A stretch of DNA of 41,533 nt from IMG/VR virus record IMGVR_UViG_3300033153_007667, positions 1 through 41,533 of that record; one strand, given 5' to 3'. This document shows, piece by piece, positions 1-41,533 of this stretch; position 1 is the first letter of the stretch, and the number at the start of each line of letters is the position of its first letter. The notes under the pieces were generated by a model. That model was not told the origin of the DNA and made no database searches. It worked only from the letters and a program-made list of their open reading frames with translations. This DNA comes from a virus. A program made the translations under genes and the position numbers.

Positions 1-114
1 GCTCCGCCACCAACCCCACCGCCAACAGCTGCACCCGTTAGGAACGGCATATCAGTACCTCTCTGGTTCGAACAGTGCGTGACGCGGCCCGATCACATGG
101 TCGGCCGATTGGAC
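1..114. repeat. Terminal direct repeat, left copy (circular overlap)
   Basis: These 114 bases recur exactly at 41420-41533. The repeat covers the 5' end of the glycine-rich virion gene and the 3' end of the next upstream gene, so it interrupts coding sequence rather than marking a non-coding terminus. The simplest reading is an assembler overlap from a circular or circularly permuted genome. A true short terminal repeat is possible but less likely given this location. Confidence 0.95.
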
Positions 115-414
115 GTGAGCTGCTTCGCGCGCAAGTGCGTTGACACCGTCGGTGTCTTGGGTGAGCGCCTGTTTTGCGTGACCCATCCCTGTGTGTGAGT
201 GTGTCTGCAGGAAGTTGATCAGCCGCTCGAAGGTGACCGGGTCCATCTTCAGCCCGCCACCGCCGCGTGTCTCGTAGTGCGGTCGCTGCCAGGTCTCCGT
301 CTCGGTCAGCCAGGACAAGCCCGACGCGGTGTTGTCGACGTGGCCGATCGACATCCCGGCGCTGACACGAGAGTGCCCGAGGTTCTGCGCGCCCTGGATG
401 CGCTGCTTCAGCAC
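52..414 (-). CDS. Hypothetical phage protein, 120 aa
   Basis: This is a small soluble protein of no recognised family. It has a Gly run near residues 50-54 followed by a predicted helical segment beginning with Met-Asp-Pro, and it is rich in His in its C-terminal half. The start is GTG at 414, overlapping the stop of the upstream gene by 7 bases, which suggests coupled translation. It lies directly upstream of the glycine-rich virion protein on the circularised map, so a role in virion structure or assembly is possible but is inferred from position only. A second, partial copy of its C-terminus (20 codons) appears at the right end of the contig because of the terminal overlap. Confidence 0.7.
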   Translation of the reverse strand: MLKQRIQGAQNLGHSRVSAGMSIGHVDNTASGLSWLTETETWQRPHYETRGGGGLKMDPVTFERLINFLQTHSHTGMGHAKQALTQDTDGVNALAREAAHVQSADHVIGPRHALFEPERY

Positions 415-674
415 GCCATGCTCCGATCGATCTGCTGCCGGCGGTTGCGTCGCTTGTTGCGCTCAGCCTGGGTCGGATGGAACTCGCGCTCGAGCACCCG
501 GACCGAGCGATGCTTCGCCAGCCTCATGGAAGTGTCGCCGCCACCCGATCGGCCGCGGGCGTGCCGGCCCTTGATGTCCCACTCGACCGGAGATGTCCGG
601 CCGAACTTCCCGAGGTGCATCAGGAGCGAAGACCAGGGGGAGCGTTTCGGCTTCGGTCGCTGTCCCATGCTCAT
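408..674 (-). CDS. Small basic hypothetical protein, 88 aa
   Basis: This is a short, strongly basic protein with Arg/Lys clusters at both ends (near residues 5-11 and 71-80). That would suit nucleic-acid binding, but no family is recognised. The ATG at 674 overlaps the stop of the upstream gene (ATGA); a second ATG two codons later is an alternative start. It is preceded by a 68-aa gene and followed with a 7-base overlap by the 120-aa gene, forming a tightly packed group of small genes. Function unknown. Confidence 0.6.
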   Translation of the reverse strand: MSMGQRPKPKRSPWSSLLMHLGKFGRTSPVEWDIKGRHARGRSGGGDTSMRLAKHRSVRVLEREFHPTQAERNKRRNRRQQIDRSMAC

Positions 675-877
675 TCGGCCAGGCCCCCCTTGCCCTGCGC
701 CGGCTTCGAGGTCGTCTGCTTCGCCAGGCTCTCGGTCAGCGTCGGCTTCGGCGCTGTCTTCGGGGCCGGCACGCCCACCGCCTGGTCGAAGGCCTTCACG
801 TCCCGAGCTCGTTGCTGGACACGGAGCTCGCGGCCGGAGTCGGTGTACTTCTTCGCGGTGTCGCTGTTGGTCGGCAT
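671..877 (-). CDS. Small hypothetical protein, 68 aa
   Basis: This is a short hydrophilic protein with a charged N-terminal half and a Pro/Lys/Thr-rich, probably disordered C-terminus. No family is recognised. The ATG at 877 is preferred because a GGGAG purine stretch sits about 8 bases upstream; an in-frame ATG at 892 is the alternative. Its stop overlaps the ATG of the next gene. The 61 bases between it and the upstream Acb2-like gene (878-938) hold nothing recognisable apart from this leader. Confidence 0.6.
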   Translation of the reverse strand: MPTNSDTAKKYTDSGRELRVQQRARDVKAFDQAVGVPAPKTAPKPTLTESLAKQTTSKPAQGKGGLAE

Positions 878-938
878 CAGTACGGCTCCCATGTAAAAAC
901 GGCCAAGAGCAGGAAGAGGCCTGCAGCAAGCCACCACA

Positions 939-1160
939 TCAGGTCGGCCCCTCGTTGCAGGCGATGGCCTGGTTGACCGCCATCGCCGTGTCGCGCAGCT
1001 TGCGGAGCGCGGCGGTCTGGTCGGCGCAGGCCGGCGTCGACTCGAGGATGATGTGCGCGAGCTCCTTGAAGCCGTCGCGAAGCAGCATGTACCGAGCGGC
1101 CTGGTTCGGCGTCGGCGTGTGGTAGGTGAACCAGTTGTCGATGTCGTCATGGGTAGCCAT
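939..1160 (-). CDS. Acb2/Tad1-like cyclic-nucleotide sponge candidate, 73 aa
   Basis: The protein resembles a widespread family of roughly 65-100 aa phage proteins that includes Acb2 (anti-CBASS) and Tad1-type sponges. Visible hallmarks are an N-terminal Asn-Trp-Phe-Thr-Tyr-His-x-Pro block (residues 9-16), then Leu-Arg-Asp-Gly-Phe-Lys-Glu-Leu-Ala. A Thr-Pro turn follows, then Ala-Asp-Gln-Thr-Ala-Ala-Leu-Arg-Lys-Leu-Arg, and a C-terminal Ala-x-Asn-Gln-Ala-Ile-Ala-Cys helix. The architecture is a helical hairpin. Family members bind cyclic oligonucleotide signals (cyclic dinucleotides for Acb2, gcADPR-type signals for Tad1) and so starve defence effectors; which ligand this one would bind cannot be read from sequence. 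The ATG at 1160 follows a strong GAGGAGA site and overlaps the upstream stop (TAATG). Family likeness is fairly clear; activity is inferred. Confidence 0.72.
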   Translation of the reverse strand: MATHDDIDNWFTYHTPTPNQAARYMLLRDGFKELAHIILESTPACADQTAALRKLRDTAMAVNQAIACNEGPT

Positions 1161-1303
1161 TACTGAGGGTTCTCCTCTTCGTCGTATGTCATGTCTTCCG
1201 GGTGCGGGATGTCCTCGTGGACGATGACTCGAGCACCACCGGCATGAACGGTGACTTGGCACTGCCCGCAGATGACGCAGAAGTAGGTAGAGAGATCCGG
1301 CAT
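1160..1303 (-). CDS. Tiny zinc-binding-like protein, 47 aa
   Basis: This 47-residue protein begins with a short helix-breaking lead, then Cys-Val-Ile-Cys-Gly-Gln-Cys, an unusual three-cysteine cluster that could coordinate a metal ion with the following His (residue 20) or act in dimerisation. The C-terminus is acidic. It overlaps its neighbours by one base at both ends (TGATG upstream, TAATG downstream), so it is probably translated by coupling. No family is assigned. Confidence 0.6.
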   Translation of the reverse strand: MPDLSTYFCVICGQCQVTVHAGGARVIVHEDIPHPEDMTYDEEENPQ

Positions 1304-2025
1304 CAGACCTTCTCCTCGTCGAGCTTGTGGTCGCCACACCAGTCGGTGAACTTCATCACCGGCCAGCCGCCCATGGTCGGACAGTGCTTCCGACAGCGGC
1401 CGATCCCGTCGCCGGGGTGATCGCCGGTCTTCCCCGCAGATGCTGGACGCTTCGGCACGTGCCACATGCACGTCGAGCACTTCATGCCCTGGCTGCGGTG
1501 CTTCCAGTTGTCAGCCTCGCCGATGGCCTCGATGGCCTTGTCCATCGTCATCGGCCATCCATCGCCGGCCTCGACGCGCTGCTGCTCGTGGTCGAGCGCA
1601 GCCTTGAGAAACGTCACGCCGACCCCGAGGATGTCGGCCGCGCCCTCGACCTTGCTCACGCAGCGGTCGCGCTCCGGCACCTCCCGCACCTTCAGCCGCT
1701 CGAACGCCTGGTCGATCTCGGCGCGGGACTCCGGCTTCTGATTGGCCCTCGCGAGGGCATCGACTCCGCCCGCCGTCTCGAACGCCTTCTCGGCCTCGAG
1801 GTTGTCGCGAACCGGGCCGCGCGCTTGGCGCTCGAGGTTCTCGACGAAGCACTCCGAGCAGGCGCAGCCCTCGCCGTGCGGGTGGCGCGGGTTGCCGCCG
1901 GAACGCGCGATGGCATTCCGACCCGAGGCCGTGGCCTGGAGCGCCTCGAACTCACTCGGTGCCATCCGCAGAAGCTCGTCTTGCGTGTACGTCCGGTGCG
2001 TCTGCCCGCCGTGGTCAGGACTCAT
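1303..2025 (-). CDS. Hypothetical protein with C-terminal zinc-ribbon-like module, 240 aa
   Basis: The N-terminal half contains a short Cys-x-Cys-x-x-Cys group (residues about 54-59) and a helical middle rich in Ala, Glu and Arg. The C-terminal 70 residues carry Cys-Ser-Thr-Cys-Met-Trp-His, then Cys-Arg-Lys-His-Cys-Pro and a final Trp-Cys-Gly-Asp-His, a pattern seen in small phage zinc-binding proteins. Zinc binding is inferred from this spacing. The ATG at 2025 overlaps the upstream 52-aa gene by 11 bases and its stop overlaps the next start (TGATG). Function unknown. Confidence 0.7.
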   Translation of the reverse strand: MSPDHGGQTHRTYTQDELLRMAPSEFEALQATASGRNAIARSGGNPRHPHGEGCACSECFVENLERQARGPVRDNLEAEKAFETAGGVDALARANQKPESRAEIDQAFERLKVREVPERDRCVSKVEGAADILGVGVTFLKAALDHEQQRVEAGDGWPMTMDKAIEAIGEADNWKHRSQGMKCSTCMWHVPKRPASAGKTGDHPGDGIGRCRKHCPTMGGWPVMKFTDWCGDHKLDEEKV

Positions 2026-2173
2026 AGCAGTGCTCTTCCCCGAGCTGGTCCCGGATCACGATCACGTTGGAGTCGATCTCGATCACCTGGCCCTCGACCC
2101 TGTCGCCGTTGATCATCTCCCAACCGAAGCGGTCGCCTACCTTCACGGTGTTGCACGGTCGTGTGTCGCTCAA
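2015..2173 (-). CDS. Small beta-rich protein, 52 aa, TTG start
   Basis: This short gene fills the gap between two larger ones. The TTG at 2173 overlaps the upstream stop (TTGA) and is preceded by a strong purine tract, GAGGAGGAGA. The peptide reads as alternating beta-strand sequence with Val-Lys-Val-Gly-Asp-Arg-Phe-Gly-Trp near residues 10-18 and an Ile/Val-rich strand later. This recalls small SH3-like or KOW-like barrels, but that is a shape impression and not a family match. Function unknown. Confidence 0.55.
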   Translation of the reverse strand: MSDTRPCNTVKVGDRFGWEMINGDRVEGQVIEIDSNVIVIRDQLGEEHCYES

Positions 2174-2508
2174 GTCTCCTCCTCTGCTGCCGGGGGGGTG
2201 TTCGCCTTCAAAGCGAGCTCGGCAAAGTTGATCGGTGCGCCATCGGGGCCACTCAGCTCGAGCGACCTGACATCGATGATCGGTCCGAGAGCCATCCGGA
2301 GCGCGGCCACGTCACCATCCTGGGCCAGCTTGATCAGCACGTTGGTGAGCCCGTCGACGTCCTTCTCGAGCCGCTCGCGATACCGATCGCGCAGCTTGCT
2401 CCAGCCGTTCACGCCCTCCGGGTTGGCGACCTCGCCCGGCTTGAACGCGTTGGCCCGAAGGACATCCTTCTGCTCCTCGGACATATCCGCCCACGGTCTC
2501 CCGCCCAT
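2170..2508 (-). CDS. DUF5681-like protein, 112 aa
   Basis: Residues about 22-35 contain Phe-Lys-Pro-Gly-Glu-Val-Ala-Asn-Pro-Glu-Gly, close to the Lys-Pro-Gly-x-x-x-Asn-Pro-x-Gly signature of DUF5681 proteins, which are common in phages and sometimes lie near packaging genes. A charged helical middle (Arg-Asp-Arg-Tyr-Arg-Glu-Arg-Leu) follows, and the tail is acidic. The ATG at 2508 has a GAGGT site 5 to 9 bases upstream. The protein is more than 30 kb from TerL on the linear map, so a small-terminase role is not supported by position. Family call is moderate; function unknown. Confidence 0.6.
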   Translation of the reverse strand: MGGRPWADMSEEQKDVLRANAFKPGEVANPEGVNGWSKLRDRYRERLEKDVDGLTNVLIKLAQDGDVAALRMALGPIIDVRSLELSGPDGAPINFAELALKANTPPAAEEET

Positions 2509-2522
2509 GCGACCTCACACCT

Positions 2523-2741
2523 TCAGGATTCCAGCTTCGGCTTGCGCTCGTAGCTGGTGTCGTGTCCACGGACAGCGCCGTCGACTTCGGGAGCTGGTGT
2601 GGTGGCGCTGGCGTCCGGCCCCGTGTCGACCTTGATCGAGGCGTCGGTCATGCGCTTGGACATGCGGCCCTTGGAGTCCGGGCCCGAGGCGTCCTGGTAT
2701 GACGCCGGCTTGGTGGTGCCTGTGAAGGGTACGAGACCCAT
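2523..2741 (-). CDS. Small hypothetical protein, 72 aa
   Basis: This is a hydrophilic, low-complexity-leaning protein with many Thr, Ser, Asp and Lys residues and little predicted order; no family is recognised. The ATG at 2741 has a good GGAGGT site 7 bases upstream, the main support for it being a gene. It is the first gene downstream of the tRNA-like element and of the longest non-coding stretch in the window. Confidence 0.55.
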   Translation of the reverse strand: MGLVPFTGTTKPASYQDASGPDSKGRMSKRMTDASIKVDTGPDASATTPAPEVDGAVRGHDTSYERKPKLES

Positions 2742-3099
2742 GTATCCGACCTCCGTGTGACGAGGTCAGGTCCAGAGCCCGCCCGGCTCATGGGGGGAAG
2801 GCTTGCTCAAATCTGGCGAGATGGCAAATAAGGCTGGAACCGACCGGATTCGAACCGGCTTTCTCGCTACTGATTCCGCCTACGTGTGCAGCGGCTTCAC
2901 GAGCTTTTGAGCTGCTCCGGGTTCCGATGGTTACCGGCGCTCGCCTGACATCCAACCCAGGCAACGGCCCCACATGGTGTGATGGCAAAGGGACAGAGCC
3001 CGTGGATTCCACCAGGCGCTGCGCGGGTTGCCCCCCGAACGACCCAGCTTCCCATTTACCCGTAGGCGGTACGCGCTGGCCGTGGCCGTTCTCTCGAGC
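2742..3099. other. Longest non-coding gap, holds a tRNA-like element
   Basis: No convincing protein gene covers these 358 bases; open frames here lack ribosome binding sites and phage-like composition. On the minus strand the region contains a clear T-arm plus acceptor-like sequence (2835-2925). Other short dyads between 2940 and 3060 fold no recognisable RNA. A poly-C run (3031-3036) and several CA/GG-rich tracts are also present. It may be the site of a processed leader, a decayed tRNA gene or an attachment site. Confidence 0.6.
2835..2925 (-). tRNA. Degenerate tRNA-like element (type undetermined)
   Basis: The 3' part is tRNA-like: a T-arm with stem GCCGG/CCGGT around loop TTCGAAT, followed by CGGTTCC and a discriminator A. 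The matching 5' acceptor strand GGAACCC begins 91 bases upstream and gives six of seven pairs, with a C-C mismatch at the last. A short AGC/GCT D-stem and a CCGCT/GGCGG stem can be drawn, but the anticodon loop would be nine bases with no T33, and no GG is present in the D-loop. There is no encoded CCA. It may be a long-variable-arm tRNA that has decayed, a tRNA-like RNA, or the tRNA-derived half of an attP site. Confidence 0.35.
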
Positions 3100-3591
3100 T
3101 CAGTCTACCGCACTCGAGTCGTGGAAGTCGACGTCGATCAGCCGGGTGGTGTAGGTCTCGTTCCAGATCTTGGTGAAGCGGTGCTGCGCGTAGGCCTTGC
3201 CCCAGTCTGGCTTGGTCTGGCAGCTGACCGAGATGATCGTCTTCCGGTCCTTCGACACGATGAAGTACCAGTCGGGCGGCGGGTCCTTGGCGTCGCACGT
3301 CTCGACCCGATCGATCCAGATCCGTGTCGGCCAGCTGAACTCGCTGGGGTCGGGCGTGAAGCAGTGCCCGCTGCCCTTGACCTCGCCGCGCAGCGGCACG
3401 CCGTCCTTGCTCACCCACTCGAGGTCGCCGCTGTCGGCGTACTCCTTGCGGTCTGCCAGGGTCGGGGCGATGCGCTTCTCGTGGACGACGATGTCCGTGT
3501 TGTCTCGGCTCTCGAGCCACCGACCGACGAAGAGCTCCACCTGGTGGGCCGGCGGGAGCGAGCCTTGGAACTCGGGGTGGTGGTCATCCAT
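3100..3591 (-). CDS. Putative PD-(D/E)XK-fold nuclease-like protein, 163 aa
   Basis: Residues 56-72 show Asp, a 13-residue spacer, then Glu-Val-Lys (E70, K72), the spacing expected of a PD-(D/E)XK nuclease core. A glutamate in the first helix (residue 19) could complete the site. The C-terminal half is beta-rich with Trp-Tyr-Phe-Ile-Val-Ser-Lys-Asp. Family members include Holliday junction resolvases and restriction-like enzymes; here the assignment rests on motif spacing only. The ATG at 3591 overlaps the upstream zinc-binding gene by 8 bases. It is the first protein gene upstream of the non-coding gap. Alternative: an uncharacterised structural protein. Confidence 0.55.
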   Translation of the reverse strand: MDDHHPEFQGSLPPAHQVELFVGRWLESRDNTDIVVHEKRIAPTLADRKEYADSGDLEWVSKDGVPLRGEVKGSGHCFTPDPSEFSWPTRIWIDRVETCDAKDPPPDWYFIVSKDRKTIISVSCQTKPDWGKAYAQHRFTKIWNETYTTRLIDVDFHDSSAVD

Positions 3592-3823
3592 CGGCCGGCG
3601 CCTCCTGGCCGAGCGCCAGCCGGAACCACTGGCATTTGCACCAGGCAGCGCGCATCCGGCCGGGTTTGCCCGTCGCCTCGTCACGGGCATCACAGGCCAG
3701 CCGGTCGGGTTGCTTGCCGAGCTTGAAGCGTGTCCGGTGGTCGCTCTTCGGGTGGCCGCAGGCGCAGAGCGGAGACAGCTTCGCGTCCTCGCTGAAGACC
3801 CAGTCGCCGCCCGGCTTCGTCAT
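3584..3823 (-). CDS. Small zinc-binding-like protein, 79 aa
   Basis: The protein carries Cys-Ala-Cys-Gly-His (residues 20-24), His29, Cys44 and Trp-Cys-Lys-Cys (residues 61-64), a set of ligands typical of small treble-clef or ribbon proteins common in phage genomes. The ATG at 3823 overlaps the upstream stop (ATGA), so translation is probably coupled; the local purine tract AGAGAA is weak. It sits between another zinc-ribbon gene and the nuclease-like gene. Function unknown. Confidence 0.65.
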   Translation of the reverse strand: MTKPGGDWVFSEDAKLSPLCACGHPKSDHRTRFKLGKQPDRLACDARDEATGKPGRMRAAWCKCQWFRLALGQEAPADG

Positions 3824-4053
3824 AGGGTTCTCTTGACGTACTCGGATAGGTGTCGCTCGCACCCAACAGAGGCGCACTCAAAGTCGTAGCGTGCCATGGC
3901 GCGGACGAGCTCGTTGTCGACCCGACCGCAGTCGGGGCAGACTAGGCTCGGCTCCTTGATGAAGTGCTCGCACGACTCGAGATGCACGTTCTCCTTGTGG
4001 TCCGGACAGTCGCAGACTCTGTACTCCTCGAGGTACTCCTCGTCGAAGCTCAT
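3820..4053 (-). CDS. Small zinc-ribbon protein, 77 aa
   Basis: Cysteine and histidine pairs are spread along the protein: Cys-Asp-Cys-Pro-Asp-His (14-19), Cys-Glu-His (28-30), Cys-Pro-Asp-Cys (39-42) and a later Cys-x-x-x-Gly-Cys (60-65). This suggests one or two zinc sites. The ATG at 4053 is preceded by GGAGGAG. The start overlaps the end of the 426-aa gene and the stop overlaps the next ATG, so it is part of a coupled chain. A nucleic-acid or protein adaptor role is plausible but not shown. Confidence 0.65.
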   Translation of the reverse strand: MSFDEEYLEEYRVCDCPDHKENVHLESCEHFIKEPSLVCPDCGRVDNELVRAMARYDFECASVGCERHLSEYVKRTL

Positions 4054-5330
4054 GGCGACTCCTCCGTGTGTTCCCTGAACCAGGTCTCAGCCTCGCCCAT
4101 GCCGAGCATGTCGTCGGTGTCGACGCCCAGGTCCTCGCCCTCGAGCTCGAGCTCGTCGTCCACCTGGTCGTCGCTCTCCTGGCGCAGTTGAGCGGTCGGC
4201 TCGAGGTACTCCATGTGGTGTCTGCGGCAGATGGCCATGATGCTGGCCGGGTGCAGTCCGTCCTCGGCCAGGCGGCGGAGCTCGCGCCAGGTGGGCGGCG
4301 TGTTGCTGCTCATAAGCTCGAGCAGCTTTGCCTCGCGTGGCGACATCGACGGATTCTGGGGTCGAGGCCGATCCGACAGGCCCTGCTGCCGGGCGGCGTC
4401 GCAGCTGGTGCAGGGGCAGTTGGTCACCGGACCGAGGATCGGGGCGGACGTGATGTGCTGGGGCAGCCCCGGCCTCGCGAACATCGTCCGCTCCATGCGG
4501 TAGACGTCGCGACTGTGATCGAGGAGCTCCCGCTGCTGATCCAAGGTGCGCCGGCCGAAGATCTCGAGCGGGCTCAGCTCAGCCACTCGCGACACCCAGT
4601 CGGCGAGCCAGCTGCTCCTGCGCTGCTGGGCCTCGTCGACATCTTCGTCCGCGACTGGGTCCTGATCGATGCGCGTGGCGGCGGTGATGTTGGTGATCAG
4701 CCCGCCTGCGATGGCGTTGTGCTGGGCGTGCGCGTCGGCCGCTACCTGCTCGCTAACTCCTGCGTCCCCGACTGGCAGGCCATCAGGCCACCGCTGAGGG
4801 TCGCCAGGCTCGCTCCAGTTGACCCGCATGATGCCAGTGCCCTGGAAGATCGAGTTCATGGCGTAGGAGACGGCGTCGGCCATATCGTCCTGGCGGGGGT
4901 CGTGGGCATGGACCTGGATGGTGCTGGCTCGGATCTGCTCGAGCGCCAGCTGCTGGGCGCGGATGTGGGACCGCTCGCGCTCAGCCTGGTCCTTGAGGAC
5001 GACCAGGGCCTCGAGGGATTCGCGGATGGTGTGGACTGCGACCTCGGGGTGAACGACCGCGAGTTCGTCCATCTGCTCGAAGGTCGGCATCGGTGGCATG
5101 ACTGCGGTGCGGTAGCTGACACCACCGTGCCCCTCGCAGCTGGTGATGCAGTTGAGGGCATCCATGCCGGTGCTCTGGACGAGCTCGTGGATGGCGTTGC
5201 TGCCGGTGATCACGGCGAGGTCCATCGACCAGTGCTGCACGGCGGTCCGGCACTTATCGTAGAAGCTGTCCCCGAGCCGGCGGCGTTCCTGGTTCAGGTC
5301 TCGCTCGAGCAGCTCTTCGAGTAGGTTCAC
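4050..5330 (-). CDS. Large hypothetical protein, 426 aa
   Basis: This is the largest unrecognised protein of the left part of the genome. The N-terminus is helical and charged. A hydrophobic and Gly/Met-containing part follows (residues about 45-85), then a helical region with a Gln/Arg-rich coiled-coil-like segment (about 105-140). Near residue 300 there is Cys-Pro-Cys-Thr-Ser-Cys, a possible metal site, and the last 50 residues are acidic. GTG at 5330 follows a GGAGG site and overlaps the upstream stop (GTGA). Its place just downstream of replication and nuclease genes suggests DNA metabolism, but no motif supports a specific activity. Confidence 0.7.
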   Translation of the reverse strand: MNLLEELLERDLNQERRRLGDSFYDKCRTAVQHWSMDLAVITGSNAIHELVQSTGMDALNCITSCEGHGGVSYRTAVMPPMPTFEQMDELAVVHPEVAVHTIRESLEALVVLKDQAERERSHIRAQQLALEQIRASTIQVHAHDPRQDDMADAVSYAMNSIFQGTGIMRVNWSEPGDPQRWPDGLPVGDAGVSEQVAADAHAQHNAIAGGLITNITAATRIDQDPVADEDVDEAQQRRSSWLADWVSRVAELSPLEIFGRRTLDQQRELLDHSRDVYRMERTMFARPGLPQHITSAPILGPVTNCPCTSCDAARQQGLSDRPRPQNPSMSPREAKLLELMSSNTPPTWRELRRLAEDGLHPASIMAICRRHHMEYLEPTAQLRQESDDQVDDELELEGEDLGVDTDDMLGMGEAETWFREHTEESP

Positions 5331-5605
5331 GAGGCCTCCGGGCTACCCTCAGGTGTGTCTTTCGCTTTGTGGGCTTCGAGCACGTTCTTGATGGATGCGA
5401 TGGCGTAGTCGGTATCAAGGTTCGTGAAGAAGGTGACGTCGTTGCCCTGGGTGGCTGGCAGGGAGAGCAACACCACTGCCCCGAGCCCTGGCATAGTTTC
5501 GTGTAGGTCATCGAGAGTTCTGCGGAGTTCGGCAGCTGCGGCATTGATCGGGGTCACTCGTTCGGGTGCAGCAGCGGGTGCGGGTGTCTCTTTGGTGTCG
5601 CTCAC
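5327..5605 (-). CDS. Hypothetical phage protein, 92 aa
   Basis: A Pro/Ala-rich N-terminal tail (about 20 residues) precedes a compact alpha/beta part with Leu-Gly-Ala-Val-Val-Leu-Leu-Ser-Leu, a pattern like small proteins often found beside replication genes in phages. No function is known. GTG at 5605 has a near-perfect AAGGAGGA site and overlaps the VRR-NUC stop (GTGA), which makes the start secure. Confidence 0.65.
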   Translation of the reverse strand: MSDTKETPAPAAAPERVTPINAAAAELRRTLDDLHETMPGLGAVVLLSLPATQGNDVTFFTNLDTDYAIASIKNVLEAHKAKDTPEGSPEAS

Positions 5606-5904
5606 GATGTTCCTCCTTGTACTGCGCTGGGTCCGAAGACGACCTCGACGGCCTCCTCGAGTGACTCGACGATGTCGATCTGTCCGCGCCAGGTGGCGTG
5701 GAAGTCGAGCTGGTTGTCAGTCTTCCGTCGGCCTCTGCCGTCGAGGTTCTTGACCTCGAGCAGGAAGTTTCGCTTTCGGGATCCGACGACCAAGTCGCAG
5801 GGCTCGTCGATGAGTACGACCGAACATCCGAGCTTCCGGAGTCCCTCGACGATCGCTGGCTCATTGAGGTCACGCTGCGCGTCGTACCGCTTGACCCCCC
5901 CCAT
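5602..5904 (-). CDS. VRR-NUC-type nuclease (resolvase-like), 100 aa
   Basis: This is a small stand-alone VRR-NUC domain of the PD-(D/E)XK superfamily, expected to cut branched DNA or to process replication intermediates. The visible core is Asp-Leu-Asn-Glu (E15), Asp37 in Cys-Asp-Leu-Val-Val-Gly, Glu50-Val-Lys52, and a later Gln65 in the helix before Trp-Arg-Gly. About 100 residues is the usual length for phage versions. It lies directly after the putative helicase loader, overlapping it by one base (TGATG), in the replication block. The ATG begins a run of glycine codons; no strong ribosome site is seen, so coupling is likely. Confidence 0.8.
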   Translation of the reverse strand: MGGVKRYDAQRDLNEPAIVEGLRKLGCSVVLIDEPCDLVVGSRKRNFLLEVKNLDGRGRRKTDNQLDFHATWRGQIDIVESLEEAVEVVFGPSAVQGGTS

Positions 5905-6563
5905 CAGAAGAGGTCGACCGAGTCGGCGGTCACGAGATCAGAGAGCGGTGTCAGTGGTACACGTTTCGGTTTGATGCTGCCCGAGAGCTTAGCGTGGAGG
6001 GCCTCGGCTTCAGCCCACGGTCGCCTGTCGTTATCCCACGAGACCCACTGCATCTTCGCGGTTCGCAGTGTGACACCAGCTGGCTGCTTCGGGTGTGCGA
6101 GCCACCAGTCCTCGTTGCGATAGGCGGGTGAGGATTTTCTCACGCCGCGCACTGGCATGGAGGTCTGGCGGATGTGCCAGGGGCACTCTTCCTCTTCGAA
6201 GACGAGCTCTCCGCTTTTCATCTTTGCGCGGAGCTCACGGAACTCGAGGATCGCAGCTTCCTTCTGGGCCTCGGTGCCCCAGAGTGCTGGCCCTCGCTCG
6301 TGTCGCTCGTGATCTCGGTGAGCAGCGAGCCGCTCGCTTCGAGCATCGGCGACCTTGGAGCGGAGCTCCGCGAACGACGGGAAGGTGCGCTGGGTGCGGA
6401 TGGCGATGACCCGCTCGACGCCTTCGGAGATGTCGGGGTTGGTGAAGTCTTCGCGGTAGAGCCTGGCGATGTAGCCGTTGGCGACCTTCGGCTGAAAGCC
6501 GCTCGAGAAGTAGCGGCCGAGCTCTCCGATGGACTGGGTGCCGGTGCGGGGGGCGTCGCTCAT
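5904..6563 (-). CDS. Probable replicative helicase loader-like protein, 219 aa
   Basis: The N-terminal 75 residues form a helical domain with Tyr-Phe-Ser-Ser-Gly-Phe and a basic helix pattern. The middle is charged, with an acidic Glu-Glu-Glu-Cys-Pro-Trp stretch. There is no Walker motif, so it would be an ATPase-free loader like lambda P rather than DnaC-like. The call rests mainly on position: it follows the replication initiator, separated only by a 45-aa gene, as P follows O in lambda-like phages. The ATG at 6563 overlaps the previous stop (ATGA). Alternative: another replication accessory protein. Confidence 0.5.
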   Translation of the reverse strand: MSDAPRTGTQSIGELGRYFSSGFQPKVANGYIARLYREDFTNPDISEGVERVIAIRTQRTFPSFAELRSKVADARSERLAAHRDHERHERGPALWGTEAQKEAAILEFRELRAKMKSGELVFEEEECPWHIRQTSMPVRGVRKSSPAYRNEDWWLAHPKQPAGVTLRTAKMQWVSWDNDRRPWAEAEALHAKLSGSIKPKRVPLTPLSDLVTADSVDLF

Positions 6564-6697
6564 GGTGAGGTCCTGTAGGTCTGCTCCGCGATCAGCCTGG
6601 CGGAACGGACAGCGTCTTTCACGGTCAGGGATTGATCACTGGGGTCTGCTGCGTAGATGATCGCAGCTATCAGCGCGATCAGTTGTTCGTCGTTCAT
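6560..6697 (-). CDS. Tiny hypothetical protein, 45 aa
   Basis: This very short gene lies between the initiator and the loader-like gene. The peptide is two predicted helices: an Ile/Leu/Ala-rich one (residues 4-17) and an amphipathic Ala/Arg one after a Val-Lys-Asp-Ala segment. Similar tiny phage proteins of unknown role are common. Support is strong: an AGGAGGT site 6 to 7 bases before the ATG, and ATGA overlaps at both ends. Confidence 0.65.
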   Translation of the reverse strand: MNDEQLIALIAAIIYAADPSDQSLTVKDAVRSARLIAEQTYRTSP

Positions 6698-7515
6698 GTC
6701 GTACCTCCTGGTGGTGAAGCGGACTCGATGAACTCCTCGACCTCGCGCGCTTCGCGCTCGCGGACTCCTTCGCCGGCCACCGCCTTCTGGCCCGGCCTGG
6801 ATCCGTTGCAGTGGGCTCGGTAGTAGCGGAAGCAGATCGCTCGGAGTGCCGCGGCCTTATTGGCCTTGGTCCGCAGCTTCGGGTCCTTGAGCACCTCGTT
6901 GCCCATGAGCCCGAGCTCATCGACGATGAAGGCGCGCTTCTCTTCCACGGTGCCGGGCAGCTTTCCGATGGTCGCTTCGAGTGAGGGGATGCTCACCCAG
7001 TCCGGAGGCTGGGGGTCTGGGCCCTGACCTCTGACAAGACCCTCCGAAACAGTGTGAGCGAGAGACGCCGAAGGCGTGTCCTCTCTCTCTCTGATTGTGC
7101 CGCCTTTCTCTATGTCTGGAGCTGGAGAAGGAGCTGGAGCTGATTGGTCCGGAGTGGGCCCCAGGTCGTCCCCGTCTTCGGCCCGTTCTCGGGCGTCCCA
7201 CCCCTGATATTCCGCGAGCTTAGGCCAATAGATCTCGGTGAAGTCTCCCTGATGTCGCACCGACATCGTGACGAGTTTACCCAAGACGTCTATCCGATGT
7301 CTCGCCCACTTCCTATGAGAACTCCCGGTGATGTTGTCGAGATCTCCCCCCGAGAGGACCGTGTGGCAGGCCTGCTCAGCGGTCAGTTGGTCGGTCGCCC
7401 AGCGGTTCGCCATGTGGCACTGGAGCAGCACCAGCATGAGCTTCGTCTCCCGATCCCAGGGCTCGGTGAGGATCGATCGAGCCACACGGATGTACGGCTT
7501 GCGCTTCGTTGCCAC
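6694..7515 (-). CDS. Replication initiator (DnaD/lambda O-like), 273 aa
   Basis: The N-terminal 110 residues look like a winged-helix phage initiator: a basic lead, Ile-Arg-Val-Ala-Arg-Ser-Ile-Leu, Pro-Trp-Asp-Arg-Glu-Thr-Lys-Leu and a Trp-Ala-Thr-x-Gln-Leu-Thr turn. A Pro/Ala/Glu-rich linker (about 118-165) separates it from a helical C-terminal domain that in this class contacts the loader or helicase. Initiators of this type bind iterons inside their own gene; the linker-coding DNA has a dyad and a purine-pyrimidine tract. The start is GTG at 7515 with a weak GGTGAG site, behind a strong hairpin. Together with the loader it would recruit host replication proteins, as no phage polymerase is recognised. 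Confidence 0.7.
   Translation of the reverse strand: MATKRKPYIRVARSILTEPWDRETKLMLVLLQCHMANRWATDQLTAEQACHTVLSGGDLDNITGSSHRKWARHRIDVLGKLVTMSVRHQGDFTEIYWPKLAEYQGWDARERAEDGDDLGPTPDQSAPAPSPAPDIEKGGTIREREDTPSASLAHTVSEGLVRGQGPDPQPPDWVSIPSLEATIGKLPGTVEEKRAFIVDELGLMGNEVLKDPKLRTKANKAAALRAICFRYYRAHCNGSRPGQKAVAGEGVREREAREVEEFIESASPPGGTT
7058..7095. other. Candidate replication origin element inside initiator gene
   Basis: Within the linker-coding part of the initiator gene there is a dyad, ACGCC-GAA-GGCGT (7065-7077). It is followed on the plus strand by a strict pyrimidine tract of alternating C and T (7079-7092) and then degenerate GGAGCTGGAG direct repeats (about 7117-7140). Lambda-like initiators often carry the origin in this position. 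The call is positional and structural; no repeated iteron set was proven. Confidence 0.25.
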
Positions 7516-7530
7516 GTCTCACCCCCCGGT

Positions 7531-7560
7531 GGGGGGAGCGCCACCCGTAGTGGCGCCCCC
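7531..7560. promoter_or_regulatory. Strong GC hairpin upstream of the initiator gene
   Basis: GCGCCAC (7538-7544), loop CCGTA and GTGGCGC (7550-7556) form a perfect 7-bp stem that can be extended by G and C runs on both sides, with one bulged A. On the plus strand it is followed by ATTTTG, like a weak Rho-independent terminator. On the minus strand it sits in the 5' leader of the initiator. It may limit antisense transcription, act as an RNA processing site, or tune initiator translation. Confidence 0.5.
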
Positions 7561-7576
7561 ATTTTGTCCATGCAGA

Positions 7577-7966
7577 TCAGCTGTCGGTGCCGCTGGCCAC
7601 GCTGTCATCGGCCGGCACGCCGGGCAGGAGCTCCAGCTGGCGCTCGGCCTCCGTCATTGGCCTCTCCCGCACGATCTCGTCCGTGTCCGTGCGAATCCAC
7701 TGGATCAGGTGGGTGTTCTCAACCCGGACCTGTTTGACGGGCACCCAGCGGTACTCCCGGCGCTCGCGCACCTCCTTAGCCAGCCGCGAGAGGTGGCCCT
7801 CGATCTCTTTGATCTCCGCGTTGTGGTGGTCCGCGGCCTCCTTCTTCGAGATCTCGGCGGCGTCCCGATCGCCCAGCAGCTTCGCGATCTCCTCCCCCCG
7901 GCCGTGGATCTCGAGCTGATTGAGATCGCACGGCAGGTGCTCGTCCAGCATCCTCGTGTCGGTCAT
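7577..7966 (-). CDS. Coiled-coil hypothetical protein, 129 aa
   Basis: Residues about 25-75 are a long charged helix, probably a coiled coil, and are followed by a Trp/Val-rich beta segment (Tyr-Arg-Trp-Val-Pro-Val-Lys) and an acidic tail. No enzyme motif is visible. The ATG at 7966 has a GGGGGAG site 4 to 8 bases upstream. It sits between the repressor-linked small gene and the replication initiator, so it is presumably an early protein. Family unknown; similar small proteins with a late Trp-Ile-Arg-Thr-Asp-Thr segment are common in phages. Confidence 0.65.
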   Translation of the reverse strand: MTDTRMLDEHLPCDLNQLEIHGRGEEIAKLLGDRDAAEISKKEAADHHNAEIKEIEGHLSRLAKEVRERREYRWVPVKQVRVENTHLIQWIRTDTDEIVRERPMTEAERQLELLPGVPADDSVASGTDS

Positions 7967-7995
7967 GGCTCCCCCTTCATCCGCGAGCGGAGTGC

Positions 7996-8439
7996 TCACG
8001 GTCTGCCCGTCCAAAAAGGCCGGCTCATCTCTCTGACAAAGACGCCCTCGTGGAATCTGTGGTGCAGTGCTCCCATGAATCCTTGCGGGACTATCTCGTC
8101 CGGGTTCATGTACTCCTGGTACCACCAGGCCCCGCGGTTGTCTGGGCTGATCCTGGCGGCTGCCGGCCAGGTCGCCCGGTCTTCCCTGGCGCGTGCTTCT
8201 GAGGCCACCCACTCGGGGTCCACCGGCCGCGGGGCGTGTTCGAATTTGTGGTAAGGCACGCCGCGCTTCGGGCTGGGCGCCTGCTCGAACCACTCATCCT
8301 CGGGGTCCGGTATGGCCGGGCCGCAGACGAGCTCGGTGATGTCCGCCAGGTCCTGCGCGTTCGGGGGGCGCCCCGTTGCCTCTGTAAAGCGGACGCAGAT
8401 GCCCTCAATCTCGGCTGTCTGGTCGGCGCCCTGGCCCAC
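7996..8439 (-). CDS. Hypothetical protein downstream of repressor, 147 aa
   Basis: This protein has a helical N-terminal third and an aromatic-rich second half, including Ala-Trp-Trp-Tyr-Gln-Glu-Tyr and a His-His pair near residue 126. No family is recognised. GTG at 8439 overlaps the stop of the repressor gene (TAGTG), so the two are co-expressed and may act together, for instance as a repressor partner or an antirepressor. That is inference from coupling only. Confidence 0.6.
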   Translation of the reverse strand: MGQGADQTAEIEGICVRFTEATGRPPNAQDLADITELVCGPAIPDPEDEWFEQAPSPKRGVPYHKFEHAPRPVDPEWVASEARAREDRATWPAAARISPDNRGAWWYQEYMNPDEIVPQGFMGALHHRFHEGVFVREMSRPFWTGRP

Positions 8440-8684
8440 TACCGACCCGACCGCAGGAGGTCCTCGAGCTCGTAGCCATTGCGCTCAAATGCACCCCGGA
8501 AGCGCCCCCAGACCTTCAGGGCCGCCTCGACTCCGATGTTGTAGACGCCGTTCTCGAGGTTCGAAACGTAGATCTCAGAGAGACCTACCCGGTGCGCGAA
8601 GTCTGGCTGGCTGAGCTTGAGCTTGCTTCGAACCTCACGCAACACCTTGTTTCCAGTGGTCTTTCTCTGGTTGTGGTCTCCCAT
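8439..8684 (-). CDS. XRE/Cro-type HTH repressor, 81 aa
   Basis: This is a compact helix-turn-helix DNA-binding protein. Residues about 12-48 match the XRE pattern: Val-Leu-Arg-Glu-Val-Arg, Leu-Ser-Gln-Pro-Asp-Phe-Ala (helix 2), Gly-Leu-Ser-Glu-Ile-Tyr-Val-Ser-Asn-Leu-Glu-Asn-Gly (recognition helix). Its short length means no oligomerisation or cleavage domain of CI type. It is the first gene of the leftward transcript and faces the rightward operon across a 122-base control region. The ATG at 8684 has no Shine-Dalgarno, and a promoter is placed so that the RNA would start about at the ATG. It probably controls both directions; no integrase is present to make a classic lysogeny circuit. Confidence 0.8.
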   Translation of the reverse strand: MGDHNQRKTTGNKVLREVRSKLKLSQPDFAHRVGLSEIYVSNLENGVYNIGVEAALKVWGRFRGAFERNGYELEDLLRSGR

Positions 8685-8691
8685 CCCGCAG

Positions 8692-8720
8692 ACTTTAACC
8701 GTGTGCAAGAGTGACCGCAA
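8692..8720 (-). promoter_or_regulatory. Candidate leaderless promoter of the repressor gene
   Basis: On the minus strand TTGCGG (8720-8715) and TAAAGT (8697-8692) are separated by 17 bases, a sigma70-like pair. Only seven bases lie between the -10 box and the repressor ATG (8684). Transcription would therefore start at or next to the start codon and give a leaderless mRNA, as for lambda cI from PRM. The lack of any purine-rich site before this ATG agrees. Confidence 0.5.
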
Positions 8721-8737
8721 CTGACACAGGCGAACAC

Positions 8738-8776
8738 TACAATTCGGGGGTGCGGTGGCCGATGAAGAGCTATAGT
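8738..8776 (+). promoter_or_regulatory. Candidate rightward early promoter region
   Basis: Two good -10-like hexamers, TACAAT (8738-8743) and TATAGT (8771-8776), lie upstream of the first rightward gene; neither has a convincing -35 at 16-18 bases. An activator, a phage-specific factor or extended contacts may be needed. The region also overlaps the control DNA of the divergent repressor, so it is the likely operator zone, though no clear operator repeat was found. Confidence 0.3.
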
Positions 8777-8806
8777 CTACTTGAACCATTCACCCAGGAG
8801 GAATCG

Positions 8807-9223
8807 ATGAACCACCTAGAAAGCCACGTCAAGGTCATTCACGTCACCTTGGCACCCCCGGATGAGAAGCCGGCCGCGCTCGCGCAGCTGATCTCAGAGT
8901 ACCGGGAGACCGCAGTGTGGGCCGACCGGCCCGAAGAGGAAAACTGGGACGACGCCAGGTGGTCGCCGGAGGCGCTCGAGAAGGCGACCGCAGACTGCGC
9001 CGCATTCTACAGCAAAGCGTGTCGCATCATCGAGGAGCTCGAGGATGAGCACCCCTTCGGTCACGACTTCTGGCTCACCCGCCAGGGGCACGGCGCCGGA
9101 TTCTGGGATGGTGACTACCCGGAGCCGGCGGGCGAGCAGCTGACCGAGATCTCGAAGACGTTCGGCGAGACCGACATTTACGTCGGCGACGACGGATGGA
9201 TTCACCTCGGGGGTGAGCGATGA
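8807..9223 (+). CDS. Conserved small early phage protein, 138 aa
   Basis: This is the first gene of the rightward operon. The most recognisable part is Gly-His-Asp-Phe-Trp-Leu-Thr-Arg-Gln-Gly-His-Gly-Ala-Gly-Phe-Trp-Asp (residues 85-101), a block conserved in a family of short phage proteins of unknown function usually sited among early genes. An acidic alpha/beta tail follows with Gly-Asp-Asp-Gly. The ATG at 8807 follows AGGAGGAATCG, and an upstream in-frame ATG is much less well placed. Its stop overlaps the next start (ATGA). It may be an enzyme-inhibitor or host-takeover protein; this is not demonstrated. Confidence 0.75.
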   Translation: MNHLESHVKVIHVTLAPPDEKPAALAQLISEYRETAVWADRPEEENWDDARWSPEALEKATADCAAFYSKACRIIEELEDEHPFGHDFWLTRQGHGAGFWDGDYPEPAGEQLTEISKTFGETDIYVGDDGWIHLGGER

Positions 9224-9513
9224 ACCATCTCGAGTTCGCAGCGATGGAGAGCGCGGCGTTGGAAGAGACGCCGTGGGAGAAGTGGTGCTCGAAGGTCGAG
9301 CAGATCCTCGGGCACGACCTGGACGGCGACGACGACGTTGACGGCTACAGCCTCGACGACGCGTTCGCCATCTACGAGCGCGGCGACAAGCCGGAGAAGT
9401 ACGCGAAGGTCGTGCTCCGCGCGACGCACCGTTGCGTTAGGTGTGGCGAGCAAGACAAACACGGCATGCGGCACCACTACTGCAGTGAGTGTCGCGAGCA
9501 GAAGTCGCGATGA
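9220..9513 (+). CDS. Small early zinc-ribbon protein, 97 aa
   Basis: The N-terminal half is acidic and includes Leu-Asp-Gly-Asp-Asp-Asp-Val-Asp-Gly-Tyr-Ser-Leu-Asp-Asp-Ala, a block seen in other small phage proteins. The C-terminus has Cys-Val-Arg-Cys (72-75), His81, His85, His86 and Cys88-x-x-Cys91, a likely zinc ribbon. The start overlaps the previous stop by 4 bases, and it is followed by another zinc-ribbon gene. Function unknown; a host or DNA adaptor role is possible. Confidence 0.7.
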   Translation: MNHLEFAAMESAALEETPWEKWCSKVEQILGHDLDGDDDVDGYSLDDAFAIYERGDKPEKYAKVVLRATHRCVRCGEQDKHGMRHHYCSECREQKSR

Positions 9514-9725
9514 GGCCCACACACTGCATCGCATGCGGCGATCTACTCGTCGGCGACGAGTCGTCGGCTGGCTTCTGCCTCGGCTGCTCGGTACCGAAAA
9601 CGCATCAAGGCGACCGAGCAGAGGGGCACCGTCGAGGGAAGAAGCGCAGGAAGAACCGAACCAAACAGAAGCGACAACGACAGAAGCGGCAGGCGAATGC
9701 CATCAGCCGCACGGAGGAAGTATGA
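9510..9725 (+). CDS. Small zinc-finger protein with basic tail, 71 aa
   Basis: Cys-Ile-Ala-Cys (6-9) and Cys-Leu-Gly-Cys (23-26) form a probable four-cysteine zinc site. From residue about 40 the protein is a strongly basic, disordered tail of Lys/Arg/Gln/Asn. That pairing suggests nucleic-acid binding. The ATG at 9510 overlaps the previous stop (ATGA) and its own stop overlaps the next ATG. A longer version starting upstream (9489) has no ribosome site. Confidence 0.65.
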   Translation: MRPTHCIACGDLLVGDESSAGFCLGCSVPKTHQGDRAEGHRRGKKRRKNRTKQKRQRQKRQANAISRTEEV

Positions 9726-10060
9726 CACCGCAAGAGGACAGGTACAACATGGGCGAAGAGCACCCGGCATTCACAAAGGCGAAGGCGTTGCCCGAGCCGC
9801 TGCGGTCGCACTTCCCCAAGAACCAGGAAGAGGCGTCGAGCTGGGAGCCGCACATTCGCTACTGCGCGCTCGGACACTACCAGGTGATGGTCGTAGCGGT
9901 GACGCGCATCGAGTGTGCGTGGCGCTGCTACATCGGCGCGGTGCCGGGACAGAATCACGACAACGAGTGGCAGGAGGTCCGAGATCAAGGAGGAACGCTC
10001 TCGGAGAGAGTCGCTCTTGCGATCTTCCCCGAGTTCAAGGGGGTGAGGTACGCACTATGA
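9722..10060 (+). CDS. Conserved small early protein, 112 aa
   Basis: This hydrophilic alpha/beta protein has Cys-Ala-Leu-Gly-His-Tyr (about 52-57) and later Val-Arg-Asp-Gln-Gly-Gly-Thr-Leu-Ser; no enzyme motif is seen. ATG at 9722 follows GGAGGAAG and overlaps the previous stop. It belongs to a run of coupled small early genes. Function unknown. Confidence 0.65.
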   Translation: MTPQEDRYNMGEEHPAFTKAKALPEPLRSHFPKNQEEASSWEPHIRYCALGHYQVMVVAVTRIECAWRCYIGAVPGQNHDNEWQEVRDQGGTLSERVALAIFPEFKGVRYAL

Positions 10061-10323
10061 GAAACACACCGACGTGTGACGGGTGCCACAACGACTTCTA
10101 CAACGGTAACAATCCGCTTGGTGTAAAGAAGTGTTGGAGCAGGGGCAAGGCTAAGGCCGTGACTCGGTACCGGATCCACATGAACATGCTGCCGGGCGCT
10201 CCTCGAGCGTTCACCGAAGTCCGGGTGTGGAGCTGCCGGCACGAACAGGGCTTCGCTCTCTACACGGAGCTCCCTGACTTCGTCAAGCTGAAGGATGTCG
10301 TGCGGCGAAAGGAGCAACGATGA
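10057..10323 (+). CDS. Small early protein with Cys motif, 88 aa
   Basis: Cys7, Cys10, Cys26 and a late Cys60-Arg-His pair could form a zinc site, with basic segments between. The rest is short and mixed. ATG at 10057 overlaps the previous stop (ATGA) and the stop overlaps the following ATG. No family is recognised. Confidence 0.6.
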   Translation: MRNTPTCDGCHNDFYNGNNPLGVKKCWSRGKAKAVTRYRIHMNMLPGAPRAFTEVRVWSCRHEQGFALYTELPDFVKLKDVVRRKEQR

Positions 10324-10574
10324 GGAACCTGACACCGAAGTGCGATGTCATAGTCCACAACCATGGGTCGATCTATCTCTTTGACCCGTTGAGCGAGAAG
10401 GCAAAAGCGTGGGTCGAAGAGAACACCGACCCTGACAGCCGCACCATGTGGGTCGAATCGCTGGTGGTCGAGCACCGCTTCGCGATCGACGTCGCCAGGG
10501 GCATGCAGTCTGCTGGCCTGAGCATCGGCGTCGGCATGGATGCAGCTGGTGGACGTTCCTCGGTGCCGTGCTGA
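10320..10574 (+). CDS. Conserved small early phage protein, 84 aa
   Basis: A short protein with Gly-Ser-Ile-Tyr-Leu-Phe-Asp-Pro-Leu-Ser, Ala-Trp-Val-Glu-Glu-Asn and Val-Val-Glu-His-Arg-Phe-Ala, then a C-terminal Gly-Met-x-x-Ala-Gly-Leu block. This combination recurs in small phage proteins of unknown function. ATG at 10320 overlaps the previous stop. The start of the next gene overlaps its stop (TGATG). Confidence 0.7.
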   Translation: MRNLTPKCDVIVHNHGSIYLFDPLSEKAKAWVEENTDPDSRTMWVESLVVEHRFAIDVARGMQSAGLSIGVGMDAAGGRSSVPC

Positions 10575-10771
10575 TGGCCTGGGAACACTTTCTAGACAGC
10601 AGCTGGCCGGTGATTCTGCTGGTCGCATTCGGCATCGGCGTGCCGTCGTGTGTCCTTGGGTACGTCTTCGGCTACGCGAAGTCGACTCGAGATCAGTACG
10701 GCCCCGACGTGCTGCAAGACAGTGCCGCTGACCTGGCGGTTGAGGATCGACCGGGAGGTTCCCGGCCGTAG
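10574..10771 (+). CDS. Single-pass membrane protein, 65 aa
   Basis: Residues about 11-36 are a hydrophobic stretch with Ile-Leu-Leu-Val-Ala-Phe-Gly-Ile-Gly, then a positively charged and acidic tail. This is a single transmembrane segment with the tail probably in the cytoplasm. ATG at 10574 overlaps the previous stop. It lies in the early operon, away from the lysis genes, so superinfection exclusion or membrane association is as likely as a lysis role. Confidence 0.6.
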   Translation: MAWEHFLDSSWPVILLVAFGIGVPSCVLGYVFGYAKSTRDQYGPDVLQDSAADLAVEDRPGGSRP

Positions 10772-10803
10772 GTCCGCTCTATCAGGGTGATTGGGACGGA
10801 CCA

Positions 10804-10860
10804 GGGTGTCTCGCGCGTAATCGTTTAGACCACGGCGCGCGGGGCACCCGCTTTCTTTTA
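10804..10860 (+). terminator. Rho-independent terminator/attenuator before recombination genes
   Basis: GGGTGTCTCGCGCG (10804-10817) pairs over 14 positions (two or three G-U) with CGCGCGGGGCACCC (10836-10849), with an 18-base loop, followed by GCTTTCTTTTA. It lies on the plus strand about 10 bases before the exonuclease ribosome site. It would reduce read-through from the small early genes to the exonuclease-RecT pair, unless overcome by antitermination. Confidence 0.65.
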
Positions 10861-10870
10861 GGAGGAACAC

Positions 10871-11767
10871 ATGCACGACCTGAAACACTATTGTGATTTT
10901 GTCTGCAATGCAGCCGACCGCCCGGCGTGGCTTCTCGCCCGCCGCTCTGGCATCGGCGCGAGCGAGTCCCCCGGCATCCTGGGCGTGTCGCCCTGGAGCT
11001 CCGGCATCGCCGTCTTCGCCGAGAAGGTCGACCCCGACCCCCCGGTGGAGAACAACGCCGAGCGCCTGCAGCTGGGCCTCGTCATGGAGCCGGTGATTCT
11101 GCAGCGGTACCGGGAGGTGACCGGGCGAATCGCGGAGGCCTCCGGCACTCTGCTGCGCTCGAAGCAGTGGCCCTGCATGACGGCCACGCTGGACGGCAAG
11201 ACCGTGATCAACGGCGACGCCGCGGTGCTCGAGATCAAGAACACCCAGGACCGCGAGGGCTGGAGCAACGGCGTGCCCCGCCACGTCTGGGTCCAGGTCC
11301 AGCATCAGATGGCCGTCACGGGCACCTCGCGTGCCGCAGTGGCCGTTCTGCTCATGGGGTGCGAGTTCAAGACCGCTGACGTGCTCCGCGACGACGCGTT
11401 CATCACCGAGGCCCTGGTGCCCGCGTGTGAGCACTTCTGGGAGCTCGTGCAGAAGGGTGGCCCCCCGCCCCAGGTGGACGGATCAGAGGCCTCTCGCGAG
11501 GCGCTGAAGCGGCTCTACCTCTACGACACGGGCGACAACGTCGTGCTGTCCGACGAGGTGTGGATCAAGCGCGCGGACCGCCGGGAGGAGTTGAAGGTGC
11601 GGATCAAGGCCGACGGCGAGGAGCTCCGGGAGATCGAGAATTTCATCAAGGCAGAGATCGGCGAGGGGAAGGCGACGTTCGCGACGCTGACCAACGGCGC
11701 CGAGTTCTCATGGAAAGCCAACAAGCACGGGGCGCGGACGCTCCGTTACAAGGGACCAAAGGGGTAG
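10871..11767 (+). CDS. YqaJ-like viral recombinase / lambda-exo-type 5'-3' exonuclease, 298 aa
   Basis: This belongs to the YqaJ/lambda exonuclease family, which resects 5' strands to give 3' tails for annealing. Visible motifs: Trp20-Leu-Leu-Ala-Arg-Arg-Ser-Gly-Ile-Gly-Ala-Ser-Glu, Met-Glu73-Pro, Leu-Asp108-Gly-Lys, Glu121-Ile-Lys123, and Gln-Val-Gln-His-Gln-Met (about 142-147), which together form the PD-(D/E)XK catalytic centre. The C-terminus is a Lys/Glu coiled helix. ATG at 10871 follows AGGAGGAACAC. The gene is followed, 3 bases later, by the RecT-like gene, a usual partnership. Confidence 0.9.
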   Translation: MHDLKHYCDFVCNAADRPAWLLARRSGIGASESPGILGVSPWSSGIAVFAEKVDPDPPVENNAERLQLGLVMEPVILQRYREVTGRIAEASGTLLRSKQWPCMTATLDGKTVINGDAAVLEIKNTQDREGWSNGVPRHVWVQVQHQMAVTGTSRAAVAVLLMGCEFKTADVLRDDAFITEALVPACEHFWELVQKGGPPPQVDGSEASREALKRLYLYDTGDNVVLSDEVWIKRADRREELKVRIKADGEELREIENFIKAEIGEGKATFATLTNGAEFSWKANKHGARTLRYKGPKG

Positions 11768-11770
11768 ACA

Positions 11771-12685
11771 TTGGACGATCAGAACCAACTGGTGTCATTC
11801 GAAGACCGCTACGCAGCCGTGAGCACCTGGCTGCTGAGCACCGAGACGCAGGAGCAGATGGCTCTCGCGTTGCCGCGCCACGTCGATCCTGGGCGCCTGG
11901 CGCGGCAGTTCCTCACCCAGTGCAAGAAGATCCCGAAGCTGGTCGAGTGCAGCGGGCCGAGTCTGGCCGGCGGGCTGATGGAGGTCGCGCAGCTGGGCCT
12001 CGATCTCGGTACCAGGGGGCACGCGTGGCTGCTGCCCTACAAGGTGCAGGGGACCATGACGGCCAACCTGATCGTGGGATACAAAGGGATGCTCGACCTG
12101 GCCTGGCGCTCCGATCAGATCAGGACCGTCTACGCACACGCCGTCCACGAGGGCGACGTCTTCGAGTACCGCTTCGGGAGTGAGCAGGTCATCCAGCACA
12201 TGCCGGGCCCGAAGGCCACCCAGGGCGACATCACCCACGCCTACGCCGGCCTCGAGACGATCCATGGCGGCAAGATGATGGACGTGATGCTGATCGAGGA
12301 CATCAACGCCATCCGGCAGCGAGCTCGAGCTCGAGACAAGGGTCCGTGGGTCACCGACTACGCAGAAATGTGCAAGAAGACGGTGGTCCGCCGCGTGCTG
12401 AAGCTGGGCCCCTGCAGCACTGAGCTGCAGCGCGCGATCACGCTGGACGAGGAGGCCGAGGTTGGCGCCAAGCAGACGTTCACCGACGAGGTGACCATGA
12501 CGCCCGAGGTCGAGAAGACCGAGCCGAAGGCGCCCACTGGTGACGACGTCATCCGCTGCGAGCAGTGCAAGCGGGAGATCATCATCGATGCAGACGGCGG
12601 CTGCGACGATCCCTACTACCGCTACGACGACGAGATCGAAACGCAGTACCGCTGCTCGGAGTGCGGGGCGAGGGAGGGGGCGTGA
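11771..12685 (+). CDS. RecT-family ssDNA annealing protein with zinc-ribbon tail, 304 aa
   Basis: Residues about 25-225 match the RecT/Redbeta-type annealing core: Cys-Lys-Lys-Ile-Pro-Lys-Leu, Gly-Leu-Met-Glu-Val-Ala-Gln-Leu-Gly-Leu-Asp, Tyr-Lys-Gly-Met-Leu-Asp-Leu-Ala, and a late Lys-Lys-Thr-Val-Val-Arg-Arg-Val-Leu. It would anneal single strands made by the exonuclease next door. After the core, an acidic linker leads to Cys263-Glu-Gln-Cys266 and Cys295-Ser-Glu-Cys298, a probable zinc ribbon. That is an unusual addition and might mediate single-strand-binding protein or replisome contact. The start is TTG at 11771 with AAAGGGG upstream. Confidence 0.85.
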   Translation: MDDQNQLVSFEDRYAAVSTWLLSTETQEQMALALPRHVDPGRLARQFLTQCKKIPKLVECSGPSLAGGLMEVAQLGLDLGTRGHAWLLPYKVQGTMTANLIVGYKGMLDLAWRSDQIRTVYAHAVHEGDVFEYRFGSEQVIQHMPGPKATQGDITHAYAGLETIHGGKMMDVMLIEDINAIRQRARARDKGPWVTDYAEMCKKTVVRRVLKLGPCSTELQRAITLDEEAEVGAKQTFTDEVTMTPEVEKTEPKAPTGDDVIRCEQCKREIIIDADGGCDDPYYRYDDEIETQYRCSECGAREGA

Positions 12686-12921
12686 CGGCGAACATCTGCT
12701 GGGAGAAGATCAACCCGAAGAGCCCCGAGTGCCTCCAGGCGAACACGCCCTCTCAGTTTCTGAAGGGGCTGCGGGAGGCCTTCGGGGATCAGGCAGCGTG
12801 GACCTTCTCGGGCGAGGATCTGCCGGTGCTGCATGGGATGGCGGCGGCGGATCCTCAGTTCCGTGAGCTCTGGGAGCTGGTGTCAGAGCAGGGTAGAGTG
12901 CGCGTATGGGCGGAGCACTGA
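12682..12921 (+). CDS. Small hypothetical protein, 79 aa
   Basis: This short protein has a helical Phe-Leu-Lys-Gly-Leu-Arg-Glu-Ala-Phe stretch and a Val-Leu-His-Gly-Met-Ala-Ala segment; no family is recognised. GTG at 12682 overlaps the RecT stop (GTGA) and follows GGAGGG. It is coupled to the recombination genes and may be an accessory factor. Confidence 0.55.
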   Translation: MTANICWEKINPKSPECLQANTPSQFLKGLREAFGDQAAWTFSGEDLPVLHGMAAADPQFRELWELVSEQGRVRVWAEH

Positions 12922-12941
12922 CCGCCACAAAGGAGAGTCAC

Positions 12942-13157
12942 ATGAGCAACGGCAACGGAAGCAAGGATCCGCTGGGCGACATCAAGCGGCACATCGACAC
13001 CGCGGCAACACGATCGCAGGTAGCGGTTACGCTCATCGACGCGGTGATTGCAGAGGGTCGCAACCCGAAGGATGACGAGGCTCTGATCATCGCGGTCGAG
13101 AGCGTCGAGAGCGAGATGAACGACGCCCGGCACCTGATCCGGCTGTACAAGCCTTAG
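12942..13157 (+). CDS. Small hypothetical protein, last rightward gene, 71 aa
   Basis: This is a short acidic helical protein. ATG at 12942 follows AAGGAGAG with good spacing, better than the longer upstream start at 12906. It ends in a TAG that overlaps the TAA of the convergent lysis-region gene (stop codons overlap at 13154-13157), so the two operons collide with no spacer or terminator. Function unknown. Confidence 0.6.
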   Translation: MSNGNGSKDPLGDIKRHIDTAATRSQVAVTLIDAVIAEGRNPKDDEALIIAVESVESEMNDARHLIRLYKP

Positions 13158-13537
13158 CCGCCGGGCGGCGTGGAAACCACCGACGGCTTGCCGGGCTTCG
13201 AGAAGTCGATGATCCCGGAGTTGTCGGAGTTATCACCGACCAGACCGCCCGTGTCTTCCGCGTAGCATTTGATCTCCGCGTCGTTGTTGGGGGTCACCGG
13301 AACAGTGAGGTCTGACGAGCACCCCTCGTCAGGCCCGCACGGCACACACCCCAGCGGCAACGGCGGATCCACGTCAACCCGGATGAAGCAGATCTGCGCC
13401 ATGTCGAGGTCGACTGGCGAGTGGCACGCCATCGGGAAGACCCCGGCCGATGGCAGGAGCGGCACGTCGGGGTGCGGTGTCTGGGCGAGCGCGGGCGCTG
13501 CAATCAGCAGTGCAGCGACGAGCAGTAGGGTTCGCAT
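13154..13537 (-). CDS. Secreted Cys-rich protein with signal peptide, 127 aa
   Basis: Residues 1-19 are a classic Sec signal peptide (Met-Arg then Leu-rich core, Ala-Leu-Ala cleavage before Gln). The mature part has cysteines at about 38, 50, 64, 67, 73 and 91, spaced for disulphides, and is acidic with Asp/Asn/Pro stretches. It would act in the periplasm or outside the cell. ATG at 13537 follows AAAGGAG and sits at the end of the lysis block, overlapping the putative o-spanin gene. It could aid lysis, modify the host surface or exclude superinfecting phage. Confidence 0.65.
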   Translation of the reverse strand: MRTLLLVAALLIAAPALAQTPHPDVPLLPSAGVFPMACHSPVDLDMAQICFIRVDVDPPLPLGCVPCGPDEGCSSDLTVPVTPNNDAEIKCYAEDTGGLVGDNSDNSGIIDFSKPGKPSVVSTPPGG

Positions 13538-13818
13538 CACTTCTCCTTTGCTTCGATGGCCGAGTTTACGGAGTGCCCGTAGGCCTCGAGGTAGTCGATC
13601 CGGTCGGCCAGCATCTTGAACCGCATGGCCTGGCCGTCTTCGTCCGGCCGGAAGACCACCCGCTTTTCGGCGGCGACCTTGCCGTAGCCGTACCAGGCTT
13701 TCTTTTCGACAAAGGCCCTGACGTTGCAACTACTTGGTGTCTGGCAAGAACTCCCGATCACCATCCATGTCAGTGCCACGGTCCCTGTCAAAAGTCTCGT
13801 CCTGAGCGATCCTCGCAA
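13537..13818 (-). CDS. Putative outer-membrane spanin-like lipoprotein, 93 aa
   Basis: An N-terminal hydrophobic stretch (residues 9-22) ends at Gly-Ser-Ser-Cys25, an imperfect lipobox. A charged helix-rich part follows. Residues after 50 are a possible coiled coil. It overlaps the upstream inner spanin candidate by 89 bases in another frame, the arrangement of Rz/Rz1 pairs. The start TTG at 13818 has AGGGAGA upstream. In a Gram-negative host such a protein would complete disruption of the outer membrane. Because the lipobox is poor, a signal-anchored protein is an alternative. Confidence 0.5.
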   Translation of the reverse strand: MRGSLRTRLLTGTVALTWMVIGSSCQTPSSCNVRAFVEKKAWYGYGKVAAEKRVVFRPDEDGQAMRFKMLADRIDYLEAYGHSVNSAIEAKEK

Positions 13819-13954
13819 GCCGATCTCCCTCTAAATGTGTCACTTGCTGCTCGAGAGCGCCGTTACGCTTTTTGGTGCGAAGCGCAGAGCACCACCCGGA
13901 GATGGCGATCACGACCAGGCCGGCGACCGCAGAGATGGCGACGAGCACCTCCAT
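13730..13954 (-). CDS. Putative inner-membrane spanin (Rz-like), 74 aa
   Basis: A transmembrane segment (residues 4-21) is followed by a basic stretch and a Leu/Gln-rich predicted coiled coil (about 31-54). This agrees with an i-spanin, though it is shorter than most. Its 3' end is overlapped by the candidate o-spanin in a different frame. ATG at 13954 overlaps the holin stop (TGATG). It is placed directly after the holin, as in Rz genes. The spanin call is based on topology and position. Confidence 0.5.
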   Translation of the reverse strand: MEVLVAISAVAGLVVIAISGWCSALRTKKRNGALEQQVTHLEGDRLARIAQDETFDRDRGTDMDGDREFLPDTK

Positions 13955-14121
13955 CAGTCAGTCTTGCCGCCGCGCAGGCCCAGCGCGTTGACAAAGGCCC
14001 ATGCTTTGCTGGCCCACTTGTCGTCCTTGGGGTTCGGGGTCATCCGAGCGATGGCCGAGAACAGCCCGAGCACTGCGAAGAGAATGACGGTGGCGCCGCC
14101 AACGATTTCGGTTGCTTCCAT
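13954..14121 (-). CDS. Holin-like small membrane protein, 55 aa
   Basis: The protein has one transmembrane segment (residues about 6-25), then Thr-Pro-Asn-Pro-Lys-Asp-Asp, a helix and a Gly-Leu-Arg-Gly-Gly-Lys tail. This Thr-Pro-x-Pro-Lys-Asp-Asp turn is seen in short phage holins. It would form the inner-membrane lesion that lets the endolysin reach the peptidoglycan. ATG at 14121 follows AAAGGAGAG. It lies between the endolysin and the spanin candidate. Confidence 0.65.
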   Translation of the reverse strand: MEATEIVGGATVILFAVLGLFSAIARMTPNPKDDKWASKAWAFVNALGLRGGKTD

Positions 14122-14132
14122 GTCGCTCTCCT

Positions 14133-14549
14133 TTACATGAGTTCGAAGTGGCCCAGGTCGAATGGCTTGTTGACATCGTGGAGGTCATGGTCCCGATCCC
14201 AGTCGCCACCCCACCTGATCGCGATCCCCAACATTGCCGCGGCCTGCTGCATGTGTCCAGCCAGGTGGATGAACTCCTCTTCGCAATTCCACCGGATGTG
14301 CGGGCGAGCTCGGAACCAGGGCGCGATGTCGATCGCCTTCGAGAGCTCGGGGAACGCGACGTTGTGCTTGGAGTTCGGCCACTTCTTCGTGCTGGCCCCG
14401 GTCTCGTAGGCCTGGTCCTGAGCAATCTGGCCTCGAGCACCCCAGACGACCGTGTGGTCGTAGACGGGGATCACGGCCATGCACACCTCGACCAGGCGCT
14501 TGTCGACAGTCGCGATCTTGGCCAGTGAGCTCTTGCCGTAGCGGCTCAC
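14133..14549 (-). CDS. Endolysin, M15-family peptidase, 138 aa
   Basis: This is a zinc peptidase of the VanY/L-alanyl-D-glutamate type that cuts peptidoglycan cross-bridges. Ser60-Lys-His62-Asn, Ser70-Lys-Ala-Ile-Asp74-Ile-Ala and Asp131-Leu-Gly-His134-Phe-Glu are the expected ligands. The compact length fits a single catalytic domain without a cell-wall-binding module. GTG at 14549 overlaps the upstream gene by 4 bases. It has no signal sequence, so it needs the holin for export. Confidence 0.85.
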   Translation of the reverse strand: MSRYGKSSLAKIATVDKRLVEVCMAVIPVYDHTVVWGARGQIAQDQAYETGASTKKWPNSKHNVAFPELSKAIDIAPWFRARPHIRWNCEEEFIHLAGHMQQAAAMLGIAIRWGGDWDRDHDLHDVNKPFDLGHFELM

Positions 14550-14884
14550 GGTTGGCCCCGGTCACCTCTATGGGTGTGGTGGGCCTTCGCGTCCGCGACG
14601 GAGGCTTCGCGCATGTACTGGAGAAACTCTTTGTGAATCGCGTTGGCTTCCCTCTGCGTCCTGTCGATCGCATCGAGGCGGGCCTTGATGTCGGGAAGTA
14701 CCTTCAGCGCGTCTTCGTACTCGTCCATGTCGTCGACGAGCTCCTGGATGTCGTCAGCGTTGTTGTCGGAATCCTTCTGCCCCAACGCGATGTCTGCCTT
14801 CATGGAGAAAAGCCCGTAGATCGACGCCGCCAGCACCGGGACCATCGCGAGCACTGCACCCTTCCACACCTTGCCTTCGCTCAT
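14546..14884 (-). CDS. Membrane-anchored coiled-coil protein of the lysis block, 112 aa
   Basis: A basic start and a hydrophobic helix (residues 9-26) are followed by an acidic coiled-coil-like region (about 35-95) with Asp-Ile-Gln-Glu-Leu-Val-Asp-Asp-Met and Leu-Asp-Ala-Ile-Asp-Arg. The topology recalls XhlA-type lysis accessory proteins and also inner spanins. ATG at 14884 follows AGAGGAG. It sits directly upstream of the endolysin, so a lysis role is likely. Confidence 0.55.
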   Translation of the reverse strand: MSEGKVWKGAVLAMVPVLAASIYGLFSMKADIALGQKDSDNNADDIQELVDDMDEYEDALKVLPDIKARLDAIDRTQREANAIHKEFLQYMREASVADAKAHHTHRGDRGQP

Positions 14885-14885
14885 G

Positions 14886-17800
14886 TCACTCCTCTGCGGG
14901 TACCAACAGCCACGAGTCGGCTGTCGATGCGCCGTCGAATCCGAAGGTGATGTTCTGGTTTCCGTTGTCCTGGTTGATGATGACCCAGATGCCGTCGGTC
15001 GCGCCGAACGTGATGCTGTCAGTCGCGCCCGTGCAGGCGTACTCGGTGGTCGCGCCCTTGTCGAGCGTCCCGGTCGTCTCGGTGAAGATGACTTCCTGCG
15101 ACACGCAGCTGGAGTTGACGCGATGGACGGTGATCGTCACCCGGTTAGGCCCACCACCTCCGCTGCCTACGTTGAGCTCCAGCTTGCAATCCCAGAGACC
15201 GTTGTAGGTGCCGCCGGCCTGGTCGTCCATGTTCCAGGTTTCGGTGTATTGCGGTTCGTCAGACAGCCCCTCCAACTTCCCGCTGCCTGTCGGCGTCGGC
15301 GTGTTGAAATCTCCATCGGCTCCGACTCCTGGGCAATCGAGCGGTGCGCCACCATCCAGAGCGAAGTACCAAGTCGTCGCCGGGTCGAGGGGCTCGTTCG
15401 TCGGCGTTGCCGTGGGCGTGCTGGTCGGGGTCGGCGGCACATCCGTGGGCGTCGCCGTCGGGGTCGACGTCGGCGTCGGCGCATCCGTTGGCGTGGCGGT
15501 TGGCGTGCTCGTAGGTGTAGGTGGCACGTCGGTCGGCGTCGCCGTGGGTGTGCTCGTCGGAGTAGGCGGCACATCGGTCGGCGTTGCGGTCGGCGTGGCC
15601 GTGGGCGTCGGAGGCACATCAGTCGGAGTGGCGGTGGGCGTCGATGTGGGCGTCGCCGTGGGCGTGGACGTCGGCGTGGGTGGCACGTCAGTCGGCGTGG
15701 ATGTAGGCGTCGACGTCGGGGTGCTCGTTGGCGTGCTTGTCGGAGTGGAGGTCGGCGTCGGCGGAACGTCCGTAGGCGTGGCAGTGGGCGTGGCAGTGGG
15801 CGTGGCAGTCGGGGTGGACGTCGGAGTCGGAGGCACGTCGGTGGGCGTCGCCGTCGGTGTAGACGTCGGAGTGCTGGTCGGCGTCGAGGTCGGCGTCGGC
15901 GGAATATCCGTAGGCGTGGCAGTCGGGGTGGCAGTGGGCGTGGCAGTCGGGGTGGCCGTGGCGCCGACGCCGCCCACCATGAGCATGGCCAGGTTGCCGT
16001 GCTCAATGTCGATGTCCTCGGTGCTGGTGACGTTGTTGACGTACAGGCTGATCTCGTCGTCTGCGTCCAGCTGCAGGATTGCGGTGCCTGCAGAGGCACC
16101 GATGTCCGAGCTGTTCGCGATCGTCCTGTGAACCCGCCCCTCGACCTGGGCGACGCCGTCGACCATGATCCCCTGCTCGGTCTGCAACTTCTGCGAGGGG
16201 GCGTTCTGCGCGATGGACAGAGACCAGTCGACCTTGTAGCGGCCGTCCTTGTCCGCGGTGATGTAGTGCGACGAACCGAACGACATCTGGTTGAAGAGGC
16301 CAGCGACCCAGGTGTCGCCGATCTCGGTTGGAGTATCCGAGCCAGAGATCGAGACCGCGATCTGAGCGTTGGTGTAGATGTGGCCGTAAGGGAGGCCGGA
16401 GCCGGCTTCCGAGAAGAACACATCGTTCTCGAAATCGCTCGTGCCCTGGAATCGGTTGTCGCCCTCAAGGGTGTTGTCGGATCGGAGGCCGACCTTCACC
16501 GCATCGGAGAACGTCTCGAGCCCGTGCAAGCGCCACTTGTCGGTCAGCGCGTTGTACATCCACGTCGCTACATAGTTCTCTCTCGTCTCGATTGGGAAGT
16601 CGCCGCAGATCAGCTTCGGCGAGTCAAATACGTCGACGGTGTGGTCGTAGTCGCAGGAGCCGTCAGAGCCAGGAGTGATCTGCGGGACGCCCGTCCCGCT
16701 ATAGTTGTCCTCGCAAACTTCGCACTGGAACACCAGGGACTGGGCGAACTCGTTCACGCCACCCGGTGGAGTAGCGGTCTTGTCGCAGCTTCCGTCTGGG
16801 CCGAAGGACAGCTGGGGCGCGCTCCCGCTATAAAGATCAATGCAGGTAGACGTGACGGTGTAGATCACCTGGGTGTCTTCCGCGTTGTCGAAGTCGTAGA
16901 TGTCCGCCCTTATAGGGGTGCTCTGCGTCGTCCAGTTTGAGGCCGCGTCGGCGTCGCAGAGGTTGTCGCCGAGCTCCGTCACGAGGGTGTCGTCGTAGTC
17001 GCACTTCTCGTCGCGGCATGGGTAGCTGGTCGAGCACGACGTCTGCACCGGGCTTCCCGTGTTGTACACGTCCGTGCAATCCACCCGCTGCGGCGCGTCA
17101 CGAACGCCCGACGTCGCGTCGCTGTCGCAGAGGTCGTCAGGGAAGCCGCTGCACTGGGCATCGTTTCCGCAGGTTGATACTGGTCCCTTCGGGTTGTCGT
17201 AGATGTCTACGCAGTGTTGCTGGTAGAGGTCCGAACACTTCCACGAGAAGAACACGACACCGTCGGTCACCGCCGGGCTTACGTCGTCTTCCTCAAACCA
17301 CTCCGCCAGGCCGAGCGCGAGGAACCCGCGCAAGCTGATGTCGTCCGCGTTCATCGTCCCGTAAAGTCGGGGGTTGTCCTGTGCAGCGTTGAGCTGTTGG
17401 TAACTCTGGTCGCGCTTGATGGGCGGGCTGATAAGCCGAGGCGCCCGAGGATCCATTCCCATCCACACGGTCAATTCGTCGGCGCCGATCTCCATGTTTC
17501 TCGAGCCGCAATCCAGGCCCCCCGATGTACACAGGAAGGTGAGCTTTGGGGACTGGCTCTCGACGTAGAATATCTTCCCTCTCGGGACGGGGACGCCGGT
17601 CCCGTTGTCGAACCCTGAGATCACCAGCCCGTTGGTGGTGCTCGTCTCCCAGTAGGTGCTGCCCCTGACGTCGGGCACCGGGAGATCGATGTCCAGGAAC
17701 GTCTCCGTCGTGGCGCCGTCGTCGATCTGGAACTCGCCGCCGATGACCAGGTCGTCGAGCCCCATGCTCCCCGTGTAGCCGGCGATGGCGGCGCCGACTT

Positions 17801-18857
17801 CCGCGTCGAAGTCGATGTGGTCGACGGCCGGGTCGTCGTCGGGGGTGAAGTTGTCGCCTCCAGGTGCGGTGTCCGAGGTGTGGTCGTGCGAATCGTTTAC
17901 AACGTCGCCATCGATGTCGAGGTCGTTCGCGTTGTCGAAGTCGATGATCTCGCCAGCCGCGTCGAGGTCGTGTGCGTTCGAGAAGTCCTCGATCAGACCA
18001 GCGATGTCACCGTAGGCGGCGTAACGCTTTGTCCCGAAAGAGTTCCCGCCGCAGTACGACAGCGGCTCGGCGTCGTTGACAGCCATCCGCCCTGATACGC
18101 CAGGGAAGCAACCGAGCACACCGACACCGAGATCCTCGATAAACCCAGCCTCGTCGCTCTTGGTGTCGACAAACCCACCGACGACCTCGAGGCCGGTGCG
18201 GATGTCGCCCTCGGTGACGATGTCAGCGGGGACTGGCGGGACCGTGTCAGAGGTGTGGTCGTGAGAGTCGGCGACGATCTCGGGGTCCATCCAGGTAGAC
18301 CCTGGGCCAGCGAGATCTCCGCCAGGGGTCGCGCCGGCCAGAACCTCGGCGGTGAGCTGGGGGTTGTTGACGTCGGTCGCGAGGATGTACTCGGCATCGA
18401 GCGGGGAGGGCTCACCCTGGTATGTGTACACCCATTCCGAACCGTTGTAGGTCTTGTTCTCGATCCGGTTGCACTGGAAAGTGATCGTCCCGCCACTCTC
18501 GGGTGTCAATACCCGGAAGCTCACGAACCCTCTGGTGAACTGTGCCTTGTGCGGTTCGGCGTCGGAGATGCTCAGGATCTCTTTGCAGTCGCTGCCCACG
18601 CCCCCGTAGTTGTTGTAGCAGTCGTTGACCGCAACGGTCGGGCTGGCGGCTACGGGAGTGATCGTGATCGTGGAAGACGTGTAGCAACCCGTGATGTCCT
18701 GATGCGGTGGCGCGGACTCGAGCGGCGACGCTCCGAACGCGTAAGAGAACGCCTGGTCGTAGTCGGCGTGGACAAACGCGATAGGATCCGCATCCACCCA
18801 CTGCGCGCTGGCGGGAAAGGCGAGGAGCAGCCCAGCCAGCAGTGCCAGCCGCTTCAT
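14886..18857 (-). CDS. Large secreted-type fibre/adhesin with Thr-Pro repeat, 1323 aa
   Basis: Located after the tail-collar gene, so probably a fibre or receptor-binding protein. Residues 1-18 look like a Sec signal peptide (Arg, Leu-Ala-rich core, Pro-Ala-Ser-Ala before Gln), which is rare for tail proteins. Asp-Ser-His-Asp-His-Thr-Ser-Asp-Thr occurs twice in the first third, like the metal-binding His-x-His of tail fibres. A Cys-rich region (about 540-755) follows, then a Thr-Pro-x-Thr-Pro linker (about 967-1155) and a Gly-rich C-terminal domain with a likely disulphide pair. ATG at 18857 overlaps the previous stop; GTG at 18860 is an alternative start. It could be a phage fibre or a protein secreted into the host envelope. 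Confidence 0.6.
15400..15962 (-). repeat. Thr-Pro coding minisatellite in the large fibre gene
   Basis: This stretch encodes degenerate Thr-Pro-Thr-Ala/Ser-Thr-Pro units, interrupted about nine times by an Asp-Val/Ile/Ala-Pro(-Pro)-Thr-Pro spacer. DNA repeats are short, GC-rich and imperfect, and prone to slippage. The encoded linker should be extended, stiff and possibly O-glycosylated, separating the head part of the fibre from its C-terminal domain. Confidence 0.9.
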
Positions 18858-19918
18858 CACAGGACACCCGAGTAGATGAGGTAGCCCGAGACGATCGAGG
18901 CCTGCCGGTTCTCGTGACCGTCACCGAGACCAGAGTTCGAGATCGTGTGAGTGTGGTTCCCTTCGGTGCCGATGGGGGCGCTCTGGGTAGAGCTGGGGCT
19001 GTCGTTAGCTCCCTCCTTCAGGGTCGTCGGGTCTCCGCCTCCGGTGTTGTGCGTCCTGACCGTATGGTCATGGGCGCCGTCGCCCCCGGTGGCTCCGCCA
19101 TGGTTGTGCTGCGGCCCTTCGTCCTCGGTGAGCACATGCTTCTTCTCGCCGACCCAGGTGTCGTTGTTGTCCCCCGTGATGAAGTTGTAGTCGCCATCGG
19201 GCTCTTCGTCGTCGGGGTGCGCCGCGTCCCAGAAGCCCACCGGCACGCGACCAGCAAAGTCCGGCACTCGGAAGTAGTTGTTTGTTGGGGCTCCGAGGCT
19301 CGGGTGCTCGTCGTAATAGCCGTCGCCTGCCCCGGTTGCACCCATCGCAGCTGCCAGCGCGGGGTAGCTGGCGACCAGGTACTCGTCCCCGTCGCACTGG
19401 AGCCATCCGTTGATCGCTGCCGCGGACTGGAGCGTGGCGGTCATTTTCAGGTCGCCGACCGCGGGCTGCGGAGCGAAAGCGCCGGGGTCGATGCTCTTCG
19501 CGAAGTAGACATCGGCGCCATCGTCGACGAATGTCAGCGGCACGTTAGTACCGATGATGGTCACGATTGTGTCGGACGCACTGTAGTTCACAGAGAGAAC
19601 GTGCGACTCCACATACGGAGGCCCGCCACCAGGTCGCATCCGAACGCGTCGCCCTACGGTGAAGTAGGCAGTCGCGTCGCAGTCCTCGACGCGGAACGAG
19701 CTCGCGTCGATCTTTGAGACCGTCTTCGGCCCGCGCACTGTGAGGTCTCGAGTGATCGAGAGCCACTCGGGATCGTCGTACCAAGTGCGGACCACCGTCA
19801 TCACTTCGCGGCCCCACTCGTTGACGTCCGCCCCTTTCCAGCCGACCTCGGCTCCGTCCGGTACCGGGAACCCGTTGGTCGCCGGGGTCACCGACCACTC
19901 TTCAAGAAGGATCGTCAT
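18857..19918 (-). CDS. Tail-collar-domain fibre protein, 353 aa
   Basis: This is a tail fibre or short-tail-collar protein. Residues about 160-235 match the Phage Tail Collar domain: Gly-Trp-Leu-Gln-Cys-Asp-Gly, Tyr-Pro-Ala-Leu-Ala-Ala, and [10 protein letters not shown]. The C-terminus is His-rich (His-Asn-His, His-Asp-His, His-Thr-His), a metal-binding trimer-fibre pattern. Its N-terminus should attach to the tail. The gene is coupled to the ejection protein upstream (TGATG) and the large fibre downstream. Confidence 0.85.
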
Positions 19919-21729
19919 CAGCCATCTCCTCCGAGCTCGTCCTCTGTCATAAGGCCGCGCCTAATAAGCGTTTGCCCGAGCCGCACCGCAGCGGCCTCGG
20001 CATTTCCGACCGTCGCGCCGAGCACCACCTGGCGGTAGATGTCCGGGTCGACCAGGGCGGAGAGTCCGAGGTTGGCCACCGCCTCCTTGCCGTTCTGGCG
20101 CATGAAGGCCTCGGCCACGCCGCCCAGCGCGAGCACCGCGCCGGCTACCTTTGCACCCGACGAGTCGCCGGCCATGCCACCTGCACCAGCGCCGCCGGCC
20201 AGAATCATCAGCAGCCGGCTGGTCCCTCGACCGCCAGGGAACCGCGGCGCTCTGCGGCCGGGGCTCGCGACGTCGTCAAGGATGTCCATCAGGTTGCCGT
20301 AGCCGCGGGTGCCGAGGATCTCGGTCAGCCCAGCAGCCTCTGCGGAGGCCTTCCCGATCGCGCTCGAGCCAGCCTGCCGGTTCGAAGCCACGGCGTCCGC
20401 GGCCATGCCGAGCCGGCGCTGGAGGACGTGAACAACCGCCACCCGCCGCAGCGCCAGGTCGTCGCCGACCCCGGCCATCATGCCGCGGATCTTCTTGACC
20501 TCGGCCACCGCCATGTCGCTCGAGAGGATCCGGTCGAGCGCCTTTTGCGCGTTGTCCATCCGCCCTTGGCCGATTATGTAGCGGTGCATCAGCCCGGTCT
20601 CGGGCGCCTTCTCGTGCATCGCCTTCCGCGCTTCCCGCATCTTGCGAGTGGCACCCACGGCCCGCTCGCCCTGCTCGGAGTGCGCCGCGACGTCCTCGAG
20701 CACATCGTCGAGCGGGTCGTAGAACTCCTTCATCCGCGAGTAGTGAGGGATGCGCCCAGCGTTACTCTGCGGCAGCTGGCTCTTCGCGTAGGCCGACCCG
20801 ACGCCCTTCCGGATGTTCTCGGCCTCGCGCAGCGTCATCTCACCAGGGAGCCCGGCCGCGTTCCTGAGCACTGAGGGAATCTCATCCATGTGCGCGAAGT
20901 CCTCGAGGAGCTCGTTGGCCTTCCGGACCACCCCCTCGGTCGACCCGTAGCTGCCCATCGTCTCCTTCTCCGCCTGGCGCCGCGCGGACTGGTAGACGTC
21001 GTCCATCATCTGGTGCCCGCTGCGGATCGACTCGGCGACTTCGACCGCGGGGTTGTGGCTGGTCGGCGAGGGCGTGGGAAGGTCGGTGATGAGCTTAGCC
21101 GCCTGCCTCTCCGAGGTACCCGTCGCCTCGGCTGCCCAGTTGCGGCTCAGGAAGCGTTTGAAGACGCCCCCCTTGCCGAGGGCCTCGATGCCCCGCTCAG
21201 TGAGCTCCTGGGCGCCTGGGATGCGCCGCATCAGACCGGCGCTCGGACGGCGCAGCGCGATCGATGTTCCCACGTCTGCGGCCATGCCGCCCGCGAACGA
21301 CCCGGCTCCGCCCACGCCCTGCTCCTCGAGGCCCATCGTGGCCAGCTCGCCCACCATCCCAGCGGGAGCTCCAACCAGCGAGCCCGTTGGCCCGCCGAAC
21401 GGGAACCCCATGCCGGCGCCCATCGTGGCCCCCCGGATGCCGCCGCGGACATAATCGCCGGCCGAGTAGTCGGGAGTGACGTCCTTGATCGTCATGCCGG
21501 CCTGCGCCGCGTACTCCGAGATCGCCTCATCCGCGCTCGAGGCGCCACCCACATCGAACCGCTGCTTGTCGTGAATGACGGTGAAGCCCGCGCCCTGGGA
21601 TCCCGTGACCCGGAACCCGCCGCCGCCCTCGACTGCGACGATGTACCCGTTCGCGGCGGACGTATCCATCACGTTGAAGTCCTGGGCGTTGCTCCTGATC
21701 TTCTGGCCAGACCGTCCGCCGAATTTCAT
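19918..21729 (-). CDS. Internal virion/ejection protein, 603 aa
   Basis: A long protein with Gly/Ala-rich hydrophobic stretches in the first third (about 85-165) and again near residues 500-540, and long charged helices between. Such amphipathic helical bundles are typical of podovirus internal (ejection) proteins that form a conduit through the envelope. No enzymatic lytic domain is seen. It lies next to two other internal-protein candidates. ATG at 21729 follows AGGAG. Family is unassigned; role inferred from composition and place. Confidence 0.6.
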   Translation of the reverse strand: MKFGGRSGQKIRSNAQDFNVMDTSAANGYIVAVEGGGGFRVTGSQGAGFTVIHDKQRFDVGGASSADEAISEYAAQAGMTIKDVTPDYSAGDYVRGGIRGATMGAGMGFPFGGPTGSLVGAPAGMVGELATMGLEEQGVGGAGSFAGGMAADVGTSIALRRPSAGLMRRIPGAQELTERGIEALGKGGVFKRFLSRNWAAEATGTSERQAAKLITDLPTPSPTSHNPAVEVAESIRSGHQMMDDVYQSARRQAEKETMGSYGSTEGVVRKANELLEDFAHMDEIPSVLRNAAGLPGEMTLREAENIRKGVGSAYAKSQLPQSNAGRIPHYSRMKEFYDPLDDVLEDVAAHSEQGERAVGATRKMREARKAMHEKAPETGLMHRYIIGQGRMDNAQKALDRILSSDMAVAEVKKIRGMMAGVGDDLALRRVAVVHVLQRRLGMAADAVASNRQAGSSAIGKASAEAAGLTEILGTRGYGNLMDILDDVASPGRRAPRFPGGRGTSRLLMILAGGAGAGGMAGDSSGAKVAGAVLALGGVAEAFMRQNGKEAVANLGLSALVDPDIYRQVVLGATVGNAEAAAVRLGQTLIRRGLMTEDELGGDG

Positions 21730-21732
21730 GGC

Positions 21733-22968
21733 CTACTCCTGGATCGGTGTGAACGTGACGTTCCCTGTGGAACGACCACCAGGTGCGGGTGCGGGTTGGG
21801 CTCTCCCCACATCTTCTTGCGACCTTGCGTAGTTCTCGTAGAACTCTTTGTAGGCGCGCTGCGCCGCGGGCCGCTCGCCTGCCTCCATGTTGGACAGGAC
21901 GTAGTCGATCGATCGCGAACGCCACTCGGCGATCTTGGCCGATGCCGTATCCGAGATCTGCCCGTTTTCGTCGATCAGCTCTGCGATGTTCGGGAACAGG
22001 CCGGTGAGGAACGCGCGCTCCTTGTCACTGGCCTGCGCTCCAGACATCGCCTTGACGAACTCGGCCACGGCGAGCTCCTTCACGTTGGTGTAGTTTTCGA
22101 GAGCAGGAGAGGCGGCGCCCGTCATCATCCTCTCTACCCACGCAGCGAACTGAGTTCCGCGACCCGTCTCGCCATGCTCGTTGGCCACGCGAATGGCCGC
22201 GTCCGTGATCCGGTTGATGGTTTCCTGAAACGACACCAGGCCGAGGATCTTCTCCTTGAAGGCCCCCTTCCCTCGGACGTACCGACCCAGCATGGGAACG
22301 TGGAACGCCTCCTTGTTCACCACATCGCGAGCGAGTGACTGATCCATCCCGCCAGCAACGAGCGCCTCGTACTGGCTGGCCTCGCTCTTCTCCTCCCAGC
22401 CGACAGGCATGCCGACGTTGACCGTCGACCCGCTCGCCGGAGCTCCCAGGTGCGGACGGTCTGCGAGGACCCCGGTCTGGCTCTCTTGGCGAGTGGCTCT
22501 GATGGGATTGCCATCCGGACCGATAACCGTCTCGGAGGCGTACTGGTAAGGCTCCGCGACCGGATACATCTGAGAGAAGATGGTGCTCGCCTTCTCCGCG
22601 AACTCGAACGCGCCCTGGCCCATCAGGTACTGGATCGCCGCCTGGCGCTGGTTCGGGTCGCTCATGTCGGAGAAGTTTTTCTGCATGTGGCTCATCAGCT
22701 GCTGCTCGCGCCGCTTCGACTCCAGCTGCGAGGCCATCTGCATCTTTCTCATCTCTTGATCCACGCCATGCTTCCGCAGCTGCGCGAGAGCCTGAGGGCC
22801 AGCCCATGGGTTCTGCGCGGCACCCGACACGCCCGCCGCGTAAGCGGCTCCGCCTAGCACTCCAGCGAGCGAGCGCATCACCCGCATAGCCTTCTGCCCG
22901 CCAGTCTCTTCCTCGACGGGCTCTCCGTACTCGTCTGTCTGTCGAGGGTCCATCATTCTGGGTTCCAT
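21733..22968 (-). CDS. Putative internal virion protein, 411 aa
   Basis: Residues about 25-55 contain a Gly/Ala-rich hydrophobic segment; Met/Gln-rich helices (about 70-115) follow and then a mainly helical body. It is probably part of the ejectosome, with the neighbouring 603-aa and 244-aa proteins. ATG at 22968 is chosen with GGAAG upstream; later ATGs are possible. No specific family could be named. Confidence 0.55.
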   Translation of the reverse strand: MEPRMMDPRQTDEYGEPVEEETGGQKAMRVMRSLAGVLGGAAYAAGVSGAAQNPWAGPQALAQLRKHGVDQEMRKMQMASQLESKRREQQLMSHMQKNFSDMSDPNQRQAAIQYLMGQGAFEFAEKASTIFSQMYPVAEPYQYASETVIGPDGNPIRATRQESQTGVLADRPHLGAPASGSTVNVGMPVGWEEKSEASQYEALVAGGMDQSLARDVVNKEAFHVPMLGRYVRGKGAFKEKILGLVSFQETINRITDAAIRVANEHGETGRGTQFAAWVERMMTGAASPALENYTNVKELAVAEFVKAMSGAQASDKERAFLTGLFPNIAELIDENGQISDTASAKIAEWRSRSIDYVLSNMEAGERPAAQRAYKEFYENYARSQEDVGRAQPAPAPGGRSTGNVTFTPIQE

Positions 22969-22984
22969 TGTCTACTTCCCCATG

Positions 22985-23719
22985 CTATGCGAACAGAGAA
23001 CCGACTCCGCCAACGAGGGCCTGCCCCCACTGGAACGGTTGTTCGGCGACGTTAATGCTGGTGCTCTCACCCATGAGCGGGTTGCCGGTCAGGTACGACT
23101 GGAACTGCTCGAGCTTCGAGTAGGGATACTGGTGTTGCCGCAACGCCTCGGCCTGCTGGCCCGCCTGGTCCTGCTCGTACTCCATTCCGATCTTTCCGAG
23201 CATCGTCGCATCGGCGTACTGCTGCTGCTGCATCTGACCCGTCTGCCCCATCGCGGACATCATGTTCGCGCGTTCCATGTTGTAGTTGCCGCCCCAGAGT
23301 CGCGATGCCGTGGCTTGGCCGGCGTTGGCCATCGCGCTGGCCATCGCTCCACCGCCGAACCGACCGCCGGCCGCGTACCCCGACTGCGGCCCGCTCATCG
23401 CCGAGCCCACGGAACGGTCGACGATGTCCTGCATCCACGGGTTGGAGTTGGGATCCAGGTACGCCCCGCTCATAATCTTTTGCCACTCGTCGAGCCCTGT
23501 CTCGCTGACTGCCCCGGCGTTGGCGATGTTGGTCATCTGCCCGAGGGCCTGCTCCCGCTGTTCGGAGATCGGGACGTACTGCGACGGGAGCGGAGTGTCG
23601 TCGTCGTAGAGGTTGCGCGCCTCGCCTAGCGCGTACTTGCCTTCCTTCCGGATGAGTTTGTGTGCGCGCGTCTTGCCGATGTTCTCTTGTCGCCCGCCCA
23701 GTGTGCTCTGGAAACCCAT
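22985..23719 (-). CDS. Conserved podovirus virion protein, 244 aa
   Basis: Residues about 45-200 contain a block characteristic of a phage virion family: Leu-Pro-Ser-Gln-Tyr-Val-Pro-Ile-Ser, Tyr-Leu-Asp-Pro-Asn-Ser-Asn-Pro, Ser-Gly-Tyr-Ala-Ala-Gly-Gly-Arg, Met-Ala-Asn-Ala-Gly. Gly/Ala/Met-rich helices are common in ejection proteins. ATG at 23719 has a strong AGGGAGGGGG tract. It is adjacent to the internal protein genes. Exact role unknown. Confidence 0.65.
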   Translation of the reverse strand: MGFQSTLGGRQENIGKTRAHKLIRKEGKYALGEARNLYDDDTPLPSQYVPISEQREQALGQMTNIANAGAVSETGLDEWQKIMSGAYLDPNSNPWMQDIVDRSVGSAMSGPQSGYAAGGRFGGGAMASAMANAGQATASRLWGGNYNMERANMMSAMGQTGQMQQQQYADATMLGKIGMEYEQDQAGQQAEALRQHQYPYSKLEQFQSYLTGNPLMGESTSINVAEQPFQWGQALVGGVGSLFA

Positions 23720-23722
23720 TGT

Positions 23723-24223
23723 CTACTCCCCCTCCCTGACAGGACCGTCGTCAAGATCCATCGCGTAGAATGTCGCTATCTCTTTCGCTCCCGGTATGAA
23801 CCGGCCCCACCCTCGGCGACCGACCATCTCGATCTGGTTGAACCCTTGCGCGCGTGCAACCTGCTGCAGCGCCGGCCACATGCGCTCGGCCCAGAGCTCG
23901 ATCTTCTCGCCGCCGAAGAGCCCGATGCTGTAGACCCGGCGGTCGGGATAGATCTTCGCCTCGGCCACGATCACCGCATAGATGCGATGGATGCTTGGAT
24001 CCCAGATGAGCAAGACGCCGGCCAGCCCATCCGCCACGATCTTTTTGGCGCCTTCCATTTCGATCCTGCCCGCTGAACGCTCGAAGACCTTCTCGAGGTA
24101 GGGGACCAGGAGCTCCCACCCGTCGATCGCCTGCTTCGCCGTGAGCTCGGTGAGCTTGATGCGGCTGACGTCGATGATCGGGATCACCGGGGCGAGCTCT
24201 TCTGCGACCGCTGCTTCGCTCAC
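23723..24223 (-). CDS. GNAT-like virion-region protein, 166 aa
   Basis: Alpha/beta fold with Val-Leu-Leu-Ile-Trp-Asp, then Glu-Leu-Trp and the block Met-Val-Gly-Arg-Arg-Gly-Trp-Gly-Arg. A comparable short protein is found in structural modules of many podoviruses, where it has GNAT-like structure without proven catalytic activity. GTG at 24223 overlaps the previous stop (GTGA). It may be a virion or assembly component; acetyl transfer is not supported by a clear cofactor motif. Confidence 0.55.
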   Translation of the reverse strand: MSEAAVAEELAPVIPIIDVSRIKLTELTAKQAIDGWELLVPYLEKVFERSAGRIEMEGAKKIVADGLAGVLLIWDPSIHRIYAVIVAEAKIYPDRRVYSIGLFGGEKIELWAERMWPALQQVARAQGFNQIEMVGRRGWGRFIPGAKEIATFYAMDLDDGPVREGE

Positions 24224-24675
24224 GCGATCTTCCTCCAGCGTTCGGTGGTCGGGTCGTACCAGAACAGCATCGAGTCATCCTGCAGGAGCGACGCCGAGCC
24301 AGGCCCCATCTCGAAGCGGTTGGCGACGTCAGAAAGGCCGCTCTGGTCGATCAGCGTCAGGGTGTTCGCCCCGACGTTGATGAGCACCAGGAACCGGCCT
24401 GGGTCAGCCACTATCCCACTGAGATCCCAGCTTCCGCTGTCCGTGTCGAGTCGCACTACCGTGTACCCGGTCAGGTCGAGATTGTCAGTGTCACCCGTGA
24501 TCGCGACGTCCGTGCTGCCGAACCCAAGCATCGTCGAGAGCTCGCTGCCGTCCTTCGGGACCGTCGCGTTCGCACGGTCGCCCGTGGCGGCAATGTAGTC
24601 GGCCATCTGGCGGCGGTGTTCGACGTCGTCCTCGTTGAACGCGGGCGGCTTGTGGGCTCCGATCTGATCGGTCAT
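24220..24675 (-). CDS. Virion-associated beta-sandwich protein, 151 aa
   Basis: The C-terminal part (about 60-151) is beta-rich with Leu-Ile-Asn-Val-Gly-Ala-Asn-Thr-Leu-Thr-Leu, Phe-Glu-Met-Gly-Pro-Gly-Ser-Ala and Trp-Tyr-Asp-Pro-Thr-Thr-Glu-Arg-Trp. This resembles decoration or fibre-tip sandwich modules. ATG at 24675 overlaps the previous stop (ATGA). It is placed between tail nozzle and GNAT-like genes. Role inferred. Confidence 0.55.
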   Translation of the reverse strand: MTDQIGAHKPPAFNEDDVEHRRQMADYIAATGDRANATVPKDGSELSTMLGFGSTDVAITGDTDNLDLTGYTVVRLDTDSGSWDLSGIVADPGRFLVLINVGANTLTLIDQSGLSDVANRFEMGPGSASLLQDDSMLFWYDPTTERWRKIA

Positions 24676-26264
24676 CGCTTGCCCATCCTCCCGATCGTGT
24701 AATCGAACCCGATGAAGTCTTCGATCGGCCCAGCCGTCGTGAAGTCCGAGTAGATGTACTTGCCTGCAACACGAGCCGGGATAACTCCGCTCGGGACCAT
24801 GGCGCGAGACGACGTCGACGTAGCGGGGCCCCGCGCGACGTTGCGCCCGAACATGGCCCCCGTGATCTCGGCAGCCTCGCCGCTAAACACCGGGCGCACC
24901 GAGCGAATCATGCTGCGCCGGCTGTCCGGCATCTCGTAGTCCCCGGTGATGATCCTGCCGACCCTGATGTTGCCGCTCGTAAATGACGCAAGGTTGTGCT
25001 GGGTCGTGAAGACCGAGAGCACGTCGCGCGGCGAGGTGCCCGCGCCAAGCGTGTCCATGTCTACGCCGCCCAGGTCCGGCAGCCCGACGGTGTCCATGAG
25101 CAGGTCGCCGTAGGTGGCACCATCCAGTGCGAGATCTTCCGTGAAGGGCGGCGAGTTGAGCACCCACTCGTTGTCTTCCGGAATCGTCCACCACTGTTTG
25201 AGCTCGTAGTTGTACCCGAACAGCGAGTTGCCATCGCCAGGCGTTCCGCCAGTGGGCGGGTTGTTCCGGGTTCCCCTGGTGCCGCCTTCGAGCGGGCCAG
25301 TGCCGCGCTGCGGCAGCGACCAGACGATCGATCGCAGCTGGGCCGCGTGAGCGACGGAGCAGCGGGAATCGGCCTCTTCCCAATTCATATTGCCGAGGAT
25401 TGTCTTGTCGACCTTCTCGAACCCGATGGGCGAAGTGCGAGCGCCATCGAAAACCAGGAACCCCTCCGCAGAGAGAAAGAAGACATTGTTCCCGACAGCG
25501 ATTGCTGTACCAGGGACGATCGCGCCGCGCGAATCGTCGCGCTTGCGGAACGCGAAGAAGAGCGGAGCGCCGACATAGTCCATGCGCCATACCTGGCGCC
25601 TCCGGAACACTGCAGTGTAATCGGCTGCCGCGACGATCTGAGTCACCGGGCCGGCGTCGCCCTGCAGTATCTGGAAGTCGGATTGCCCGTTGATCGCTGT
25701 CGGGCTGGCGATGTCAGGCCAAAGTGTCGGGTCGCCCTGGACGCACCAGTGGATTCCGCCCTCCTGGGTACCGATGGCCCCACCGTTGACGGCCCCCTGG
25801 CCGACGATGTTGCCGAGCACCAGGAACTCGCCGACCACCTCCATCGCGCCGGCAAGCGATGCGTTCGCGTTTAGGTCTGCGAATTGGACACCGGGCCCGG
25901 TGCTGATTTGCACTGGGTCGGACTTGTTGGTCGCGAATCGCGCGTTGCCGTAGACGTTGAGCTCCCAGTGGTCGGTGGGGCTGAGCGTGTAGCCCGCCGC
26001 CCTCGAGATCTCGGGCATCGTGAAGCCGCTGCTCTCGTAGAGCTCCGCGGCCGTGCCGGCCAGCGTGACGTCCGAGCCGGCCTGGGTTCGAAGGCGCCTT
26101 GCGCCGCGGCACTCTGCAATCAGAGCGAGGAGCTCGGAGTTCTCCAGCGCCGGCATGCCCTGCCAGCCGGCGAGCGATGGCGTGAGATTGGACACGACGC
26201 GCAAGCCAGGAGACGCCACCTGCTTCTGATCGGGCAGCCACTCCCCGAACGCAATATCGGGCAT
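24672..26264 (-). CDS. Tail tube/nozzle protein, 530 aa
   Basis: This protein starts with Pro-Asp-Ile-Ala-Phe-Gly-Glu-Trp and an N-terminal Leu-Arg-Val-Val-Ser-Asn-Leu-Thr-Pro, a pattern common to nozzle proteins of SU10-like and related podoviruses. The body is beta-rich (propeller-like) and the length is usual for the family. It would extend the tail after the adaptor. ATG at 26264 comes after the adaptor gene (TGAGATG). Confidence 0.65.
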   Translation of the reverse strand: MPDIAFGEWLPDQKQVASPGLRVVSNLTPSLAGWQGMPALENSELLALIAECRGARRLRTQAGSDVTLAGTAAELYESSGFTMPEISRAAGYTLSPTDHWELNVYGNARFATNKSDPVQISTGPGVQFADLNANASLAGAMEVVGEFLVLGNIVGQGAVNGGAIGTQEGGIHWCVQGDPTLWPDIASPTAINGQSDFQILQGDAGPVTQIVAAADYTAVFRRRQVWRMDYVGAPLFFAFRKRDDSRGAIVPGTAIAVGNNVFFLSAEGFLVFDGARTSPIGFEKVDKTILGNMNWEEADSRCSVAHAAQLRSIVWSLPQRGTGPLEGGTRGTRNNPPTGGTPGDGNSLFGYNYELKQWWTIPEDNEWVLNSPPFTEDLALDGATYGDLLMDTVGLPDLGGVDMDTLGAGTSPRDVLSVFTTQHNLASFTSGNIRVGRIITGDYEMPDSRRSMIRSVRPVFSGEAAEITGAMFGRNVARGPATSTSSRAMVPSGVIPARVAGKYIYSDFTTAGPIEDFIGFDYTIGRMGKR

Positions 26265-26265
26265 C

Positions 26266-26916
26266 TCAGTATCTCACCCCGCCCCTGTGCTCCACCGGAC
26301 CCGAGCGCGGGCGCATCACGGCGCCGGGCCGGAACTTCCCGCGAGAGTCTGCGGAGACCAGGCTTCCGACGGCCCGCTCGTACATCTTCACCCAGGTGCC
26401 CAACCGCTCATCGTCGATCACATACGGCATCGCCTCGAGCAGCGAGCCGTAGAGGTAGATGTCGGGCGCCTGGACGAGCAGCCAGTTGGTCGTATTGGTC
26501 GCCGAGAGCGCCGGGATCTTGGCCAAGTACTCGAGCGCGGATGTGTAGGTCCCCGCGGCCACTCCGGTGGGATCTGGGCGCCAGAGTGCGTTCGTCCCCA
26601 CGATGGCGTAGGCACGAGGCGGACCACCCGACTTGGACATTCCGAGGAGTTTAAGCGCGGAGACGCACTCCGCGGTGTAGGGCTGACCCGCGGTGGTGAT
26701 CTGCCAGGCGATGGCCTCGATGTAGTCGACCGGCAGCGGCACCGCCTCGGCGTCGATGTCTGGCGTGGCAGCGTTGTGCATCCACCGGACCGAGACCTCG
26801 CGGTTCACCCTGGCCTCGCAGAGGGTGATGAAGTCCGTGATCTTTCCGGTGACCTCCTCCTGCTCGAGGTAGTCTTCGATGGTGGTCTGGAGCTCTGAGT
26901 AGTTACCGAACGGCAC
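26266..26916 (-). CDS. Head-tail adaptor protein (gp4/SU10-like), 216 aa
   Basis: Residues 1-45 match the adaptor start: Tyr-Ser-Glu-Leu-Gln-Thr-Thr-Ile, Tyr-Leu-Glu, Ile-Thr-Asp-Phe-Ile-Thr-Leu-Cys-Glu-Ala-Arg-Val-Asn-Arg-Glu. A Pro-Leu-Pro-Val-Asp-Tyr turn follows. It attaches the tail to the portal ring. GTG at 26916 is directly adjacent to the previous stop and has GGGGAGA upstream. Proximity to nozzle and capsid genes agrees. Confidence 0.75.
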   Translation of the reverse strand: MPFGNYSELQTTIEDYLEQEEVTGKITDFITLCEARVNREVSVRWMHNAATPDIDAEAVPLPVDYIEAIAWQITTAGQPYTAECVSALKLLGMSKSGGPPRAYAIVGTNALWRPDPTGVAAGTYTSALEYLAKIPALSATNTTNWLLVQAPDIYLYGSLLEAMPYVIDDERLGTWVKMYERAVGSLVSADSRGKFRPGAVMRPRSGPVEHRGGVRY

Positions 26917-27273
26917 CTAGATTCTCCCCGGCGCTGTCCTCAAGTCGCTCCACGAATTGTCGTTGAGGCGGCGCATGATTCGTGCCTTGTCCTCGTCGTT
27001 CCAGCGGTAGAAGTTGATGTCCTCTTCCTTCGCCCACTTCTCGATCAGCGCGACCGGGATCTGCGCGACGCGCACCCACTCCTGCCCGTTCCAGAGCGAC
27101 CCGGAAGAGTTGTCCACGTTCCGGAGCGCCTTGTTGATGTCGAGGATCTCTTCGCATTCCTGCTCGACGGAAAACTCGATCGTGTGTTTGCCGTGCGTGT
27201 TCAGGCGCATCTTTCGAGACACGCCAGTGCCTGGCGTCGAGATGTCTTCCCATGGCGTGTAGGCGCCCGGCAT
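26917..27273 (-). CDS. Conserved structural-region protein, 118 aa
   Basis: Short protein with a beta-rich start and a Cys-Glu-Glu-Ile-Leu-Asp-Ile-Asn-Lys-Ala-Leu segment and, later, Ala-Gln-Ile-Pro-Val-Ala-Leu-Ile-Glu-Lys-Trp. Similar proteins of unknown role occur beside adaptor genes of podoviruses. ATG at 27273 follows GGGAGGT and overlaps the preceding stop (TGATG). Possibly a head-completion factor. Confidence 0.65.
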   Translation of the reverse strand: MPGAYTPWEDISTPGTGVSRKMRLNTHGKHTIEFSVEQECEEILDINKALRNVDNSSGSLWNGQEWVRVAQIPVALIEKWAKEEDINFYRWNDEDKARIMRRLNDNSWSDLRTAPGRI

Positions 27274-27605
27274 CAGGCGACCTCCCGAATGCCCTCGAAC
27301 CAGATGCCGTCCATGTCTTGGATCGTCACGTCGAACCGGATCCACTGGGCAGACAGACGGACGGCGACCGCAATTTGCGCGTTGCTCCCAACCGTCCACA
27401 CGTACTGGTCAGCGTCGTCCTGGTCGAAGTAGGTATGCCAGTTGGTCCCGTCTGGCGACACCTCCATCGCTACTACCGCGCCGCTTACGGCGGCTCGGTC
27501 CAGGTAGACGATCCCCTTGGTGAACTCGGAAACCTCGAGTGCGTCCGACTGGTTGCCGGCTGCTACCGCTCCGAACGCGTGTATGCTGTGTCTGCGATTC
27601 GGCAT
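27273..27605 (-). CDS. Capsid-region beta protein, paralogue A, 110 aa
   Basis: It shares its N-terminus (Pro-Asn-Arg-Arg-His) and its C-terminus (Gly-Ile-Arg-Glu-Val-Ala) with the next gene upstream, and the block Ser-Glu-Phe-Thr-Lys-Gly-Ile. This is therefore the shorter member of a tandem pair, lacking the insertion found in the other. ATG at 27605 with GGGAGG at good distance is preferred over TTG at 27614. Likely decoration or head-completion protein. Confidence 0.65.
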   Translation of the reverse strand: MPNRRHSIHAFGAVAAGNQSDALEVSEFTKGIVYLDRAAVSGAVVAMEVSPDGTNWHTYFDQDDADQYVWTVGSNAQIAVAVRLSAQWIRFDVTIQDMDGIWFEGIREVA

Positions 27606-27606
27606 G

Positions 27607-28146
27607 TTAGGCAACCTCCCTGATGCCTTCGATGTACACGTAATTGCAATCCGCCGTGTCTACGAGCATCCTGACGTGCTTTGGCAAGATCTCGATCTGG
27701 TACGACTCGAGCGCCGTAGTGAGCGTGTATCTGCCCCTGACGCCATTTGGCCGATACAGGATGAACCATGAGACGCCACCGTTAGGCGAGCAGAACACCT
27801 CGACGCGCGTCCCTATCCCGCTGATGTGAAGGATCCCTTTCGTGAACTCGGACAGGTGAATCTCCGGCGTGAGTGTTTGGACGACCGTCCCGGTTTCCGT
27901 CGCAACCCAGGTGTCTGTGAAGTCGAAGGTGTTCGGTCCGGTAGCCGTGACCAACCTGTTCGAGCCGTTGTAGTTCGTCGTCCCGCTGATCGTGACTCTT
28001 CCGCCAGTGCTGATCGTGTGGCCAGCTACGGTGGCTCTGACATCACCGGCTGCTCCGCCGAGTAGGCTTGCATCGGCGAATGCAGTGATCGAGTCGGTAA
28101 GCGTGGTCGCGCCCAGGAACTTGATCCCGTGTCTTCGATTCGGCAT
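27607..28146 (-). CDS. Capsid-region beta protein, paralogue B with insertion, 179 aa
   Basis: Paralogue of the downstream 110-aa protein. Residues about 40-95 hold an inserted FCCH-like module: Thr-Ile-Ser-Thr-Gly-Gly-Arg-Val-Thr-Ile-Ser-Gly-Thr-Thr-Asn-Tyr-Asn-Gly, then Asn-Thr-Phe-Asp-Phe-Thr-Asp. Such modules are frequent in tail and virion proteins. The rest keeps the shared beta core and the ending Tyr-Ile-Glu-Gly-Ile-Arg-Glu-Val-Ala. ATG at 28146 follows AGGGGAG. It is the first gene after the major capsid protein, so decoration is a reasonable guess. Confidence 0.65.
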   Translation of the reverse strand: MPNRRHGIKFLGATTLTDSITAFADASLLGGAAGDVRATVAGHTISTGGRVTISGTTNYNGSNRLVTATGPNTFDFTDTWVATETGTVVQTLTPEIHLSEFTKGILHISGIGTRVEVFCSPNGGVSWFILYRPNGVRGRYTLTTALESYQIEILPKHVRMLVDTADCNYVYIEGIREVA

Positions 28147-28167
28147 GCACAACTCCCCTCGCAAGAT

Positions 28168-28224
28168 GGGCGGCTCCTTGGAGCCGGGCGGGCTGAGAAC
28201 CTGACGGTTTCCCAGAAGCCGCCC
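28168..28224 (-). promoter_or_regulatory. Intergenic hairpin after the capsid gene
   Basis: On the minus strand the 92 bases after the major capsid protein stop can form a long stem: GGGCGGCT pairs with AGCCGCCC across the region, with an inner GGCTCC-AA-GGAGCC hairpin. No U-tract follows on this strand, so it is more likely an mRNA processing or stabilising element, or a partial terminator. It would help to keep capsid mRNA levels high. Confidence 0.5.
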
Positions 28225-28238
28225 ACTTGCTGCGACCG

Positions 28239-29231
28239 CTATCCCTTCAGGTCGTAGACCGCGCCGTGTGCGAGCTCGTTGCACATCTCGAGCGTCCACT
28301 CGACCAGCATCTCGCGCTTGATCGAGTCGCCGACCTTGGCGAGATCGAACTGCTGCCAGGGCCGCAGATACGCCATCTTCATGTACTCGGGATCGAGTGC
28401 GAAGACGATCGAGTCGAGCGTCGGCGATGCGGCGAGCGGGTAGATGTGCCGCGAGGGCACAACCCGGAGCTCACCGAAGTTGCTGACGTAGAGATCGACC
28501 GTGGCGTAGATCGTGCGCGCCGCCCTGTCCGAACGAGTGACACCGGAGGCGCCCACCGTCCCGACACCGTCCATCAGCGAGATGTTCGTCTTCTGCGTCG
28601 GACCGACCAGCAGCACCGAGGGCTTCGCGCCCGCGGCCCATGCCAGCTGGATCACGCTGTCGACCATCCCCTGGGTGATCGTGCGTCCCGTGCCGTCCAC
28701 TCGGACGGTGGTGACACCGCTCGAGTACCCACCACCGGAGCCCACCGTGCTGATGTTCGTCTTGATCCAGGTCATCAGCGCCCCGGACTGTCGCGGTGTG
28801 TCCGCGTCCGTGACCTGAGCCTGGCTCGGCTGGTTCAGCCCCGTCATCGCGAAGTCGACGTCCTTCTTCAGCTCCCGCGCGGCCTTTGCAGCCTGGTACG
28901 CGAGCTCCGAGTCACGACCGTACTTCTCGGTGACTTCGAGCGTCCCCGTGACGTTGAACAGCTTGATCGAGATCTGCGTGTAGTTCTGCAGCAACGTGGT
29001 GGCGCCGACCGCGACATCCGTCGCGTCCTCGCCTTCGTTGTGAGCATTGGCAGCCGGATCTTCGAGAGCATCCGTCTGCCACTGGTGAAGCGTGCTGCCG
29101 GAAGACGTCGTCCCAATCATGCTCAGGAGCGGAGTCTCCGTCGGGCTGATGTTGTGAATCAGATCGGAAACGTCTTCACGTTGTCCGTTCGCCTCGAGAC
29201 TGTCGTAGAGATTGGCCGGAATGCCTGCCAT
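28239..29231 (-). CDS. Major capsid protein, SU10/DUF5309-like, 330 aa
   Basis: The N-terminus Arg-Glu-Asp-Val-Ser-Asp-Leu-Ile-His-Asn-Ile-Ser-Pro-Thr-Glu-Thr-Pro-Leu-Leu-Ser is the hallmark of the DUF5309 (SU10-type) HK97-fold capsid family, followed by a Trp-Gln-Thr-Asp block. The length is typical. It forms the icosahedral shell and follows the scaffold gene. ATG at 29231 follows GAGGT. The neighbouring adaptor and portal families agree. Confidence 0.9.
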   Translation of the reverse strand: MAGIPANLYDSLEANGQREDVSDLIHNISPTETPLLSMIGTTSSGSTLHQWQTDALEDPAANAHNEGEDATDVAVGATTLLQNYTQISIKLFNVTGTLEVTEKYGRDSELAYQAAKAARELKKDVDFAMTGLNQPSQAQVTDADTPRQSGALMTWIKTNISTVGSGGGYSSGVTTVRVDGTGRTITQGMVDSVIQLAWAAGAKPSVLLVGPTQKTNISLMDGVGTVGASGVTRSDRAARTIYATVDLYVSNFGELRVVPSRHIYPLAASPTLDSIVFALDPEYMKMAYLRPWQQFDLAKVGDSIKREMLVEWTLEMCNELAHGAVYDLKG

Positions 29232-29243
29232 TTGAGAAAGACC

Positions 29244-30395
29244 TCATACGCGGCTCGCCCCAGCTGAAGCTCTGGACCTCTTCGCCCGTTCCTTCGCGAG
29301 GAACACCGCTGCTGCGGCATCGCGAGAGTCCGGATGCTTCTCGAGGTTCGCCATTGCGACATCGACCTCTGACCGTTGCGTCTCCCCGGTATCGCGTGGC
29401 GATCCGGAACGTACTGGTCTCGGTTTCTTTGCCAGTGCTCTGCGGACTGCAGGTGCGGTCTTCCGTGTCGCCTTGTCGTATTCCTGTGCTTTCCACACAA
29501 GAGTGACGTAGCGGTGGTCGTCGACCTGATCCCACTCCTCCGGACTGAGACCACCCCCGTCCGAAGCCAACGCGTAGCGACTGAGAGCGTCGTACTCTCT
29601 GTCGAAATTCTTCTTGAATCGCGGAACCTTGGCCGCGAGCGCCTCGCGCTCTGCAGGTACCCGAGCGGCCCGCTGCTCGTCGACTCTGCGAGCGGCCTCG
29701 GCCTCGGCGTTCTGCCTGAGCTGCGTGGCCTGGGCGATCGCGCCCTGCTTGCGCCGCATGTCTTCCATGCGCGCGGCGTACTCGCCGGGGTCGACAGCGC
29801 GCAGCTTCTCCATCTCCTGGGTGCTCGGGAGCACGCTCTGAAGGTGTGCCTGGAGCTCCGTAGCGAGTGCGGCATTCTGGGCCACCTGCTTCTCGAACGC
29901 CTGGTAGGCGCCGCCGACCTTGTCTTCGAACAGCCGGCGCTGCTCGCCGAGCTCCGTCGTCTTGGCCGTGTAGTCCTGCTGCCGCATGTAGCCTTCTTGG
30001 AGGTCCTGAAAGCTGACCTCGACGTCGTTCGGCAGCGTGATTCTGGCCTCGAGAGGGATTTCCAGGTCCTGGGGATCGCCCTGTGGCTCCGCCTGGCCAG
30101 GATCAGCCTGCGGCTCGGGTGCTTGGGCGTCCGGGTCGGCGTTCGGCTCTCCTGAGGGATCCTCGTCGGCCTTCTTGGGCTCGGGCTCGCCGTCGGCCTC
30201 TACGAGCTCGTCGAGCGACGTTTCCAGGGTCGTCGGCTCTCGCTGGGGCTCGGCGTCCGGATCCAGGGCCGGAAGGCCCGCAGCCGCGCGCACCTTGGCC
30301 TTGCGCGCCTGCTCCATGTCGAAAAAGGCTTTCGCGGCTTCGTCAACGCCTGCTGTAGGACTGTTTTGGCTCTCGAACGCGGGATCGGGCGGCAT
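29244..30395 (-). CDS. Capsid scaffolding protein, 383 aa
   Basis: An acidic Pro/Glu/Asp-rich N-terminal half (residues 30-110) and a long charged coiled-coil C-terminal half are typical of a scaffold. It directly precedes the capsid gene. ATG at 30395 is preferred, with GGAAAGG 5 bases upstream; GTG at 30401 is an alternative that would start within that site. The ribosome site lies in a hairpin, so its translation may be limited. It would be lost or cleaved on maturation; no protease domain is seen. Confidence 0.75.
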   Translation of the reverse strand: MPPDPAFESQNSPTAGVDEAAKAFFDMEQARKAKVRAAAGLPALDPDAEPQREPTTLETSLDELVEADGEPEPKKADEDPSGEPNADPDAQAPEPQADPGQAEPQGDPQDLEIPLEARITLPNDVEVSFQDLQEGYMRQQDYTAKTTELGEQRRLFEDKVGGAYQAFEKQVAQNAALATELQAHLQSVLPSTQEMEKLRAVDPGEYAARMEDMRRKQGAIAQATQLRQNAEAEAARRVDEQRAARVPAEREALAAKVPRFKKNFDREYDALSRYALASDGGGLSPEEWDQVDDHRYVTLVWKAQEYDKATRKTAPAVRRALAKKPRPVRSGSPRDTGETQRSEVDVAMANLEKHPDSRDAAAAVFLAKERAKRSRASAGASRV

Positions 30396-30400
30396 ATTCA

Positions 30401-30418
30401 CCTTTCCGGGGGGAAAGG
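30401..30418 (-). promoter_or_regulatory. Hairpin masking the scaffold ribosome binding site
   Basis: On the minus strand CCTTTCC-CCCC-GGAAAGG is a perfect 7-bp stem with a 4-base loop. The 3' arm is the ribosome binding site of the scaffold gene, 5 bases from the ATG at 30395. Hidden in the stem, it could limit or delay scaffold synthesis unless opened. The stem is seen directly; the regulatory effect is inferred. Confidence 0.55.
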
Positions 30419-30447
30419 GAACGATTCGAGCCTAGTTTGCCTATTTT

Positions 30448-30801
30448 TCAGCCATCCGCAACTTTTTGTTGCGATTCGACGTACTTGGCACGCTCTTCTC
30501 TGGCCGTATTGAGGTACTCGACCACCGATTCGCGCCTCTTCCTGCGTTCGCTGAGCTTGTCGTGTTTTGCGACCAGCTGGTCCGTGGCGTTGCGCCCCAG
30601 AGTGATCACGGCCAGCAGATAGGCCACAAACTCCTCCACCGCATGCGCTCGAAGCCGGGCGTTCCAGGCCTCATCGGCGTTGGTGGCTCCATGGAAGCTC
30701 TGCAGGGCCCACTCCTGCGTCGCGCCGATCGCGTCCTGCAGGATCGGGTTCTTCGAGACCGCGATGGCCTCCGCGCCGCGCTGTTCCGGTGTCCTGGGCA
30801 T
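30448..30801 (-). CDS. Small head-region helical protein, 117 aa
   Basis: This helical protein has Asn-Pro-Ile-Leu-Gln-Asp-Ala-Ile and a basic, Gln-rich coiled end. Small proteins with a similar start occur between portal and scaffold in podoviruses. ATG at 30801 overlaps the portal stop (TGATG). A role in assembly or packaging is inferred from position. The 52 bases after it carry only the scaffold leader. Confidence 0.65.
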   Translation of the reverse strand: MPRTPEQRGAEAIAVSKNPILQDAIGATQEWALQSFHGATNADEAWNARLRAHAVEEFVAYLLAVITLGRNATDQLVAKHDKLSERRKRRESVVEYLNTAREERAKYVESQQKVADG

Positions 30802-33068
30802 CAGGCGAGACCTCCCGCTTGCGGTTGAGCCGGCGGCGGACCCTGCGGTGTCGCCGGAGGCGGCTCGATCGAGTTGGCCGTGGCGCCGGGCGGCGTGATG
30901 TGCCAGCCGAGATCGACGAGGGCCTGGTAGCCCTCGGCGCGGATCTTCTGGATGTCGACCTCGTGGCTGAGCTCTGTCTTCTTGATCTCGAGCATCAGCT
31001 TGTCGCGATCGAGCTCCACCTTCTGGCGCTCGAGCTCCACCCGCATGTACTCGACCTCGGCCGCGGCCTTCACGGCCTCCTCGGTCGGATCAGGCTTGGG
31101 CTCGGGCGGATCCACCGTCGACGGGTCGGTGAAGTACTGCTCCGGCGATCGGAACCCGAGGGCCTCGACCAGGTCGGAGACCGTGTTGAAGAAATTGCTG
31201 TCCGAGACCATGTGCGTGAAGCCCATCTCGGCAATCGCCTTCTGCACCTCGGCGATGGTCTGCAGGTTCATCGACTTCTCCATCTTCGAACCGTGGCCCA
31301 GCCCCACCGTCACCTGGCAGTCGACTTCGGTCGCCCAGGCGGTCGGGTCGACGTGGACGTACTCGCCGCGCACCCGGATCATCATGCCGCGCGTGTCGTG
31401 CTGCATGAGCAGCATGTAGATCTTCTCGAACAGGTGCTTTACCCCGGTGTCGGCGAAGATCCGCGCGTAGAGCGTGATCCTGGTCGCCGCCGCCGAACTC
31501 TGCACCATCGTCCCGTAGACGTGCTTGCTGATCGAGTCCGGGTTGATGCCCATCGCCTCGGGCGAGATTCCGGTACGCGCCTCGCGCATCTTCAGGTGCG
31601 CGTCGAACGCCGGCAGGATGTCCGCGGCGTTGCTCTTCTGCTCGTAGGGTCGCAGCGCGTTCGGCTCGTACTCCTCGATATAGCCGCCGGCCGCAGCATC
31701 GAGCAGCTGCGTGAGGTTGACCATCGGCGTCGACGCGTCGGCCTGGCCTCGAGAGAGCACGATGTTGCGCGGGTCAGTCGCAAGATAGAGGCAGTCGAGG
31801 AACTGACGCCACAGTGTGGTGTTGATGTCCTGCAGGTCCTTCGTCGCATCGGCCAGAGAGAGGCCGTGAAAACGGTGCGGGACCGGGATCGGCGTTACCG
31901 ATACGAACGGATGCCCGTTCGCCGGCTCGGTGTGGAGAATGACTTGTGCGTAGTCCCCCCCGGTAACCACCTTCCACCATTCGCTCACGCCATCACCGTC
32001 CCGGTCCACTAGGACGTAACACTCGGAGATGTACACCGTTCTCTCGGAATCCTTCCGGTCTGCGAACACCAGCGGGAAAGAGTCGTCCTGGCTTGCGCGG
32101 ATGATCGAGTCCTGGTCGGTGCTGTAGACCGAGTGCGCGCTCGGAATCGACTTCACGATTTCCGGGTCGTAGCCCAGGCCGATCAGCTTGCTTTCGCTCG
32201 CGCGGATCCGCTCGCCAACGAACCGACAGGTCGGGTCGTAGAGGCTTCGCGCGTCGCGGTTGATGATAAACTCCTCGGGCGGCACGTTCTCGAGTGCGAT
32301 CTTGCCGGCGCGCTTGTATCGCACGCCCTCGATGTCGTACCGGACCCGCATCGGGTCATGGTTCTCGGGAAGCATGCTCTCTTCGTCGAGGACCTCGCGC
32401 TCGCCCGTCTTCTGGTTGATGTGCCACGCCTCGACGGCGCGGATCTCGTAGTCTTCGTCGTCGAAGATGGCCTGCAGCTCGATGAGCGGCTTGCCCTCGT
32501 AGTTCTCGAAGGTGACCGCGCTCGAGTCCTCGAACCAGACCTTCACGATGCCGTTTTTCTGTATCAGCGCGTCCTTGAACATGGTGTAGAGCACCATGAA
32601 GCCGTCTTCGCGGCCGAACACATGGTTGACCATCTCGGTGGCCTGCTCGGCTGACTGGATGTCGTCATCGTTTTTCGGAACGAACCGCACGACGCGCGGC
32701 CCGCTGCAGAAGATCTCCATCAGGCTCGGAAGCAGCCACTCCACCTGCTCGAAGATGTCGCGCGTGACCACCTGGCTGCGGCCTTCGCGCTCGTCGCCTC
32801 GAGGATTGCCGAAGTACTGCGCCATCGAACTGCGACGCGTCTCGGCCAGGCGAGTGCCTGTCCACCCCAATCCAGAGTCGATCTCGCGCTGGACGATTCC
32901 GAGCAGCTGGCGCTCGTCGATCACAAACTCGTCGCCGGCACCCTCCTGCGGCTGCCTGTCTTCGGGGAAGTCCTCTGATGTCGGGAGCTCTTCGAACCCG
33001 TCGACCGAAGGGAACACCGCGCCTTGTTCTTCGTCGGGATCTTGCCCGCCCACTCGATAGTCGTCCAT
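30801..33068 (-). CDS. Portal protein, 755 aa
   Basis: A long portal of the podovirus head-to-tail connector type. It has an acidic N-terminal part, then Met-Ala-Gln-Tyr-Phe-Gly-Asn-Pro, Arg-Ser-Gln-Val-Val and Asp-Ile-Phe-Glu-Gln-Val-Glu-Trp-Leu-Leu-Pro-Ser-Leu, a characteristic early portal motif. The core has Gly-Leu-Ser-Leu-Ala-Asp and long C-terminal helices. The end is Pro/Gln-rich. It forms the dodecameric DNA gate at one vertex. ATG at 33068; it follows TerL. Confidence 0.85.
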   Translation of the reverse strand: MDDYRVGGQDPDEEQGAVFPSVDGFEELPTSEDFPEDRQPQEGAGDEFVIDERQLLGIVQREIDSGLGWTGTRLAETRRSSMAQYFGNPRGDEREGRSQVVTRDIFEQVEWLLPSLMEIFCSGPRVVRFVPKNDDDIQSAEQATEMVNHVFGREDGFMVLYTMFKDALIQKNGIVKVWFEDSSAVTFENYEGKPLIELQAIFDDEDYEIRAVEAWHINQKTGEREVLDEESMLPENHDPMRVRYDIEGVRYKRAGKIALENVPPEEFIINRDARSLYDPTCRFVGERIRASESKLIGLGYDPEIVKSIPSAHSVYSTDQDSIIRASQDDSFPLVFADRKDSERTVYISECYVLVDRDGDGVSEWWKVVTGGDYAQVILHTEPANGHPFVSVTPIPVPHRFHGLSLADATKDLQDINTTLWRQFLDCLYLATDPRNIVLSRGQADASTPMVNLTQLLDAAAGGYIEEYEPNALRPYEQKSNAADILPAFDAHLKMREARTGISPEAMGINPDSISKHVYGTMVQSSAAATRITLYARIFADTGVKHLFEKIYMLLMQHDTRGMMIRVRGEYVHVDPTAWATEVDCQVTVGLGHGSKMEKSMNLQTIAEVQKAIAEMGFTHMVSDSNFFNTVSDLVEALGFRSPEQYFTDPSTVDPPEPKPDPTEEAVKAAAEVEYMRVELERQKVELDRDKLMLEIKKTELSHEVDIQKIRAEGYQALVDLGWHITPPGATANSIEPPPATPQGPPPAQPQAGGLA

Positions 33069-33081
33069 CGCTCCGTCCCCC

Positions 33082-34524
33082 TCAGGTCATCCAGCGTGTG
33101 TTCGGTTTTGGTCTCGCGACGTTTGGCATCGCGCGTAGCCCCAGCGCGAGGTACCGGAACGCATCCGCTCCATGCGACGACCAGTGGTCGTGCCGCGGCA
33201 CGTCCGTGAGCTCGCCAGTCGATCGGTTCTTCTTGCGGCTGTAGTTCTCGAGACACGCAATCCCATCGCCCGTGTGCTCTTCGTCAAAGTTGCAAAGCGA
33301 CAGGATCCGCCTGACCGCGTCGATCCCTTCCGCGAGCTCGCCGCCGAGCTTCACGAGTGTCCTGTCGAGGATCCGGAAGTGGATGCCGAGCTCCTGGGCC
33401 ACGGCCGTGCGCGCGACACCGGGCGACCAGTCACGCACTTTGATGTCATGCGGCGCGATGTGCTCGCGGTAGACGTAAGGCTTCTCCTGCAGGATCTTCG
33501 CGTAGTGCGGCAGGCCCTGCCCGGTCGCCTCGTAGTAGTCGATCAGGTTGACCCGGCTGCCGAGCTGCTGGAAGAACCAGATTGCGGTGGCGTCGCGCAT
33601 GCCGATGTCCCAGGACGTGTTCACCGGATACTGCGGGTCGTAAGGGAACACGCCGATGCGTCCCTCTTCGCGCGCCTTGGCCATGAGCTCGCCGTAGTAG
33701 GCGCCCTCGACTACTTCTGGGAACAGGCCGCGGACCCGTGTCTGCCAAGCGTTGGAGTCGACGCCCCAGATCTCGAGGCGCTCGGCTACCCATGCCGGTG
33801 TAATGAGCTCGGGGTGCGGCATCTTCTTGTCGCCGATCTTCTTCTCCCACTCTCCGCTGATCATGTCCTCTTCGGTGATGCCGAAGGCCAGGAAGTTGGG
33901 CGTGTCCCAGGCGGCAATCGGAATGGTGTTCACCGCGCTGGACTCGCAGTCTCGCTCGAAGCTACAGCCGCTGATGACGGGGTTGCCGATCAGGAGCTTG
34001 CGCGCATGACCGCCGGCCAGGAGCGAGTCGATCTGATCCATCAGTGCCGCGCTGATGCCGGAGGCCTCGTCGACCACCACCAGGATGTGTGGCGCGTGAA
34101 AGCCCTGAAAGCGCGACTCGTCCCAGTCGGGAGCGGTGAAGCCCCAGATCCAGTGGTCGGCGTCGAACTTGAGCTGCATCGCCGTGGCTTCGCCGCCGAG
34201 CGGCATGCTCGAGCTCTTCGCTGCGCGATGTATCTCACCCCAGAGCACGCCCTTCACCTGACGTTCTGTCGGCGCCGTCGTGATGACCTTTGCTCCGGGG
34301 TGACACGAGCCGAACCACAAAGAGATCCGCCCGGCCGTCCACGACTTCCCGCTCGAGTGGCACGAGGGAACCGCCGTCACGCGGTTGTCGCGCACCGACT
34401 CCATGATCGCCACCTGCGTGTTCCACGGGTCGTCGCCGAGGACCTCGCTCACGAAGAACTCGGGGTCCTTCTGGCAGCGGCCGTAGATGACGGCGGCGTC
34501 TCTTTGCGAGAGCGAGAGGCTCAC
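33082..34524 (-). CDS. Terminase large subunit, 480 aa
   Basis: The packaging motor has an ATPase with Walker A Cys55-His-Ser-Ser-Gly-Lys60-Ser and Walker B Ile-Leu-Val-Val-Val-Asp152-Glu153-Ala-Ser. The nuclease has Ser-Trp-Asp306-Ile-Gly-Met-Arg, Asp360-Ile-Lys and His-Gly-Ala-Asp454-Ala-Phe, as in the RNase H-like domain. GTG at 34524 overlaps the upstream gene (GTGA). It cuts concatemers and pumps DNA into capsids via the portal. The small subunit is not identified with confidence. Confidence 0.9.
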   Translation of the reverse strand: MSLSLSQRDAAVIYGRCQKDPEFFVSEVLGDDPWNTQVAIMESVRDNRVTAVPSCHSSGKSWTAGRISLWFGSCHPGAKVITTAPTERQVKGVLWGEIHRAAKSSSMPLGGEATAMQLKFDADHWIWGFTAPDWDESRFQGFHAPHILVVVDEASGISAALMDQIDSLLAGGHARKLLIGNPVISGCSFERDCESSAVNTIPIAAWDTPNFLAFGITEEDMISGEWEKKIGDKKMPHPELITPAWVAERLEIWGVDSNAWQTRVRGLFPEVVEGAYYGELMAKAREEGRIGVFPYDPQYPVNTSWDIGMRDATAIWFFQQLGSRVNLIDYYEATGQGLPHYAKILQEKPYVYREHIAPHDIKVRDWSPGVARTAVAQELGIHFRILDRTLVKLGGELAEGIDAVRRILSLCNFDEEHTGDGIACLENYSRKKNRSTGELTDVPRHDHWSSHGADAFRYLALGLRAMPNVARPKPNTRWMT

Positions 34525-34841
34525 TCGGATGGCCCCTCCGCAAGGCCGCGCTCGAAGCCGGCAGCGAATGCGGCGCGCGACTCCTTCTCGGCGTTCTCTT
34601 GGAGCATGCGCCGAAAGCGGAGCTCCTCTCGAGCACCGGACAGGTTCGCGAGAAGCTCCGCGGTCCCGAGCTCACCGTACTTCGGATAGCGGTACCGATG
34701 CCAAAGTCGGCGCCCCCAGCCGATGAACAGGTGGAACGGGATCGGCGCGAAGTAGATCTCCGCCTTGTAGAACGAACGCCAGGCGAGCCCGTAGCCACGG
34801 GGCGCGCAGCCGCCTTCCTCCACTGCCTCGATGAATTTCAC
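34521..34841 (-). CDS. Hypothetical protein upstream of TerL, 106 aa
   Basis: The N-terminal half is aromatic and Gly-rich (Tyr-Phe-Ala-Pro-Ile-Pro-Phe-His), and the second half is a charged helix. It sits where a small terminase might be, but has no visible helix-turn-helix. GTG at 34841 overlaps the previous stop (GTGA). Role in packaging is possible. Confidence 0.55.
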   Translation of the reverse strand: MKFIEAVEEGGCAPRGYGLAWRSFYKAEIYFAPIPFHLFIGWGRRLWHRYRYPKYGELGTAELLANLSGAREELRFRRMLQENAEKESRAAFAAGFERGLAEGPSE

Positions 34842-35074
34842 GACGTCTTCTTCGCGACCGCCGTCTTCTTTTTCACCGGAGCCTTGGACTCGCCAGCGGG
34901 CTGACCGCCACCAGGCGGACCACCAGCGGGCGGACCATCAGCGGGCGGCTTCGCCTTCTTCGGCGGGTCGCACTGAGCTCTGAGCAGCTCAACCTGCTGC
35001 CACTGCGCCTGCGTGCTGGCCTTGCTATGGAGAATCGCCCTGGTCTTCGAGCCGACCTCTGCGTCTGTGAGCAT
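34838..35074 (-). CDS. Small Pro/Gly-rich basic protein, 78 aa
   Basis: A helical N-terminus (residues 1-35) is followed by a Pro-Gly-rich stretch (about 44-60) and a Lys-rich tail, suggesting a disordered nucleic-acid-binding end. Placed in the packaging module; it might be part of the small terminase or a DNA-condensing factor, but no family supports that. ATG at 35074 has TAGGTG upstream. Confidence 0.55.
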   Translation of the reverse strand: MLTDAEVGSKTRAILHSKASTQAQWQQVELLRAQCDPPKKAKPPADGPPAGGPPGGGQPAGESKAPVKKKTAVAKKTS

Positions 35075-35081
35075 GACGCAC

Positions 35082-35303
35082 CTACCGACGCTGCGGATCG
35101 CGTTGCCGCGCGCCGCTCATCTGCTTGGGCATCTTGCCCAGCCCGTCGACCTTCAACGGTGTGTGAGTGATCGGGTTCGACTTCATGTTCTGCGGCATCT
35201 TCGACCGCGGAATGTCTACCCGAGCCACCTCTCCGCCGTTGGGGTGCGGCTCTTTCCGCACCCTTCCGCCCGGCTGCTCTGCTCTGCCACTACCTTGTCG
35301 CAT
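35082..35303 (-). CDS. Small basic protein, 73 aa
   Basis: Basic, Pro/Gly/Met-rich and probably disordered, with Arg clusters at both ends. ATG at 35303 has GAGGGGGG upstream. No family is recognised. It lies between the 94-aa gene and the packaging module. Confidence 0.5.
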   Translation of the reverse strand: MRQGSGRAEQPGGRVRKEPHPNGGEVARVDIPRSKMPQNMKSNPITHTPLKVDGLGKMPKQMSGARQRDPQRR

Positions 35304-35342
35304 GGTGTCACCCCCCCTCTATGAAACCATTGCGCGAGACTC

Positions 35343-35627
35343 CTACGTCAGCAACCCCCGCGTTACGATCATTTCAAACTCGACATCAAGGCGCTGCCGG
35401 TTCTCACCCAGCCAGCCCTCGTCGTGTTCCTCAACGAGCTCCTGCTCCCACTCGCGCTTCAGGTTGCGGAGCGTCGTGGGCGTCGGATCCACATCCGAGA
35501 CGTCGGTCACATAGTCCCAGTTGATGATCACGTCGCCGTTCTCGCCCCGGCGCCAGGGCATTTCTGCATCGCTCAGCAGCGGCAGATCGTGCCCGAACTC
35601 GGGATTTAGCGACTTGGATTTGCTCAC
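35343..35627 (-). CDS. Hypothetical protein, 94 aa
   Basis: An acidic protein with Trp-Arg-Arg-Gly-Glu-Asn-Gly-Asp and Thr-Leu-Arg-Asn-Leu-Lys-Arg-Glu-Trp. It may be a small alpha/beta protein. GTG at 35627 overlaps the GNAT-like gene stop (GTGA), and a GGAGG site is present. Function unknown. Confidence 0.55.
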   Translation of the reverse strand: MSKSKSLNPEFGHDLPLLSDAEMPWRRGENGDVIINWDYVTDVSDVDPTPTTLRNLKREWEQELVEEHDEGWLGENRQRLDVEFEMIVTRGLLT

Positions 35628-36118
35628 TTTCTCAGTCCTCCGGCCTTCTTGCGCTTCCGAGGCTTCCGAACAACAGCCTCCTTAGCGTCCCCCATAGGGC
35701 CAGTGTACTCCATGTTGACCACATCGGGTTGGCCGAACCGATCATAGTTCCAGTCCTCTGGCGCGTAGGCGTCGTCCCAGCCCATCCGGGAGGTCTCTTC
35801 GAAGCCGTTCTTTCGATAGAGCTTCACCAGAAAGCCGTCATAGGCGTCCAGGGTCTTCCCTCCCTGGGCCTTAGCGTGTGAGAGTATCTTCGTCCCGGCG
35901 CCGCGCCTTCTTGAGGTGTTGAAGGCGTGCCTGACGTCCCCGTCGCGGGTGATCGCGTAGCCGATCTTCGAGTCGTGGCTCAGGAAGGTCAGGGCCTGGT
36001 TGTCCATCAGCGCATCGGTGGTGGTGGGCGCCAGGAACCCGCCGTACTTGCCGGTCCTCGCGGCCTCGAGCGCACCAACGAAGTCCTGGTGCGGGGCTGA
36101 GCTCACGAGGTACTCCAT
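35624..36118 (-). CDS. GNAT acetyltransferase-like protein, 164 aa
   Basis: The central part, Gly-Ala-Gly-Thr-Lys-Ile-Leu-Ser-His-Ala-Lys (about 73-83), then Leu-Asp-Ala-Tyr-Asp-Gly and Leu-Tyr-Arg-Lys-Asn-Gly-Phe-Glu-Glu, recalls a GNAT fold with a partial cofactor loop. A late Gly-Gln-Pro-Asp-Val-Val-Asn-Met block is common in phage polyvalent proteins. It overlaps the end of the large helical protein by 16 bases and may have once been its domain. Enzymatic activity is not established. Confidence 0.6.
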   Translation of the reverse strand: MEYLVSSAPHQDFVGALEAARTGKYGGFLAPTTTDALMDNQALTFLSHDSKIGYAITRDGDVRHAFNTSRRRGAGTKILSHAKAQGGKTLDAYDGFLVKLYRKNGFEETSRMGWDDAYAPEDWNYDRFGQPDVVNMEYTGPMGDAKEAVVRKPRKRKKAGGLRK

Positions 36119-38337
36119 CGAGCCCACCGGCTGAAGAACTCCGAGTCGGACAGCCCCATGCGCTGGGCAGCCTTGCCGATCTCGTCGTTGAAGATGTCCA
36201 TCAGGCCTCGAGGATCTCGGATCCCGGTCTGCTCGGCGCCGCCAACCCACTGCGCGGCCATCGACTGGATCGGCTCCATGTCGTACTCGGGCCCGAGCAC
36301 GTCCTGGTGGATCTTCTCGATCGAGCGCCGCTGGTAGGCGTTCGGCTTCTTGGTGTCAAAGTACTGCGTACCCATGTGCATGTCGGGCGGGATGTTCTGG
36401 TAGTTGCCCGATGCGCCCTCGCTCATCCGCCTGGTCTTGAACTGCCCCACCGGGTCGAGCGCCTCGAGGACGTTGCCGCCGACGCGCTCCGCCTCTTCGA
36501 TGCGATTGAGCCCCGGCAGCATGCCGCCGTAGTAGCGCGGGTGCCCCAGCGGCTTCCACGGGGCCGAGTTCGAGGGGTCCAGGCTGGAGATCGGGATCCC
36601 GGCGTTGGCGCCGTGCTGCGCGAACAGGGTCCTGGCGATCTCTTCCGGCACTGTCGACCCGCTCGACGTTGGGCCGAGCCGTGCGGCTGTTCCCTTGAAC
36701 CGCAGCCCGCCGAGCTCTTCGCCGACCTCGTCGACTATCCCCTCACGCAGCGGTGTCAGGTTGAACCACTCCTCGCCTTCCGGAATCGCTCGCTCGATGT
36801 TCTCGCGCGCCATCGGCAGTCGGCTCTCGGCCTGGGCGTCGGCTGCCTCCTGCGCGATGCGCTGGTTCTCGGGCAGCGTGCGCCCGGTCTCTCGTGCGAT
36901 GCGCGACGCTGCCTCCTGCGCGATGCGCTGGTTCTCGGGCAGCGTGCGCCCGGTCTCTCGTGCGATGCGCGACTGCACACCGTAGTCGGGAACGCCGCGG
37001 AGCCCAGTGGTTCGGAAGAGCCGGCCACGTCCAGGCTTCACGATCGCACCCGCTGCCACTGCGAGCCCGCCGCCGCCACCTTCGTCCGACATCGCCATGC
37101 CACCGATTCCGATACCAGCCAGCATCTTGGCCTTGTCCGAGTCACTCGCGCGCTCGAAGAAGGACAGGAGGTCCTCCGCCTGGGCGTGACGCATCTCTGC
37201 TTCGGACCGATCGGGAGCTCCGCCGGGCACCTCGTCGAGCTCGTCGGCGACTTGGCCCTCGCGCCTGATCAGCACCGGGTGGTCGCCTTGGATCGCGAGC
37301 TCGTACCCGTTGCGCTCTGCCAGGTCGATCGCCCCCTGCAGATCGTCTTCCTCGATCAGGCGATGCACCGACGCCGCGAGTCGGGAGCTGTTGGCGTTGC
37401 CCGCGGCTGCCGCTTCCGGACCCAGCCAGGAGAGCTCGCCGTCCGGATCCATGCCGTACCGCGCGGCGCCGAGGAGCTCCTGCGCGGACTCGTTCGCGCC
37501 GCCCTCCATCAGGTCGTAGGCCTCTTGCCGCAGGCGGACCAGGTCGTCCGGCTCGAGCTCCACCCGCCCACCGAGGGACGCATCGGCCAGGTCCTCGACC
37601 AGGTCGCCGAACTCCTCTGTGGTTCCGGAGACGCCGTCCCATCGGATCTCGGAGGGTGCGTCGGCCCGAAGTAGCGACCGGCCATTCGCTGAGATCCGAT
37701 ACCCGTGCCGAGCGGCGAGCTCGCGCGCCTCGGTCTCGGCGCCGACGTCCATCAAGTCGGAGATCTCGTCCGCGACCGGGGTCTGCGCGATGTCGTCCAT
37801 CGCCTCTACGTTCTCGCGAGTCCGCACTGCGACTCCGTCCGCATCGACGTGCCACCCGTGCTGCTGGCCCACCTGGCGGAGTACGCCGTCTGCATCGGCC
37901 ACCTGGGTGAGACCACCGCCCATCGGCTGGGTGAGGATGTCACGCTGCGACGTTCCGCGGCCATCGGTGATCGTTCGCGCCATCCCTCCGGATCGGCCCG
38001 GTCGACGCCGAGACGATGCGGGCCGGACCGGCCTGTCGGTGTGTACCTGGCCGTTGGCGTCGACCTGGAAGTCGTACTGACGCGCCAGAGCGTAGGCCTC
38101 GTCGAAGTCCTCGTGTTCCAGGTGGTCGTCGATCCGCGTGCGGATCTCGTCGAGATCGGAGTCGTCGTAGCGGGCGTCGAACAGGCCCTCGTCGATGCCG
38201 CGATTCGACTCGAGGTACTGGCGGTGCGCGCGGGACCAGTCGGCCGCTGAAGGCGGCGGGCCCATCCCGTCCCGTAGCTCGCGGACCCTCTCCGTGCCGC
38301 GCGGCCATCTCACGAGCGAGCTCCTGGCCGTTCTCAC
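36103..38337 (-). CDS. Large helical-repeat protein, 3' fragment of frameshifted gene
   Basis: The coding potential starts near 38290 and continues the upstream frame by a +1 shift; the first 20 or so codons are not protein-like. At least four degenerate helical modules end in a Gly-Tyr/Trp-x-Val/Ile-x-x-x-Gly turn (for instance about residues 70-100 and 190-220). After these come a Gly-rich region and an exact tandem duplication of 22 residues. The C-terminal part has Tyr-Phe-Asp-Thr-Lys-Lys and Gln-Ser-Met-Ala-Ala-Gln-Trp, like the DUF7178-like end of polyvalent phage proteins. Together with the upstream fragment it would be about 1,320 residues. Confidence 0.65.
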   Translation of the reverse strand: MRTARSSLVRWPRGTERVRELRDGMGPPPSAADWSRAHRQYLESNRGIDEGLFDARYDDSDLDEIRTRIDDHLEHEDFDEAYALARQYDFQVDANGQVHTDRPVRPASSRRRPGRSGGMARTITDGRGTSQRDILTQPMGGGLTQVADADGVLRQVGQQHGWHVDADGVAVRTRENVEAMDDIAQTPVADEISDLMDVGAETEARELAARHGYRISANGRSLLRADAPSEIRWDGVSGTTEEFGDLVEDLADASLGGRVELEPDDLVRLRQEAYDLMEGGANESAQELLGAARYGMDPDGELSWLGPEAAAAGNANSSRLAASVHRLIEEDDLQGAIDLAERNGYELAIQGDHPVLIRREGQVADELDEVPGGAPDRSEAEMRHAQAEDLLSFFERASDSDKAKMLAGIGIGGMAMSDEGGGGGLAVAAGAIVKPGRGRLFRTTGLRGVPDYGVQSRIARETGRTLPENQRIAQEAASRIARETGRTLPENQRIAQEAADAQAESRLPMARENIERAIPEGEEWFNLTPLREGIVDEVGEELGGLRFKGTAARLGPTSSGSTVPEEIARTLFAQHGANAGIPISSLDPSNSAPWKPLGHPRYYGGMLPGLNRIEEAERVGGNVLEALDPVGQFKTRRMSEGASGNYQNIPPDMHMGTQYFDTKKPNAYQRRSIEKIHQDVLGPEYDMEPIQSMAAQWVGGAEQTGIRDPRGLMDIFNDEIGKAAQRMGLSDSEFFSRWARWSTS
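36842..36973 (-). repeat. Exact 66-bp tandem duplication
   Basis: Two identical 66-bp copies (36842-36907 and 36908-36973) encode a 22-residue unit, Ser-Arg-Ile-Ala-Arg-Glu-Thr-Gly-Arg-Thr followed by Leu-Pro-Glu-Asn-Gln. Exact identity suggests a recent slippage event, or an assembly artefact. The repeat keeps frame. Confidence 0.9.
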
Positions 38338-40060
38338 CCGAGTTCCAGTAGCTGATCATGGTCATTTCGCGGTCGCGCATCTCTTCGGTCCAGCCGATAG
38401 TGCCGCCCTCGAGCTCTTCGCCCAAGAAGTTCTCACGGATCCAGTCGGAGTAGTCGGAGTTGTGGGCGTCGACCTCGTCGGCGAAGTCCTCGAGGTCCGA
38501 CGCATCCATGTTATGAAGCCGCTCGATCTCTTCGGCGGGGATGTCGGCTGGGTCGAACGAGTTATGTGTCAGCGCCCGTGCTGCTGCTCCACCGCGCTCG
38601 TCGAGCCACGACTGTGTGTCGGGGTGGCGATTGGCCGGTGTTAGGCCTCCCGTCCGCGGGTTGTTGTCGCGCATGTGTCGCTGATAAGCGTCATCGTCGA
38701 ACAGGTGGCGGATGTTCTCTGGGAGCCTCGCTCGGTACCGTTCGACCGCCTCGTTGACCAGGTCCATCGCGTCCTGGTCGCCGGACTGCCGTGCCGCCCA
38801 GCCGCGATCGAGCATCTCGAAGACGACGTTCTCGCCGTGGTTGATCTCATCGGTCTGCACCATGAGCTCGAAGGCTTCGTCGCCGTCACCCTGCTCGATC
38901 GCGTTCTCGATTCGCGACCAGTTGTTGTCCCACTCGAGCTGCCCTGGTGCTTGGATTTCCGGCTCGTCGTAGAGAGGCTGCGCCGGCCTGCGCTCGAGTC
39001 TCTGGTCGGGCCTGGTCGTCACGCTGAAGTCGTGCTCGGGGTCGAGCTCCTCGAACTCGAGGCGCGTCTGTTCGTCGGCCCGGTACCGGGCGCGCTCTGC
39101 CTCGAGAGCTCTGTCGGCTTCGGACAGTTTGCCCGGCATCCGAGCTCGCCGACCCAGCCCACCGACACGCAGCGGTGGCGTCCACGGAATCGCCATGTCG
39201 ACGCCGAGCTCAGCTGCCATGCCGACGCCGGCCTTCTCGAGGCGACGGTCGGACTCGCCTCGCATGGCCAGCGCACCCTCGCCGCCGGGGAGCTCGCGCA
39301 TCCGGTCTTCGTAGTGTTCGCCAAAGCGGGCGAGTGAGGCGTACCCGCTGTCGGCGTCATGGATCGTGCGCCCGAGCGCGCCGACTGCGGAGGTGGCCTC
39401 GTGCGGACCCAGCATGAAGGTGGTCAGGCCAGACTGCCCGAGAGCTCGGCCCTGCTCGATCTTGTACTCGAGGTCCTCCATGTTCATGTTCCGGGACTGC
39501 CCGAGAGCTCGGCCCTGCTCGATCTTGTACTCGAGGTCCTCCATGTTCATGTTCCGGCCGGGAGTGTGGCGTGCCTCGCGCTCGGCGGCTTCGTCACCAG
39601 GTCCTGGCTCTCGACTGCGGAGCCACTGCTCACCAGGCGGTGGCTGCAGCTGGTACTGCGAGGCCCTGGCAACCTTGAGCGGCCACGTCACGTCCTGCCG
39701 GGCCTTGATCGCGTAGTCCCTGTTGCGCTCGACCAGCCCACCTACGGCTGAGCGGAGCGGAGCCAGGCGTGCCATGCCTCGGGACCAGCTCAGCCCCTCG
39801 CCGTGCCCGTCGCCCATGATCCGCTCGGCATCCTCCATGCGCTGCTCGGTCTGGCTGAGGATGAGGTCCGATTCCTCGGACCACTCGCGCGAGAACTCTT
39901 CGGCGCCTTCGTCCATCCCGCCCGGCAGGCGAGCGAGGCCCCTCGGCACCTTCTGCAGCGGGCCTGTCCGCGGCGATCTGCCCTGGCGCGGACGTAGAGC
40001 CCCGGTGACGGACTTGGGGATCTCGTCGGTGCTCACGGTACGCTGCCATGAGTAGGCCAT
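37940..40060 (-). CDS. Large helical protein, 5' fragment of frameshifted gene
   Basis: The protein-like part runs from ATG 40060 to about 38290; the remaining codons down to 37940 are Arg-rich out-of-frame sequence. The open part has a helical start with Ser-Glu-Glu-Ser-Asp-Leu-Ile-Leu-Ser, an exact tandem duplication of 21 residues and charged helices such as Ile-Glu-Asn-Ala-Ile-Glu-Gln-Gly. The direct fusion to the downstream frame gives continuous helical sequence, so it is most likely one gene broken by an indel. ATG at 40060 overlaps the glycine-rich gene stop (TGATG). Likely a virion protein. Confidence 0.65.
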   Translation of the reverse strand: MAYSWQRTVSTDEIPKSVTGALRPRQGRSPRTGPLQKVPRGLARLPGGMDEGAEEFSREWSEESDLILSQTEQRMEDAERIMGDGHGEGLSWSRGMARLAPLRSAVGGLVERNRDYAIKARQDVTWPLKVARASQYQLQPPPGEQWLRSREPGPGDEAAEREARHTPGRNMNMEDLEYKIEQGRALGQSRNMNMEDLEYKIEQGRALGQSGLTTFMLGPHEATSAVGALGRTIHDADSGYASLARFGEHYEDRMRELPGGEGALAMRGESDRRLEKAGVGMAAELGVDMAIPWTPPLRVGGLGRRARMPGKLSEADRALEAERARYRADEQTRLEFEELDPEHDFSVTTRPDQRLERRPAQPLYDEPEIQAPGQLEWDNNWSRIENAIEQGDGDEAFELMVQTDEINHGENVVFEMLDRGWAARQSGDQDAMDLVNEAVERYRARLPENIRHLFDDDAYQRHMRDNNPRTGGLTPANRHPDTQSWLDERGGAAARALTHNSFDPADIPAEEIERLHNMDASDLEDFADEVDAHNSDYSDWIRENFLGEELEGGTIGWTEEMRDREMTMISYWNSGENGQELAREMAARHGEGPRATGRDGPAAFSGRLVPRAPPVPRVESRHRRGPVRRPLRRLRSRRDPHADRRPPGTRGLRRGLRSGASVRLPGRRQRPGTHRQAGPARIVSASTGPIRRDGANDHRWPRNVAA
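39432..39557 (-). repeat. Exact 63-bp tandem duplication
   Basis: Two identical 63-bp copies (39432-39494 and 39495-39557) encode a 21-residue helix with Met-Asn-Met-Glu-Asp-Leu-Glu-Tyr-Lys. Together with the 66-bp pair in the other fragment, it shows this gene is actively changing in length. Confidence 0.9.
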
Positions 40061-41469
40061 CAGAACAGCCCGCCACCCCGACGCTGCGGTGTGTTGTAGA
40101 GCGAGTGGAAACTCTGCGACCCTGTGGTTCTGGGCACCTCGCGAAGCGGCAGCGAGGCCGGCATCTGCGGGAATCCGCCCTGATCTCCTGCTTCGTTGGA
40201 GCCCTCGAAGATCTGCCCGGCCAGCTTCTTGTAGTCGTCGTAGCCCATCTCGCCGACGTCGGCGCCCAGCCGCTCGAGCCAGTTGGGCTCACCACCACCC
40301 TCCTGCTGCCCGTACTGGCTGAAGTCGGCCGGTGATGGCGCGTGGACTGCCTCACCTGACATCGACGTCATGTTAGGCGCAGGCTCCATGAACTGATTGA
40401 CGCCGCCGCCTGCCATGGGGGACGGGAGCGCACCGCCGCCGGGGTTGAGACCTCCGCCCGCCCTGTCAAACGCGCCGCCGGGTGCGAGACCGCCGTAGCC
40501 CTGAGGCACCTCATCGGTGATCGCTCCGTATGACTCTCCGCTGGCCCGATCCACCATGGAGCCCTGCGCGGATCGGCCGGGAGGGGGTGCGTTGTGGCCG
40601 GGTCGCTGCGCCGTCGAGATCCCTTCCTGCGTGCCGTAGTTGATCCCGGCGTCGACGCCTTTCCTGATCCCGGATTCGAGACCCTTCTCGAGTGCGCTCT
40701 GCTCGATGCCCGGCCCTGGCCCGAGTTCCGGCATCACTCCTGGGCCCAGCTCCGTGCTCGTCGTCGTCGTCGTCGTCGGCGCCACTTCACCGATCTCAGC
40801 CGCGGGCGCTACTTCAGCCACCGGAGCTGCTTCAGCCGGTGCTGCTGCCGCGGGCGTCGCCGCCGCGGGCGCTGCCTCCGCCCCTGCCGCCGGGATAGCT
40901 TCCGAGGTTCCGAGCACCGTCGTGGATCCGCCGCCAAGCCCACCACCGCCGCCAGCCCCACCGCCGCCAGCTCCTCCGCCGAGGCTAAGGCCACCGCCGC
41001 CAGCTCCTCCGCCAACACCGCCACCAGTCGCACCGCCGACGCCGCCGGCTCCACCACCGACTCCGCCACCAACACCACCAGCTGTTCCGCCACCGACTCC
41101 GCCACCGACTCCACCACCGACGCCGCCTCCGACACCGCCGCCAACACCGCCGCCAACACCTGCACCAGCACCAGCGCCAGCGCCGACTCCAGTGCCGGCG
41201 CCCGCTGCGCCCATTGCGCTCGAGACGACCGACGATGCTGCGATGGCGGGACCAGTCACTCCAGCGGCAACGCCTCCAGCGATCCCGCCAGTGATACCGC
41301 CCGCTACACCACCACCGACACCAGCTCCGACGCCAGCGCCAACACCACCACTGACACCGCCCGCTGTCGCGCCACCAGCAACGCCGCCCGCCGTCGCACC
41401 GCCAGCCGCTCCGCCGGCTGCTCCGCCACCAACCCCACCGCCAACAGCTGCACCCGTTAGGAACGGCAT
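40060..41469 (-). CDS. Glycine-rich virion protein, 469 aa
   Basis: The first 190 residues are almost entirely Gly, Ala and Val, with Gly-Gly-Gly-Val quartets like glycine zippers or polyglycine helices. A Pro/Ala/Glu/Thr linker (about 190-245) follows, then a mixed C-terminal half with a Leu-Glu-Arg-Leu-Gly-Ala-Asp-Val segment. Such composition suits an ejection protein that enters the host envelope, or a structural fibre. ATG at 41469 follows AGAGAGG. Function is inferred only; the frame is supported by coupling at both ends. Confidence 0.7.
   Translation of the reverse strand: MPFLTGAAVGGGVGGGAAGGAAGGATAGGVAGGATAGGVSGGVGAGVGAGVGGGVAGGITGGIAGGVAAGVTGPAIAASSVVSSAMGAAGAGTGVGAGAGAGAGVGGGVGGGVGGGVGGGVGGGVGGGTAGGVGGGVGGGAGGVGGATGGGVGGGAGGGGLSLGGGAGGGGAGGGGGLGGGSTTVLGTSEAIPAAGAEAAPAAATPAAAAPAEAAPVAEVAPAAEIGEVAPTTTTTTSTELGPGVMPELGPGPGIEQSALEKGLESGIRKGVDAGINYGTQEGISTAQRPGHNAPPPGRSAQGSMVDRASGESYGAITDEVPQGYGGLAPGGAFDRAGGGLNPGGGALPSPMAGGGVNQFMEPAPNMTSMSGEAVHAPSPADFSQYGQQEGGGEPNWLERLGADVGEMGYDDYKKLAGQIFEGSNEAGDQGGFPQMPASLPLREVPRTTGSQSFHSLYNTPQRRGGGLF
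40915..41460 (-). repeat. Glycine/valine codon repeat tract
   Basis: Simple-sequence coding region made of repeated GGC/GGT/GTT-type codons with a period of about 12 bases (Gly-Gly-Gly-Val). It produces long, apparently open but meaningless frames on the opposite strand. The exact repeat number is sensitive to assembly. Confidence 0.8.
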
Positions 41470-41533
41470 ATCAGTACCTCTCTGGTTCGAACAGTGCGTG
41501 ACGCGGCCCGATCACATGGTCGGCCGATTGGAC
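41420..41533. repeat. Terminal direct repeat, right copy
   Basis: Exact match to positions 1-114; it begins inside the glycine-rich gene and ends in the gene at 52-414, showing that the two contig ends are the same place on a circle. Unique length is therefore 41,419 bp. Confidence 0.95.
41471..41533 (-). CDS. C-terminal fragment of the 120-aa protein (duplicate by overlap)
   Basis: These bases repeat 52-114 and code for the last 20 residues and stop of the hypothetical protein at 52-414. It is cut by the contig end and is not an extra gene. Confidence 0.85.
   Translation of the reverse strand, partial: VQSADHVIGPRHALFEPERY

Follow-up and report, generated by a model that had tools for sequence, protein, structure and literature searches.

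A probable Acb2-type cyclic-nucleotide sponge gene in a 41-kb viral genome and the Arg53 subclade to which it belongs

Cyclic-nucleotide sponges reveal the alarm signals that phages meet in nature. In the characterised members, the cyclic nucleotides of CBASS are sequestered, so that effector activation and cell suicide are prevented (PMC12043709, PMC10419184). A short leftward open reading frame close to the left end of a 41,533-nucleotide stretch of viral DNA, analysed here in full as the window, raises the question of whether its product is such a sponge and, if so, which signal it would capture.

The locus and its genome

Translation of the reverse strand at 939-1160 gave the 73-residue product MATHDDIDNWFTYHTPTPNQAARYMLLRDGFKELAHIILESTPACADQTAALRKLRDTAMAVNQAIACNEGPT. 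The coordinates, strand, length and motifs quoted in the preliminary description of this locus were all correct on re-translation, and the leftward operon that it had proposed is compatible with the overlapping starts and stops of the gene, TAATG at 1160 and TGATG at 939. These overlaps place the gene in a tightly packed leftward string that is probably translationally coupled. The closest relatives, in L022 (71%) and L023 (64%), begin with the same Met-Ala-Thr. Compared with these two genes, the third codon positions are the most variable (23 and 36 changes, where the first and second positions have 13-18) and the NG86 dN/dS ratios are 0.40 and 0.17, as expected of a coding gene under selection. 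The GC3 of the gene is 0.93 in a genome with 65% GC. The open reading frame is not a chance one, and the original observation is confirmed.

The first 114 nt of the window are identical to the last 114 nt, indicating that the genome is complete and closes into a circle of 41,419 bp (Table 1). Across the junction, the terminase gene follows ~7.8 kb downstream of the sponge gene. The circular reading is supported by L022, in which the gene order is identical: 2523-like, 1303-like, sponge, 52-like, 40060-like and 36103-like. No near-identical DNA was found among phage records for positions 1-25000 of the window.

Table 1. Positions of the sponge gene, its putative pocket codons, its neighbours and other annotated features of the window
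Feature	Position	Strand	Remark
Exact end repeat, 114 nt	1..114 and 41420-41533	direct	
Hydrophobic 20-aa ORF, putative	877..939	-	starts on the sponge stop codon
Acb2-type sponge gene, predicted	939..1160	-	73 aa; ATG at 1160, TGA at 939-941
A46 to R53, codons 46-53	1002..1025	-	A46 mostly Arg in the family; R53 mostly Thr (T4 T68 position)
R28, codon 28	1077..1079	-	aligned to T4 Acb2 K23 and PaP2 K26
F-T-Y-H, codons 11-14	1119..1130	-	Y13 aligned to T4 Acb2 Y8 and PaP2 Y11
47-aa ORF upstream of the sponge gene	1160..1303	-	overlaps the sponge start codon
240-aa neighbour	1303..2025	-	C-terminal Cys/His-rich domain (CxxC...GRCRxHxP...WCGDH)
Endolysin	14133-14549	-	
Tail protein	18857-19918	-	
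Major head protein	28239-29231	-	
Scaffold	29244-30401	-	
Portal	30801-33068	-	
Terminase large subunit	33082-34524	-	

The 47-aa ORF belongs to no Pfam or PHROG family, and the 20-aa ORF (MWWLAAGLFLLLAVFTWEPY) was not found downstream of the sponge gene in its nearest relatives. The Cys/His-rich domain of the 240-aa neighbour, with the consensus DNWKHRxxGMKCxTCMW...GRCRxHxPxxxGxP...DWCGDHKLDExK, had no PHROG match. It adjoins the sponge gene in L022, L023, L078 and L123 and lies ~4 kb from it in L053/L054. We considered this neighbour as an obligate companion of the sponge and rejected the idea, as a sponge gene lies within 6 kb of only 4 of the 31 IMG/VR loci that encode the domain. The suggestion that the tiny genes nearby may also be host-defence inhibitors found no support, since none of the seven flanking genes received a Pfam or PHROG assignment of that kind.

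Two further features of the genome were recorded. The reverse-strand gene at 40060-41469, whose start lies inside the end repeat, encodes a product of 469 aa that matches no family and whose long N-terminal part is rich in Gly, Ala and Val. A tRNA-like element on the reverse strand at 2829-2925 has an acceptor-like GGAACC...GGTTCC pairing and a perfect T-arm, GCCGG-UUCGAAU-CCGGU; it was matched by neither ARAGORN nor Rfam, and its fold z-score is only -1.8.

Family assignment and predicted fold

The product matches PF24729 (Acb2/Tad1, hairpin domain) across the whole model, positions 1-58, at 35.4-35.9 bits and E=9e-9, against a curated Pfam cut-off of 27 bits. As positive controls, T4 (70.3 bits), PaP2 (65.3) and SBSphiJ7 (35.2) were each matched at one place, which in T4 is Vs.4, the T4 Acb2. 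The profile was over its cut-off in none of 14 unrelated control genomes, and the sponge gene is the sole place over cut-off in the genome studied here. All 20 relatives tested match the profile as well. The product also matches PHROG 1454, labelled 'unknown function', at E=6.9e-14, while none of the NCBIfam models matched it. Homologues with less than 60% identity were found by tblastn in 103 phage records, and scans of IMG/VR with two different pattern sets returned at least 404 and at least 561 relatives.

A single-sequence search of the PDB with the product returned no meaningful match, and an alignment profile was needed. With a profile of 59 relatives, the top match was 9PTQ, 'Acb2 homolog 43', at E=1.2e-4; Tad1 chains and T4 Vs.4 were lower in the list and non-significant. 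9PTQ, the best solved relative by profile, has 76 residues and keeps the F and H of FxYH. It differs from the product in that a Thr replaces the Tyr of this motif and in that it carries R38 and T45, the Arg46/Thr53-type residues. Our literature search found no paper on 9PTQ.

The AlphaFold2 model, built from a 59-sequence alignment, has helices at residues 4-10, 18-41 and 46-69 (mean pLDDT 91.8, pTM 0.79), which form a short N-terminal helix followed by two antiparallel helices. The predicted fold has the architecture described for the Acb2 protomer (PMC12043709, PMC10419184). Foldseek against BFVD recovered Acb2/Tad1 hairpin proteins at probability 1.00 with weak E-values (best 0.016). Foldseek against the PDB with the same model recovered no Acb2 or Tad1 structure, the best match having E=3.6. 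Small helical hairpins are poorly suited as Foldseek queries, and the family was recovered by sequence profiles, so we read this miss, for which a positive control was not run, as insensitivity to a 73-aa hairpin and not as a negative result for the family. The preliminary description had called the product Acb2/Tad1-like and had named a profile search and a fold prediction as ways to check it; the curated profile match over its cut-off upholds the family call, and the monomer model yielded the helical hairpin that was anticipated.

The solved Acb2 proteins, T4 Vs.4 (7UQ2) and the homologue of Pseudomonas phage PaP2 (8H2J), fall under the same Pfam profile and likewise consist of a helix and two long antiparallel helices without a beta domain. 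The product differs from them in its shorter hairpin (73 aa compared with 88-93 aa, with no insert between the long helices) and in having FxYHxP where they have KGY, and its direct pairwise similarity to both is very low. As judged from profiles and alignments, the gene is an additional and fairly ordinary member of a known family with its own Pfam entry. Acb2-type sponges have been known since 2022-2023 and are already annotated in other environmental phages, such as the Microbacterium phage Statler, in which an Acb2 was predicted by homology (PMC13348362). Statler, a different phage from the present one, is likewise environmental and of high GC, and its Acb2 is likened here by annotation alone.

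The same family also includes the C-terminal hairpin of Tad1 (SBSphiJ7; 7UAV, 8SMD), and the product might instead act against Thoeris in the manner of Tad1, by sequestering gcADPR either alone or together with CBASS signals. The hairpin domain is common to both proteins, the family profile aligns to the C-terminal helix of Tad1, and the PF24729 score of SBSphiJ7 is close to that of the product. However, the gcADPR pocket of Tad1 is built partly from loops of its N-terminal beta-sheet domain (PMC12043709), a domain that the pocket needs and that is absent from the product: AlphaFold2 predicted no beta-strands or beta domain in the 73 residues, and only an 11-residue segment precedes the PF24729 match, which starts at residue 12. 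We also considered a longer, Tad1-like protein of 132 aa starting from a GTG at 1337. This start was rejected because the in-frame extension, which is rich in Arg and Ser, shadows the 47-aa ORF that it overlaps, and because relatives share the Met start of the 73-aa product. We therefore regard a gcADPR sponge as quite unlikely. The missing Tad1 beta-sheet domain favours binding of cyclic di- or trinucleotides in the manner of Acb2, and 'Acb2-type, probably anti-CBASS' is a better supported label than 'anti-Thoeris'. Where the locus had been described as anti-CBASS or anti-Thoeris, the first half is the more probable, with a hairpin-only protein of the Acb2 type, and the second is the less supported.

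Putative pocket residues and the Arg53 subclade

We examined the residues that correspond to the binding pocket of the characterised sponges. T4 Acb2 was aligned to the product by HMM without gaps, so that Y8 is matched by Y13 and K23 by R28. The counterpart of R28 in the PaP2 homologue is K26, and Y11 stands opposite Y13 by the same register. The spacing from the tyrosine to the basic residue is 15 residues in all three proteins. The local T4 alignment at the Y8/K23 end scores low (-1.2 bits), and the argument for the T4 pocket accordingly leans on the ungapped register and the common spacing. Both residues of Pseudomonas-phage Acb2, Y11 and K26, reportedly bind 3'3'-cGAMP, as Huiting et al. 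are said to have found in 2023. In T4 Acb2, the Y8A mutant is binding-deficient and T68M has lowered affinity (PMC12657230). Among 154 distinct family members, F11 is present in 149, Y13 in 149, H14 in 152 and R28 in 151, the remainder at R28 being gaps, and in both clades N63 hardly varies, as is also the case for Y13 and R28. The alignments show that the tyrosine and the basic residue of the known Acb2 binding pocket are conserved in the predicted sponge.

The product departs from the characterised members at positions 46 and 53. Among 228 distinct relatives, drawn from sequence sets that were partly picked by patterns touching these columns, the 46/53 pair is Arg/Thr in 151, Ala/Arg in 58 and Pro/Arg in 10. 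Arg46 is accompanied by a residue other than Arg53 in 157 of the 228, these 151 included, and Arg53 by a residue other than Arg46 in 69; one relative has both arginines and one has neither. Both states are also found in the untargeted set of phage records from tblastn. Thr occupies the position equivalent to R53 in T4 Acb2 (T68), PaP2, SBSphiJ7 Tad1 and 9PTQ, and Tad1 has the Arg46/Thr53-type residues where the product has A46 and R53. The product thus belongs to the Arg53 class and lacks the Thr at the T68 position, a residue that is linked to affinity in T4 and is no accepted family-defining criterion.

In a poorly resolved tree of 63 columns, from which the class-defining columns had been removed, the two classes need ~3 changes compared with ~51 for shuffled labels. 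This is consistent with an Arg53 class that is essentially one subclade rather than the outcome of repeated compensation. The mutual exclusivity of Arg46 and Arg53 as a product of repeated compensatory evolution was rejected, as ~3 changes fit one origin plus noise.

No solved or tested member of the Arg53 branch was found. Given the exchange of Thr for R53 and the loss of Arg46 relative to the characterised members, the ligand preference of this subclade may differ from theirs. The R46-to-A and T53-to-R sites are possibly pocket-forming, and these changes could weaken binding of the usual ligand. A more specific proposal, which we put forward tentatively and think rather doubtful, is that the uncharacterised subclade of 69 distinct sequences has switched signal molecule through a basic residue placed two helical turns along. 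An arginine on the second long helix would replace the affinity-linked threonine, and the ligand would be unlike that of T4- or Pseudomonas-type Acb2 or of Tad1. The branch is large, and the family as a whole comprises hundreds of IMG/VR loci. Should the Arg/Thr change shift the ligand preference, a screen of the branch could uncover immune signals of the hosts; otherwise the gene is just one more member of a family that is already well understood. The Arg53 subclade is the one part of these results that might surprise a specialist.

Proposed function and homologues in other phages

We consider it likely that the product is a nucleotide sponge of the Acb2 type, which would capture host CBASS signals, on the basis of the curated profile, the predicted helix and hairpin, and the conserved pocket tyrosine and basic residue. 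By analogy with characterised relatives, six protomers would assemble into a compact hexamer, and the interfaces of this hexamer would bind cyclic dinucleotides, with cyclic trinucleotides as possible further ligands. The ligands would be the products of the host CBASS enzyme after infection. Sequestered signals could not activate the suicide effector, and the cell would stay alive for as long as the phage needs to replicate. Carriage of Acb2 has a known cost, as it triggers Panoptes, a sensor of such sponges (PMC12657218, PMC12657230).

The gene could also be a family member that has given up signal sequestration for another job, for example in the packaging module, where a helical hairpin might serve a structural or regulatory purpose. 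A location near the terminase is common among relatives (36 loci, at a median of ~1.1 kb before a terminase-like gene), the portal adjoins it in some, and two pocket-region residues are altered in the clade of the product. Against this, the near-invariance of Y13, R28 and N63 extends across both clades, and the position of the gene differs by phage, with neighbours that include terminase, recombination, sigma-factor, HicA/HicB or tRNA genes. Such variable placement suits an accessory counter-defence gene and not a fixed structural part. We therefore judge a packaging role very unlikely and retain the Acb2-type sponge as the preferred reading.

Several homologues elsewhere are of separate interest. 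Those of Paenibacillus and Brevibacillus phages are named 'putative phosphomannomutase' in GenBank, which we judge to be a misannotation, as the products are hairpins of 68-71 aa that match PF24729. The name is carried by L003, L004, L016 and other Paenibacillus/Brevibacillus phage records and was apparently propagated among them. In the cyanophage S-2L, an unannotated hairpin homologue lies between S2L_47 and S2L_48 (L014:1992-2207, forward strand). The homologues of the mycobacteriophages ScoobyDoobyDoo, Nergal, MalagasyRose and Myrna (L005, L010, L013 and L020) are longer, at 148-195 aa, and combine the hairpin with long N- or C-terminal extensions. The sponge reading frame of L080 and L095 (near 4.6-5.2 kb) is split over two frames, suggesting a frameshift or a sequencing error. 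In the Gordonia phage FlyingTortilla, the main match to the hairpin profile is preceded, at a distance of ~2.8 kb upstream, by a second, weak match (L012:3-203, forward strand, E=5e-4), which is possibly a second sponge.
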